This document shows, piece after piece, positions 1 through 53,184 of a stretch of DNA of 53,184 bases; position 1 is the stretch's first letter, and every line of letters starts with the position of its first letter. The notes beneath the pieces are model-generated. The model was not told the origin of the DNA. It saw nothing but the letters and a program-made list of their open reading frames with translations, and ran no database searches. The DNA is from Candidatus Poribacteria bacterium (lineage in GTDB: Bacteria; Poribacteria; WGA-4E; UBA9662): the NCBI GenBank assembly GCA_002709695.1, contig PAQF01000029.1, forward strand, positions 1-53,184, in the 5' to 3' direction. Made by a program: the position numbers and the translations under genes.

Positions 1-1053
1 TGGTATGTCTAATCTGATATTGCCCTGTTTGTGGGATTCGCGTATGGCAATAGCAATTTCTAAGGATTCTCTGCCGAATTCTCCTGGACAAATTTCTTCA
101 ACTCCTTTTTCAATTGAGAGGCAAACACCTTCGATTGCATCCACCATAGAACTGCGTGGGTGCCATGGGTTCGGAAATTGGGTTTGGATAGGTGCATTGG
201 TTTCTGGGTGCGTTGTCCACAATTCAAACTGGGCATGTGCGTTTCGAGAGATAATGCGTCCTTTTTCACCAACGAATTCGATTGCCCAACTAGAACTTGT
301 CCTTTCAGCATGAGAATTCATTATTGCTCTGATACCGTTCTCATAGACAATGTATCCAGAACCAGGAATGTCTCCGTGACTTTCTGCTTGTTGATCATTG
401 TCTAATACACCAAGAACCCATTTTGCTGGTGATCCAGCAAACAGACGAAAAAGGGAAAAGGTATGGCTTTGCAGATTCGACAGACTGCCTGGGCTGTGGC
501 ATATCATGGATCGTAAATCTCCGATTGCACCATCGGCGATGACTTTGCGTGCGTTAGTATACCAATTATACCAGTTCAAGTGACAGGCCATTGACAAGAT
601 AACATTGTTGTTTTGGCAAGCTTGTATCATGGCATCAGCTTCCGCTAGAGTACGACACATAGGTTTAGTGGCGAATATGGCTTTGACTCCCATCTCTGTT
701 AGTTCAATAACGACCTCCGCACGAGGTTCTGGCCGAGTGGTGACAGCCACAACATCTGGCTTCTCTTTTTCAACCATCTCGCGATAGTCCGTGTAGAGTG
801 CACCAATTTCCCATCGCTGCTTGAAATCGTCCAGTTTTTCCGGATCGGAATCAGCAGCCGCAACTAGGTCTATGCCATGGGCCTCGATCATAGCAGGTGC
901 ATGGGCCCATGGCCAAGGATAATGCGGCATACCAATATGTTCATCGTCAATGGTACTTCCCATCCGGCCGCATCCCACAACGGCACCTCGATAAGTATAT
1001 TTAGGTCTTTTGTTTGCTATCGTCTTAAATGCTTTGCCTTTTAGTTCTGCCAT
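1..1053 (-). CDS. Gfo/Idh/MocA family oxidoreductase (3' end cut by window edge)
   Basis: The reverse strand is open from an ATG at 1053 to base 1 (351 codons, no stop), so the C-terminus lies outside the window. The start is well placed, with GGAG five bases upstream. An N-terminal Rossmann fold shows GAVVGCGRMGS at about residues 23-33. A region matching the family EKP motif reads ATKPMCRTLAEAD at about 129-141, so the usual E before KP is T here. The C-terminal half has the alpha/beta substrate domain seen in this family (GDLRSMICH, GSGYIVYENG). Members are NAD(P)-dependent dehydrogenases of sugars, inositols or related compounds; the substrate cannot be read here. The same-strand enolase-superfamily gene upstream would fit a sugar-acid catabolic role, which is inference. 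Confidence 0.85.
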   Translation of the reverse strand, partial: MAELKGKAFKTIANKRPKYTYRGAVVGCGRMGSTIDDEHIGMPHYPWPWAHAPAMIEAHGIDLVAAADSDPEKLDDFKQRWEIGALYTDYREMVEKEKPDVVAVTTRPEPRAEVVIELTEMGVKAIFATKPMCRTLAEADAMIQACQNNNVILSMACHLNWYNWYTNARKVIADGAIGDLRSMICHSPGSLSNLQSHTFSLFRLFAGSPAKWVLGVLDNDQQAESHGDIPGSGYIVYENGIRAIMNSHAERTSSSWAIEFVGEKGRIISRNAHAQFELWTTHPETNAPIQTQFPNPWHPRSSMVDAIEGVCLSIEKGVEEICPGEFGRESLEIAIAIRESHKQGNIRLDIP

Positions 1054-1214
1054 TTATTCTCCATTTACTATCGTTTTATTGCCATAATATCAGAGATCTG
1101 GGTGCGTTAGAATTTTCTTGTAAGATTTGAGAGACAGTGCTGACAATTTTTTAGTATTTAAAAATTAAGAATCACAATAACAGCTTATTTGCCGAACGTA
1201 TTATGAGATAAAAC

Positions 1215-2504
1215 TTAGCGTGGTTGGTGTTGTGATCGTATTGGTTCCTTCAAAGCTCTTTCAAACAGATCATTCCACTCGGCAGTACCGTCGTCATGCC
1301 AAGGATCCAAATATACACCTTCTACGTAGGCAGGTCCTTGACCAGAAGTAAAGAATCCATATCCTTGGGATGAAGCTCCCATATGAATGCAATTTCCGTC
1401 AGGATAGACAATAGTGCTGATAATTCTTGGTTGTGGATGGTTGTAAAGGTCTCCTGTTTTCAGAAATGGCTCGAGCTTTTGGGCGGGAATTCGGTAACGT
1501 TCTACTGCGTCTAAATCAACTGTGACACCTAGGCCTGGTTCCTCTGGGATAGTATGATGGCCATTGACAACCTGAATTTCCTGAGTTAGCAATTGGTTAC
1601 TATAAAGATTAATACATGTAATTGCTGGCCAGGTAGCATGTGTTAATACAACGCCTAGGTGTGCTGCCCAAGTTGTGGTCAGGCCATTTCCAACCAGTTG
1701 TAACCAGAATGGCTTATCCGCTTCCGCACTTAAATATCCTTGTCGTATTGCTTCTGATTTGCCAGCACAGATGACATATCCGTCACACACTTCTTCTTGG
1801 ACCCCTATAAGATAGGGAGGGCTACCAAAATGCATGGCGACTTGGCTCTTAATTTCCCTCCGAATTTTTTTGTTCCCGAGGATATCATCTTGGGGAATGG
1901 GTGATTCAAAAATGGCTACAATGTCGTATTTTTCAAGTTTGTGTATAATGGGAATGGCGTTTTCTGCATTTTGGAGGGTGCTGTTAGGGTCAAGATCGAG
2001 TTTGAAATCTGGTGGAACCACAGCATTGATTGCATCAACTTGTTTGACAATATCTTGCCAGGGGCGAGGTTTCAATTTAAAGCTGGTATACCCAGCTTCA
2101 ACTGCGTCTTTGGCTTCTGCTGCCCAATCTACAGGGGATGCGTCAATAGACCACCAGGAGATTGGAACCTGATTCCGTACCTTGTTGCCCAGTAGCGTAT
2201 AGACAGGGACTTCTAGTATTTTACCAACAACGTCAAATAAAGCCATTTGTAGTCCCGCTCCTAATGAATCGTCGTTCATTATCTGAGCTGGGTTTTGGCC
2301 AATGACTCTTGCTACTGCGTCATCGGTTACTCGGGACCAAGTGTAATGAATAACCGTTTCACCCCATCCGACATGACCCGTATCTGTAGACACTTTGCAC
2401 AGTTCTAGGATAGACCAGTTGTATACTTCCCGTTCTGTGATTCGTTGCTGGCGCAACGTAAAGGGAACATCTACGATGATACGTTCTATATCTGTTACTT
2501 TCAT
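1215..2504 (-). CDS. mandelate racemase/muconate lactonizing enzyme family protein (enolase superfamily)
   Basis: 429 aa, the usual length or slightly longer. The ATG is preceded by AAGGAG at good spacing. The N-terminal capping domain is about residues 1-120. The barrel then carries the K-x-K catalytic motif (FKLKPRPW, K143 and K145), a first metal-ligand strand KLDLDPN (D172, N174) and the second ligand strand IFESPIP (E200). The third ligand is less clear, probably in the VQEEVCDG stretch (about 235-242). Family members abstract the alpha proton of carboxylate substrates and act as sugar-acid dehydratases or racemases; the exact substrate is not evident. The gene lies upstream of the partial Gfo/Idh/MocA gene on the same strand (161 bases apart). 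A dead relative of this family sits near 36.3-37.0 kb. Confidence 0.85.
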   Translation of the reverse strand: MKVTDIERIIVDVPFTLRQQRITEREVYNWSILELCKVSTDTGHVGWGETVIHYTWSRVTDDAVARVIGQNPAQIMNDDSLGAGLQMALFDVVGKILEVPVYTLLGNKVRNQVPISWWSIDASPVDWAAEAKDAVEAGYTSFKLKPRPWQDIVKQVDAINAVVPPDFKLDLDPNSTLQNAENAIPIIHKLEKYDIVAIFESPIPQDDILGNKKIRREIKSQVAMHFGSPPYLIGVQEEVCDGYVICAGKSEAIRQGYLSAEADKPFWLQLVGNGLTTTWAAHLGVVLTHATWPAITCINLYSNQLLTQEIQVVNGHHTIPEEPGLGVTVDLDAVERYRIPAQKLEPFLKTGDLYNHPQPRIISTIVYPDGNCIHMGASSQGYGFFTSGQGPAYVEGVYLDPWHDDGTAEWNDLFERALKEPIRSQHQPR

Positions 2505-3107
2505 GCCAGGCTCCTTTTGTCCAAAGTTTTGTATCTGGTTGTATCTGAAATTGTCCTAATTTATAATCTCAAAATTGTTTGGTCCTGTCAAGTTGATAAA
2601 GTAATTTTCAGTTTTCTATTGTTATCTGAATTAACTATAATCGGTTGCAAGCTTAGGAGATTCTGGGTTTGTGTTTCCCAAGGTTCAGATGAGATGGGGC
2701 TAATTGTGCCGTGAGGGTTTTCGTGATGAGAGTGTAACTTGTTACAACAGTTCCTCACTGCATCCTCCTATGGACTGTAGTCGGTTTGGCTAGTGGTCTG
2801 GTGATTCCTTTTGTTGCAGGTGTCAGCAGCACAAAATCAAAAAAAGTTCATATTATGGTGGATGCTTTGATAGTTGAAGGAAAAGATTTAAGGATATAGC
2901 TAGTATCTGCTCGGAATCGGAAAAAACTTAGTTGGATTTCGAGAGTAATGGAACTAATCTGGAATATTTCTGATAGTTGATTTCTAGAAATGTTAATAAG
3001 AAGGAGTTGTGTATTACACTTCATTTTTAGATGATTTGGATTATTTAACTGGTGTTTAATTAAATTTAGTTGGATCAGTTGTAATAGATTTATACAGGGA
3101 GTTGGCA
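2505..3107. other. intergenic region, no convincing gene
   Basis: About 600 bases between divergent genes. Reading frames here are short and without family signal. It should contain the promoters of the enolase-superfamily gene (leftward) and the small unknown gene at 3108 (rightward), but I could not define either promoter with confidence. Confidence 0.5.
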
Positions 3108-3431
3108 ATGAAAGTGGATATCGGGGACTTATCCTCTGATCCCATTGAAAAAGATTTGCATGGGCTTTGTTCCAGAACGATCCGGCTGTTTTACAAAGAC
3201 GATGCTGATTTTAAGAAAAATACTTACGATTTGAATATTGATGTAGGCGCTGATCTAGGTCGTGTTTGTTTGGTCAAAGGAGTTACTTATACTGATGAAA
3301 TGGGGAATTGCACCAACCGAGATGTTGAAACGGTAACTGGAGAGCAGTGGATTCGAAAAGGGTTTTGGATACACCAACCAAAAGCTGATAGTGTCCAATT
3401 AGTGTATTTAAATAATAAACCGAAACAATAG
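3108..3431 (+). CDS. small hypothetical protein
   Basis: 107 aa. I chose the ATG at 3108 because GGGAG sits six bases upstream; an in-frame TTG at 3102 is a weaker alternative. The protein is mixed charged and aromatic with no signal peptide or membrane segment (IRLFYKDDADFKKNTYDLN near the start, WIRKGFWIHQPKADSVQLVY near the end). The alternating hydrophobic pattern suggests a beta-rich fold. I do not recognise the family. It stands alone, just before the degraded stretch at 3436-3759. Confidence 0.5.
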   Translation: MKVDIGDLSSDPIEKDLHGLCSRTIRLFYKDDADFKKNTYDLNIDVGADLGRVCLVKGVTYTDEMGNCTNRDVETVTGEQWIRKGFWIHQPKADSVQLVYLNNKPKQ

Positions 3432-3435
3432 TTGT

Positions 3436-3759
3436 TTGTTTGTTACCGTTAATGAACAGGAGACAATAATATTTAAAGAAGTTGGAGGGCGAGAATATTG
3501 GGATACTTGTTGGATTTTCAATTATGTGGGAATATATTTGGGTAGATCAGCCTACCCTGAAATACTCACGTTGATTTGGATACACAAATGCCTAATATTA
3601 AGGATTACCTTGTTCAAATGGCGCGATAGTGACTGGGTTTCTACTTCGAACCATTTCAACTGGAAACTACGACGAGGGGGAAATCAGCTACGAGTTGAAG
3701 CTGTGAACAAATTCGGTTGGGAAAGCAAAGGAAACTGTCTAGCGATCGAAAACCATTAG
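3436..3759 (+). pseudogene. possible remnant of a secreted protein C-terminus
   Basis: An open frame lacking a good ribosome site. Its last third (residues about 60-104) reads like the end of a large extracellular protein: a WVSTSNHFNWKLRRGGNQL stretch followed by VEAVNKFGWESKG. This resembles the C-terminal Ig-like/FN3-like region found after transglutaminase-type or CotH-type domains, where the pattern W-x-L-x-x-G-x-N-x-L, then R-x-V-N-x-x-G is common. That family match is from memory and weak. The first two thirds have no matching signal, so this is probably a decayed 3' end rather than a working gene. Confidence 0.3.
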
Positions 3760-3878
3760 CCACTTCCTATCAAGACTACATGTCTAATAAGCCATAGCTA
3801 ACACAAAAAAAACGCAACGAAATCGAAACCTGAAGGTCAGTACTACAACAAAATCAACTTCAACAGGTTTTGAATGAG

Positions 3879-4223
3879 TTAAGCATATGAGTCAACGAGT
3901 AAGCCGCCAAGTTGACCGCCGCCATTGTCACCTTCAGTGTGACTAGCTACGTTCTGTTGACTGCCAGCAACGAGTTGACCTGACGAACCTGATGGGGAAT
4001 GGACAGCATTCGCCGAAGTAGTGACTGCTGTTGCAGAGCCTGTATACCCTTGATTGCCAACTCCTCCGGTATTAGTTCCTGTATCTGCGGCTGATGTCGC
4101 TTGGCTGTATCCTGATGTTGTGCCACCAGTGTTACTTGACCCGGCGTCTGCAGAGGTAACCATGTGATGAGATCCTGATAATCCGCCAACCGAGTTGGTT
4201 ACTCCACCCATTTCTAATGCCAT
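3879..4223 (-). CDS. Gly/Ser/Thr-rich low-complexity small protein
   Basis: 114 aa with an ATG preceded by AAGGAAG, so translation is plausible. Composition is extreme: Gly, Ser, Thr, Ala, Asn and Gln dominate, with almost no Lys, Arg, Pro or Phe and no Cys. There is no signal peptide or hydrophobic helix. Short imperfect units rich in TGG, SGS and TSA recur. Local GC is above 50%, clearly higher than the surrounding AT-rich DNA. I do not recognise a family. Possibilities are a disordered surface or matrix protein exported by an unknown route, or a peptide precursor, though no modification enzyme is adjacent. Confidence 0.5.
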   Translation of the reverse strand: MALEMGGVTNSVGGLSGSHHMVTSADAGSSNTGGTTSGYSQATSAADTGTNTGGVGNQGYTGSATAVTTSANAVHSPSGSSGQLVAGSQQNVASHTEGDNGGGQLGGLLVDSYA

Positions 4224-4469
4224 GTCATCTTCCTTATAAGTGCAAATTATACCAACATAGTAACATAAAGCGAAATTCTTAGCAACTAAAATTTAACCGA
4301 GCAACGAAAAAACTTAGAATCCATATTTAAATTTTATATGACTCGAGGCTTTCTGAATAGGGTTATAAAACGCCAACATAGATGAGGCGCCCCTAGTTTA
4401 TTCAGTATAATATACATGTTAAATTAATTGATTTTCACGGTTTAATCGGGAGCCGTATGGAGATAAATA

Positions 4470-5237
4470 TTATATTTCTAATGCAGGGTTAATTCCCCTT
4501 ACCATCATACCTTGCCCGGGTGAAATGTGAACCTCTTTGAGGGGCTTATCGGTGGGTGACCGGAACTGGAACAATACTAATCGCCTTGGCGAACTCGTGC
4601 GGTTTGGGTAAGATCCATGGGGTGTTAAATAGCTGAATAGAACAACGTCTCCAGCTTTACCTGTACAAGGTGTAGCTTCCCCAATAGTATATTCTTCTGG
4701 TGATAAATAGTGGCTACCATCGTGTTGGTGTGTTAAAGGCCCTTGCGCGTGCACTCCTGGCATTACACACAGGCATCCATTTTCTTCCGTTACGTCCTCA
4801 AGGTAAATTACGGCAGCTATCATCGTATCCTTTTCGTGTGGGAAATAGTCGTAATCTTGATGTAATGGAAATGGGGATCCTTTTTCTGGTGGTTTGACAT
4901 GAAGTTTGGTGTGATGCAACTGGACATTGGGCCCGATTAAATCGGCAACGGCTTCTGTCAGTTTAGGGTGAACTAACATTTTAGTGAATACTGAAGAATG
5001 GTATTGCATATTATGAATACTAAGTACAGATGTTGTTCCACGTTCGTCTTCTGAGATCTGGGTATTTTGCCATTTCCCTCCCCATGTCGCTTCTAGATTT
5101 TTTCCACTTTTCTCGGCGCGGCTGAACATCCCGTCTGTTTCGCGGACGCATTCTTCTACTTCCTCGGGTTGGAAGACACCCGAGACGATTATATAACCAT
5201 TATCTTTGTAAAACTTGATTTGTTCATTGGTGAGCAT
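4470..5237 (-). CDS. phytanoyl-CoA dioxygenase (PhyH) family protein
   Basis: 255 aa, typical for the family. GAGG precedes the ATG. The Fe(II) site is complete: H126-x-D128 in PLHQDYDYF and the distal H207 in LTPHGSYPNR, followed by the 2-oxoglutarate-binding Arg (R218/R219 in SPRRLVLFQFR). These cytoplasmic enzymes couple 2-oxoglutarate decarboxylation to hydroxylation of small molecules; the substrate is unknown. The gene is downstream of the M24 peptidase on the same strand with 164 bases between, so co-transcription is possible. A second PhyH protein at 30414-31160 differs at the metal site. Confidence 0.9.
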   Translation of the reverse strand: MLTNEQIKFYKDNGYIIVSGVFQPEEVEECVRETDGMFSRAEKSGKNLEATWGGKWQNTQISEDERGTTSVLSIHNMQYHSSVFTKMLVHPKLTEAVADLIGPNVQLHHTKLHVKPPEKGSPFPLHQDYDYFPHEKDTMIAAVIYLEDVTEENGCLCVMPGVHAQGPLTHQHDGSHYLSPEEYTIGEATPCTGKAGDVVLFSYLTPHGSYPNRTSSPRRLVLFQFRSPTDKPLKEVHISPGQGMMVRGINPALEI

Positions 5238-5401
5238 GTTTCCCTCATGAATTCTGCAATAGCAAAGTTAAAGAAGCTTTTAAAAAGTCCCTGGATTATG
5301 TTTTCGTCGTTTAGGTTTTTAGGATTAGGCGACCTAAAGAGTGTAAAATAAATTTCGCTGAATGGCAACATATATATACTTTAGTTAGGTTGGGATAATG
5401 A

Positions 5402-6655
5402 TTAGCTTTTTGGTGATTGGGGCAATATGCGATCTTGAGAAACTAGCGGTTGACACCCGTTTCCTGTCACAAGAAAGGACTTTTCAATATGTAAAGCGCC
5501 TGTCTCCAACCTGAAGATAGAGACTTCTAGGTTGATAACCATATTTTTTTCTAATGGCAGGTCAGATGGGATTTCTATACAGTTGTCGCGAATATAGAGC
5601 TCGTTTTTGGGAACAATAATCGGGTAGTCACGGATTTCTAGCCCTAAACCGTGTCCATGTGGTAAGGACGCCCGGACGTTTTTTTTGTCTAGAATTCGTG
5701 ACATAGCTGTTTGTATTTCTGATGATTTGACACCAGGTTTGGTTGTTTCTATACCTGCTTGAATGCAATTGTGAAGTGTGTTATATTTGTCGATTTGTGA
5801 TTTTGATAATGGGCGCATTGCTAAAGTGAAGCCGCTGTCTGAAACGTAGTTTCGATACGTGCAGCCGAAGTCTACAAAGAGAAAATCCTCATCAGTCAAC
5901 AAGTAGTCTGGTTCGGTCGCAATTCCCGAACCACGCAAACTATATGCGAAGTGTTCAAAATCAGCTCCTTGTTCTGCTATTTTGGATCGGTAGGTCTGAA
6001 CTACATCCGAAATTGGCCCACCGATGCGTGCGGAATTGATGCTCTCATCAGCTGCCTTTTCGCCTATCTCGGTAGCTTTCGCCAAGCGATTTATTTCCTC
6101 CTCAGTTTTAACCATGCGTATTAGGCGGATTAGGTTTGAGCAATCTTTAATGGATGCACGAGGTAAATTCTGCTCTACAGATGTTTTCAAATCAGGGTGA
6201 ATGCCGTCCATTTCTAACCCGATTTTGCTGTCAGTTAGCCCCCTAGATTGAAGCAGATTTAGAAGCGCCTCTATTGGTTTTTCATGATATGTTGCTTTGT
6301 CTAGGGAAGAGAAAAAAGCTCTTTCGGAATCGGATTGAGCTTTTGGTGAAAACTGGTTGTCTGAAGAGGCACTCCCCACAAGATACAAATCGTCGATCCA
6401 AGAATTGATTGTATTCGCTGCGAATTGGGCATCGGTAATCAATGCGGGTGGTGCTTCAGCGGGGAAAACCGCAAATGTTGTTATTGGCGTTAAATGTGCT
6501 GAGGCTCCTGGCATCATCATATACTGCTTAAATTTTGGATCAAGCCAGCAGGACATATCTGTAAAGTAGGTTATAGTGATTGGGGAAGTTGCAATCAAAA
6601 CGTCTAGATTGTAACGGGACATGTATTCTAAAGCTCGTTTTTTATTGAAAGTCAT
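5402..6655 (-). CDS. M24 family metallopeptidase (Xaa-Pro aminopeptidase/creatinase-like)
   Basis: 417 aa with AAGGAG seven bases before the ATG. The N-terminal creatinase-like domain (about 1-180) precedes the pita-bread catalytic domain. All five metal ligands are visible: D262 (FVDFG), D273 (YVSDSG), H335 (PHGHGLG), E377 (INLEVS) and E391 (HIEKSF). Members cleave X-Pro bonds (prolidase, aminopeptidase P) or hydrolyse creatine-like amidines; the domain layout does not decide between them. Cytoplasmic, no signal peptide. Confidence 0.88.
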   Translation of the reverse strand: MTFNKKRALEYMSRYNLDVLIATSPITITYFTDMSCWLDPKFKQYMMMPGASAHLTPITTFAVFPAEAPPALITDAQFAANTINSWIDDLYLVGSASSDNQFSPKAQSDSERAFFSSLDKATYHEKPIEALLNLLQSRGLTDSKIGLEMDGIHPDLKTSVEQNLPRASIKDCSNLIRLIRMVKTEEEINRLAKATEIGEKAADESINSARIGGPISDVVQTYRSKIAEQGADFEHFAYSLRGSGIATEPDYLLTDEDFLFVDFGCTYRNYVSDSGFTLAMRPLSKSQIDKYNTLHNCIQAGIETTKPGVKSSEIQTAMSRILDKKNVRASLPHGHGLGLEIRDYPIIVPKNELYIRDNCIEIPSDLPLEKNMVINLEVSIFRLETGALHIEKSFLVTGNGCQPLVSQDRILPQSPKS

Positions 6656-7292
6656 ATGAGACTCCTTTTCTTGTTGGTATTAGTCGTATGGTCTATATTT
6701 TTAAATGGTAAGTGAAATTCAAAATAGTGTTGATATTAGATGTAGATGATTTGCATTGTTCAAATAGTTTGGGAGAGCTGCATTGGCAAGCCATCGATTG
6801 TTTAGCTTTTCTGGAGTTTTCTGCCTTAGGAGGATTTTCCATAGTTTTGGGTTGGTTTCAGCCATTCGTTTATTCCAAATGAGACAGAGCAATAAATTTG
6901 GAGTAAAACCTTTTATTATTCAATTTAAATGTAACTATATTTAGCACTGTATGTGATTTCATAGACTTTAAACCTCGAGTTGAGTGCTAAGGAGTTCTTT
7001 GGGTGTGGCAAGCATTTTTAATGGAATTCAAAGTTTACCTGTCTCTTTTAAGTCCTAAAAATCTCAGTTGTGCTACAATAATTCATTTGGTTAAGGTTAT
7101 AACTCTATGAAGTGATCAAATCTTTCAGGCGGACACGAATTCACATAGTCGTGCTCTGATTTACTGGATTAACTGCGAAGTTTTCAATCTGTGTTTTTTT
7201 ACTTAATATTTTATTCTGCAAGGCAGTTTGACCTGTGTATAGTTTAGGGACTGTTAATATGTGTCTTATAGAATCCAGATCAAGGAAAATAA
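6656..7292. other. intergenic region, no convincing gene
   Basis: 637 bases of AT-rich DNA between divergently transcribed genes (M24 peptidase leftward, amidohydrolase rightward). No frame carries recognisable protein sequence. It presumably holds both promoters. Confidence 0.5.
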
Positions 7293-8057
7293 ATGTTTAT
7301 TGTTGATACACATTGTCATACAGGTACAAATAAATATGAACCAGTTGAGGCTCTCATGTTTCACATGGAACAAGCCAATGTGAGTAAAGCAGTCTTAATT
7401 CAGCATGCAGGTAATACAGATAATAGCTACCATGTTCAGTGTATTCGTTCCCATCCAAATCGTTTCGCTGCAGCTATGATTGTTGATACTAGTGACACCG
7501 GCGAAAAAATAGACTTCTGGGCGCAACAGGGAATTGTTGGTATACGACTCCATGCCGATTCAAGATCCGATACTATTGATCCACTGATGCATTGGAGAAC
7601 CGCTGACAATTTGAATCTGGTTGTTAGTGTCTCATGCAGTATACCAACATTGTTGGGGGATAGATTTAGCCAAGTTTTGGAAATCTTTCCGGATTTGAAA
7701 ATTGTTATTGAGCATCTGGGTGGCGCCAACCACGATATGAAACCGCCGTATCGAGAATTTAAGTCAGTATTAGCCCTCTCAAGATATCCTAATTTGTTAA
7801 TTAAGTTGCCTGGGTTTGGTGAATTTTGCCAATTGCCGTACCCTTTTGTTGATGTTCCGCCGTTGGCACGGATGGTTCTTGAGTCCTTCGGTCCGCAGCG
7901 GGTTATGTGGGGAAGCGATTATCCTCCAGTTAGTACAAGAGAGGGTTATAGCCATTCGCTCGAGTTTCCTTTGAGTTATTTCTCAGATCTAAGCAGAGAA
8001 GATCGGGAGTGGGTTTTTGGGCGTACAGCTTTGTCTGTGTGGAGGTTTGCAGAATGA
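7293..8057 (+). CDS. amidohydrolase family protein (TIM-barrel hydrolase, amidohydrolase_2 type)
   Basis: 254 aa with AAGGA eight bases before the ATG. The metal-dependent barrel signatures are present: H7-x-H9 (VDTHCHTG) on strand 1, H141 in VIEHLGG and the strand-8 aspartate D209 in MWGSDYPP. The pattern fits the ACMSD/LigW-like branch, which decarboxylates or hydrolyses small aromatic acids and lactones. The substrate is not evident. It is a single gene with no same-strand neighbour close by; mnmD converges from the right with 42 bases between stop codons. Confidence 0.85.
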   Translation: MFIVDTHCHTGTNKYEPVEALMFHMEQANVSKAVLIQHAGNTDNSYHVQCIRSHPNRFAAAMIVDTSDTGEKIDFWAQQGIVGIRLHADSRSDTIDPLMHWRTADNLNLVVSVSCSIPTLLGDRFSQVLEIFPDLKIVIEHLGGANHDMKPPYREFKSVLALSRYPNLLIKLPGFGEFCQLPYPFVDVPPLARMVLESFGPQRVMWGSDYPPVSTREGYSHSLEFPLSYFSDLSREDREWVFGRTALSVWRFAE

Positions 8058-8099
8058 AAAGAAGTAGAATTCTATGAGATTGCTTAGGTTCTGAGGTAA

Positions 8100-8762
8100 T
8101 CAGGGCTTGATACCCCTTAACATTTCTCTTTTACCAGGAGGCCCTGGTAGCTTTTGCACTTGGAATCCAACTTTTTGCATCGTTCGTCTTACGTCTCCTT
8201 TTGCACAGTAAGTTACCAGAATTCCTCCACTTTTTAAGGCCTTAACCATTTTTGAAAATATGGATTTATTCCACATCTCTGCCTGTGCGTGTGGAGCAAA
8301 AGCATCATAGTAGATTAATTCAAATTCCGTTTTATAGTTGGTCTCTTGTACTTGACAGGGTAATTTCTGAAATTTGTATTTTGGTGTGATTTGAATGGTT
8401 TGATTCCAAGGGGCATGATGCATTGAATTGAAAATTTCTTGAAACTTCTCAGCTTCCAAAAGCTGTAGATAGTTTAATTTCGTTGTGCAACTGAAGGGCA
8501 ACGGGAATGGCTCGAGAGCATGATAACTAATCAATATTTCTTTATCAGTGGTTTCTAAGAACGTCAGAAAGGCATTAAGACCAGTACCGAATCCAACCTC
8601 TAGAATGGAAATGTACCCAGAAGAGAAATGGCGTAACCCCATTTCTATGAATACGTGCTTTGATTCCTGAATTGCTCCGTGGATAGAATGGTAACGTTCT
8701 TTTAAACTTGGAACTTCAAGTGTGTGAGACCCATCTTGGGTTGTGATTAAGTTTATGTCCAT
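8100..8762 (-). CDS. mnmD: tRNA 5-aminomethyl-2-thiouridine methyltransferase, MnmD type (MnmC N-terminal domain only)
   Basis: 220 aa. The SAM-binding loop EVGFGTGLNAF is at 55-65. The DUF752/MnmC methyltransferase motif YDAFAPHAQAEMW lies near 152-164, and the C-terminus has the family signature LPGPPGKREMLRG. These enzymes make the last methylation of mnm5s2U at the tRNA wobble position. The FAD-dependent oxidase half found in enterobacterial MnmC is absent, as in many other phyla, so this is the monofunctional form. No clear Shine-Dalgarno is seen. It follows the BNR-repeat lipoprotein gene on the same strand after about 178 bases. Confidence 0.85.
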   Translation of the reverse strand: MDINLITTQDGSHTLEVPSLKERYHSIHGAIQESKHVFIEMGLRHFSSGYISILEVGFGTGLNAFLTFLETTDKEILISYHALEPFPLPFSCTTKLNYLQLLEAEKFQEIFNSMHHAPWNQTIQITPKYKFQKLPCQVQETNYKTEFELIYYDAFAPHAQAEMWNKSIFSKMVKALKSGGILVTYCAKGDVRRTMQKVGFQVQKLPGPPGKREMLRGIKP

Positions 8763-8940
8763 ATCATTTTTGTTCTAATCTATGTAAGGCACGAACAGTA
8801 TTTCCTTGGGCTAGGAGGTTTTGTATGTGGTGTTAGTGGATTGGGATTTTTGACGTTTCTTGGTCGTAGGATGTTCGCGAGTGAAAATCTATAATGTCGT
8901 TTTTGGGTTGCTTGATTGAAATTAGAATCTTCATACGGGT

Positions 8941-10902
8941 TTACAATGAATTTTTCAATACAATTCCGTAAAGCCCAACTGCGTAAAGTGTCTTTTGGTC
9001 TGCCAAAGTGATGTCGTATAGCCATTGGTCAGTATGACTTTGTTGCCGTACCCATGTTTGCCCACCATTTTCCGTGTAGAGAATAGCACCTTCACTTCCA
9101 ACAGCCCAGCCTGTTTTGTGATTTCTGAAGAGAACTCTCCACAAAAAACTGATCGGTTGCCTTTCCTGATATTCCCAATTTTCTCCTGCATTTGAAGTGT
9201 GTAGAATGGTCCCGTTACCGCCAACGATCCAGCCTTCGTCTTCAGACACGAAGCAGACATCCATAAGGGGAATGTCTGCTTTACTCTGTTGCCTTTCCCA
9301 GTTTTTTCCGCTATCTTCCGTTGTTAAGATGACCCCTTGATAACCTACAATCCAACCACATTGAGGATTAACAAAAAAAACACCCAAAAGAGGGTAATCT
9401 ACTGGTGATGCTTGTTGAATCCAAGTTCTTCCCCCATCTTCGGAATAAAGTATTCTACCTTCATGACCAACTGCCCAGCCTTGATGTGAATTAACAAAGT
9501 GGACATCGTAGAGTTCATGAAAAAAACTGGTATTATCAATGTGAATATTCTGTGAAACATCTTCGGGGGCTGGGCAACTACAAGGAATGGAACAGAAGCA
9601 GGAAAACTGACAACCACAAATACCCAAATGTCCGTGTTCTTGAATGGTCGAATGGGTGTGCCATTGCTTGCCACCATTATCAGTGGTAAAAATAAATCCA
9701 CCATCACCAACGATCCAACCTTGTTTGTTGTTATCAACAAAACGAATAGTTGCAAATTCACCTGTTGCTCCACTAGCAATTGATTGCCATAGGTGTCCTC
9801 CATCACGAGTATGGAGTATGGTGCCATTTACACCAACGGCCCAGCCTTCTTTGGCCGATTTAAAAGCAACACTTTTAAGTGTGGCGTTTGGGTTGAGATT
9901 TTTGCCTTTCCACATGTCTCCTCCGTTAATGCTATAAAGTAGCCCACCTGTTGAGGAAATGGCAAATCCATTAGTCTTGTTGACAAAAGAAATACCCAGT
10001 AGATTGGCGTCAGCTGTTCCAGATTCTCTGCGTTCCCAATTTTTCCCGCCGTCATTTGTGTGGGCCAGCGATCCTTCGTGGCCAACTAACCAACCCTGTT
10101 TTTGATTTAGAAAGTAGCCATCGGTGAAATGTTCCCCTGGTGCTTGTTGTCGAATCCAGTTTTTACCACCGTTTTGAGTATGTAGTATGGTCCCCCAAGT
10201 TCCAAGCACCCACCCTATTTCATTGGTCACAAATCTGACTTTATAGATTGTTTGGTTGGTACCTGAGTTTTGTTGCCCCCAGGTTTTGCCAGCATCAATT
10301 GTGTGTAGGATAGTGCCAGATACACCAACTGCCCAACCCTCTTTTTCCGTAGTGAAGGTAACATGCCATAAGTGCTGATTTAAAGCTGAGTACTGGATTT
10401 TCCAGCTCTCGCCACCATCAAGTGTGTGAAAGATATAGCCTGTGGTTAAATCGCCACCAGCGACCCATCCTTGGTTATAATCAAGAAAATGGACACCATA
10501 GAGTTCAATTTCTTTGGGGATTGGTAGTTGTCTCCAGGTTTTACCGCTGTCCGTGGTTCGAATCACCATACCAAAGTCTCCAACGACCCAACCCGAATTG
10601 AAATTAATGAAGTGAAGTGCATTAAAATTTTCATTAACTGGACTGTCACATTTTATCCAAACTTCACCTTGATCTTCTGTTTTTAAAAGAATACCGTTAC
10701 TTCCAACGATCCAGCCAATTTCTTTGTTGAATGATATTGCGTTTAATCTCCCGTCCTCACCTGAGGGACGAACTATCTGCCAGCCTTTAGTTGTTTGGGT
10801 TGAATCCGTTTTATCCTGTACATGGCAACTGATTAAAACAATCGAAACAACAAAAAGAGAAAAAGCGATTATTAATCGGTTAATTATAGTTCTGTTTTTC
10901 AT
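8941..10902 (-). CDS. 14-repeat BNR/Ycf48-like beta-propeller lipoprotein
   Basis: 653 aa. A lipoprotein signal peptide ends in LISC, so C26 would be lipidated and the protein sits in an envelope membrane. The rest is a chain of repeats of about 41 residues with the pattern GW-x-VG-x-x-G-x-I-x-x-T-x-D-x-G-x-x-W (Asp-box type, as in Ycf48/Hcf136). I count 14 cores, at about residues 64, 104, 146, 190, 231, 271, 312, 354, 396, 476, 517, 558, 599 and 640. That number would fit two seven-bladed propellers. Between repeats 9 and 10 is an extra segment with six cysteines (C429, C431, C435, C437, C441, C443). Ycf48 helps photosystem II assembly, but nothing photosynthetic is here; bacterial relatives are mostly uncharacterised secreted proteins. 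Confidence 0.8.
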   Translation of the reverse strand: MKNRTIINRLIIAFSLFVVSIVLISCHVQDKTDSTQTTKGWQIVRPSGEDGRLNAISFNKEIGWIVGSNGILLKTEDQGEVWIKCDSPVNENFNALHFINFNSGWVVGDFGMVIRTTDSGKTWRQLPIPKEIELYGVHFLDYNQGWVAGGDLTTGYIFHTLDGGESWKIQYSALNQHLWHVTFTTEKEGWAVGVSGTILHTIDAGKTWGQQNSGTNQTIYKVRFVTNEIGWVLGTWGTILHTQNGGKNWIRQQAPGEHFTDGYFLNQKQGWLVGHEGSLAHTNDGGKNWERRESGTADANLLGISFVNKTNGFAISSTGGLLYSINGGDMWKGKNLNPNATLKSVAFKSAKEGWAVGVNGTILHTRDGGHLWQSIASGATGEFATIRFVDNNKQGWIVGDGGFIFTTDNGGKQWHTHSTIQEHGHLGICGCQFSCFCSIPCSCPAPEDVSQNIHIDNTSFFHELYDVHFVNSHQGWAVGHEGRILYSEDGGRTWIQQASPVDYPLLGVFFVNPQCGWIVGYQGVILTTEDSGKNWERQQSKADIPLMDVCFVSEDEGWIVGGNGTILHTSNAGENWEYQERQPISFLWRVLFRNHKTGWAVGSEGAILYTENGGQTWVRQQSHTDQWLYDITLADQKTLYAVGLYGIVLKNSL

Positions 10903-11226
10903 TAAGGTTGGTTTTTATACGTTTGACAAGGAACCTCTGTTAGTTTTATGTGCTTATTTGTGCTGATTTGTTTTGATAGCCTTTTGAAGGTGATATTCGA
11001 TACAGGAAATAATTTGGTATCAACCCGTTGATCATAAAAAAGCAGAATCTTCTGAGATCATGAAATGATGGTTGTTAGGTTAAGGCATTGTCAATATTAT
11101 GTCCATTTAATAGTTAAAGATATCGTTGGTTTCTCTGGACCGTAGTATCCTAATCCAAATATTCTCTTTGCTTATGTTGGTTGATGTGAAAGTTTATATT
11201 TTTACCTTTAGAAGGGTACTTGTAAC
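10903..11226. other. intergenic region, no gene seen
   Basis: 324 bases of AT-rich sequence upstream of the propeller lipoprotein gene and downstream of the 126-aa unknown gene. No coding signal or strong hairpin found. Confidence 0.45.
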
Positions 11227-11607
11227 TTAGAATCCACTTGCTCTTTTCTCTAGGATGAATTCACAACCTAAGCCGTACGTACGTGATTCATCCATCAACA
11301 ACGCCATGTTGGGGAATTGGATGACGTGCCATCCATCTTTGATCGCTTCAAGCACTGATTGATAAGGCCAATCGTCAGGGTTTGATGGTATTTCAGATAC
11401 TTGACCGTTTTCTACAAGGAGGATACCATGAACCCCAGAACTTAAAGAAGTCCCACTTGTTTGAAGATAGAGTAAATCTTGTCTTTGTGGTATAGCCTGC
11501 TCAAATTTTTCTAGTCCTGTATATAAACTTTTTTTAGTCAGTTGCCCCCGTTCAAATTCGTCAATCCATTGCTTAATTTGTTGTCGGAAAACTTCGTTGC
11601 CTGTCAT
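11227..11607 (-). CDS. hypothetical protein
   Basis: 126 aa, ATG with GAGG seven bases upstream. An N-terminal helical part (residues 1-45, VFRQQIKQWIDEFERGQL) is followed by a beta-rich half with HGILLVENGQV and a C-terminus GLGCEFILEKR. No signal peptide or membrane segment. I do not recognise the family. It is just downstream of the dead alcohol dehydrogenase on the same strand. Good codon structure and ribosome site suggest a real cytoplasmic protein. Confidence 0.6.
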   Translation of the reverse strand: MTGNEVFRQQIKQWIDEFERGQLTKKSLYTGLEKFEQAIPQRQDLLYLQTSGTSLSSGVHGILLVENGQVSEIPSNPDDWPYQSVLEAIKDGWHVIQFPNMALLMDESRTYGLGCEFILEKRASGF

Positions 11608-11655
11608 TTTTTCCTCTTTATATTTTAGGTTGTTTGAGCATTAGTGATAGTATAT

Positions 11656-12643
11656 CTATGTAGTTGTAATAACAACCCGACCGTTAATTTCTCCAGTTTT
11701 CATTAGGTCTAGAGTTTGGTTGACTTTTTTTATGGAGATGTTTCTACGATTGGGGATGATTACTTTGGTAGTTTGCATGCTAATGACATCTTCAATGTTT
11801 TGTCTTGGATCGCTACAAGTACCAATAATCTCCAGTTCCCTTTGTACTCTTTCGATAGTATCAATTTCTAGGAATTCAGGCTCTTTCTCGATTACTACTA
11901 TTTGTCCGCTACGCATAATATATTTGGCGATGGACTCCATGGTAGAGGACGTACCTACACAATCGAAAACACATTGTACTCTATCTTCTCCAGAAAATTG
12001 TTTGATCTTTTAAAGGGGGTCACTATAGTTTTGTTGTGGTACTAGGTTTTTGCCTCGATCTTTTGCTTTTTCTAATTTGCTTTGTGTTCGATTAGTAGCA
12101 ACAACGTTGACTCTTGAGGCTTTTAATATCTGAGTGAATATATCATTTGCCTGCCTAAATCATCATCGCAGTATCATTTGGACCCAATTTTGTCTTTTTA
12201 ACTACATGGAGAGCAGTATTTGTGGCACAATTCGATATCCCCCGTTTCAAATGAAACTTGGTTGGGTAAAACAAATAGATTTTCCGCAGGGGCAACGGAG
12301 TATTCTGCAAAAGCTTCATCATTAAGCACTTCCAGCAGTTCTGCATAGTTTATACGCTGAATGTCCGGTTCTACATGGCAATAGTAGCAATTTCCACAAG
12401 TAAAGAAAAGATTAGGAATGCTGCGTTGTCCTACTGAAAAAAAACAGATACATTCTGGCCTATTTGGGTGATGATACCTAGGTGGTTATGCCCAAGGGGG
12501 CAGGGAAGTAGTGGGACATATGCTAGTCCATTAATTTTGGTATCGTTAGCTTGAATTTCCTCGTCTACAGTATATGGGCTATGCAAGTGGCAAATGCGTG
12601 CTCTTGCGTTAACGCTGTGGAATATATGATTCAGTTTTGACAC
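11656..12643 (-). pseudogene. zinc-dependent alcohol dehydrogenase pseudogene
   Basis: Matching fragments lie in order in several reverse frames. They are a zinc-site region PLGHNHLGIITQIGQNV (about 12440-12500), then CGNCYYC of the structural zinc site in another frame (about 12380-12420), then ISNCATNTALHVV of the catalytic domain (12155-12346), then the Rossmann part VNVVATNRTQSKLEKAK with an in-frame TAA near 12010, and an intact C-terminal part GQIVVIEKEPEFLEI through 11656. At least two frameshifts and one stop break the gene, and the N-terminus is eroded. The family is the medium-chain NAD(P)-dependent alcohol dehydrogenases. The last 94 codons remain open from an internal ATG but would not make a working enzyme. 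Confidence 0.85.
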
Positions 12644-12974
12644 CTTTAGGATTATAAGGATTGCTTGGAATGATATCGCCGAATCCCATGTAAAAATGAT
12701 AAGAAGTGTTTCTATCGATTTAAACTCGTCTGCTAAATTGAATTTCTCAAATGAAGTTCAAACGTCAATCGATTATATTCTATATCATAATGCTTTCAGA
12801 TGTCTATACTCAGTTGGGAGGATTGCTTTTGGAATGAACACAGCAGGTTGAGATTTTGCTAGAAACCAAAACCTCCCTCACACTTGGAATATAGTGTGAG
12901 GGAGGGGTGTTGTCAATCTCATGTTGTTCAGAATGGAACTGAAAGGAGTCTTGCAAATGCTATCAACAGACTTG
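12644..12974. other. intergenic region with terminator
   Basis: 331 bases between the GntR-family gene and the dead alcohol dehydrogenase. Apart from the hairpin at 12872-12905 I see no gene. The sequence next to 12643 may hold the eroded N-terminus of the dehydrogenase. Confidence 0.45.
12872..12905 (-). terminator. intrinsic terminator after the GntR-family gene
   Basis: A perfect 12-bp stem (12872-12883 with 12894-12905, GC-rich) around a 10-base loop, followed on the reverse strand by TTTTGG. It lies about 70 bases past the stop of the GntR-family gene. Confidence 0.75.
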
Positions 12975-13622
12975 TTAGGCGCTAATACCAACTTCGTAGG
13001 TGTTTTCTATATGCTGGACAATCAGTTCTGCCGCGTCTTTATCTTTTTGTTTTTTCATGGCAGCAACGACGGATCGGTGTTCGTTTTGTGCCCTTTTTGC
13101 TCTAGCAGGTAGCTGCGCAGTTAAAATTCGGAAGATGTTTATGCGGTTTCGAATATTGTCTAATAATTCGGCTAAAATGTTGTTATCAGATTTTTGAATG
13201 ATGTAGCTGTGTAACTTTTCATCCGCTTCCAGCCAAGTTTTTGGATCTGCTGCTTGGATGCTTTCGTCACCTGCTTGTAAAATTTGTTCTAATTTTTCAT
13301 AATCTGCGGGACTTAAATTTGGAATTGCTAATTTAATAGCGAGGCTTTCTAAAACAGTACGTACTTGAAAGAGATCCTTAAATTGTCCTTGAGATGGCAT
13401 TACAACTTGGGCTCCCTTATGTGGAACAATTTCGACAAGTCCGTCTTTGACTAATAGTCTTAATGCTTCCCTAATAGGTGTTAGGCTGGTTCCCATTTCT
13501 GCAGCTAAGTGGCTAACAATCAATCGAGATCCAGGTTTTAGCTCTTGGTTGATTATTCGCTTTTTTATGTTTTGGCGAACTTGGTCCGCTAAGGTTGAGT
13601 ACTCAACTTGATTTTCGTTCAT
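12975..13622 (-). CDS. GntR family transcriptional regulator (FadR/FCD subfamily)
   Basis: 215 aa. The N-terminal winged helix-turn-helix (about 10-75) has LADQVRQNIKKRIINQEL and the recognition region GTSLTPIREALRLL, both typical of GntR proteins. The C-terminal FCD-type helical domain (about 85-205) carries acidic and histidine residues that often bind a metal and a carboxylate ligand. Such proteins repress catabolic operons and release DNA on binding the substrate. Here the regulator is alone: the nearest downstream gene is a pseudogene and about 900 bases of non-coding DNA lie upstream, so its target cannot be named. It is followed by a strong terminator. Confidence 0.88.
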   Translation of the reverse strand: MNENQVEYSTLADQVRQNIKKRIINQELKPGSRLIVSHLAAEMGTSLTPIREALRLLVKDGLVEIVPHKGAQVVMPSQGQFKDLFQVRTVLESLAIKLAIPNLSPADYEKLEQILQAGDESIQAADPKTWLEADEKLHSYIIQKSDNNILAELLDNIRNRINIFRILTAQLPARAKRAQNEHRSVVAAMKKQKDKDAAELIVQHIENTYEVGISA

Positions 13623-14519
13623 TAAAATCCAATTTCTCCTAATTGAAAATATATACGTGTCAGGCTTGATATGAAGACTTTCAGTTTTCTGTTACACGGC
13701 TTATGGAAAAAGTAGTCTTGGTTGACTAAATACTCTGTATTGTATTAACTAGCTCCTACGTATACATAAAGTCAAATTAATTTACTTTCGGAGAAGTGTT
13801 AGTCAACTTTTTTCTTTGATTTACTGATAGCTCTTTACGTAAGTTGATTGTTCTGTTGATTATCTTATTATTCTATCTTAGATATTATGTCTGATTCTAT
13901 ATTGGTTTTTCAATCCCAAATTTTTTTTTAATATTTTAAACAATACTATTTTCCAATTTGTCCTGAAGAGTTTTTACTGAGTACTCTGTTCGGCTAAAAG
14001 ATCGGCTGTTTTCGTCGGCCTGAGTGTGCTTCTGATGACAGAAAAATGTCTTTAATAATTGTTCCAATCGTTTTTGAAGTTTAGGATGGATGGAAGCAAA
14101 ATTTCGGTTGTATTTCTTTGTAATTCTTGATATTTAACTTTGGTCTAAGTGTAAGGGGTAGCAGTAAGGTTCGAGATGTTTGGATTAACTGTAGGGTAAT
14201 AAAAAATTCGTTTGGGGAGAATTTCACCCTTTTTAAAAACGCGATAAAAAAACTGCTAATGGTGTTTTTGTTCGTTTGTAATTCAAGGTTTTTCGTTTGA
14301 GAATCTCGCTCACTATATATGTGGTACTTAGTTGTGGGTGTTAAGTTTATTTGCTTTTTGCTTGAATTTTGTGATTTTTTTTTCGGATGAGGGGGGGCTG
14401 GGTTTGGAAGATAGGGAGGCTAGAGTATTCAGTAGTTCCTCTTGGTTGATGATTGAGCTAAGGACTATTTATCTACGGTATTGTTTTTGTTGGTTGAACT
14501 CGCTGAGATTTTTCAAGCT
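13623..14519. other. long non-coding region
   Basis: About 900 bases of T-rich DNA upstream of the GntR-family gene and downstream of the metallohydrolase gene. A forward frame at 14332-14598 overlaps the metallohydrolase 3' end and looks like a chance frame (no ribosome site, low-complexity hydrophobic). I find no clear RNA structure or family signal. Confidence 0.45.
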
Positions 14520-15683
14520 TTACTGGTTTATTGTAGTGTATTCGCCGGCTGTTTCCCAGTTAGGCCAACTTAAACCGTTTGGGTCCCATACAATCTGACC
14601 GTTTCGAATGGTCATAATACATTGGAGTTTTTGATTTCCTTGAAGTCTTGCATGTCCCGAATCAACAAAGCCAAAATTACCTTTTTGCAAGTCAAGAACA
14701 GCAATATCAGCTTCAGCGTTGATATCAAGGTGACCTAATTTAGGTCGATGGATTGCTTGGGCTGGTTTCGCAGTTGACCTCATGAGGACATCTTTTAATG
14801 ACATTCCCATGTTGAGGCATTTCGACATGGTTGTTAACATATTTGCGTTGGGTAGAAGAGCACTGCGCTTATGTAGGTCTGTGCTAATAGTGTCTGGCAG
14901 AAACCCTTGTTTTATAGCGGGAACTGCGACTCTCCACCAAAAGCTTCCTGCTCCGTGGCCCAAGTCAAAGAGGATTCCTCGGTCTCGGGCTTCAAGCATG
15001 TAGTCTGCAATATTTCCATTAGAATCTAATATCGGAATATGTTGTGCGTATACGTGTGTGTGAATGTCATCTGGTCGCATATGTTCCAAAAGTAAATGTG
15101 GGTAGGATCGCGTTGGTCTTGGCCAAAAATCAATCATTACAGGTGTATTGCTTAGTTCTCCTGCTTGAATAGCTCCATCTACTGCTTCCCACCCTGGACC
15201 GCCAAAGTGTGCAGTTTTAATACCCACAATGTATGCAGGGTATTTCTGCACAGTTTCAGCACAGGGTATCGGATCCATTTCACTTATGTTTTGCTCAACT
15301 GCACCTAGCATTCCCGCTCCGACGATGTTTAAAAAGGCTAAAACACGGGTTTGGGATTTTGTGATAATAGTATTTTTGAATTCTTCGAAAGACTTCCATC
15401 CAGCTCCTCCTGTATCGACAACTGTTGTGACTCCGTTGGTAAATGAATGGACATCGGGAAACATCCAACCGTCATAACCTCCATACACGTGGACATGGAT
15501 ATCGATTAAACCTGGTGTTACATAGTAACCCGTGACTGATATGGTCTTACTACTTTCTGTAGATGGGATTTTTGGTGAAACTGCGCGGATCTTCCTGTCT
15601 TTGATGCCAACATCCATAATTCCATCGATCTGATTTTTTGGGTCAATTACATGTCCGCCTTTCAAGGTTAGATCGTAGGTCAT
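14520..15683 (-). CDS. amidohydrolase/deacetylase family metallohydrolase
   Basis: 387 aa, ATG with GGAG at good spacing. A small beta sandwich at both ends (TLKGGHVIDPKNQIDG at the start; ADIAVLDL near the end) encloses the barrel. The metal site shows H63-x-H65 (IDIHVHVYGG), later histidines in DDIHTHVYAQH and FDLGHGAGSF, and the strand-8 aspartate in STDLHKRS. The layout matches dihydroorotase-like deacetylase-type metallohydrolases, whose substrates are often N-acyl amino acids or cyclic amides. Cytoplasmic. It is the last gene of a same-strand set with the genes at 15721 (37 bases apart) and 16301. Confidence 0.85.
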   Translation of the reverse strand: MTYDLTLKGGHVIDPKNQIDGIMDVGIKDRKIRAVSPKIPSTESSKTISVTGYYVTPGLIDIHVHVYGGYDGWMFPDVHSFTNGVTTVVDTGGAGWKSFEEFKNTIITKSQTRVLAFLNIVGAGMLGAVEQNISEMDPIPCAETVQKYPAYIVGIKTAHFGGPGWEAVDGAIQAGELSNTPVMIDFWPRPTRSYPHLLLEHMRPDDIHTHVYAQHIPILDSNGNIADYMLEARDRGILFDLGHGAGSFWWRVAVPAIKQGFLPDTISTDLHKRSALLPNANMLTTMSKCLNMGMSLKDVLMRSTAKPAQAIHRPKLGHLDINAEADIAVLDLQKGNFGFVDSGHARLQGNQKLQCIMTIRNGQIVWDPNGLSWPNWETAGEYTTINQ

Positions 15684-15720
15684 TATTCACTCCAGCTGAG
15701 ATAGGATATTAAAGTGGCTA

Positions 15721-16260
15721 CTATTTGTCTTGTAATGATTTTTGGTAGAGTGCTACAGCATAGAATTCGTATGATGCTGCTTGATCAGGTACGTCAACTA
15801 CATGTACTGTAAATCGAGCTGGTACACCGTTATCAGGCATGTAATTTCTGAAGAAATTACTGTAGGCTTGAGTATACGCTTGACGTAACCTTTTTTGTTC
15901 AGCAAGGTATCCTTGTGGATCAACCAAGGGATTTGGTGATTTAGGTTGACATCCGAACGCGTGGATCTCGATAAAGTCGATGTCTTTCAGTGAGTCGCAG
16001 ATATTCGCTTCTTGTAGCCACGACTCCCAGCTTTTGAATACCAGTGGGATTTCATCATCAGGATTCATAGAAACTAGTTCGTCTAAGTTTAGAACTCCTT
16101 TGGCCGAGTACCCACCGGTTAGTCCAGAAAAGTAGATCTTCAAATCGCCATCGGACAATGTTTCTGTAACGATTGGTGATAGAACTGGAGTGTCCCCATG
16201 ATAGTAATAAGTCAATTTTCCGCGTTTCTTTACATTGAAGGCCACTGGTATTTTCTCCAT
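15721..16260 (-). CDS. hypothetical protein, possibly RidA/YjgF-like
   Basis: 179 aa. The order of elements recalls the RidA fold: YFSGLTGGY early, then a helix with RQAYTQAYSNFFRNYM, then PARFTVHVVDVPDQAASYEFYAVAL, which resembles the PARTTV...VEIEAVA end of RidA proteins. The match is partial and from memory, and the central part is longer than in RidA (about 130 aa). RidA proteins hydrolyse reactive enamines and imines. The gene sits between an epimerase and a metallohydrolase on the same strand (37 bases to the latter), suggesting a shared catabolic role. No signal peptide. Confidence 0.6.
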   Translation of the reverse strand: MEKIPVAFNVKKRGKLTYYYHGDTPVLSPIVTETLSDGDLKIYFSGLTGGYSAKGVLNLDELVSMNPDDEIPLVFKSWESWLQEANICDSLKDIDFIEIHAFGCQPKSPNPLVDPQGYLAEQKRLRQAYTQAYSNFFRNYMPDNGVPARFTVHVVDVPDQAASYEFYAVALYQKSLQDK

Positions 16261-16300
16261 ACATTTAAGTGCAGCTTTTGCTAAAGTGTTTTTTTGTTTA

Positions 16301-17326
16301 TCAATTGTTATTAACTAGAGTTTTCTCATTATTTTCGAAGAGCTTTGGTAACGTCTTGATTGCAGAAATAATTCTATCTTCTAGGTCATCGTTGCAGCTT
16401 CGGTTTACACGTCCATGTTTATCCATCCATGCAATGTTTTCTTTCAAGCTTTGTACTAGGTTCTGTTTGGGTTGAAATTCAGGTATATCCTTGGTTATTT
16501 TTGTACTACTAAATATTTGAGTGTGTCCAAAGTTCATGCTTAATCCTCCAAAATTCTCTGGTGCGATGGCGATTAAGATATCTTGTGGAACATGGATAAT
16601 TTGGGCTTCAACGTCCAGTGCTTCTGCAACTGCATGGTGCCATTGATCCCATGTTCGTGGTTTTGGGTGAGGGATGTTATATACTTCTCCAAAGCACTTT
16701 GATCGGCCGAGTGCAGACTGAAAGCCGACTCCGGCATCATGTGATGATAGAAATTGGAAGTAGTTTAGACCATCACCGGCAGAAAGAATGGGTTTGTTCT
16801 GACGGAGCCGGTCTATCCAACTGTTATTACCTCCGACTTGTCTTTGTACATCCATACCAGGGCCATAGGTATAAGATGGCTTGAAAATAGTGACTGGGAA
16901 GCCGTCTTTTCTATATGCTTCAAGCAACAATTTATCAGCGGCGATCTTGCCCAGTCCGTACTTCGATTGACCGTTCAATGGAGCTTCTTCATCCAAATTT
17001 ATTCCACTGAATGGAGGTCCATAGGTCATGACTGTTGAGCATTGGACGAAGTGCTCAATGCGATAACGAAACGCGCGCAACGCAGAAGCTGCATCTTCCT
17101 CGTTAAAGGAAATCATGTCGATTACAGCGTCAAAAGTTTCAGAGTGCATTTTATCTTCGAAATCTGTGTATTGGTGTCGATCGCCATGGATAACACGAAT
17201 GTCAGATGTTGGAGGATCGGGATGTTTGCCTCGATTAAATAAAGTAACTTCGTGATTCTGGTTTTGTAGTGCGGCTACAATGCCACGACTAATGTTGCCT
17301 GTTCCTCCGATAACTAGTACTTTCAT
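16301..17326 (-). CDS. NAD-dependent epimerase/dehydratase family protein (extended SDR)
   Basis: 341 aa. The Rossmann motif GGTGNISRG is at 7-15, the acidic/basic cofactor selector region follows strand 2 (FNRGKH), and the catalytic Y123-x3-K127 is in SKYGLGKIAAD. The substrate-binding half follows (IFKPSYTYGPG). It is an extended short-chain dehydrogenase/reductase acting on a nucleotide sugar or another sugar derivative; the substrate is unknown. It is first in the same-strand group with the genes at 15721 and 14520, with 40 bases to the next gene. Confidence 0.85.
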   Translation of the reverse strand: MKVLVIGGTGNISRGIVAALQNQNHEVTLFNRGKHPDPPTSDIRVIHGDRHQYTDFEDKMHSETFDAVIDMISFNEEDAASALRAFRYRIEHFVQCSTVMTYGPPFSGINLDEEAPLNGQSKYGLGKIAADKLLLEAYRKDGFPVTIFKPSYTYGPGMDVQRQVGGNNSWIDRLRQNKPILSAGDGLNYFQFLSSHDAGVGFQSALGRSKCFGEVYNIPHPKPRTWDQWHHAVAEALDVEAQIIHVPQDILIAIAPENFGGLSMNFGHTQIFSSTKITKDIPEFQPKQNLVQSLKENIAWMDKHGRVNRSCNDDLEDRIISAIKTLPKLFENNEKTLVNNN

Positions 17327-17745
17327 CTGTTTTGTTTGTCTTTCTGTGTGTTATTGGGTATGATGTAGGTTCTTGGTTATATAGTAAGGCTTGTTAAAAA
17401 TAATTGTAAAATTTAAATATACGAACTTCAATTTTTAGTGCGGCAAACCGGGTTTGGTCGTTATTCTGAATTGGACTTTTAGGATGTTAGGTTGTCTGAT
17501 TTGGTATCTAGTGTATGGATACATTTACGTAATCGTTCTATTCTAAAAACTAGCCGTTAGTAGATGCTTCTTACCAGTATTATTTAGTATTTTTCGCTAT
17601 TTAGCAATCTAAATTTTGAGCCAATTTTTTGAACAGATTATTTTAGTTTGATCTTATATGCAGTTGACTTTGAATGTCGCGTTAATGTATAATTACGATC
17701 CGTTTCCAAATTTAGAAATTAGGCATTTTAGGAGGGATAAAACAC
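17327..17745. other. intergenic region upstream of groEL; no groES present
   Basis: About 420 bases between the divergent epimerase gene and groEL. I looked for a groES frame (about 95 codons) on both strands and found none, and no CIRCE inverted repeat. The groEL promoter is at 17664-17693. Confidence 0.6.
17664..17693 (+). promoter_or_regulatory. sigma-70-type promoter of groEL
   Basis: TTGACT (17664-17669) and a perfect TATAAT (17688-17693) are separated by 18 bases. Transcription would start near 17700, giving a short leader before AGGAGG at 17730-17735 and the groEL ATG at 17746. Confidence 0.7.
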
Positions 17746-19338
17746 ATGGCAGCAAAGCAGTTAATATACGACACTGAAGCTCGAGCAGCACTGAAGCGTG
17801 GCGCGGACTTGCTGAGCAAGGCGGTCGTTGCCACGTTAGGACCAAAAGGTAGGAATGTAGTACTTCAAAAATCATTTGGGGCGCCTGTTGTGACAAGCGA
17901 TGGAGTTACTGTTGCTAAAGAAATAGAGCTTCCTGATAAGTATGAAAATGTTGGGGTCGGTTTACTAAAGTCCGTTGCTAATAAAACAAATGATGCCGCA
18001 GGAGATGGAACGACCACAGCTACTTTGCTCGCGACGCAAATTATCAACGAAGGGATAAAAAATGTCGCTGCTGGTGGAGATGTTATGCAACTTAAACGTG
18101 GAATTGAAATAGCGGCCGAAGCTGTAGTGGAAAACCTGAAAACTCAGAGCAAAGAAATCAATAGCCACGACGAAATAATACAGGTTGCGTCAATTGCTGC
18201 AAATGATGAGGCCAATGGTAGTAACATTGGTGAAGTCTTAGCTGATGCCATAGCAAAAATTGGCAAAGATGGTGTTATTACGGTTGAAGAAGCGAAGGTT
18301 TCAGAAACCACAATTGACATTGTTGAGGGGATGCAGTTTGATCGTGGTTTTCTGTCGGCACATTTTGTTACGGATGCGGAGAATCAAACTGTTGATTTGG
18401 AAAACCCTCTGATTCTGATTAACGATGGTAAAATTAGTACGGTTGTTGATCTGGTTCCTATTCTTGAAAAAGTGTCGCAGCTAAAACGATCCATCTTAAT
18501 TATAGCAGAGGACATAGAAGGGGAAGCGTTGTCCGTATTGGTTGTGAATAAATTACGTAGTGGTTTGAATGTCGCTGCTGTAAAAGCTCCTGGCTTTGGT
18601 GATCGTAGAACGGCCATGTTGGATGATATTTCGGTTTTAACTAAGGGACAGGTTATTTCTGAAGATCGTGGCATTAGGCTTCAGAACATAGTCCCAGGTA
18701 TGCTTGGTAGTGCAAACCGAGTCGTGATTGATAAGGATAATACGACAATTGTTGGCGGTACGGGTGATCCTGAGGCGATCGAAAAACAGATCTCTCAGAT
18801 TCGTTTGCAAATTGAGCAGACAACATCTGATTATGATAGAGAGAAACTCGAAGAACGTTTGGCTAAACTTGCGGGTGGCGTAGCTGTGGTAAATGTTGGC
18901 GCGGATACGGAAGTCGAAATGAAAGAGAAGAAAGCACGTTTTGAAGATGCCCTTGCGGCTACTCGTGCTGCGGTTGAGGAAGGAGTTGTTCCTGGAGGTG
19001 GCGTAGCTTTATTGCGGTCTCGGGATAGTCTTGACAGTTTACATCTCGATGGAGATAAAGCAGTTGGGGCTGATATCATTAATCGTGTTTTAACGGCACC
19101 GGTTAAGGCTATTGCTGAGAACGCTGGCCAAGAGGGTTCCGTAGTTGTCGCGAATGTGTTGTCAGGTGAAGGCGGCTATGGGTTCAATGCAAATTCCCTT
19201 GAGTATGGGGACCTGCTCGAGGCTGGGATTGTTGACCCAACTAAAGTTGTCAGGGAAATCATTCAGAACGCTTCCAGTGTAGCGGGCCTTTTGCTAACGA
19301 CAGAAACCATAATTGCTGAGGTGGATGAAACAGAATAA
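17746..19338 (+). CDS. groEL: chaperonin GroEL (Hsp60)
   Basis: 530 aa. The protein is canonical throughout: [17 protein letters not shown] and the ATP-site [11 protein letters not shown] and [14 protein letters not shown] near the start, [19 protein letters not shown] in the apical domain, and [14 protein letters not shown] near residue 420. It forms the 14-mer folding chamber in the cytoplasm. AGGAGG lies ten bases before the ATG and a strong promoter is at 17664. Two points are unusual: no groES is adjacent, and the C-terminus ends in AEVDETE without the Gly-Gly-Met repeat tail of many housekeeping GroELs. Either this is a second copy or groES is encoded elsewhere. Confidence 0.97.
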
Positions 19339-19390
19339 AAAAATGGCAGATCTGTTTTGGGCTGCTTTCTTATAAACCGAATTCTAGTAG

Positions 19391-19424
19391 AAGCCGTGTT
19401 ATCTGGAAGTCAATAACACGGCTT
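19391..19424 (+). terminator. intrinsic terminator after groEL
   Basis: A perfect 12-bp stem (19391-19402 with 19413-19424) closes a 10-base loop and is followed by TTT. It lies about 50 bases after the groEL stop and between convergent genes, so it may also serve the gene at 19463 from the other strand. Confidence 0.8.
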
Positions 19425-19462
19425 TTTGATTGCTGGGAATAGCTATGGAATTACTAAGTCCT

Positions 19463-19963
19463 TTATAGTTCAGTGGAACCAATAGGGGGGGATGATCGTC
19501 TTTGTTCAAGCAATTCGTCGCGCCCAAGTGCGAGAGATGAGGTAGACCTCTTAGTTTTATATTCATTAGCTGGTTTGTTGTGTAAGACAAAAAGTTCCTC
19601 ACCACGCTTTGTTATTTGGTCTCCTTCAAGCATGGGAATTTCAGTTTTTCGCATGCTTTCTACCATGTTAATTGTTACCTTACACCACTGATGTACTGTG
19701 ATTTCCCAACCTTCTTTTGTTTGCCTTTGACTGAACTGTTCAGGAATGTCAATGGATTGTACCTGAGCCATGTTTATGACTAACCCACTTTCAGCCCGAA
19801 TTTCTTCTGAAAAATATGAATTATCTGATTTTTCCATGTTTACGTTTCCACTTGTCAGTTCTTCATTGTCAAAATCATCTCGTTCTGTGTCAGCCGAAGT
19901 CTTTTGGTCGACCGCTTCTTCCTCACTAATTCCTTCAACTCCGGTGTCTGTTTGTTCAAACAT
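19463..19963 (-). CDS. acidic hypothetical protein
   Basis: 166 aa. The first 55 residues are strongly acidic and probably disordered (EGISEEEAVDQKTSADTERD). A more ordered middle follows (IDIPEQFSQRQTKEGWEITVHQW), then a basic, Ser-rich tail. AGAGAG precedes the ATG. No signal peptide, membrane segment or known domain is visible. It converges on groEL across the terminator. I cannot assign a function. Confidence 0.55.
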   Translation of the reverse strand: MFEQTDTGVEGISEEEAVDQKTSADTERDDFDNEELTSGNVNMEKSDNSYFSEEIRAESGLVINMAQVQSIDIPEQFSQRQTKEGWEITVHQWCKVTINMVESMRKTEIPMLEGDQITKRGEELFVLHNKPANEYKTKRSTSSLALGRDELLEQRRSSPPIGSTEL

Positions 19964-20141
19964 AAAGTTTCTCTCTGAATTTGGGAAATAGTGCTAACCG
20001 AGGAGCGAGTATAACAAAGGCAATCTGAAAAGTCAATTAAATAACTGAGTACTTCAAACGACAGAAAATATTGGGAAAACTTCCATCATTGTGATACAAT
20101 TCCGGAAAATTTATATGATTTTTCGGAGTCGCAAATTATTT

Positions 20142-20465
20142 ATGTTTGTCAAGGTCGCAACAACGGATCAAGTTAAACCTGGACGTGGGTTTGGTGCCAA
20201 GCTTGATAAAGTTTTTATTGGAATTTACCATGTAGATGGTAAGTATTATGCAATAGATGATGTTTGTCCACATATGGGTGGTTCCTTGCATCATGGTTTT
20301 ATGAATGACTGTGTGGTTTCGTGCCCGTTGCACATGTGGGAGTTTGATGTTAAGACAGGAGAGTCAGTTTGGCCTGGCAGTTTGAGCATTCCCTCTTATC
20401 CCGTCAAAGTTGAAGGCGATGATATTTTGGTTGATGTTGATTCACCTCAAAAGCAAGATGAATAA
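20142..20465 (+). CDS. Rieske [2Fe-2S] ferredoxin (NirD/dioxygenase ferredoxin type)
   Basis: 107 aa from the ATG at 20142, where the family-typical start MFVKVATTDQVKPG begins; the frame is open upstream to 20091, but that extension looks non-native. The cluster ligands are C42-x-H44 (VCPHMGGSLHHG) and C61-x2-H64 (SCPLHMWEF). This spacing fits soluble Rieske ferredoxins that feed electrons to oxygenases or sit in NirD-like subunits. The redox partner is not in the window. It is 18 bases upstream of an epimerase gene, so the two are probably co-transcribed. Confidence 0.88.
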   Translation: MFVKVATTDQVKPGRGFGAKLDKVFIGIYHVDGKYYAIDDVCPHMGGSLHHGFMNDCVVSCPLHMWEFDVKTGESVWPGSLSIPSYPVKVEGDDILVDVDSPQKQDE

Positions 20466-20483
20466 TATGAGAAGGATGAGTTA

Positions 20484-21434
20484 ATGACATACTTAGTAAC
20501 AGGAGGGTTTGGCTGTATTGGATCATACGTTATTCGTGATTTGTTGGAAGCAGGAGAGCAAGTAGTTGTTTATGACCTAACGTATGACCTGACAATTCCA
20601 GAAATGGTATTAAATGAGGATCAGATCAATCAAATCACCTTCGTTGGGGGGGACATCGTAGATCTCCCGAATATTTTGCAAACTATTAAAAAGAATGATA
20701 TTGATCGGATCATCCATCTCGCTTCGTGGCAGGTGCCAGCTTGCCAAGCGAATCCTCCTTTGGCCTTAAAAATTGTTTCCGAGGGGACGGTTAACATATT
20801 TGAAGCTGCTCGGGTTTTCGGTATTGAACGGACTGTATGGGCTAGTACTGTTGGGGTTTTTGGGTCTCCAGATGACTACAATCATCAACAAGTCAAGAAT
20901 GATTCGCCACATTTTCCAAAATTTATTTATGGAGCATGCAAGTCATTGAATGAACGTTATGCAGAACATTATTTTGATGAGTATGGTCTTGATACAATTG
21001 GTCTTCGCTTTACAGCTGTTTACGGAGTGGGGAGGACACGTGGTGCTACATCTTTCACGACGAAGATGATAGAAGCTGTAGCACTTGGTAAGACTTATGG
21101 AGTTCCTTTTGGTGATGATGCGGTAGATTGGCAGTATGTTGAAGATGTCTCGAGGTCAATTGTTATGGCTGCTATTTGTCCAACAACCAAAACACGTATT
21201 TTCAACGTGCGCGGTGGTGTTCGAGGAGTTAAGGAAGGATTCGATTACCTAAAAGCGATTGATCCTGATGCGAATATTTCGTTGGAGCCTGGTTTGTTTG
21301 GGATCTCATGGGATTATGATGCATCAGCTATTGCCGAGGAAATTGGTTTTGTACAGGATTACACGATGGAAAAGGGAATTGATAAAACTTTGGATCGGTT
21401 CCGGCAGTTACAAAAAAAGGGTGTAATTAGCTAA
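20484..21434 (+). CDS. NAD-dependent epimerase/dehydratase family protein
   Basis: 316 aa with AAGGA upstream of the ATG. The N-terminal GGFGCIG (7-13) is the NAD-binding loop; catalytic Y149-x3-K153 is in IYGACKSLNERY. The C-terminal half has RFTAVYGVGR and a VDWQYVEDV segment typical of sugar-nucleotide epimerases. It is an extended SDR with unknown substrate. The short 18-base gap after the Rieske ferredoxin suggests a two-gene operon. Confidence 0.88.
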   Translation: MTYLVTGGFGCIGSYVIRDLLEAGEQVVVYDLTYDLTIPEMVLNEDQINQITFVGGDIVDLPNILQTIKKNDIDRIIHLASWQVPACQANPPLALKIVSEGTVNIFEAARVFGIERTVWASTVGVFGSPDDYNHQQVKNDSPHFPKFIYGACKSLNERYAEHYFDEYGLDTIGLRFTAVYGVGRTRGATSFTTKMIEAVALGKTYGVPFGDDAVDWQYVEDVSRSIVMAAICPTTKTRIFNVRGGVRGVKEGFDYLKAIDPDANISLEPGLFGISWDYDASAIAEEIGFVQDYTMEKGIDKTLDRFRQLQKKGVIS

Positions 21435-22503
21435 ACTTGATTTTTCATAGGCTTTGAAGGATTGGGGTTAGTTCTGTCAACATGGTAAAAAGTCAATTTG
21501 CTTGGATCTCCAGCGGGAGAGATTGCAGTAATTTCTTGTTTTTGGTTTTTGTATGCAGTTTGTAGTGGGTACTTGTTCCTATTTGAATTGTTTTTGAACA
21601 TTCGTCCGAGGGGCATTTTCGATGGTTTCTTGGAGAGCTTGGCTGGAAATGCATTGGGTTTACCGTTCGTGTGCAAGTTTGGGGATCGACAAGTTGCCAA
21701 ATTGACTAGATGCGATGTGTTGCATATCCATATTTCTGATAGTTCGGTAGCACAAGAAACGTTTCTTATTCAACCGTGGTGGCTTAGTCTTATTTCTAGG
21801 AGTCGTTCTATTTTTGTTTTGAAAATATTATTGAATGCTGATTGGTTTAGTCACTTGATACTTCAAATCGGTCAGAAATGCATTACTAAACAGTTTTTGT
21901 TTGATTTGGACAGATAGTTGTTCTTAAGAGCTTGATGGTTTTTATTGTGGTTGATATGTTCTTATCTAGTCTATGCGCTAGAAGTGTTTGTTATAGTTCC
22001 ATCTTGATCTGAAGGCGACAGGTTTTCTGTTAGTGGTTGTCTCTGTGTCAAAACTGTCTGGGATCTGATATTTAAATGAGGTTTTGGCTTTGGTTGTGTG
22101 AATGCTTTTTCCTTCCCTCTATTGTATGAAGCATTAGACGGATTGTATCCCCTCTCCAGTTGGGATTGATCGAATAGCTAGTTCTAATGCCTCCTTCGGC
22201 CATCTAGGAAATTTGTTAGTTTGAAAAAACTATCCCGATAAAGAGAATTGGCTTTTTCCTAAATATTCATTGAACTTACGGCCTTGAGATAATTGGGAGT
22301 TTCAAATGAATTATGATAGCTGGTTAGATTGGGAATGTCAAATATCTTGGGTCAGTAGATAATTGATAGAGAGCTCATATTAATTTATTAGTATGTTCTA
22401 TATTGGTGTCTTACTGTTGATAGTTAGTAATTTTCTCTCAATTGGAAATGTTATAGTGAAATTTAAAACTGGAAAAATAATTACTAAAAAGTTGAGGGTG
22501 TAA
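21435..22503. other. long region without a convincing gene
   Basis: About 1.07 kb. Frames at 21498-21917 (forward) and 21431-21700 (reverse) overlap and neither has a ribosome site. The reverse one has protein-like stretches (TAYKNQKQEITAISPAGDP) and could be the tail of a decayed gene, but I do not recognise a family. The remainder is T-rich with scattered stops. The promoter of the hemG-cytochrome pair should lie near the right end. Confidence 0.4.
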
Positions 22504-23943
22504 TTGACAGAGCGTCAAAATCCTAACGCAAAAACGGCAATTGTGATTGGTGGTGGCATCAGTGGTCTAACTGCTTGCTATAAGCTTATTTCTAAATCTC
22601 GAAAGCGGGATCTTCCACTGGATATTAAGCTGTTTGAAGCTTCTTCGCACCTTGGTGGGGTCATTGGTACTATCAAGCATAACGGTGTGCTTATGGAGCG
22701 AGGACCAGATGCTTTCATATCGACTAAACCTTGGGCTCGAGATTTGTGCCAAGAGCTCGGTATTGCTGGTCAGCTAGTTGGAACGACCGATCGGTATCGA
22801 CGAAGTTTTGTTGTCCACGATAATAGCCTTCATGCTACACCTAAAGGTTTTTACATGATGGCGCCCAGTATGATAATTCCATTGATTAGGTCACCGATTT
22901 TCAGTCTCAAGGGGAAATTGAGGATGGCTATGGATTTGTTTTTGCCACCGAAAGATGGCAATGTAGACGAATCACTTGAAAGTTTTGTTGTTCGTCGTTT
23001 GGGACGAGAAGTATTTGAACGAATCGCTCAGCCTATGATCGGGGGAATTTATGCTGCTGACCCTTCCAAATTGAGTCTAAGGGCAACTATGCCGCAGTTT
23101 CATGACATGGAGCAACATCATGAAAGCATCATTCGGGCATTGGTTTATAAAAAGAAGAATTCGGATCAGCAGGATGCTGGTGGTCCACGTTATAGCTTGT
23201 TCTTGTCTTTTCAATCTGGTATGCAGACACTAATTGAAGAACTGAGCAGGCGTATCCCTAAAGATTGTATAGTTACTGGGGCCGAAGTTGATCGAGTTAG
23301 CCTTCAATCTAAAGAAAAAAAGTGGTTAATAGACTTTAACCACGATCAGCATATTGAGGCTGATTTTGTCTGTGTAGCACTGCCTGCTTGTCATGCGTCG
23401 GGAATTATCAAATCTTTTAGCCCAAAAATCTCTGAGCTTCTTAGCTCTGTTTCTTACTCTTCCTCGATAACCGTTAATCTAGTGTTTCGTCGAGAACAAA
23501 TTGGTCATCCTCTTGACGGAATGGGTTTTGTAGTTCCATCTATTGAACAAAAGTCGATTCTTGCTTGTTCGTTTAGTAGTGTGAAATTTGACAATCGAAC
23601 ACCTGAAAATATTGTTTTGTTGCGTGCTTTTGTCGATTTGTCTAAAGACAGTGATATTATAGGGGAAACCGAAGAACAGATCATTGAGTTGGTTCTTCAC
23701 GACTTGAATGCTTTACTAGATATTCGAGGTTATCCTGTTGATGCGTTGGTTAGCAAATATGATAATGCAATTGCTCAATATTATCTTGGGCATATTGATC
23801 GTGTAGCACAGATTGAGTCAGAGGTAGCTAACTTCTCGGGGCTGGCTTTTGCGGGAAATGCGTTTCATGGTGTGGGGATCCCAGATTGTATCAATAGTGC
23901 TGAAAAAGCGGTTGCAAAACTGTTCAGAGATTTTGATTCGTGA
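22504..23943 (+). CDS. hemG: protoporphyrinogen oxidase
   Basis: 479 aa from a TTG start with GAGGGTG just upstream. The N-terminal FAD-binding loop is VIGGGISGLTA (about 14-24), followed by the family motifs LGGVIGT and LMERGPDAFIS. The C-terminal flavin-contacting motif LAFAGNAFHGVGIPDCINS is intact. It is the oxygen-dependent type (HemY-like) that oxidises protoporphyrinogen to protoporphyrin IX in heme synthesis. Its stop overlaps the start of the downstream multiheme cytochrome c gene (TGATGG), so the two are translationally coupled. Linking a late heme enzyme to a heme-rich product makes functional sense. Confidence 0.9.
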   Translation: MTERQNPNAKTAIVIGGGISGLTACYKLISKSRKRDLPLDIKLFEASSHLGGVIGTIKHNGVLMERGPDAFISTKPWARDLCQELGIAGQLVGTTDRYRRSFVVHDNSLHATPKGFYMMAPSMIIPLIRSPIFSLKGKLRMAMDLFLPPKDGNVDESLESFVVRRLGREVFERIAQPMIGGIYAADPSKLSLRATMPQFHDMEQHHESIIRALVYKKKNSDQQDAGGPRYSLFLSFQSGMQTLIEELSRRIPKDCIVTGAEVDRVSLQSKEKKWLIDFNHDQHIEADFVCVALPACHASGIIKSFSPKISELLSSVSYSSSITVNLVFRREQIGHPLDGMGFVVPSIEQKSILACSFSSVKFDNRTPENIVLLRAFVDLSKDSDIIGETEEQIIELVLHDLNALLDIRGYPVDALVSKYDNAIAQYYLGHIDRVAQIESEVANFSGLAFAGNAFHGVGIPDCINSAEKAVAKLFRDFDS

Positions 23944-24953
23944 TGGCACGTCGAATTTTTCTTTATCTATTCGTTTTTTCAATTTCTGTCTTTGGAATAT
24001 TGCTTTTGGCTTTTCATTATTCCTCGTCAGCTGAACAGGGGAGTTATCTGGAGCTTAAGGACATTGAGCAAGGGTTTGAATCAGGAAAATGCCGAAGTTG
24101 CCATCCCGCTATTTGGCGAGAATGGCAAAGGTCAATGCATGCGAAAGCATGGTCGGATCCAATTTATCAGGAAGCAGCTAGTACGGTTGTAGATCGTCAA
24201 AAAAGTTGTGACCCTTGTCATGCGCCCGAGCCGGTTTTGATCACTGGCATTGGAAACATGCCTAAGTTGAGGGCTAAGGGGCACCAGAGTGGGGTTTCTT
24301 GTTTGACTTGTCATGTTGATGTGAATGGTGGGATGCATGGTCCATCGATGAATGTTGATGCAATGTTTCATGCTAATGTTACTAATGAAGCCCATACAAA
24401 AGCGATTGAACTGTGTGGTACTTGTCATGGCCAGTCGACGGTTCCTGAGCATAATCAGGTTAGTAGTTTTAAAAGGAGTCAGGCTGCAGGAGAGGGTAAA
24501 AATTGTGCTACCTGCCACATGCCAAAGGTCAAACGCATGCAGAGTACGCTTAGTTATGAGCGAATTGCAGGAAGACGGCATACATGGATAGCCAGTCGGA
24601 GTGGGAAAATGTTGGAGGGTGCAGCCGATTTGATGTTAGAAAAAAGAGATGGGAAAGCAGTTATTGGAGTAAAAAACAAGTCGGGTCATGTGCTACCAGG
24701 GGAAGGGTTACGTACCATTATACTTGATGTGAAAATATTAAATTCGCTGGGGCACATTGAATATCATGAACAGGTTAAGCATTCAATGATGTTGGGGGCT
24801 GATCAGACGGACAATCGGTTTCAACCGGATGAGCTTCGGCAATTTATCTTCGACCTAAAACCGAACCGTTCCATCCGAGTTAGATTACTGTATTGTTTGT
24901 TACCTACAACTCCTGAGAGTGAGTGGATAACGATGGCTGAGATCCTAGAATGA
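23943..24953 (+). CDS. pentaheme cytochrome c (cytochrome c554-like)
   Basis: 336 aa from the ATG at 23943, which overlaps the hemG stop; a GTG at 23940 is also possible. A signal anchor (FLYLFVFSISVFGILLLAF) places it outside the inner membrane. Five CXXCH motifs (CRSCH, CDPCH, CLTCH, CGTCH, CATCH) fall within residues 50-195, so up to five hemes attach there. The last 140 residues have no heme motif and look beta-rich (SGHVLPGEGLRTIILDVKI). The fold class resembles cytochrome c554-type multiheme proteins, used in respiratory electron transfer. The redox partner is not visible. A terminator follows directly. Confidence 0.85.
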   Translation: MARRIFLYLFVFSISVFGILLLAFHYSSSAEQGSYLELKDIEQGFESGKCRSCHPAIWREWQRSMHAKAWSDPIYQEAASTVVDRQKSCDPCHAPEPVLITGIGNMPKLRAKGHQSGVSCLTCHVDVNGGMHGPSMNVDAMFHANVTNEAHTKAIELCGTCHGQSTVPEHNQVSSFKRSQAAGEGKNCATCHMPKVKRMQSTLSYERIAGRRHTWIASRSGKMLEGAADLMLEKRDGKAVIGVKNKSGHVLPGEGLRTIILDVKILNSLGHIEYHEQVKHSMMLGADQTDNRFQPDELRQFIFDLKPNRSIRVRLLYCLLPTTPESEWITMAEILE

Positions 24954-24987
24954 AAAAGCCTACGCCTGTTTTCAGGTGTAGGCTTTT
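24954..24987. terminator. bidirectional intrinsic terminator
   Basis: A 14-bp stem with one G-T pair (24954-24967 with 24974-24987) and a six-base loop, with four A on the left and four T on the right. It starts immediately after the cytochrome stop and serves two convergent genes (cytochrome c and the porin-like protein). Confidence 0.8.
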
Positions 24988-25030
24988 GGATAAAAGCTTC
25001 GAAATTGATCTAAAGTTTTGAATTCAAAAC

Positions 25031-26041
25031 TTAGAAAGTATAGATCGTTTCTATGGCGATGTCGGTTCGTGAGTTGCCACCTCCATCGTTAAGAGTTTGT
25101 CTCAACTCAACGAGCCCGCCCCAGTTGTCCGTAAAGGTATATGATGGGCTTAATGTAACTTCTGTTTGTAAATCTGCATCATCTCCAACTTTATAACCAC
25201 TAAACCTCGCAGTGATAGCAACTTTGTCTGTTAGACCATAGTTAGCCATACCTAAGAAGTGCATTCCGCTATCGCCTTCGGGACGCAAATTACCCTTTTC
25301 ATCAATTGCATTCCAATTCCCCAGCAGGTCGAATTCTGCAGCCACGAAGAAATTATCAGCTACATTAAACTGTGCCCAAGCATTGACTTCACTTTGCAAA
25401 TATTCAGTTTTAGCACCATTAGAAAGAACGTCACCGGCAAACCCTATTTTGGCTGTTAGTTTATCGATTGGTGTTAAGGCAACCTGAGCTTCAAAACTGG
25501 GCAGGTTAAGACTAGAGCTCATGGGGTGTCCCCAAACGCTCTCGACCATAGAGGCATAAATATCAACTTGATCATTTAAGGTGAAGTTAATAGCAACACC
25601 GTCTTGGTAACCTGGATAAGGTATACCTTGAGACCAAGAATATTGATACATATCTGTTGGCTCAGCGGCTTCAAAGCCTATGCAACTGAGAAATCTTCCA
25701 GCCGTTATGCTGAGTTTGTCACTAAAAGCATAAGACACGTGAGCCTGTTCTAGTCCAATCAAACGACTTGCGTCTGAAGTTGTAGATGTGCTGTCAACAT
25801 CTATACGAGCTGAAACTTTATCGTTGGCAAAGTGAAAATCGAGTTCAAACTGGTCAAAACTAGCGTTTGCCTCTGTGTCTTCGTCTTCAACAATCGAAGT
25901 TCCTGCGGACATATCCAGAAAACCAGAAAGTGACAAATTATCTGTTAACTTTATTTGAGCATTGGAAATGCTCCATGATGAAAGAATCAAAACCAAGGCA
26001 ACCAAGTACAAACTTAGTTCCCTTTTTTTGTTAGAACCCAA
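25031..26041 (-). CDS. beta-barrel porin-like outer membrane protein
   Basis: 336 aa. The start is TTG, chosen because a perfect AGGAGG (26048-26053) lies six bases upstream. A signal peptide (LYLVALVLILSSWSISNAQ) is followed by alternating beta-strand sequence and a C-terminal TIYTF with the final aromatic typical of outer-membrane barrels. Segments such as SITAGRF and YQDGVAINFTLNDQVDIYASM resemble the porin-2/OmpL-like family (BBP2). It presumably lets small solutes across the outer membrane. Its position before two ammonium transporters on the same strand suggests, but does not prove, a role in nitrogen uptake. Confidence 0.8.
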   Translation of the reverse strand: MGSNKKRELSLYLVALVLILSSWSISNAQIKLTDNLSLSGFLDMSAGTSIVEDEDTEANASFDQFELDFHFANDKVSARIDVDSTSTTSDASRLIGLEQAHVSYAFSDKLSITAGRFLSCIGFEAAEPTDMYQYSWSQGIPYPGYQDGVAINFTLNDQVDIYASMVESVWGHPMSSSLNLPSFEAQVALTPIDKLTAKIGFAGDVLSNGAKTEYLQSEVNAWAQFNVADNFFVAAEFDLLGNWNAIDEKGNLRPEGDSGMHFLGMANYGLTDKVAITARFSGYKVGDDADLQTEVTLSPSYTFTDNWGGLVELRQTLNDGGGNSRTDIAIETIYTF

Positions 26042-26584
26042 AGTTAAACCTCCTGAAGTTTAATAGGTTTAATTAAAAATCTTTAAGACTACTTCGAAAC
26101 TTGAAACAAGCGTAACACTACAACGCTAGACACGTGGTCACAGATTCAAAATTATTAGTACCTTTTATATGGGCCCAGTTGAAGTCCAATATGTTAGAGG
26201 TCACAGAATTAAGATGTGCTGAGATATTGTATGTCCAAGCGTAGGTTATTAGATTACTCTTTGATTCCTAAAGAGCAATAGATGTGCCATCAATAACTTA
26301 GTTGGGAAATTATCGAGAATAAGTCTGATTCCTAGAATAGTACTTTATTCTGAGTAGACGGCATGCCTGTTTTTTTCAGAGAGTTGTTGGTAAAATCAGC
26401 AGTAAATAGAGAAGGTTATCGTTTTGTGGAGGGAGTAGCTTATAGCTTTGAGCAATTATGGAGGATAGTAGATATTCTAGTATTAATCCGTTTATATTTA
26501 AAACTGTAGTGGTAGGTAAATAAAAGCCCAAGTTCAAGTTTGGATAAACTTGAACTTGAGCTAGGTTAAGACTGAACTGACTAT
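26042..26584. other. intergenic region with terminator
   Basis: About 540 bases. It holds the terminator of the first ammonium transporter gene at 26529-26558 and the upstream region of the porin-like gene. No other coding signal. Confidence 0.5.
26529..26558 (-). terminator. intrinsic terminator after the ammonium transporter gene at 26585
   Basis: A 13-bp perfect stem (26529-26541 with 26546-26558) with a GGAT/ATCC loop. On the reverse strand it is followed by GGGCTTTTATTT. Confidence 0.75.
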
Positions 26585-28021
26585 TTATCCAAATGGGTTC
26601 TCGTTGGGATAAGCTTCCATCCCCATCTCGGAAATGTCGAGTCCTATTGTTTCTGTTTCTTGCTCGACTCGTAGTCCCAAAGTCGCTTTAATAATTGTCC
26701 AGACAATAAGTGCTAAGGTAAATGTAAATACGCCTACTGCAATTACACCTACAAATTGGCCTATAAGCAAATCCACGCCGCCTCCATAGAAGAGCCCATT
26801 AACGCCTATTCCTCCCAGAGTAGCTTCCGCGAAAAGCCCAACAGCTAATGTCCCCCAGATGCCATTGGTTAAATGAACCGATAGTGCTCCTACTGGATCA
26901 TCCATACGGATTTTATCAAAGAAGAGGACACTGAACACAACCAAGACTCCTGCGATAATCCCGATAATTACGGATGGGATTGGATTGACAAACGCGCATG
27001 GGGCTGTGATGGCAACTAGTCCTGCTAGCGCTCCATTGATAGTCATGCTGAAGTCCGGTTTGCCTAGCAATAGCCATGAGACAATGGTAGAAGTCAAGAG
27101 ACCTGCTGCACAGGACAGGTTTGTCGTTACCACGATGTGAGCTACAGACTTAGCTCTTTCTCCTGTGATACTCATTGTACTACCAGGATTGAAACCGAAC
27201 CAGCCCAGCCAGAGAATCATACTGCCAATGAAGACAAGTGTCATACTATGGCCGGGAATTGGTGAGACCGCCCCGTCCTTTCGATACTTGCCGAGTCTGG
27301 GGCCAAGCAGTATAATTCCTGCTAAACCTGCCCAACCACCTACTGAGTGGACAACTGTTGATCCTGCAAAATCCCACATTCCCATATTAGCTAACCATCC
27401 GCCTCCCCAGATCCAGTGTCCAGTAACAGGGTAGCTGAAGGCGACAAGGAAAATAGTAAAGGCCATATAGGATTTATAGTGGATACGTTCCGCTACACAA
27501 CCTGAAACAATAGTAGCTGCTGTTCCTGCAAATACTAGTTGGAAGAAAAATTTGGCGAAAAGTGGAATACCGGTCCAGTTAATAGAACTGTAAACTCCGT
27601 TATATGAATCCCCTGTTATAGGACTGTTATCAGCGCCAGTAACAAACCAACCTGTTGTGCCTAGGAAGGCGTTACCGTCCCCAAACATGATTGCCCATCC
27701 TATAATCCAGAAGGCTATGGATGAGATTCCAAAAACAACAAAATTTTTGCCTAAGATGTTGACAACATTCTTAGCTCGACAGAAACCAGCTTCGATGCAT
27801 CCAAATCCTGCATTCATGAAGAACACTAGCATACTTGCAACTAAAACCCATAAGGTATCGACGGCAACATCGGTTGTCCAAGCTGAATCTACTCCGTGAT
27901 CATCAGCCAAAACGGCAATAGAGGTGGAGGATACGAGCACGATGAGGATGGGAATTTGGAGTGAATGTTTAGATAGATTCAACACTTTGTTCTGAGCCTT
28001 TTGGTTATGGCTCTTGTTCAT
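26585..28021 (-). CDS. amt: ammonium transporter (Amt/Mep/Rh family)
   Basis: 478 aa. A hydrophobic N-terminal segment, probably a signal peptide, ends near SIAVLADDHG, leaving about 11 transmembrane helices. Family signatures include FFMNAGFGCIEAGFCRAKN near the start, the pore region WDFAGSTVVHSVGGWAGL with the first pore His, and SVHLTNGIWGTLAVG with the second. It conducts ammonium or ammonia across the inner membrane. Its C-terminal cytoplasmic tail ends GMEAYPNENPFG. It is about 180 bases downstream of a second, less similar amt gene on the same strand. No glnB/glnK regulator gene is adjacent. Confidence 0.95.
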   Translation of the reverse strand: MNKSHNQKAQNKVLNLSKHSLQIPILIVLVSSTSIAVLADDHGVDSAWTTDVAVDTLWVLVASMLVFFMNAGFGCIEAGFCRAKNVVNILGKNFVVFGISSIAFWIIGWAIMFGDGNAFLGTTGWFVTGADNSPITGDSYNGVYSSINWTGIPLFAKFFFQLVFAGTAATIVSGCVAERIHYKSYMAFTIFLVAFSYPVTGHWIWGGGWLANMGMWDFAGSTVVHSVGGWAGLAGIILLGPRLGKYRKDGAVSPIPGHSMTLVFIGSMILWLGWFGFNPGSTMSITGERAKSVAHIVVTTNLSCAAGLLTSTIVSWLLLGKPDFSMTINGALAGLVAITAPCAFVNPIPSVIIGIIAGVLVVFSVLFFDKIRMDDPVGALSVHLTNGIWGTLAVGLFAEATLGGIGVNGLFYGGGVDLLIGQFVGVIAVGVFTFTLALIVWTIIKATLGLRVEQETETIGLDISEMGMEAYPNENPFG

Positions 28022-28141
28022 GTGTTAATATTTTTCCTGGGTTTTCAGTATTGGTTAGCTACTGAATGTGTATTTTGTATAGTGGAGCTCGATGGGAGTC
28101 TGTATGTTTCCCGCTACTTTGTTAGTTTCTGATTTCGGATC

Positions 28142-28180
28142 AAATGCTAGTGTTATGGCATTGCCATAACACTAGCATTT
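28142..28180. terminator. long perfect palindrome between the two amt genes
   Basis: A 19-base inverted repeat (28142-28160 with 28162-28180) with a single central base, so the RNA would form a long hairpin with a tiny loop. It lies 24 bases after the stop of the amt gene at 28204, where a terminator is expected, but the poly-U tract is short. It may end or attenuate read-through into the next amt gene. Confidence 0.6.
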
Positions 28181-28203
28181 ATATTTTAAGGAAGGGAATT
28201 CCT

Positions 28204-29535
28204 TTAGAGATCGTATCCGCGCTCGTTGTGAAGAGACAGGTCTAGGCCTTCTTGCTCCTGATCCTCATCCACACGTAGGCCGACAACGACATCAACGATT
28301 TTCAGGATAATGAAGGAAAGAACGCCCGAGTATATAATAGTAAATAGCAAGCTGTAGATTTGAGCCAAAACTTGTTTACCTATTGTTACTCCGTCACCCA
28401 ATCCTTGACCACCAAGGTCGGAGGAGACAAATATGCCTGTCAAAATACAGCCGACTATACCACCGATACCATGCACACCGAAAGCATCCAGTGAATCGTC
28501 ATAACCAAGTTTTTGTTTGAGACTAGTGGCCCCCCAGAAACAGATAACACCTGAGGCAAAACCAACGACAATTGCCCCCATTGGGCCTACACTTCCAGAG
28601 GCCGGAGTAATAGCAACTAATCCGGCTACAGCACCCGTAACGATGCCTAGTACGCTTGGTTTCCCATGTTTAGCCCATTCGACAGCCATCCAGGCAAGAG
28701 CTGCAGTAGCCGTCGAAATTTGTGTTACCAGCATTGCCATGCCAGCTGTTCCATCGGCGGCCAAAGCACTACCGGCGTTGAAACCAAACCAGCCAACCCA
28801 TAACATGGAAGCACCAACCACTGTTAAAGTTAAATTGTGTGGTGGCATTGGCGTTTTAGGATACCCGTTTCGGTTACCGATTAGAAAAACGGCAACCAAA
28901 GCTGCGATACCAGCATTGACATGAACAACTGTTCCACCTGCAAAGTCGAGCGCGCCTAGAATATCACCGAAAAACGAACCGTCGCCTGACCAAGCCATGT
29001 GGCAAATCGGAGCGTAAACAACCAATGACCAAATGGCCGAGAAAAGTAGCATAGCTGAAAACTTCATCCGTTCGGCAAAAGCCCCTGCGATCAAGGCTGG
29101 AGTGATAATAGCAAAAGTAAGCTGGAACATAATAAGCACGGTTTCCGGAATTGTACCACTCATTGCATCAGCACCAATTCCTGCTAGGAATGCTTTACCC
29201 AAACCTCCTACAAAAGAGTTTAAGTTCATTTCGCCCGCGGTCATCCCAGTAGTGTCAAAGGCTAAGCTATAGCCGAATAAAACCCATACAATAGTGATTA
29301 GTCCGGTTAAGGCAAAGCACTGCATTAGCACAGATAGAACATTTTTACTCCGTACCAAACCACCGTAGAACAAAGCCAATCCGGGTATGGTCATGAACAA
29401 AACTAATGCTACCGAAACTAGCATCCAGGCTGTATCACCTGAATCTAAGGCTGATTCATCAGCGAAAGACAAAGTTGAGAATCCGAATAGAAAAGCCGCT
29501 AGCAAGATTGCGTAGGCCATTTTCTTTGTTTGCAT
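28204..29535 (-). CDS. amt: ammonium transporter (AmtB-like)
   Basis: 443 aa with a signal peptide (AYAILLAAFLFGFSTLSFA) and AGGAG eight bases before the ATG. The AmtB-type motifs are clear: PGLALFYGGLVRSKNVLS, the first pore His in LDFAGGTVVHVNAGIAAL and the second in DAFGVHGIGGIVG. The tail VDEDQEQEGLDLSLHNERGYDL matches the C-terminal region that receives P-II proteins in AmtB. It transports ammonium across the inner membrane. It is upstream of the other amt gene; the pair may be co-regulated by nitrogen. Upstream DNA has two inverted repeats (29671 and 29851). Confidence 0.95.
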   Translation of the reverse strand: MQTKKMAYAILLAAFLFGFSTLSFADESALDSGDTAWMLVSVALVLFMTIPGLALFYGGLVRSKNVLSVLMQCFALTGLITIVWVLFGYSLAFDTTGMTAGEMNLNSFVGGLGKAFLAGIGADAMSGTIPETVLIMFQLTFAIITPALIAGAFAERMKFSAMLLFSAIWSLVVYAPICHMAWSGDGSFFGDILGALDFAGGTVVHVNAGIAALVAVFLIGNRNGYPKTPMPPHNLTLTVVGASMLWVGWFGFNAGSALAADGTAGMAMLVTQISTATAALAWMAVEWAKHGKPSVLGIVTGAVAGLVAITPASGSVGPMGAIVVGFASGVICFWGATSLKQKLGYDDSLDAFGVHGIGGIVGCILTGIFVSSDLGGQGLGDGVTIGKQVLAQIYSLLFTIIYSGVLSFIILKIVDVVVGLRVDEDQEQEGLDLSLHNERGYDL

Positions 29536-29670
29536 TTTATTACTCCTAGTGGTAATGAAAATAATTATAATGGAAGGTTGAGAATTATAATGCGAGATCT
29601 TACCTTGAATCGTATTATGTGAAAACGATAATCCGGTTTTGTGTTGTATACTCCCTTCAAAGTCAAAGCA

Positions 29671-29692
29671 ATACGATAGGTTGCTATCGTAT
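29671..29692. promoter_or_regulatory. 9-bp inverted repeat upstream of amt
   Basis: ATACGATAG and CTATCGTAT (29671-29679, 29684-29692) flank GTTG. It is about 140 bases upstream of the AmtB-like gene start. It could be an operator or a leader hairpin. Confidence 0.4.
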
Positions 29693-29850
29693 GTGGACTA
29701 GTTTATCTTTAACCAAGAAAAAATTGCTGGTTATAAAACGCATTTGCAATATTGTCTTACAAGTAGCAATTCTCTGTCTTTGTAAAAATAAAACGAATTG
29801 TGTGATGCAAAATTGAAGATACTCACACAGGATTTTTCTGGTAATGGTAA

Positions 29851-29873
29851 ATAATATTACATTGTAATATTAT
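29851..29873. promoter_or_regulatory. 11-bp AT-rich inverted repeat upstream of amt
   Basis: A perfect dyad (29851-29861 with 29863-29873, one central base) of sequence ATAATATTACA. It looks like a dimeric regulator site but could be chance in AT-rich DNA. It is about 320 bases upstream of the AmtB-like gene. Confidence 0.35.
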
Positions 29874-30413
29874 ATTAGAGTGACGGAATAATACTTGGTA
29901 AGGTATAACAGCTTGAAAAAGATTGCAAGTTATAAATGCAAGAGTTTTTTGATAAAAGTCTGTAATTCCAATAAAGATCCTGTTGGAGTATAGCGCAACA
30001 AATGTGCCATTGGAATGGAAGTTGCGCAGTTTGTTAAGTAGCATCATTTTTTCCCATGTTTGATAGTTGTGGTATGGGGAGGTATGCGTGATTTTTTGGC
30101 AAAGGGTGCTAGGAAAACTAGCAATGATTAGTGTCGTTTAGATGATTTGGGGTGGAACTTGAATGAAATGGAAAATCTTGGTGGGGAAATTACTGAAGCC
30201 TTATTTTTTTGATCGATTAGCAATCCTTTTAGATTCAGCAACGCGATGAAGTTCTTGTTTCCCTTCCTGTTTCGTCACAGCACCTGTGGGTTTGAGACTA
30301 CTCACTGATGTTCCTCGGGTACACAATGTAGCCGCAATTGATCTAATCTTAAACATTTTCTATGATATCTTCAATGAATTAAGCATTAGTTTTGAGTTTG
30401 TTTGCGTAATGTG

Positions 30414-31160
30414 TCAATCGTCATAGTAGAGATTTCGTCCATTATTTGCCCCTCCTTGGTTCCATGTCCAAACATCTCTGAAAAATTTTTTTTTCTCTGA
30501 TGATAGGTGTTCAATTATTACTTGGGGGACAGAAGGTTTATGAAATTGACAACCAACAAAATTATAGCAGTTGAATACTGCAATTCGCGGGTAATCTGTA
30601 TTTGTCCATTTGTCTCCCGAATGGCAGAGGTTTTCTGTGAATATAATAGCTGAACCTGGTGGACAATCGTACGTTTCTAGTAGAGGTGATTCGATACATC
30701 GGTGTTCTTCCGGCATGGGAAAATCTGATTTGTGACTTCCAGGCATGAATAGTGTTCCTCCGTCGCCTCGTTTGACTTCGTTGAGTTCAAAAACCACGCG
30801 AGTTAGTGCAGAATAGATTTTCCCGTTGTGACACTGATAGCTGAAGTTTGGATTGGTGTTGCGTCCGCCACCATGAGGTGTTGGTCCTTTGTCTTCAGCG
30901 TTCCTATAAGTGAACCAGCTTGATTCCATGCGTACTTCACCAATGATCTCGTTTAAGATGTTCATGATAGTAGGGTGATCAATTAGTATGGAGGCTATGC
31001 CACCTGGAAATTTTCTTTCATGTATTGGTAAAGATTCTGGATTCGTACGAATGGTTTCAATTTGCTCTTTCAGGCTTTCAATTTCTGTTTTTTTCAGAAC
31101 TTCAGGTATCAGTAAATATCCTTTCAAATCAAAGATAAACTTCTGTTCTTCTGTCACCAC
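30414..31160 (-). CDS. phytanoyl-CoA dioxygenase (PhyH) family protein, atypical metal site
   Basis: 248 aa. GTG starts at 31160 or 31157; the latter has GAGG at better spacing. The overall PhyH fold is clear (ALTRVVFELNEVKRGDGGTLFMPGSHKS, then the distal H180 in ENLCHSGDKW and R192 in YPRIAVFN). No HxD is present: the upstream candidate histidines are H96 in TPHGGGR and H111 in QCHNGK, both followed by glycine at the Asp position. Loss of this Asp is known in Fe/2-oxoglutarate halogenases, but a PhyH subfamily with PHGG is also common, so function stays open. It lies downstream of the sulfatase on the same strand, with a terminator between. Confidence 0.8.
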   Translation of the reverse strand: MVTEEQKFIFDLKGYLLIPEVLKKTEIESLKEQIETIRTNPESLPIHERKFPGGIASILIDHPTIMNILNEIIGEVRMESSWFTYRNAEDKGPTPHGGGRNTNPNFSYQCHNGKIYSALTRVVFELNEVKRGDGGTLFMPGSHKSDFPMPEEHRCIESPLLETYDCPPGSAIIFTENLCHSGDKWTNTDYPRIAVFNCYNFVGCQFHKPSVPQVIIEHLSSEKKKFFRDVWTWNQGGANNGRNLYYDD

Positions 31161-31254
31161 ATTCCTCTATTTTCTGGTTTTTAGTGTTATACTAAACTCA
31201 TTTTTAACCTAATTATTATTGCTATAGCATAGAATTTGGTTAAAAGCACTAAAT

Positions 31255-31286
31255 AAAAGCAACTTAAATATATTTAAGTTGCTTTT
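31255..31286 (-). terminator. intrinsic terminator after the sulfatase gene
   Basis: A perfect 16-bp palindrome (31255-31286) with A-rich and T-rich arms, 30 bases past the sulfatase stop. It can work on either strand. Confidence 0.7.
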
Positions 31287-31315
31287 TGGCTTAATATCAT
31301 CTGTGGAAATGATGT

Positions 31316-32722
31316 TTAATCCGTTTGGATTACATTGTCCCATGTTGGTGATATTCCACCGTGTTTGCCAGTGGAGACATTAATGACTGGAGTTTCCAAG
31401 TTAACGCCATGTTCGATCAAGACATCGAAGTATGGTTCTCGAGTTTCGGCTAGTGTTTTTAATAGTTGTTGCCGAAGTTGATTTCTAATTTCAATTTGGG
31501 TGTTGGCAAGATTCTTTTGTTCATAGGGATCATTTTCTAGATCAAACAGAAGTTCGTGTCCTGTTTCATAGTAAGCGTATTTCCATTTGTTAGTGACTAA
31601 TCCTCGCCAATCGAGGAAATCGAGATCCCATCTTGGGTTCCCACACATTTCTAATAAGATGTGATGAGGTTCTACAAAAGGTTTATTCAGTAGAGCTGGG
31701 GAGAAATCTTGACCTTGCAGATGGCTGGGTATATCAATGCCTAAAAGGCCAAGTGTGGTCGGTAACATGTCAACTAAGCTGAAAAGCTCATTACGCATAC
31801 CTTGCGGTGGTATTCGGTTAGGCCAGTGAAATATAGCAGGAACACGTACTGATTCTTGATGAGGATTTTCTTTTCTTTCAAAAAGTCCATGGTTTCCCAT
31901 AAAGTCTCCATGGTCAGAGAAGTAAACGGTCAAAGTGTTATCTGCAAATTTTTTGTTGTTAGATAGTGCGTCTGAAACCCGTCCGAGGTTCCAGTCTAAA
32001 TTTTCTACCATCGCATAATAAGTAGCCAATTTTTCTCGCATTTCTGGTGTGTCTGAAAAATTGGGTTGGGTTTTTAGTTTTGTTGGATCAAAACGCATAA
32101 ATTGATCAGGGGCATCCAAAGGGAAATGGGGTGGTTCTACGCTCAAAACCAAGAAAAGCGGTTTCTGATGACCATACTCATTGATATACTGTATTATCAT
32201 GTCAGTAAGGACGTCGGTTTGATACCCATTGATTCTTCTGGGATTGACGTCGTTTTGATGATAGTAGAATCCTTCGAAAGGTGCGTTGTTAACTTCAAAG
32301 CCAAACCAATCCTGAAATCCTCCTCTGTGGTATTCTGGTGTGCGCATTGGCCAGCGTGTATAGTCTTGGCGATTTTGTCGAACTTCTTCTGGCTCTTGAT
32401 CTTGAACAACTCCACAGTGCCATTTTCCGAAGTAAGCAGTATGGTAGTCAGCTGTCCGTAGTATTGTGGCGGTACTGGGTGATGTTGCTTTATAAACATC
32501 AAAGAAAAATTGCACAGGTCCAGCATGAGCATGGCGACCAGAGAAAATTGTTCCTCGTGATGGTGTACAGATAGGACAATTGGCGTAGGCATTGCGAAAA
32601 CTGACCCCTTCTGATGCAAGTTGATCCATATTTGGGGTACTAACGTTTGGGTCACCTATGTGGCTCATGGCTGTTCCGCAATGTTCATCTGAAAGAATAT
32701 AAATAATGTGTGGGTTTTTCAT
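31316..32722 (-). CDS. sulfatase (arylsulfatase family)
   Basis: 468 aa with AGGAG before the ATG. The active-site motif is C52-T-P-S-R, the Cys-type site modified to formylglycine. The metal ligands are recognisable in ILSDEHCG (residues 10-17) and YFSDHGDFMGNHGLF (about 260-275). No signal peptide is seen, so it may be cytoplasmic. It would remove sulfate esters from a polysaccharide or small molecule. Maturation needs a formylglycine-generating enzyme or anSME; the SUMF1-domain protein at 39757 lacks the FGE cysteines and is unlikely to do this. It is followed by a strong terminator. Confidence 0.92.
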   Translation of the reverse strand: MKNPHIIYILSDEHCGTAMSHIGDPNVSTPNMDQLASEGVSFRNAYANCPICTPSRGTIFSGRHAHAGPVQFFFDVYKATSPSTATILRTADYHTAYFGKWHCGVVQDQEPEEVRQNRQDYTRWPMRTPEYHRGGFQDWFGFEVNNAPFEGFYYHQNDVNPRRINGYQTDVLTDMIIQYINEYGHQKPLFLVLSVEPPHFPLDAPDQFMRFDPTKLKTQPNFSDTPEMREKLATYYAMVENLDWNLGRVSDALSNNKKFADNTLTVYFSDHGDFMGNHGLFERKENPHQESVRVPAIFHWPNRIPPQGMRNELFSLVDMLPTTLGLLGIDIPSHLQGQDFSPALLNKPFVEPHHILLEMCGNPRWDLDFLDWRGLVTNKWKYAYYETGHELLFDLENDPYEQKNLANTQIEIRNQLRQQLLKTLAETREPYFDVLIEHGVNLETPVINVSTGKHGGISPTWDNVIQTD

Positions 32723-32761
32723 GTTGCTCCTAATATTAAGATCTAGAAAAAATCGAGAAAT

Positions 32762-33242
32762 TTACCTCAATAATGCATCAAATTGAATTGTGATGGCGTA
32801 TCCGGCACGACGTGGGTTAGCGCCATCTATGAATGTACTTTCTACTTGGTCAACAGTGATACTTTGGTTTCTTTCTACTGCTTCTGTACAAGTTGGAAGT
32901 GTTCGTACGTTATGTCCTCGTGTAGTAAGTTCTCTTATTTGGATAGAATCCGTTTGATACCTACATCAGTGCTGGATTGCCCAACTCGGGGGTGGGCTGC
33001 TTCAATGGCTGTTTGAATGTTCATCATAATGTTTAATTAAGTTCAGAATCATCTGTGGTTTCAGGAAAAAGGTCGGACCAATTCATGAAATTATTAAGGA
33101 ACATACCCATATTACCTAAAACAATGCCAGATCCGAAACCTGAGCTAAAGACCCTGAGTGTTGTTGCTACAGCGTTGCCTTGATTGTAAATTACATCAAA
33201 GTGAGTTGTACATTCGTTGAAGTATTCGCACACTAGCTAAGC
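32762..33242 (-). pseudogene. gamma-glutamyltransferase pseudogene (C-terminal part)
   Basis: Three reverse-frame pieces lie in the order expected for the small subunit of gamma-glutamyltransferase. TTHFDVIYNQGNAVATTL and GSGFGSGIVLGNMGMFLNNFM (33233-33033) begin at the catalytic Thr region. Next is IQTAIEAAHPRVGQ in the following frame (about 32950-33025), and then LTTRGHNVRTL to GANPRRAGYAI in a third frame, ending at the stop at 32762. At least two frameshifts break it, and the large N-terminal subunit is missing. The intact enzyme is periplasmic and cleaves glutathione. Confidence 0.85.
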
Positions 33243-33420
33243 TCGCAATTGGATGTGCTCTAGCAATCATGCTATGTGTATCTGGTTACTGTTGGATGGT
33301 GAGTAGTGCTGTGTGAAGGGAATGCCATAATTAACTTTTGTTCTGAGTTACGATTCGATCCAAATTGAGTCCATTTCCATTATTAAATAGATGTGAACGT
33401 TTGTCAATTGGTGATTGTAT

Positions 33421-33930
33421 TTAACCGGAACTTTTAGAAAAGGTTTTCAGCTGACATAGTGATAGAAGCGAACATATCTTTCTGGGCGTAATGGGCAGAA
33501 TCTTAAACCTGTTAAATTTGGTTTTCCCTTCATCTGTTTTATCTTTTTTGTTGAGGTAGACGCCACTCGAGGGCACCTCCAGACATGCTTTTATGAAGTT
33601 GCATTGCTGACCCAATGCTTGTTGTTTGGATTGTGTCTGAGGAAATTTGGTTGAATATATCTGGTTCAGTCCCATAAGTAGAAATGTTTGTAACCGGTTG
33701 CTAAATTGTGCCATTGTACCATTATCCTTTCCAAAATCGGGATATTGCACTCGTCACGATTAAATGATCTAAAGTAGGTTTCTAGTTTGGGGGTTTGGTG
33801 AGTAGCTAAAATGTAGGTGGGATCTTCCGCTACTTTGTAGGGATCTGAGTCTTTTAAGTAGATACCATCAAATCCCCCTGTTTTTAAACCTCCAGTCACT
33901 TCGAAATTGCGGATTCGATGTCTGTTTTCA
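33421..33930 (-). pseudogene. unidentified decayed gene
   Basis: Adjacent reverse frames (33666-33899 and 33421-33750) overlap in different phases and both look protein-like, for example EVTGGLKTGGFDGIYLKDSDP then NGTMAQFSNRLQTFLLMGLNQ. Upstream to about 34110 more broken coding-like sequence can be read (KAEGFDVK, LTEQQPCHNAFTIVKTDI). This looks like one gene scattered by frameshifts and stops. I do not recognise the family. Confidence 0.45.
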
Positions 33931-34322
33931 CAATGGTGAAAGCATTATGGCAAGGTTGCTGTTCGGTTAACTTCAATTCGTGGTGCCTAGAACTGATCTG
34001 TGAACTCTACCCCTGTGACTGGATACCGCAGTTAGGAACTCATGGGATTTATTTGACATCAAATCCTTCTGCTTTAGCATATTTGTTGATGTCGAGGAGG
34101 GATATATGTTAGTTAAATCCAAATGGATTTATATGGTCGAGTACACATTAATTGTAGTATAAGGATTCAAGAGGGGAAATTAAAGTTGCTAAGCTTATTT
34201 AGGTCTAAATCTGTATTATATGGCAATGAGTACAAAGAATTAGGTTCTTCAGACTCATTCAGTTGCAAAACAAGTTGATTCGTTTTACTGTGGTTTAGCG
34301 AGTTAAATTGATAAGAACTTAC
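33931..34322. other. non-coding or fully decayed stretch
   Basis: About 390 bases. The left part may be the 5' end of the decayed gene at 33421-33930; the right part, up to the LamG gene stop, shows nothing recognisable. Confidence 0.4.
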
Positions 34323-35057
34323 TTAGTTCTTAATGTTTCCCCAAGTCATAGCTAATTTACCTTTGAGATCGATAGCCATTGATTCTTGATAGTTTTTCTT
34401 TACCTCTTGGGGAGTTAGGGCACGAAGATAAATAGCGACTTCGTCCATATCACCGTCAAAATACCAAGGCTTAATGAAGTTATTACGGTCATGCCCTACA
34501 GCGACGACAACATGACTAATTCCCGTTCGGGCGGTGATTTTACCTCCCTGGTCACCAGCTGGTGAACCATTTAGATATAATGTCTTGATATCATTCTTTC
34601 CGTCGGCTACATAGGTGATGTGTGTCCATTCTTCAGCTTTTATTGGTGATTTTGTTTTGAAGACACCAAAACCGTCGCCAGCTCGTTGAGTTTCTACTGT
34701 TCCATTTGCGTTCAGTTGTAGCCAAGCGTCACCTCCACCATTGGGGTTATCGTCCCAGATGATAACCTTTGGGGCCTCAGGAAACTTATCGACTTTTATC
34801 CACATAGCATAGGTTAAATCCTGACCTTCTGTTACATCCCCCATAACAATATAGTCTTCCTTGCCATTAAATTTCAGAGCTTCATTGACTTTGCCTTTAA
34901 CGATTTTTGGCCGTCCCTTGATTTCTCCGGGATGCTCGTTCCCAACCTGATCTAGTGCTTCACCTGCGTTAATGTTGGTATTTTTTTTGTCAAAGGTCCA
35001 GTGACTAATTAAGCCGTCCTCTACTGCTTGGCCTTTTGTTGTTGTCGGATGTAGCAT
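34323..35057 (-). CDS. LamG-like jellyroll fold (concanavalin A-like) protein, N-terminus probably frameshifted
   Basis: 244 aa from the internal ATG at 35057. The LamG/laminin_G_3 domain fills most of it: LISHWTFDKKN, LKFNGKEDYIVMG, TYAMWIKVDKF, EEWTHITYVADG, LYLNGSPAG and YFDGDMDEVAIYLRALTP. These domains bind glycans and usually sit in exported proteins. The frame upstream of 35057 encodes a hydrophobic stretch (FIFLAVITSLML) with no start codon. An ATG at 35112 in another frame encodes MELRINYKF, so removing one base near 35085 would restore a normal signal peptide. As it stands the protein may stay in the cytoplasm or not be made. The structured leader at 35150-35366 lies just upstream. 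Confidence 0.7.
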   Translation of the reverse strand: MLHPTTTKGQAVEDGLISHWTFDKKNTNINAGEALDQVGNEHPGEIKGRPKIVKGKVNEALKFNGKEDYIVMGDVTEGQDLTYAMWIKVDKFPEAPKVIIWDDNPNGGGDAWLQLNANGTVETQRAGDGFGVFKTKSPIKAEEWTHITYVADGKNDIKTLYLNGSPAGDQGGKITARTGISHVVVAVGHDRNNFIKPWYFDGDMDEVAIYLRALTPQEVKKNYQESMAIDLKGKLAMTWGNIKN

Positions 35058-35160
35058 TAGTGATGTTATAACGGCCAGAAAGATGAAATTTATAGTTTAT
35101 TCTAAGTTCCATTACCATCTTTATTAGCGTCCGAATATTCTGAGTTTAGATGTCAAATAA

Positions 35161-35200
35161 ATAAGGAAGCGTAGGTTAATTACACCCTACGCTTCCTTAT
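35161..35200 (-). terminator. intrinsic terminator of the structured leader
   Basis: A perfect 15-bp stem (35161-35175 with 35186-35200) with a 10-base loop, followed on the reverse strand by TTATTT. Confidence 0.75.
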
Positions 35201-35258
35201 GTAGGTGGTTACGTTCTGACCACCTCTTACGAATTGATCATGGGAGGTGCTCTGTCCC

Positions 35259-35300
35259 TTAAGAGACAGCACCTCCCATGATCATGTCATAATTAGACAT
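35259..35300 (-). CDS. 13-residue leader peptide or micropeptide
   Basis: The ORF encodes MSNYDMIMGGAVS. GGAGG lies seven bases before the ATG, the best ribosome site in the neighbourhood, and a plausible promoter is about 37 bases further up. The second half of the ORF forms one arm of a 15-bp hairpin, so translation and folding would compete. No known peptide family is recognised, and no modification enzyme is nearby. It may be a leader peptide sensing translation, or a chance ORF in a structured RNA. Confidence 0.4.
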   Translation of the reverse strand: MSNYDMIMGGAVS

Positions 35301-35421
35301 TTGACCACCTCCTTTTTTCACGGAGTATCTGAGGGTAGTATATAATGTAACCCTTAAAAGAGCAAACTTTTTTGGTATGAGCTGCCTTTACACTTCCATC
35401 GTTCTGTATAGTGTTGCAGCC

Positions 35422-35679
35422 TTAGATTCCATTAGGGATAATGCGATAAAAGTAGCGGTATGTAGTTTCAGGTTCTAATACATAGAATTCATGGCAAAGA
35501 AACCAACTGCTGTTGACGTTATATGATTTTTTGTCTGTAGATTGGTATGTAGTAACATGAATTTTTCGGAAGAATTGATACCGGCGAAAAGCATTTAAGA
35601 TGGGAGAGAAGTGCCTCTCTCCACTTTGAAGGATATAGTTGAATGTAGATGGAGTCGGGCTAGTTGACTCATTTGTCAT
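35422..35679 (-). CDS. small hypothetical protein, doubtful
   Basis: 85 aa rich in aromatic residues (RRYQFFRKIHVTTYQ, FLCHEFYVLEPETTYRYFYRII). No Shine-Dalgarno is visible before the ATG. The sequence looks more protein-like than a random frame and may be a piece of a decayed gene. The remaining DNA from 35680 to 35991 shows nothing recognisable. Confidence 0.3.
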   Translation of the reverse strand: MTNESTSPTPSTFNYILQSGERHFSPILNAFRRYQFFRKIHVTTYQSTDKKSYNVNSSWFLCHEFYVLEPETTYRYFYRIIPNGI

Positions 35680-35991
35680 TATGTGTCTATTGACGCTTGA
35701 CCAGTGGGATGATTATTCCTATCTAGGCTTTTTCTTTACTTTATACCCCCAGCGCTAAATTTTATTTCCATTGTTCTCTCTGGGTAAATTGTAGCTCTTT
35801 CTCGCAAATACGGGGATAAACTGAGACCCGTAATTTGTTGATATTGAAGTGTAGGGTTTGTGAGACGGTTGCTAACCTTATTTTATCCCTTGTTTGTATT
35901 GGCAGTTACCCTTACTTTGGTTTCCAAACGGCTTTTGCCGGGTGTGTAAACCTTAGGACTGTTAATTTTGGTACAAATGTTTAATTTTTTT

Positions 35992-36327
35992 CTAAATGAG
36001 ATATTTTAGTCCCATTTCTTCCCGATATTGAGTTAGGAAATCTAAGTAATGGTTCCATGTTTCCAATGGAAGGATTTCCCACTCATGTTCAATCCAAAAA
36101 GGTAACCTTTGCACCAGTTCAGTGACTTCCTCGTTAGATTCCGCGTCAATGATAAATATATGTCTTCTTTGTCCTGATATGACACCGCCAGCTAATATTT
36201 TTCCTTGTGATTCTAGCTTGCTTAGGATTTCTATGGAAGTTGTTACTTGCTCATGAAGTAGTTCTGTCTCTTCAGGAGTTCGTGGAGATGAACGTGAAAA
36301 GTGATCAGTTGTTACCAAGTAGAGCAT
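35992..36327 (-). CDS. YCII-related domain protein
   Basis: 111 aa with AAGGA seven bases before the ATG. It fits the YCII/muconolactone isomerase-like dimeric alpha+beta barrel: MLYLVTTDHF, the turn KILAGGVISGQRRHIFIIDAES and EVTELVQRLPFWIEHEWEILPL. Proteins of this fold bind small aromatic or polyketide-like compounds, but few have proven functions. Cytoplasmic. It is directly downstream of the dead enolase-superfamily gene on the same strand. Confidence 0.7.
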   Translation of the reverse strand: MLYLVTTDHFSRSSPRTPEETELLHEQVTTSIEILSKLESQGKILAGGVISGQRRHIFIIDAESNEEVTELVQRLPFWIEHEWEILPLETWNHYLDFLTQYREEMGLKYLI

Positions 36328-36345
36328 GTTTATCCTTCATTTCTT

Positions 36346-36986
36346 AGTTAAGGATTTGGGAATTAGGGTATGTAATTTGAATTGAGGTTCTATATATGAA
36401 AATTGATCTTTAAATGCTTCGGTATTGTGTTTTTCCAATTAGTGAGCTAATCGAATTGGTTCTTCAGGTGTTTCAAAAGTGAAATTCGGATTAATTATGA
36501 TAACATAATCGGGGCCAGCAACGTTTGTCATTAAACGGACAATTTTCACGATATTCCAAGAGCGAGTTTTTAGTTTGTGTGTTTTAAACCCTAGTTTGGT
36601 ACCTTTTTCTGCTTCTGCTACAAATTCCACTGGTTCCATTGGGCATGACTAGTAGCCCATGGGAACTTCTTCCCAAATGTTGTGCTCCTATTAAATTGTG
36701 GACAGGTATATCCAAGGCTTTGCCTACAATGTCGAAGATTACTGATCCAAAACCTTCACCGAGATCGTGCCACCTTAATGTCATGAGGTTTTAGCCCAAT
36801 CCATGTTTCGCCTGTATCGTCAAACCGTTTTCCTTGATCACTTTCACCTAATCCGTATATTCTTTCGTCTGTGTGTGTTTTAATAATAGAGATTGGTTGT
36901 TCGGTATAATCCTGAGGGCGATGTTTCTGAATCGGTTCGATATGTGGCACGGCAACGACGAATTGTTCCACTTATGTTATCTTCAT
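36346..36986 (-). pseudogene. mandelate racemase/muconate lactonizing family pseudogene
   Basis: Reading the reverse strand from an ATG at 36986 gives MKIT, a TAA stop at codon 5 (36974-36972), then VEQFVVAVPHIEP, the normal start of this family. The frame shifts near 36760-36784 to GFGSVIFDIVGKALDIPV, and again near 36640 to GFKTHKLKTRSWNIV with the K-x-K motif and INPNFTFETPEEPIRLAH. A further TAA at about 36438 precedes LEKHNTEAFKDQFSYIEPQF, which fits the next strand. The C-terminal half of the barrel is missing. This is a second, dead member of the family seen intact at 1215-2504. Confidence 0.88.
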
Positions 36987-37002
36987 TGGCAATTTAATTT
37001 TT

Positions 37003-38097
37003 TTAAGGTAAATAAATCATCTTTATGCATACAGGCATGGGGACTTCAACGATATTTCCTGTTGAAGTTAGTTTTCCTGTTTGTTGGTCTATTTTGAAGG
37101 TGATGATGTTGTTGGTTGATTGGTTGGCTGCTAATAAAAAAGTTCCTGTGGGGTCAATAGCAAAGTTGCGAGGGTTTTGTCCCAGCGTTAGTTGATGGTC
37201 AACATAAGATAGGTGGCCTGTGTCCTCAATTTTGAAAATGACCAGGCTGTCATGTCCACGGTTGGATCCATAGACAAATTTTCCTGATGGTGAGACATGT
37301 ATATCGGCACAATGGCTGATATTTTCAAAGTCACTGGGAAGTGTAGGAACCGTTTGTATTTGGTCAAGGTTTCCCTCTGAAGTGTCATAAGTGAATGCCG
37401 TAATTGTGGAATCGAGTTCGTTAATCAAATATGCATATTCCCCGTTGGGGGTAAAGGCAAAATGACGTGGTCCAGCGCCAGGAGTGATTAAAGTCCAAGG
37501 ACGGTCATTTGGTATCAACTTGCCAGCGGCTAAATCGAGTTGATAGATCAAGATTTTATCTAAACCAAGGTCAGCAGCGAAAGCATATTTATTATGAGGA
37601 TCTATCATAATGGAATGAGCATGTGGTTCCTGTTGACGGTTTGGATCTATGCTAGAACCTTGATGTTGGACGAAATCGGTTGCTTCACCAATTTGCCCAT
37701 CTTGTTGTATGGGTAGCATTGAAACGCTTCCTCCGCCATAATTGGCAACCAGAACGTATTGGCTAGTTTTGTCAACGCTAAGATGACAAGGTCCCTCACC
37801 TCGTGAGGCTTGTTGGTTCAAATATGTCAGCTCTCCCGTTTTTGAATTAATGGAGAAGGCTGTTACTGCACCACTAGCCTGACCGGAAAACTCCCCGACT
37901 TCGTTGACTGAGTAGAGGTATTTTCTTTGAGAATCAATGTCTAGAAAAGAAGGATTTTCAATCCTTTCTGTTGTGCTAACAAACTCTAAAGCTCCAGAAT
38001 CTGAGTTAATACGGTAAACGTAGATGCCTTTGCTGTTGTTACCATTGGTATAGGTCCCTACATAAACATAAATTTGCTTGTTATTTTGTTCTGGCAT
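37003..38097 (-). CDS. lactonase family protein (6-phosphogluconolactonase-like seven-bladed beta-propeller)
   Basis: 364 aa with GAGG before the ATG. Propeller repeats typical of the YbhE/Lactonase family are present: YVYVGTYTNGNNSKGIYVYRI, YLYSVNEVGEFSG, GPCHLSVDKTSQYVLVANYGGGSVS, EPHAHSIMIDPHNKYAFAADLGLDKI and GPRHFAFTPNGEYAYLINELDST. Members hydrolyse 6-phosphogluconolactone or other sugar lactones, or have unknown roles. No signal peptide. It is just upstream of the dead enolase-family gene, on the same strand. Confidence 0.88.
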   Translation of the reverse strand: MPEQNNKQIYVYVGTYTNGNNSKGIYVYRINSDSGALEFVSTTERIENPSFLDIDSQRKYLYSVNEVGEFSGQASGAVTAFSINSKTGELTYLNQQASRGEGPCHLSVDKTSQYVLVANYGGGSVSMLPIQQDGQIGEATDFVQHQGSSIDPNRQQEPHAHSIMIDPHNKYAFAADLGLDKILIYQLDLAAGKLIPNDRPWTLITPGAGPRHFAFTPNGEYAYLINELDSTITAFTYDTSEGNLDQIQTVPTLPSDFENISHCADIHVSPSGKFVYGSNRGHDSLVIFKIEDTGHLSYVDHQLTLGQNPRNFAIDPTGTFLLAANQSTNNIITFKIDQQTGKLTSTGNIVEVPMPVCIKMIYLP

Positions 38098-38261
38098 AAT
38101 TATTTTTCCTCAATTCTTAGGTGTCCGATTCTAAATAATTGAGTTATAGTAGCAAATTCTATATTGTGTTTCAACTCAAAGAAGTTTATGTTGATCTTTG
38201 GTTGTACAAGTAAATATGTCTATCATAAAATGGGCTAGAAAATTTATGCATCGAGAGTAAA

Positions 38262-38639
38262 ATGATGAGAAAAATCTTAATTACTATCAACAACTTGTCG
38301 GTTTCAGCAGAGTTGAACGACTCAGTTTCGGCTAACAAAATTTGGGGAGCATTACCATTGAGTGGTAGTGCTAATGTTTGGGGGGATGAAATTTACTTTG
38401 AAATTCCTGTTTCCTTAAAAGAGGTTTCAGATGCTCAGCAGGAAGTTGATGTTGGAACCTTGGCGTATTGGCCACCAGGTAGCGCTTTGTGTGTTTTTTT
38501 TGGCAAAACCCCTGCTAGTACTAGTGATAAACCTAAAGCTTATAGTCCTGTAAATATACTCGGATCGGTAGACGGTGATTCGAAGATATTTAAGATTGTC
38601 AAAGCTGGAGATCAGATAGTTATTGATAAAGAAACGTGA
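38262..38639 (+). CDS. cyclophilin-like fold protein
   Basis: 125 aa; ATG at 38262 or 38265. Order and length fit the small cyclophilin-like family (PF04126/TM1367 type): KILITINNLSVSAELND, NKIWGALPLSGSANVWGDEIYFEIP, VDVGTLAYWPPGSALCVFFG, ending VKAGDQIVID. Structures of this family have the cyclophilin barrel but no proven prolyl isomerase activity. Cytoplasmic. It is followed by a dead SDR gene. Confidence 0.78.
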   Translation: MMRKILITINNLSVSAELNDSVSANKIWGALPLSGSANVWGDEIYFEIPVSLKEVSDAQQEVDVGTLAYWPPGSALCVFFGKTPASTSDKPKAYSPVNILGSVDGDSKIFKIVKAGDQIVIDKET

Positions 38640-38739
38640 TTCATGTAAATTAACAATTGAATACGACTTTACATTTGAATAGTTGCAATTTATCAGGATT
38701 GAATCAATTAGTATGTTGAGAGTGGAAAGGTAGATCAAA

Positions 38740-39480
38740 CTGAAGAAAAAAGTTGCGATTATAACAGGTGGCGCGTCGGGATTGGGTGAGGCTACGGCGA
38801 GACGTTATGCTAAGTCAGGTGCCAATGATATCGTTGCTGATACTAATATTTCTGGAGGGGAAAAAACAGCAGAAATAATTAGGATGGAAGGGGGGACTTC
38901 CGAATTTGTTCAGACAGATGTCACCAGTGAAAGTGATGTTATCAACCTGATGAATACGGTGAAAGGGAGATTTGCTAAACTTGATGTCTTAGTCACTTGT
39001 GCGGGAATTTTGTTGAGTCCTAATACGTGTGTAGATCAGTTTGGAGTAGTTGACTAGGATAGGGTTATTGATGTCAATTTAAAAGGCACATTTCTCTTTG
39101 TTAAATATGCTGTTAGTTTAATGGAGCAGCATAGTGGTGTTTTGATTTTAATGATAGCATCTGGTGCTGGAGTTCTTGGTGGGAGTTCATCTGTTGCCTA
39201 TGCTGCCAGCAAGGGGGGGATATGGTTTCGGACTTACGTTGGCAGGACAGCCTAAACCGTTAAATCTTCGTATTCATGTTGTTCTTCCTGGGAATATGGA
39301 TACGCCTTTGAAACTCAACGTAATTGGTGAGATTGCTGAAAAAGCGGGAGAGTCTAGGGAAGAAGCCGTTAAGGTACAGTTGCCTGGATTAATGAAGCCA
39401 GAGGTAACTACAGAGTTATATTGGCCAATTTGGCTTCCGATGTTGGGATATTTGCTAAGGATACGTTGCTTATTAAATCA
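38740..39480 (+). pseudogene. short-chain dehydrogenase/reductase pseudogene
   Basis: From 38740 (CTG where ATG is expected, GGAAAGG upstream) the frame gives KKVAIITGGASGLGEATARRYA, a normal SDR start, through VLVTCAGILL. A TAG at 39055-39057 falls where a Trp is usual (VVD-stop-DRVIDVNLKGTF). The catalytic region AYAASKGG follows near 39200. Then a run of G has slipped the frame into LRIHVVLPGNMDTPL, the expected continuation. The C-terminus is scrambled after about 39410. Stop, frameshift and altered start make this inactive. Confidence 0.88.
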
Positions 39481-39756
39481 ATTGAGTGGACAAAGATATT
39501 TGAGAATCAGAAAAGTCCGGTGTGGCAGACAGCACATATATCAAAAAGGTTTCAAGCATCAATATTCTGCTCTTTTCTGAGTTGATTTTGGGAAATTATT
39601 TAAAATTTAGTAGTAAAAAATGCTGTTTATTTTTGGAAGTTGTACGTCTATAGTAATAATCAGTACCTGGTTTTAATTTTGTCTGGGCTGTGACTTGAGA
39701 GGTAGTCCTTTTTTGTGTTAATCTGTCTTTATGATCTAAATTGAAGGTTTATTCTA

Positions 39757-40608
39757 ATGGTGAATGTTGTGGTTAAGAAATCTATAATTGTGTTAATGTT
39801 GTTGAGCTTAGTTTTTGTGGGTTGTGGTGAAGATGAGTTAGTGAAGCCAAAAGAAGGTCCTAAGAAGGTGATTACTTGGAGGGCAGATGGTGCTAGAATG
39901 ATGTTGATATCTGCTGGTAGCTTTGAGATGGGGGATCATTTCAATGATGGTGAGGCTGATGAACAACCAGTTCATACAGTTGAACTAGATCCTTTTTATA
40001 TGGATTCACAAGAAGTAACGGTAGAGCAATTCAGGAAATTTGTAGATGAAAGTGGGCATAAATATAGTCGATGGAACGAAGTGGAAAAATATTCACCAGA
40101 TGATAGGCATCCTATGGTTTATGTTACTTGGAATGATGCTGTCGCATATTGCAAATGGGCTGGGAAAAGGTTGCCAACGGAAGCGGAATGGGAGTATGCG
40201 GCACGAGGAGGGCTTCCTGGAAAACAGTATCCATGGGGAGATAGAATTGCGCATGATTATGCCAATTATGCTGGTACCGGTGGCGAAGACCCATGGGGTG
40301 AACCAAAGGATAAATGGGATAGTCAAACGGCTCCGGTGAGAAGTTTTGAGCCTAACGGTTATGGATTATATGATATGGCAGGGAATGTATTGGAATGGTG
40401 TGCTGATTGGTACGATAGTGGCTATTATGGCAGTTCCCCCGTGAAGAATCCTAAAGGACCGAATTCAAGCCCGAATGGCTGGTTGGTTTTGCGTGGGGGC
40501 TCTTGGTTGGGTGATACTAAAGCCTTGCGTGTTTCTAGTCGCAGTCATCGTTCACCAACGTCTGCTGATACCAACTATGGGTTTCGTTGTGCTGCGGACA
40601 TACCCTAG
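39757..40608 (+). CDS. SUMF1/formylglycine-generating enzyme-domain lipoprotein, lacking FGE cysteines
   Basis: 283 aa. A lipoprotein signal ends in VFVGC (C23). The SUMF1/FGE-sulfatase domain spans about 45-283: MMLISAGSFEMGD, MDSQEVTVEQFRKFV, YVTWNDAVAYCKWAGKRLPTEAEWEYAARGG, YPWGD, NVLEWCADWY, LRGGSWLGD and NYGFRCAAD. The two catalytic cysteines of true aerobic FGE, which follow the GGS motif, are absent (GGSWLGDTKALRVSSR). It is therefore probably an envelope-anchored C-type-lectin-fold protein with another role, not the sulfatase activator. No neighbour shows its function. Confidence 0.85.
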   Translation: MVNVVVKKSIIVLMLLSLVFVGCGEDELVKPKEGPKKVITWRADGARMMLISAGSFEMGDHFNDGEADEQPVHTVELDPFYMDSQEVTVEQFRKFVDESGHKYSRWNEVEKYSPDDRHPMVYVTWNDAVAYCKWAGKRLPTEAEWEYAARGGLPGKQYPWGDRIAHDYANYAGTGGEDPWGEPKDKWDSQTAPVRSFEPNGYGLYDMAGNVLEWCADWYDSGYYGSSPVKNPKGPNSSPNGWLVLRGGSWLGDTKALRVSSRSHRSPTSADTNYGFRCAADIP

Positions 40609-41007
40609 TTCCATGTTTTTTTCCAGTTTGAAAGTTATGTTCGTCTTTTCTTTTGTATTTTAATCAGGGTAAGATCGCTTTGATTTTAGAAGAGATGGGA
40701 TGGTCTGCTTAACTGATCGATCCTAGAGTAGGAAAATGCCAATCTTTCCCTGATCACGAGAGTTCTTTATTGGAACTTGAAGTATATGCTTAGTTAGAAT
40801 TTTATCTTTCCATCTTCGATGTGCGAAATTTTTCCTGTGATAACATTTGAACCAAAATAGAATCATTGGGGCGAATACTGTTTTTCAAGGTCAGGGTAGA
40901 AAAAAATAAATAGTTCTAATAGCTAAATTAATATTTTGGTCTAATCTTCCAATTGTTCATTTCGTCTCTAAGAATTAATTGTTAGCAATCTCGTTTAGGA
41001 ATGTCCT
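40609..41007. other. intergenic region, no convincing gene
   Basis: About 400 bases of AT-rich DNA between two forward genes. No recognisable protein, RNA or terminator. It should hold the promoter of the permease gene; AGGA lies eight bases before its ATG. Confidence 0.45.
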
Positions 41008-42252
41008 ATGCGTATCATGCAAGGGTTAAGCGTCAGCTTATCGGCCCTTCGACGAAACAAATTGCGGTCTCTTCTCACTGTTCTGGGTATTATCATTGGT
41101 ATTGCTGCTGTTGTGGCAATGGTATCTGTTGGTGGTGGATTGAAATACTTTGTGATTGCAGAATTTGATCGTATTGGTGGGGCTACAACAATTGTTTTGT
41201 TTCGTCCTGGCGAGATAAAGAGCAAAGATGGGAAATGGGTTCGTAATAAAACTCCTGAACGGTTGGAATATCAAGATATCTCTGCAATTTCCAGCTTTTG
41301 CCCTGCGATAAAAAACGTTTCAGGTATTATCGGGGCAGGTGGGAAGACTGTTTCATATCGGGGACAGAACAAATCTGTTGAGATTGAAGGGGTTACACCA
41401 AGGTATTCAGAGGGGCGTAATTGGCCTGTTGAATCTGGATATTTTTTTGAAGACCAGGATCTGATCGAAAACCGAATGGTGTGTGCAATTGGCTCCAAAG
41501 TTCGCCAGGATGTTTTCGGAAATGTCGATCCCATAGGTGAAGTGCTGAGAATTTCAGATCAACGTTTCACCGTTGTGGCTACCATGATTGAAAAAGGAAA
41601 TAAGATGGCAACCACAAATTGGGATAACCGAGTTTTGATACCGCTGACAACTATGGAAACACGATTTACTGGGAAAAAAAATAATGGTCTCCTTTTTTGG
41701 ATTCAGGCCATTGACATAGATTTAGTAGATCAAGCGGTTGCTGAATTGAAGATTGCTTTGCGTCGTCTGCATAAATCGGAGGAATATTTTGATTTTTTTA
41801 TTGCTCAGGAAATAATTAAGCGGGTTGGATCTATTAGTAAGATACTCCAATTGTTGTTGGCGGGGGTGGCAGGAATCTCTTTGTTTGTCGGAGGTATTGG
41901 CATTATGAACATCATGCTGGTATCTGTTACCGAAAGGACTCGTGAAATTGGTTTGCGTAAAGCAGTTGGTGCTAAAGGCTTTGACATTCGTTTACAGTTT
42001 TTGCTTGAATCAGTACTTCTAAGTATTATTGGAGGCACAATTGGTATAATTATTAGTAGTGGCTTGGCACTGGGAGCAGCTTTGGCAGTAACTAAGTTTT
42101 TAATCAAAGATGCTCAATGGCCAGCGTCGTTTTCTATTAATGCTGCTGTCGCTGCTTTTTTGGTTTCGACTATAATTGGTGTTACGTTTGGATTGTATCC
42201 AGCGATTAAGGCTTCGCGTCTACAACCTACAGAGGCATTGCGATATGAATAA
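41008..42252 (+). CDS. MacB-type ABC transporter permease (FtsX family)
   Basis: 414 aa. An N-terminal helix (SLLTVLGIIIGIAAVVAMVSVGGGL, about 17-41) is followed by a large periplasmic MacB_PCD domain (to about 285). Three C-terminal FtsX helices follow, with ISLFVGGIGIMNIMLVSVTERTREIGLRKAVGA at about 290-322 and an ending GLYPAIKASRLQPTEALRYE. Such permeases do mechanotransmission for export of peptides, lipoproteins or lipids and need a MacB/LolD-type ATPase. No ATPase or membrane-fusion gene is nearby, so partners must be encoded elsewhere. Confidence 0.9.
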   Translation: MRIMQGLSVSLSALRRNKLRSLLTVLGIIIGIAAVVAMVSVGGGLKYFVIAEFDRIGGATTIVLFRPGEIKSKDGKWVRNKTPERLEYQDISAISSFCPAIKNVSGIIGAGGKTVSYRGQNKSVEIEGVTPRYSEGRNWPVESGYFFEDQDLIENRMVCAIGSKVRQDVFGNVDPIGEVLRISDQRFTVVATMIEKGNKMATTNWDNRVLIPLTTMETRFTGKKNNGLLFWIQAIDIDLVDQAVAELKIALRRLHKSEEYFDFFIAQEIIKRVGSISKILQLLLAGVAGISLFVGGIGIMNIMLVSVTERTREIGLRKAVGAKGFDIRLQFLLESVLLSIIGGTIGIIISSGLALGAALAVTKFLIKDAQWPASFSINAAVAAFLVSTIIGVTFGLYPAIKASRLQPTEALRYE

Positions 42253-42281
42253 TCCACTGGTGTTTGGCCTCAAAGTGAAGA

Positions 42282-43025
42282 TTGGTCTGGGGCGGACTTT
42301 ACCATTTATCGCGCATTTCAGGTTTAATAGAGGATAGAGGGCAGGGGAACATCATACTGGAGTTTGCCAAGCGGATTCAGCGACTAGGTGAGCAAATAGA
42401 GGGAGTAAAAGCTTCTGGAGAAAAGGAGCCGTTGACAATAAAGCGGGAGGATCTTGAACAAGGTAGTAAGGAGCAGATTCAGATCTCCAGCGATTACAAT
42501 GAAATGCTGAAGGCGCCGAACTTGGATATGATTAGTATTTCCCGCCGTTTGTTTATGCATCAATTACCATTGCAGCTGCGCAGACAGATAAACATGTCTA
42601 CTGTGAAAAACCAATGTCGATGACTGTAATAGAGGTCTAAAACCATGTGTGATACGTGTAACCAAGCAGATGTCAAACTTGGATACTAGAGTGGAGGGAC
42701 GTGTCTTGGAGGAGCCAGTTATGCTATACGCGATTATGTTACATCCGGGAAGATTGGAGATGTGTATTACGGACGTATGACGAGTTTTTGTGTTCGTGAT
42801 CGTCCTGATGTAGATATAATGCTTGATTCACCATGGTTTATTGATTCAGCTAAGATTGGTAGTGGGGCTTGCTGTGATACAGGTGCCTATGACATTGATA
42901 AGACGCTTTGCCTTTTGGGTGATCCGCAACCTGCTATTGTCAGTGCTACTGCCTTTCGTGGCATTGATATGCCCGCAGGTAACAAAGTAGATATCGATTA
43001 TTGCAACTATAATTGGGTTGAATAA
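42282..43025 (+). pseudogene. Gfo/Idh/MocA family oxidoreductase pseudogene
   Basis: A first open part (to about 42540) contains IQISSDYNEMLKAPNLDMISI, normal for the end of the Rossmann fold. The frame then shifts: FPPFVYASITIAAAQTDKHVYCEKPMSMT carries the family EKP motif near 42545-42630 and hits a stop at about 42640. A third stretch, SYAIRDYVTSGKIGDVYYGRM through SGACCDTGAYDIDKTL, is the substrate domain, ending early at 43025. The glycine-rich NAD loop and the C-terminus are missing. It starts right after the permease gene. Confidence 0.85.
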
Positions 43026-43030
43026 GAATT

Positions 43031-43798
43031 TTAGAGTGACTTTCTCCAATTGATGACGTGTTGAGAAACGTTTAAGACCGTGTCGGTCCATAATCTATGG
43101 CGATTATTTGCTAAAAAATCGCAAAGTTTTCGGAATTCATTGCCCGAAAATGCTCCAGCGTGGTAGGTGCCAGCTGGGTTCCAGACAGATGCTGGTCCAT
43201 TTTGGAACCCGTGGAAAACAAAGATAATCCATCGTTGCTGGTTGTCAGCTGTTTCTGCGGCTGCACATAAATCCTCTCCTTTCATCCATCCTGCCACAAC
43301 CCATGAAGTCAAATAGTGTAGGTCTGTGAGTAACGGATGATTGGCTGTTTCTCCAGTGCCACGAGCGGCTGGAAAATGTTTGGCGATTATAGGAACATAA
43401 CTTTGTCGGTTTAGACCTTGACCTACATAATTCTGGTAACATGGGTAGCAGAAGGTTCGGTCCGGTTGTTCTGGTAATAATTTTTGGAGCCTTCGTTCTG
43501 CTTCTACAACATCAGCTTCAATTTCATCGAGTGTTGATGTTTCAAGGTTTTTTTTTGTGTCCCAATTAAAGTTCTGAGTGCAAATATGTTGGATTGTATG
43601 ATTGCCGATTTCATGCCCGTTGAGTCCAACACGTCGCCACGGCTCGAGATTGGATGTATCACGTGGATTTATATAAAAAGTACCGTGTAAACCGAACTCA
43701 TCAAGAATTGGAATTGCGATGTCAAGTTGAGCTTGTGATCCATCATCAAAACTGAGTGAAATTGCGCCATTACAATTGTTTAGCCATGGTGTATCCAT
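43031..43798 (-). CDS. polysaccharide deacetylase family protein
   Basis: 255 aa with AGGAG twelve bases before the ATG. The NodB homology motifs are present: motif 1 LSFDDGSQ (D18, D19), motif 2 GHEIGNHTIQH (H67 and H71 as metal ligands), and a later FCYPCYQNY where R-x-P-Y/F-G is usual. Members remove N- or O-acetyl groups from chitin-like or peptidoglycan sugars. No signal peptide is visible, so the substrate may be intracellular or the start is further upstream. The GT-C-like membrane protein lies upstream on the same strand with about 195 bases between. Confidence 0.85.
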   Translation of the reverse strand: MDTPWLNNCNGAISLSFDDGSQAQLDIAIPILDEFGLHGTFYINPRDTSNLEPWRRVGLNGHEIGNHTIQHICTQNFNWDTKKNLETSTLDEIEADVVEAERRLQKLLPEQPDRTFCYPCYQNYVGQGLNRQSYVPIIAKHFPAARGTGETANHPLLTDLHYLTSWVVAGWMKGEDLCAAAETADNQQRWIIFVFHGFQNGPASVWNPAGTYHAGAFSGNEFRKLCDFLANNRHRLWTDTVLNVSQHVINWRKSL

Positions 43799-43971
43799 AA
43801 TGATGTAAACTCCTGAAATTTGAAATTTTATATGTTTTTAAAGTTAATATGATACTGTCTTGGATTCAGTATTATCATGCGATTGTTAGTTGGAGAAATT
43901 ATTCATTTGTAAATGATCGTGCTATAGCCTCCCGTTTATAGTATGAAGTTTTTTTAGACTGAGTAAGTTGT

Positions 43972-44001
43972 ACTGAATAAATACAGCTTGATTTATTCAG
44001 T
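43972..44001. terminator. hairpin at the end of the GT-C-like gene
   Basis: An 11-bp perfect stem (43972-43982 with 43991-44001) and an eight-base loop; the stem includes the stop codon of the gene ending at 43993. Five T follow on the forward strand, while the reverse-strand U tract is absent. Confidence 0.45.
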
Positions 44002-45420
44002 TTTTCGGTAGACTGCAAAGTGATTTTTTTCTTTAACCTTGTTTTTCCAATATAGGTTGCTTTCAAATAAACCAACTGTTTGGTAACCATTAATTTCAGT
44101 CAATGGCTCCGTTGGCCGACCAATGATAATCAAATCTGGTTGTTTTTCAAGAATTAAGTCTAAATTGCTGTTGTGTTTGTTATTGTCTGACCAAAACCAG
44201 AAAGCAGGCCTTTGACCCTGGTTATGATTAGCAAAAATGTTCTTCTTGAAAAATGGGAGAATAGATGTTGACCAAAAGCTAGTAGCGTAGATCTTGGCGT
44301 TAGAAAGGTCATTTTCCTTAATGTAATTTGCAATAGCTTGTCCTCCAGAATAACTCCCATGGTAATCTGATATTGCCGAAGAGTATGCCCAATACATGTG
44401 TACGATAAAAACAGCTGTAAAGGTTATGGTCGCAATTCGACTGAAATAAGTCCATGTGATTCTTCCTGTAGTGTCCGATTTCTGGAAGCTGATCCACATG
44501 GGTAGAATCCATGCCAAAAAGAGAATCCCTTGGTGCCATGAGTTATAATATTTAATGGCAAACAAAAGAATGATTGAGAACGATGATAGAAAGTACAATA
44601 GCAACACGCGCTGGGACCAAAACCATAGGCATGAAATGGCTAGAGCCAAGTGTGATAAGGGTTGGATTTCAAAGAAAATCTCATCTAACACTGTCACAAA
44701 CATTGATTTGACGCGGTGTAGATCAAAATGATAGTTTTTGGCAAAAGATGAATCGGGGGGTTGCCATAGTTGGATCGCCATTAATAATAGAAAAAGTGTG
44801 AAAATGGCAAATGAGATGATTTGCTGTTTTTGTTTTTCTGGTTCAAGCCTATTCCACGATTGCAAGGTATGGAAAAAATGAATAAGCATTACAGAAATAG
44901 CTATAAGTGCCGAAAACACACTGGTATACGCCAGTAAACAGAGCAGTATAGTAAAAAGATAAACCCTCTCAGATTTCTGTGCATAAATACTGCCGATCAT
45001 GAAAATTAACAGAGGGAGAAGAGCATAACTTCGAGCTACAATAGCATATTGATAAAATATGAAATAAGTGAACGGAAATAGAATTTTGAGGATAGTGGGG
45101 AATGGCGAAGTGCGTACAAAAACATATACACTAGTAACAGCAATAGAAAAGCAGATAACTTGGATCGTTGGATAGTAAGGAAAAATCCTGCTTGGGATCA
45201 TCAAGATCAAGTACCATAGGCCAGGGTGTCCTTCATAACGTAAACGTTGAAAAAGTAACTCAAATAATCCTGAATCTCGGGCGATCAACCAAGCTTGTGC
45301 CTCATCTGCCCATGGTTCGTGTTTTCTCAATACTAATATGCCTAGAATAACATAGATACCTACAATAAGATAATCGACTTTGTTTGACAACTGCCACCAT
45401 GTTCTTTTGTCTTTTGGCAT
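43993..45420 (-). CDS. polytopic membrane protein, GT-C glycosyltransferase-like
   Basis: 475 aa with about ten transmembrane helices. The first loop carries the acidic motif HEPWADEAQAWLIARD (residues 49-64) and later RLRYEGHPGLWY. This arrangement, with an Asp-Glu pair after the first helix and a second conserved loop, is typical of GT-C/GT39-like enzymes that use lipid-linked sugar donors. The C-terminal 80 residues form a soluble part (KIYATSFWSTSILPFFKKN, LDLILEKQPDLIIIGRP). The sugar and acceptor are unknown. No clear ribosome site is seen. A polysaccharide deacetylase gene follows, consistent with a cell-surface glycan role, which is inference. Confidence 0.7.
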   Translation of the reverse strand: MPKDKRTWWQLSNKVDYLIVGIYVILGILVLRKHEPWADEAQAWLIARDSGLFELLFQRLRYEGHPGLWYLILMIPSRIFPYYPTIQVICFSIAVTSVYVFVRTSPFPTILKILFPFTYFIFYQYAIVARSYALLPLLIFMIGSIYAQKSERVYLFTILLCLLAYTSVFSALIAISVMLIHFFHTLQSWNRLEPEKQKQQIISFAIFTLFLLLMAIQLWQPPDSSFAKNYHFDLHRVKSMFVTVLDEIFFEIQPLSHLALAISCLWFWSQRVLLLYFLSSFSIILLFAIKYYNSWHQGILFLAWILPMWISFQKSDTTGRITWTYFSRIATITFTAVFIVHMYWAYSSAISDYHGSYSGGQAIANYIKENDLSNAKIYATSFWSTSILPFFKKNIFANHNQGQRPAFWFWSDNNKHNSNLDLILEKQPDLIIIGRPTEPLTEINGYQTVGLFESNLYWKNKVKEKNHFAVYRKTE

Positions 45421-45637
45421 TGAGGATTTCCCTTAAATAGACTTTATTTTTTGTATTCTATCAAAATTTTCGTTGGAAGGATATGTTCTTGGTTTTTCTG
45501 TCAATGATTTGGTTTATGTCCGACAATAATACTTGGAATAACATAACCCTTGTTGCTACAATAGGTGTCATAGATTATAGGAAATGGATAGATCTAGCGC
45601 TAGATTCATTTCATAGAGTAAAGAAAGATCAATGTAA

Positions 45638-46063
45638 ATGCATTGGATTCAATATGCCCTACTGACCTCATTGGCTTTAGCTTCAGCGGATTTTTTTGTC
45701 AAGTTGGCATCTGGTAAACTGTCAAATAGTTTGGCGGTGCTTATCTATGGGTGTTGTACATTTGTGGCGGGTCTAACTTGGGTTTTGTTGGAAAAAGCCC
45801 AAGGCATTCCACAGTTTTTTCAAATTTCTGGTTTGCTAGCTGCTATTGGAGTTGGCATTTCATTCAGTGGAGTAACATTAGGGTTGTACACAACTTTTGG
45901 GGCAGATGCCCCAGTATCGGTTGCTGTTCCTGCTATTCGGCTTGGGGGTGTATTGCTGGTGAGTCTCGCTGGTATTATTGTGCTAAGGGAGCCTATTAGT
46001 CTAGATTATGTTATTGGTGTTACTCTGGTTTGTCTTGGTATGTATTTAATTGTTAAGAGGTAA
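45638..46063 (+). CDS. EamA/DMT superfamily transporter, half-size
   Basis: 141 aa with four transmembrane helices, one EamA unit (TSLALASADFFVKLASGKLSN, GLLAAIGVGISFSGVTLGLY, AVPAIRLGGVLLVSLAGIIVLREPIS, VIGVTLVCLGMYLIVKR). Full-length DMT transporters have two such units, so this would work as a dimer, as EmrE-type proteins do. It lies 27 bases before the aldolase gene, so the two may be co-transcribed; a metabolite exporter role is possible. Confidence 0.85.
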   Translation: MHWIQYALLTSLALASADFFVKLASGKLSNSLAVLIYGCCTFVAGLTWVLLEKAQGIPQFFQISGLLAAIGVGISFSGVTLGLYTTFGADAPVSVAVPAIRLGGVLLVSLAGIIVLREPISLDYVIGVTLVCLGMYLIVKR

Positions 46064-46090
46064 TCCATATTATTTACAGAGGAGAACATT

Positions 46091-46879
46091 TTGAGGAAGA
46101 ATAAATTACGTGAATTGCTTAATGAAGGGGAGCCGTCCATTGGGACTCACATTCATACGACTTGGCCTTCTATAGTGGAAGCAATTGGTCATACTGGTGT
46201 TTACGATTATGTTGAGTTCGTAGCGGAATATGGTCCATTTGACCTTCATGATTTAGATAATCTGTGCCGTGCAGCAGAGCTTTATAATATGTCAAGCATG
46301 ATTAAAGTGGATCAAGAACCACGGGGTTTTATTGCCCAGCGTGCGATCGGTTCCGGTTTTCAGAGCGTTTTGTTTGCTGATTGTCGGTCGGTTGATGATG
46401 TAAAGGAATGTGTACGTATTTGTCGGGCAGATACTCCTGAAGATGGCGGATCCTATGGCGTGGCTACAAGGCGCTTTAGCTATATGGGATATGGTGGAGG
46501 GGATGAATATGTAAAAGCCTTACGTGATATTGTGGTTGTTATCATGATTGAAAAGGAAGGAACTGTTAGTAACTTAGAAGAGGTTCTATCTGTAGATGGT
46601 GTTGATATGATCCAATGGGGCGGGTCTGACTACTCCATGAGCGTTGGTAAAGTAGGTCAAAGAGGGTCTGATGAAATCCAAGCTGCTGAACGAAGAGTTT
46701 TTGAAACCGCATTGAAGATGGGAGTTCCTCCTAGGGCCGAAATTGGTAGTGTGGAACAAGCCAAGCGTTATCTTGATATGGGAGTCAAGCACTTCTGTAT
46801 TGGAACTGATATTTCGATTCTCTATAGCTGGTGGAAAGAAAACGGCGATGGCCTCCGAAAAGTTGTCATGGATGCCTAG
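46091..46879 (+). CDS. HpcH/HpaI aldolase/citrate lyase family protein
   Basis: 262 aa from a TTG start with AGAGGAG nine to ten bases upstream. Family features include GTHIHTTWPSIVEAIGHTGV, YDYVEFVAEYGPFDLHDL, the ligand region VVVIMIEKEGTVSNL with the metal-binding Glu, and MIQWGGSDYSMSVG with the second acid. Class II pyruvate aldolases of this type split 2-oxo-3-deoxy acids into pyruvate plus an aldehyde, which fits sugar-acid catabolism. The substrate is not determined. It follows an EamA transporter gene after 27 bases. Confidence 0.85.
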   Translation: MRKNKLRELLNEGEPSIGTHIHTTWPSIVEAIGHTGVYDYVEFVAEYGPFDLHDLDNLCRAAELYNMSSMIKVDQEPRGFIAQRAIGSGFQSVLFADCRSVDDVKECVRICRADTPEDGGSYGVATRRFSYMGYGGGDEYVKALRDIVVVIMIEKEGTVSNLEEVLSVDGVDMIQWGGSDYSMSVGKVGQRGSDEIQAAERRVFETALKMGVPPRAEIGSVEQAKRYLDMGVKHFCIGTDISILYSWWKENGDGLRKVVMDA

Positions 46880-47166
46880 TGTTTTAATTGTCAAAATTTA
46901 TTTCCGAAATGCTTGTCAATAAATGGAAACATGCTATGGTTTTCACTTAATATCCTCGGGTTGGGGGAGGTCCTTAGCCATGGATATAGGGCATTGTGTC
47001 GTTTAGCAAAGCTATAACATAGTTGGATGTCATATTGAGTAAGTAAGGGGATTATTAAGCTTTCGCAAGATACCTGATTTTTTAAATACCCCGTATTATG
47101 CGTTCTCATTTGAGAAGTTGTGTTTTCCTCAATTTGGACCATTAGTTTTCTAAGGATAATAGTATC

Positions 47167-48033
47167 ATGCAGCTTTTCGTTTATGGAACGTTGTTGAAAG
47201 GTATGGAAAGAGAGTCTATCCTAAACGTTAGTCAGTATATAGGTCCTGCGATGTTCCAAGCACAGCTTTTTGATTTGGGGGATTATCCTGGTATGAAGGT
47301 TGGAAAGGGGGCTGTGTTCGGTGAATTGTATGAAATCGATCAGGTTACCTTAGATGCATTAGATAGGTTGGAAGGGTACAGGCCCTTTGGGGAAAAGGAT
47401 TCTCTTTATTTACGCCGAGAAGTGGAAATTCAAAGGATGGATGGGGTAAATGTTCAAGCATCTTGTTACTTTTATAACCATGGAGTTAAAAATCAGAACT
47501 TAATTGTTAATGGAGATTACCGTAGGTTTAGGCTCGAACAGGAAGCTACGGATCAATGGATCTTAGCATATGGGGCTGATATTAGTACGGATTTTTTAAT
47601 CAAAAGGATTGGTGAAGTTAAGGCTAGTAAAAGAGGATACATTGATGGCTTTAAGCTCACATTTCAGGTTGTTGGGAAGCAAAAAGCTTATTATGCTGCT
47701 AATATCTTCTATGTAGGGTCAAGAGAGAAATGTCCTGCTGTTGCTTATCTGCTTACCTGGGATCAAGCTGTTGCCTTGGATAGAAGGAGAGGAATACCTG
47801 ACAATTATTTGAGACTGAGTATGCCGTTTCGGGACCAGTATGATCACACAAGTATTGTACAGGCATATATTGTTCGTCCTGAAAAATTGGTTATAGGTAT
47901 AGATGTCAATGCAGCATATGATTGTATTGAACATGTTCAGTGTGGTTACAAGGAGCATGGGTTTGATGGAAGTTGTTTGACGAAGGCCTTCGAACGTGCA
48001 GATAGTTTCCGCGTAGCGGCGCTCGAATGTTAG
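47167..48033 (+). CDS. tandem gamma-glutamylcyclotransferase-like (GGCT) fusion protein
   Basis: 288 aa made of two GGCT-type domains. Domain 1 (about 1-125) starts FVYGTLLKG, has GAVFGELYEI and keeps the catalytic Glu as E69 in LDALDRLEGYRP. Domain 2 (about 130-240) repeats the pattern: ILAYGADISTDFLIKR, RGYIDGFKLTFQ, AVAYLLTWDQAVALDRRRG, but R208 stands where the Glu should be. A tail of about 45 residues follows. GGCT proteins release 5-oxoproline from gamma-glutamyl compounds. The second domain is probably non-catalytic. AAGGA is upstream of the ATG, at longer than ideal spacing. Confidence 0.8.
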   Translation: MQLFVYGTLLKGMERESILNVSQYIGPAMFQAQLFDLGDYPGMKVGKGAVFGELYEIDQVTLDALDRLEGYRPFGEKDSLYLRREVEIQRMDGVNVQASCYFYNHGVKNQNLIVNGDYRRFRLEQEATDQWILAYGADISTDFLIKRIGEVKASKRGYIDGFKLTFQVVGKQKAYYAANIFYVGSREKCPAVAYLLTWDQAVALDRRRGIPDNYLRLSMPFRDQYDHTSIVQAYIVRPEKLVIGIDVNAAYDCIEHVQCGYKEHGFDGSCLTKAFERADSFRVAALEC

Positions 48034-48479
48034 TGTATATTTGTTGATGAGAAAAGGATTCTTGAGTTTTTGGCGCTTTTTTACGATTTTATTTCGATGT
48101 GTTCATTCTAATTTTGATTGTCCACTGGCTGGCACATTTGTCTGTATTTGTGCTTCTCGGAGAAAAATTTATAGGTGCTCTGGGAGTTCTGAATATGCTA
48201 GTTGATTTTGATACAAACGATTTCGACCCGGTTTACTGCTCCACAACTGAATACCCAAAATTTTTGAAATGTGTATAACAAAATTCTATTGAACACTTTT
48301 CAGCGGTTTGGGGGAAGTAGGACCTTTGTATTTTTTTGATAAGGTTCATAGATTGAGAAGTTGATTGTAGTGCTCAGTCTGAACTTTTTGCCAATTCCGC
48401 GTTTATCCGAAAATCAAATTCAGAGCTAAAAAGAAGAATATTGTCGTATAGCTAATCGGGTTGATGAACATAGTTTTGA
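48034..48479. other. non-coding region
   Basis: About 450 bases after the GGCT fusion gene. No hairpin-plus-T-run terminator and no coding signal were recognised. Confidence 0.4.
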
Positions 48480-49066
48480 TTGGGAGAATGGAAATCGTGG
48501 CCTGAGTTGGTGCTTGATTTCTAGCGTAATGACAATGTCTCCCTACCAAGCTCCAATCCAGTTTGTGATAGGACCCACACATGAGTATATGTACGTGTAT
48601 CAAACCGCATATGTTTATTCTGTGAAAGCTGTTGCAAGTAATCAAATGGGACAGTTGTTATGGAGAGGTCTATCTTGGTGGATGAGAGGTTTCGCAACTT
48701 TTGTTTAAAAACATAATGGATTGGTGGGATTGGGAGGCATATAGCCGAGATCTAAATACGCATTTCGATGATTTAAAAAAAAACAGGAAAGACAATGCCG
48801 CAAGGTTCTACTTATGATGATTGGAATTTGCTTGAAAACGAGAATTTAGTGCATGAGATCATTACAGTGGAGGAAATGTCGCTTGTGTGTTCTAGCCCCG
48901 CAATGTAAATCATTACAACAATTCATGGGAATTTTGCCTTTAATATCCGAAATGGAATGGGATGGGAAAAAGCATTTGAGAAGAACTTTGGGATGTCTGT
49001 TGAAGAATTCTATATAAAATCCTATGAATTTACTACTAACGCAAAGGTATCAAAAGAAATACTGTA
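48480..49066 (+). pseudogene. possible remnant of a peptidase-like gene
   Basis: Forward frames carry scattered coding-like pieces: YVYQTAYVYSVKAVASNQMGQLLWRG near 48595-48670, then NGMGWEKAFEKNFGMSVEEFY near 48950-49010. The second resembles the segment W-x-x-AFE-x-xFG-x-S-x-EEFY seen at the end of gluzincin-type metallopeptidase or MA-clan proteins. That assignment is tentative. Stops interrupt all frames and there is no good start. Confidence 0.3.
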
Positions 49067-49124
49067 GAGCAAAGAGAGTTGGTGTGGTTTCCTTAAGGAA
49101 AGAGAAACTCAAACATAGCACCCT

Positions 49125-49997
49125 TTACTCTATTTTTCCTGACCTGATGTTACCAAACTTGGTGTTTTCAGGGAGAAAGCTGAAGCTAAATTTTTGATCG
49201 CTGATGTCAGTATTAATTTCTGGTTTGATTGACTTTAAAAGTACTCTTGTTTGATCAACTGGACGTGCAATTTCAACCTGAAATGGCCGCAGAATTCCTC
49301 CAACGCTTCGGTAGTCAGAAAATTTCGTTTCTTGGATTTTAGTGCCGTTTTGATCTGTGATAATCCACTGCCTTATAGTTGGGTTGGCTTCTTGTAGCAG
49401 AATCGTGATTTCTTCGGTGTACCCAGTTTCTTCGCCTTGGCGTTTGACTAAGAGTTTTCTGCTTGATTTCGATAGGGAAATAAAATCTAACCTGCCATCA
49501 AGAAACGGATTAGCAAATATAGCGTTCCGTACATCGGAAATACGTAAATCAATTCCAAAGATGGCGCGTAGGACGCTATCTTCAAGGGATTCCAAAATTG
49601 CTTCTTGTTCGTTGACAAAGTAAAGCAGGAATTTGCCACGAGCGGCAATGGCAATAATTCGGGGTTCGTTAAAAACTCCCATTGTCTGAATATGGAGTAG
49701 GTCACCATTTGTGTCCGACTTTTTATACCACAGGACCTCACGGATTTCTTCAGATTTACCTTTTTCTTCGATAATAACTTTCATTTGCATCTTAAGTGAG
49801 AAAGTTAGATCGTAACTCAAACGTAAATCGGTCAAGATCGGGGTAAGTGCGTCTATCTCTGCTGGAGAGATTTTAAGATTCGTCCCGCGGCCGCTACTAC
49901 ATGCTAATACAAATTGTAACACTAAAAGGAGAAGGGCATATTTTAAGCTAACTAGAGCAGTTCTAGCAAATTTTGTGGGAGATGAGTCTCTTCGCAT
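49125..49997 (-). CDS. outer-membrane lipoprotein, LolA/LolB-fold-like (DUF4292-like)
   Basis: 290 aa. A lipoprotein signal peptide ends in VLACSS (C33). The mature part is beta-rich with the layout of LolA/LolB-like lipoprotein carriers or DUF4292: long strands (LWYKKSDTNGDLLHIQTMGVFNEPRIIAIAARGKFLLYFVN), then DYRSVGGILRPFQVEIARPV near the end, as in proteins with an incomplete hydrophobic-cavity barrel. The role may be lipid or lipoprotein handling at the outer membrane. It lies 77 bases downstream of argD on the same strand; no functional link is evident. Confidence 0.7.
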   Translation of the reverse strand: MRRDSSPTKFARTALVSLKYALLLLVLQFVLACSSGRGTNLKISPAEIDALTPILTDLRLSYDLTFSLKMQMKVIIEEKGKSEEIREVLWYKKSDTNGDLLHIQTMGVFNEPRIIAIAARGKFLLYFVNEQEAILESLEDSVLRAIFGIDLRISDVRNAIFANPFLDGRLDFISLSKSSRKLLVKRQGEETGYTEEITILLQEANPTIRQWIITDQNGTKIQETKFSDYRSVGGILRPFQVEIARPVDQTRVLLKSIKPEINTDISDQKFSFSFLPENTKFGNIRSGKIE

Positions 49998-50074
49998 TTT
50001 TTAGCAGAAAGTTCTGTGACTATACGGAATGTATGTGGGTGTTGGAAAAATAATTAACAGTTTTCCATTTGATA

Positions 50075-51265
50075 CTAAGTGACTTCAGCAATTGACTTTT
50101 CGACAATATCATATGCTTCATCGACATGATCTTTGGTAATATTGAGTGGAGGCATGAATCGGAGAACATAATCATTAGTACAAATGGTTATCAAACCGTT
50201 CTCAATACATTTTGTTGCAATTGACTTGGCATCAATGTCAAAAACTACTCCTTGTAACAGTCCTCTACCACGGACCTCCTGTAGTGGAACCAATTTTTGA
50301 AGATGCATAAATTTTTCTGCAAGATAATTCCCAACCGAGATGGCATTTGCAAATAGATCTTCTTCAATGATTGTTTCGAGGGTTGCTAGAGCTGCTGCTG
50401 TGACAAGTGGGTTGCCACCAAAAGTAGCAGCATGTGTTCCTGGTACAAAGCTTTCGGCAACTTCCTTTTTGGCTAGCATTGCGCCAATTGGGGCTCCACC
50501 CCCAAGGAATTTTGCCATTGTGAGGACGTCTGGCACAACACCGTAGGTTTGGTGACCAAAAAATGCACCTAGCCGGCCGGGTGATGTTTGTACTTCGTCG
50601 AAAATGAGTAAGAGGTTATGTTGATCACATATCTTTCGTAAACCTTCCAGGTAACCTACGCTTGGGACATTTACTCCACCTTCTGACTGGATTGGTTCAA
50701 CTAGGATGGCACAGGTTTGTGTGGTAATTGCTTGTGTAACTGCATCAAGATCATCAAACGGGACATAATTGAATCCAGGCAACATTGGTTCGAAACCTTT
50801 ATGATACTTTGTTTGTCCAGTAGCGGTGATAGTAGCCATTGTTCGACCGTGAAATGAGTTATCCATAGTGATAATCTCATAGGCATTGGATTTGCCATTG
50901 TCTGCCGCATATTTCCGGGCTATTTTTATAGCTGCTTCGTTTGCTTCCGCCCCACTGTTACAGAAAAAACACTGGTCAAGTTCACCATTATCTATCATTA
51001 GTTTGGCCAATTTAGCTTGAGGTTCGATGTAGTAAAGGTTGGAAACATGCATTAACTTTTCTGCTTGTTTCTGTATGGCTTCGACAACCTTAGGATGACA
51101 ATGACCTAAACCGTTTACTGCAATTCCACCTAGGAAGTCCAAGTGCTTTTTTCCTTCTGCGTCCCAAACATAAGGACCTTCTCCTCGGACTAGTGCTAGT
51201 TTTCGGTCGCCATATGTATTCATAATATATTTGGTTGCCATTTCTTTGATTTCGGCTGTCGTCAT
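50075..51265 (-). CDS. argD: acetylornithine aminotransferase (class III PLP aminotransferase)
   Basis: 396 aa, the right length. N-terminal VRGEGPYVWDAEGKKHLDFLGGIAVNGLGH, the PLP-phosphate region CNSGAEANEAAIKIARKY, the cofactor aspartate in LIFDEVQTSPGRLG (D223) and the Schiff-base lysine K252 in TMAKFLGGGAP are all present, plus ATFGGNPLVTAAAL. It makes N-acetylornithine in arginine synthesis, and homologues also act on succinyl-ornithine or gamma-aminobutyrate. No other arg gene is nearby. Cytoplasmic. Confidence 0.9.
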   Translation of the reverse strand: MTTAEIKEMATKYIMNTYGDRKLALVRGEGPYVWDAEGKKHLDFLGGIAVNGLGHCHPKVVEAIQKQAEKLMHVSNLYYIEPQAKLAKLMIDNGELDQCFFCNSGAEANEAAIKIARKYAADNGKSNAYEIITMDNSFHGRTMATITATGQTKYHKGFEPMLPGFNYVPFDDLDAVTQAITTQTCAILVEPIQSEGGVNVPSVGYLEGLRKICDQHNLLLIFDEVQTSPGRLGAFFGHQTYGVVPDVLTMAKFLGGGAPIGAMLAKKEVAESFVPGTHAATFGGNPLVTAAALATLETIIEEDLFANAISVGNYLAEKFMHLQKLVPLQEVRGRGLLQGVVFDIDAKSIATKCIENGLITICTNDYVLRFMPPLNITKDHVDEAYDIVEKSIAEVT

Positions 51266-51385
51266 TTTTTTTGATTGTCCTTTACCTTTACTACGGTCAT
51301 TAATTTCGTAGATTTAGATTGTATCCTGTAATAGGGCTTAGTGCAAGTGATATACTAGGATCAGGATTCAACAAAGATGTGGCAT

Positions 51386-51421
51386 AAAAAAAGGGTAGCT
51401 AATTCTAGCTACCCTTTTTTT
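51386..51421 (-). terminator. intrinsic terminator after the TonB-like/DUF4159 gene
   Basis: A perfect 15-bp stem (51386-51400 with 51407-51421) including A7 and T7 arms, with a six-base loop. It is 24 bases past the stop of the gene at 51445. Confidence 0.85.
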
Positions 51422-51444
51422 ATGATTCTATTGAATTCGCTTCG

Positions 51445-52926
51445 TTATTGGCCCGTTGCGCTGATTTTTGATGCCTCTGGAGCAGATGTTGGCAACGACC
51501 TTTTAGCCAGGTAATCTTCCGGAATGTAATTTCCGTAATCTGAAATATCGCCATGTGTTAAAGAATAAACGACGATATTAGTAAAGAAACGATAAACACC
51601 CGGTGAGTAGTGGACGGATCTGGTTGGCAAACTAACTGATTCCATAGCACACATATAATCGCGACGGCCAATCAGCACGGAAAGTTTCTCACCAACAGAT
51701 ACACCTTCAACGTAGTTACGCTTTGGCGGTTTAGTTCCCCACCAAAAGATATCAAACCCAACTGGAGGACCACCCATTTCATAGAAATTCTTGTAGACTT
51801 CGTGGTCATTCGGAATTCGCTCAACCTGATATTCTGGCATCACATATCGCATCTGAGCCAAAAATAATCTGATCATTGCTTGAGCGGGTGCGTTTACACC
51901 GCAGTCATCGAAGGAGAACATCCCACCTCTTTCAACAAGGTATTTCCGCAATGCAGCTGCTTCGGTTTCAGAAAACCGGCTGTCCATTTTTCCACCACCA
52001 TATTGACGCCCGAGAAGGTTACGAGAACGTACAAGTGCGGGGTCATGTCCTGTTAGGAAGGTAATGGGGCATTTCATCAAGTTTGCATCTGTTAGTTTGA
52101 TTGCACCACCTTCAACATTCATGTCAGCTTTGATTTTCGTCCGCTCATTGAGCCATTTAACCAATGCATTTAGTGATGAAGCATCTGCCCACCAGTCAGA
52201 TAAACTGTGACGGATACGGGTGAACCGAACAACCCCGCGAATGTCACGGCCTTTACCTATGACGCGTCCACCTGGCTCACCTCGCTCTAGTGGAGGGACT
52301 TCAACGTTACCAAGAGATATGTTTTCAACGACATCTCCTAATACGTCCCTTACAGCGCCGACCTCTTTAACCATTGCTAGGCCAGGAGCTCTAACTGAAA
52401 CACCTTTTACTTGTACAGCTCCAACGATTCCTCTAGCAATCCCACCAGGCTTTCCTCCTGGTGGTGCTGAAGCAACAGGTCCAGAAAACGCTAGGGCACC
52501 CGGTGCATCTGTGACAGGAAGATTAGTATGGGTAATAACTTGCGGTGTTGGTGTATTTGTTACAACACGTGGTACGTTCGGATTGATTGGAGCGTCAATT
52601 TTCACGACACGTTGTGAGAATTCCAACACAGTTTGTGTTTGAACGGTGGTTGGACGTACAACAGCTGCCGTCGTTACCCTAGGTTGTACTTGAACTTGTT
52701 CAACAACAACAGTATTCTCAGTTGGAATTGTCGGTTTGACAATAGGTTTGATGATTGGTTTACGGACTTTAGGCTTAGGAGGTTCCTTAACTTCAAGAAC
52801 TTCTGCACTAATAAGGTTCTTAAAAGTTTGCGTTTGTGTAATCAAATAAATCCCTAAGAGCAACACCGCGAACCCGTGCAATGCTGCGGAGATAACGAAG
52901 GCACCTCCGGATCTCTTAATACTCAT
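51445..52926 (-). CDS. TonB-like N-terminus fused to DUF4159 domain
   Basis: 493 aa. A TonB-type signal anchor (GAFVISAALHGFAVLLLGIYLI, about 8-29) is followed by a Pro/Lys/Val-rich spacer (PPKPKVRKPIIKPIVKPT) to about 175. A DUF4159 domain starts near residue 235 (VVRFTRIRHSLSDWWADASSLNALVKWLNERT) and includes KCPITFLTGHDP, RGGMFSFDDCG and PNDHEVYKNFY. DUF4159 resembles a glutamine-amidotransferase-like flavodoxin fold. Proteins of this layout often follow exbB/exbD genes, which would lie upstream, beyond the right edge. The anchor crosses the inner membrane and the rest faces the periplasm. GGAGGG precedes the ATG. Confidence 0.82.
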   Translation of the reverse strand: MSIKRSGGAFVISAALHGFAVLLLGIYLITQTQTFKNLISAEVLEVKEPPKPKVRKPIIKPIVKPTIPTENTVVVEQVQVQPRVTTAAVVRPTTVQTQTVLEFSQRVVKIDAPINPNVPRVVTNTPTPQVITHTNLPVTDAPGALAFSGPVASAPPGGKPGGIARGIVGAVQVKGVSVRAPGLAMVKEVGAVRDVLGDVVENISLGNVEVPPLERGEPGGRVIGKGRDIRGVVRFTRIRHSLSDWWADASSLNALVKWLNERTKIKADMNVEGGAIKLTDANLMKCPITFLTGHDPALVRSRNLLGRQYGGGKMDSRFSETEAAALRKYLVERGGMFSFDDCGVNAPAQAMIRLFLAQMRYVMPEYQVERIPNDHEVYKNFYEMGGPPVGFDIFWWGTKPPKRNYVEGVSVGEKLSVLIGRRDYMCAMESVSLPTRSVHYSPGVYRFFTNIVVYSLTHGDISDYGNYIPEDYLAKRSLPTSAPEASKISATGQ

Positions 52927-53184
52927 GTTAGTTTATACCCTCCATCGTTTAAAGTTTTTTATATGGACCGAGTTATCACTACGTTAGGGTTGGCAATTAA
53001 CATGCCAACTTTTGTAGGATCTTAAATCCGAATACATAGATCCCAATACACTGTTACTGAATACTAAACTAGTAAAAACTACAACGTTGTTACAAATTCT
53101 ACAGTAATGTTACAGCTGTACGATACTGTGCATTGCACGGTTTGGTGCAGCTGTGGAGTGGTTAATCAAGGCTATGCAACCGGC
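52927..53184. other. upstream region at right window edge
   Basis: 258 bases. It contains the ribosome site of the DUF4159 gene and then AT-rich sequence with no frame of note. A promoter probably lies here, or the gene is in an operon starting outside the window. Confidence 0.4.

Follow-up and report, generated by a model that had tools for sequence, protein, structure and literature searches.

A conserved RNA element with a micro-ORF in Candidatus Poribacteria, and its possible role as a ribosome-dependent leader

The locus considered here lies in a 53,184-nucleotide stretch of DNA from a Candidatus Poribacteria bacterium (contig PAQF01000029.1 of assembly GCA_002709695.1; hereafter the window), whose reverse strand carries, from 35365 to 35155, one member of a family of elements from this phylum. 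Read along that strand, the unit opens with a sigma70-like promoter (35365-35337), composed of the -35 hexamer TTGCTC (35365-35360), a 17-nt spacer and the -10 hexamer TATACT (35342-35337), with an equivalent site in relatives; this is followed by AAAAAAGGAGGTGGTCAAATG and by a 13-codon micro-ORF (35300-35259) that encodes MSNYDMIMGGAVS and ends in a stop codon. The extended Shine-Dalgarno (SD) sequence, AAAGGAGGTGGTC, occupies 35315-35303, its 3' half opening a pairing segment that we term a, and its GGAGG (35312-35308) lies exactly 7 nt 5' of the ATG at 35300. Further along are a long hairpin, P2 (35284-35235), a 7-bp hairpin of the form AGGTGGT..ACCACCT (35225-35203) and an intrinsic-terminator-like structure (35200-35155), in which a perfect 15-bp stem (35200-35161) is directly followed by TTATTTATTT within a T-rich tail. 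A co-directional gene for a LamG protein comes next (Laminin_G_3, PF13385, E=4.3e-22; 35057-34323).

A preliminary description of this locus had already reported the promoter, the GGAGG and its spacing, the 13-codon ORF, the 7-bp hairpin, the perfect terminator stem and the twofold occurrence of AGGTGGTCA, all of which we recover, and both the ORF and the stems proved to be conserved in related genomes; the original observation is thus confirmed as real, and it was understated. The hairpin that it had placed over the second half of the ORF does exist, although instead of 15 bp it has 22 predicted pairs together with outer extensions. Likewise, a LamG gene does follow, but the called start at 35057 lies about 100 nt past the terminator stem rather than the roughly 50 bases given. 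Compared with the sister species (G001), the signal-peptide region of the LamG gene between 35118 and 35040 of the reverse strand seems to carry a one-base frameshift, so that the called ORF begins too late; the comparison suggests a true start near 35113-35118, the shift being due either to assembly error or to early decay of the gene. An automatic scan had listed neither the promoter, because TTGCTC matches the -35 consensus only in part, nor the terminator, because its 10-nt loop exceeds the limit of the scan. The 183-nt RNA of the window unit has a predicted folding energy of -89.1 kcal/mol, compared with -42.7 +/- 4.4 in dinucleotide shuffles (z = -10.6, 0/200).

Across the phylum we gathered 16 loci from 15 genomes of Candidatus Poribacteria, spanning 8 genera and 4 families, by means of a 321-bp DNA query, a search for an exact pattern and two models, one based on sequence alone (R1) and one structured (R2). 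The members are G000 (one locus), G001 (two), G002, G003, G005, G006, six g6 species, G019, G021 and G084, giving one copy per genome everywhere except in G001; the named records bearing the element are Candidatus Poribacteria metagenome-assembled genomes (MAGs), and all comparisons draw on assemblies of this type. The DNA query alone returned single-locus matches in the sister species and in family f4, and 14 of the 16 loci fall with clear similarity in families f1, f2 and f4. Lower scores were obtained for G084, which belongs to another family of the class (E=1.9e-5), for G002 (E=0.005) and for the second G001 copy (E=0.016), in each of which the promoter, the SD, the ORF and the hairpin can nonetheless be read. 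From the large f3 family, represented by 59 genomes of the order, these models recovered no member. Outside Poribacteria, a search for the exact pattern in 84,980 species genomes and in viral contigs produced only chance matches, mostly within coding sequence, and the structured model applied to 387 genomes, about 300 of them from other phyla, found no convincing member beyond this phylum. One genome of another phylum (G318; L181) has AGAAAGGAGGTGAT, a short ORF and a hairpin with GGGAGGTGC that resemble the element (E=0.0075), probably by chance. The absence of a fitting named riboswitch or leader class, remarked upon in the preliminary description, is borne out by Rfam release 15, which has no match to the window element at the gathering threshold; at a relaxed threshold the top scores are far under their cut-offs (22 bits versus 86) and belong to unrelated types. 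In searches of the open-access literature for small RNAs and riboswitches of Poribacteria, none of the papers listed gives an account of such an element in its title or abstract.

Two of the loci depart from the common arrangement. The second G001 copy (G001:C58:2351-2444; L088) is diverged, its ORF ending in MTMRGVIS and a stop, with seven T residues directly 3' of P2; therefore P2 would itself be the terminator there, and a translating ribosome could block it. In G016 (g6; L006 / L062) the SD has been lost through a deletion located 3' of the -10 region and 5' of the ORF, with the ORF, hairpins and terminator kept, and in this single MAG natural loss and assembly error are indistinguishable. 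Separately, G033 carries an extended SD sequence, AAGGAGGTGATC, after a TTGACA promoter-like site and just 5' of a small ORF of the DUF433 type by eye (G033:C72:78171; L160); this site is outside the element family.

The promoter is TTGCTC-17-TATACT in G001 and resembles TTGACA-17-TATGCT in other genera, and the SD of the relatives, AAAGGAGGTGATC, is a perfect 13-nt complement of the 3' end of Poribacteria 16S rRNA, GGCTGGATCACCTCCTTTCT. All lineages keep an NTG start codon (ATG, TTG or CTG) located 7-9 nt 3' of GGAGG, and an ORF of 39, 42 or 45 nt (13-15 codons) that is always in frame and ends at the corresponding place in TAA, TAG or TGA. The predicted peptides are MSNYDMIMGGAVS and MSNYDMIMGGVIS in g1, MCLSQTVVGGNCSF in g2, and, with the initiating residue taken as M, LADFSGMVKGGADS in g3, SFSGMVKGGAAS in g5, LPSSGMIKGGAVF in g6, LSSGMIKGGAVF in g8, LPSCSGMIMGGAVS in g9 and IDSQMTKGGLRFS in G084. 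Shuffling yields a similar ORF at a frequency of 4.5-7% in each lineage; the product of these frequencies would overstate the significance, since the lineages are related. Among five g6 species the ORF is 100% identical, compared with 86% for the downstream coding sequence (69% at the codon position that varies most) and about 20-43% for the upstream region, which therefore points to constraint on the RNA besides any constraint on a peptide. A second GGAGG lies inside the ORF, where the codons GGA-GGT show no variation across the alignment even at their third positions; it may serve as an internal anti-SD site.

The RNA can adopt two alternative pairings around this ORF. In hairpin P1 (35307-35279 in the window, with GACATGATCA as the mid-ORF strand) segment a, comprising the SD tail and the start codon (GTGATCATTCTG), pairs with a mid-ORF segment b (GGAATGATCA). 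Segment b has an alternative partner, c, on the 3' flank of the P2 core, and this pairing extends P2, which contains the 3' half of the ORF and whose loop holds the stop codon in each of the six aligned genera (at the apex in G002; G084 differs). In nine sequences from six genera, 94% of the alignment cells at P1 and P2 positions are paired, and covariation reaches 0.271, compared with 0.200 +/- 0.014 in shuffled alignments (0/500) and at most 0.162 in a control with slid partners. The a:b pairing is better than with shuffled partners in 10/10 members (p <= 0.044); for b:c the corresponding values are p <= 0.061 in all ten and below 0.05 in nine, and folds of the individual members have z from -3.0 to -9.6. 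Hence a:b and b:c are conserved states that exclude each other, the start of the micro-ORF being masked in only one of them, and their superiority to shuffles in essentially all members suggests a bistable switch on micro-ORF initiation. The earlier proposal that ACCACCT of the 7-bp hairpin masks the ribosome site did not hold up: that hairpin is present only in the genus of the window and its match is weaker in the sister species, where the SD is AGGTGATC. The conserved masker of the SD tail and start codon is segment b within the ORF. A repeat or REP origin of the 7-bp hairpin is rejected, as it has a single copy in the genome even when three mismatches are allowed. Its sequence GGTGGTCAGAACGTAACCACCT recurs as an exact 22-nt match in the sister species, apparently within a coding region (G001:C142:7823-7844; L015; E=0.001), probably by chance.

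We then considered the genes beyond the element. It precedes dapB in five genomes (G003, G005, G006, G019 and G021), at an equivalent location in four genera of two families; a 3-keto-disaccharide hydrolase gene in six g6 species; a LamG gene in both g1 species, including a homologue in the sister species; EutN/CcmL in G084; prephenate dehydrogenase and then cytidylate kinase in G002 (both by eye); and, at a distance of about 360 nt past the second copy in G001, a probable GH3 gene (by eye). Strong palindromes can originate in repeats, and the whole unit might be attributed to a repeat or mobile palindrome, to hairpins formed by chance or to an error of assembly; this is contradicted by its near-uniform single-copy occurrence in independent assemblies of 8 genera, by its constant position before dapB, and by the covariation and reading-frame conservation described above, such that we regard it as exceedingly improbable. 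The examined dapB genes of g1, g6 and f3 lack the element, and therefore dapB does not require it; a dapB-specific leader is rejected on this ground. Lysine attenuation of dapB is also rejected, given that the micro-ORF has only one Lys codon, replaced by Met in g9, again upstream of dapB. In the g7 Poribacteria dapB itself occurs as two tandem diverged copies in 7/7 genomes examined (L102/L125, L109/L126, L110/L127 and others).

The downstream gene is co-directional in 6/6 contexts (p = 1/64 under random orientation) and is constant within clades, while the upstream neighbours vary. Furthermore, the distance from the T-run to the next start codon is merely 15 nt in G084, 17 nt in G002 and about 25 nt in g6, which leaves no space for a promoter after the terminator; these genes would therefore be reached by readthrough. 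A strong terminator follows the element in all members other than the diverged second G001 copy. The succession of promoter, leader ORF, hairpins, terminator and gene is the one expected of a classic ribosome-stalling attenuator of the trp/erm type, in which a stalled ribosome allows an antiterminator to displace the terminator. However, pairing of the terminator 5' arm with upstream sequence lies within the range of shuffles (p 0.08-0.77), except in the most distant member, G084 (0.017), and the best such pairing is weaker than the terminator stem in all members compared; moreover, the micro-ORF has no run of codons for a single amino acid and tolerates an exchange of Lys for Met at a conserved position. 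We accordingly hold a classic attenuator to be improbable, and of the two suggestions in the preliminary description, an attenuator or leader-peptide switch or else a small RNA with a micropeptide, the former stands only in so far as gene order favors a cis-acting leader, no consistent antiterminator being present. It may also be imagined that suppression of the micro-ORF stop codon lets ribosomes cross the terminator and so prevents termination, and the frame after the stop is indeed open through the terminator in G002, g8, g9 and G084. Yet an in-frame stop occurs well 5' of the terminator in five of the six g6 species, the g1 frame closes soon after the ORF, and the longer frame as such lacks conservation; g6 and g1 contradict this model, which we reject and to which we assign a very low probability.

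In light of the co-directional adjacency, the clade-wise retention of the neighbour and the gaps of 15-25 nt, we favor the view, which we consider to have a slightly better than even chance of being correct, that the element is a uORF-bearing leader RNA of the following gene, in which loading or passage of ribosomes on the micro-ORF affects readthrough of the terminator. Under this proposal, the strong promoter would yield an RNA whose 12-13-nt SD draws in ribosomes, and these would read the 13-15 codons of the ORF up to a stop that lies within P2, in most cases in its loop. Pairing of b with a would mask the SD tail and start codon, while pairing of b with c would extend P2 and free the initiation site, the outcome being set by ribosome loading or passage together with the order of synthesis. 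Most transcripts would stop at the terminator, and expression of the gene beyond it, which lacks space for its own promoter in several clades, would come from readthrough. We infer that the ORF is probably translated, that the choice between a:b and b:c may be regulated and that this choice may affect readthrough. As the conserved switch concerns micro-ORF initiation and no base-paired antiterminator was found, readthrough would have to be influenced by some further step. Against the leader proposal, too, are the lack of a common pathway among the downstream genes, the dapB genes of g1, g6 and f3 that lack the element, and the limited force of a co-direction test with p of only 1/64, one of its contexts being the GH3 gene, assigned by eye at some 360 nt. 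Regulatory leaders are often present several times per genome, and the element is nearly always present once.

The same facts bear on a stand-alone small gene, specifying a highly expressed RNA of about 185 nt that would be a micropeptide mRNA, a dual-function small RNA or both, would act in trans, and would have an incidental neighbour or one reached only by leaky readthrough. Nearly all members have their own promoter and strong terminator, downstream genes are unrelated between clades, the ORF is better conserved than the neighbour's coding sequence, the antiterminator is absent, and the a:b/b:c switch targets the initiation of the micro-ORF itself. Yet the next gene is always co-directional, with 15-25-nt gaps in three contexts, and it is the downstream neighbour that stays constant within clades as those upstream vary. 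We rate this alternative as the chief competitor of the leader proposal, a serious one that nevertheless falls short of an even chance.

Comparison with known systems draws out what is distinctive about the element. The leader-peptide attenuators trpL, ermCL, tnaC and the vmlR and bmrB leaders share with it a promoter, a strong SD, a short ORF overlapping a hairpin, a terminator and a co-directional gene, but the Poribacteria element differs in having no pairing that rivals the terminator stem, no run of starvation codons and downstream genes that are unrelated between clades; furthermore, its competing pairing masks the start of the leader ORF itself, not the ribosome site of the next gene. 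The hok and tisB mRNAs encode type I toxins and have masked ribosome sites; as in the element, a local hairpin covers the start region in competition with a segment made later, although the 13-15-residue Poribacteria peptides are too short and polar to span a membrane, and inspection of examples such as MSNYDMIMGGAVS and MLPSSGMIKGGAVF found no membrane-spanning stretch. SgrS/SgrT and Spot 42/SpfP are small RNAs of dual function, each with a coding sequence for a small peptide. RyhB/RyhP is another (PMC5331693). The element resembles these three in being a short RNA, in having a promoter and a terminator to itself and in carrying a tiny ORF, and departs from them in that the ORF forms the structural core, from P1 to the P2 loop, and that the neighbours are co-directional and very close. 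In its size and degree of structure it is typical of the bacterial cis- and trans-acting RNAs in Rfam, where it has no match.

Taken as a whole, the element resembles a switch, of a kind not described so far, whose operation would depend on the reading of a tiny ORF by ribosomes. As a more specific and tentative proposal, which we consider rather less than likely, it might represent a ribosome-gated leader class particular to Poribacteria, in which one of two exclusive hairpins contains the start of the micro-ORF and the loop of its counterpart contains the stop, in which loading at a site fully complementary to the anti-SD would control readthrough without a base-paired antiterminator, and in which the module would have been re-used before unrelated genes. 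Its geometry, with an SD fully complementary to the anti-SD, a start codon in one hairpin and a stop in the loop of the next, is directly testable. We conclude that this uncultivated phylum harbours a well-supported RNA/micropeptide family that seems not to have been described before. As a leader, it would link the loading of ribosomes to readthrough during transcription with no need of the customary antiterminator, ahead of unrelated genes; as a stand-alone gene, it would furnish a highly conserved peptide of 13-15 residues, or an RNA.
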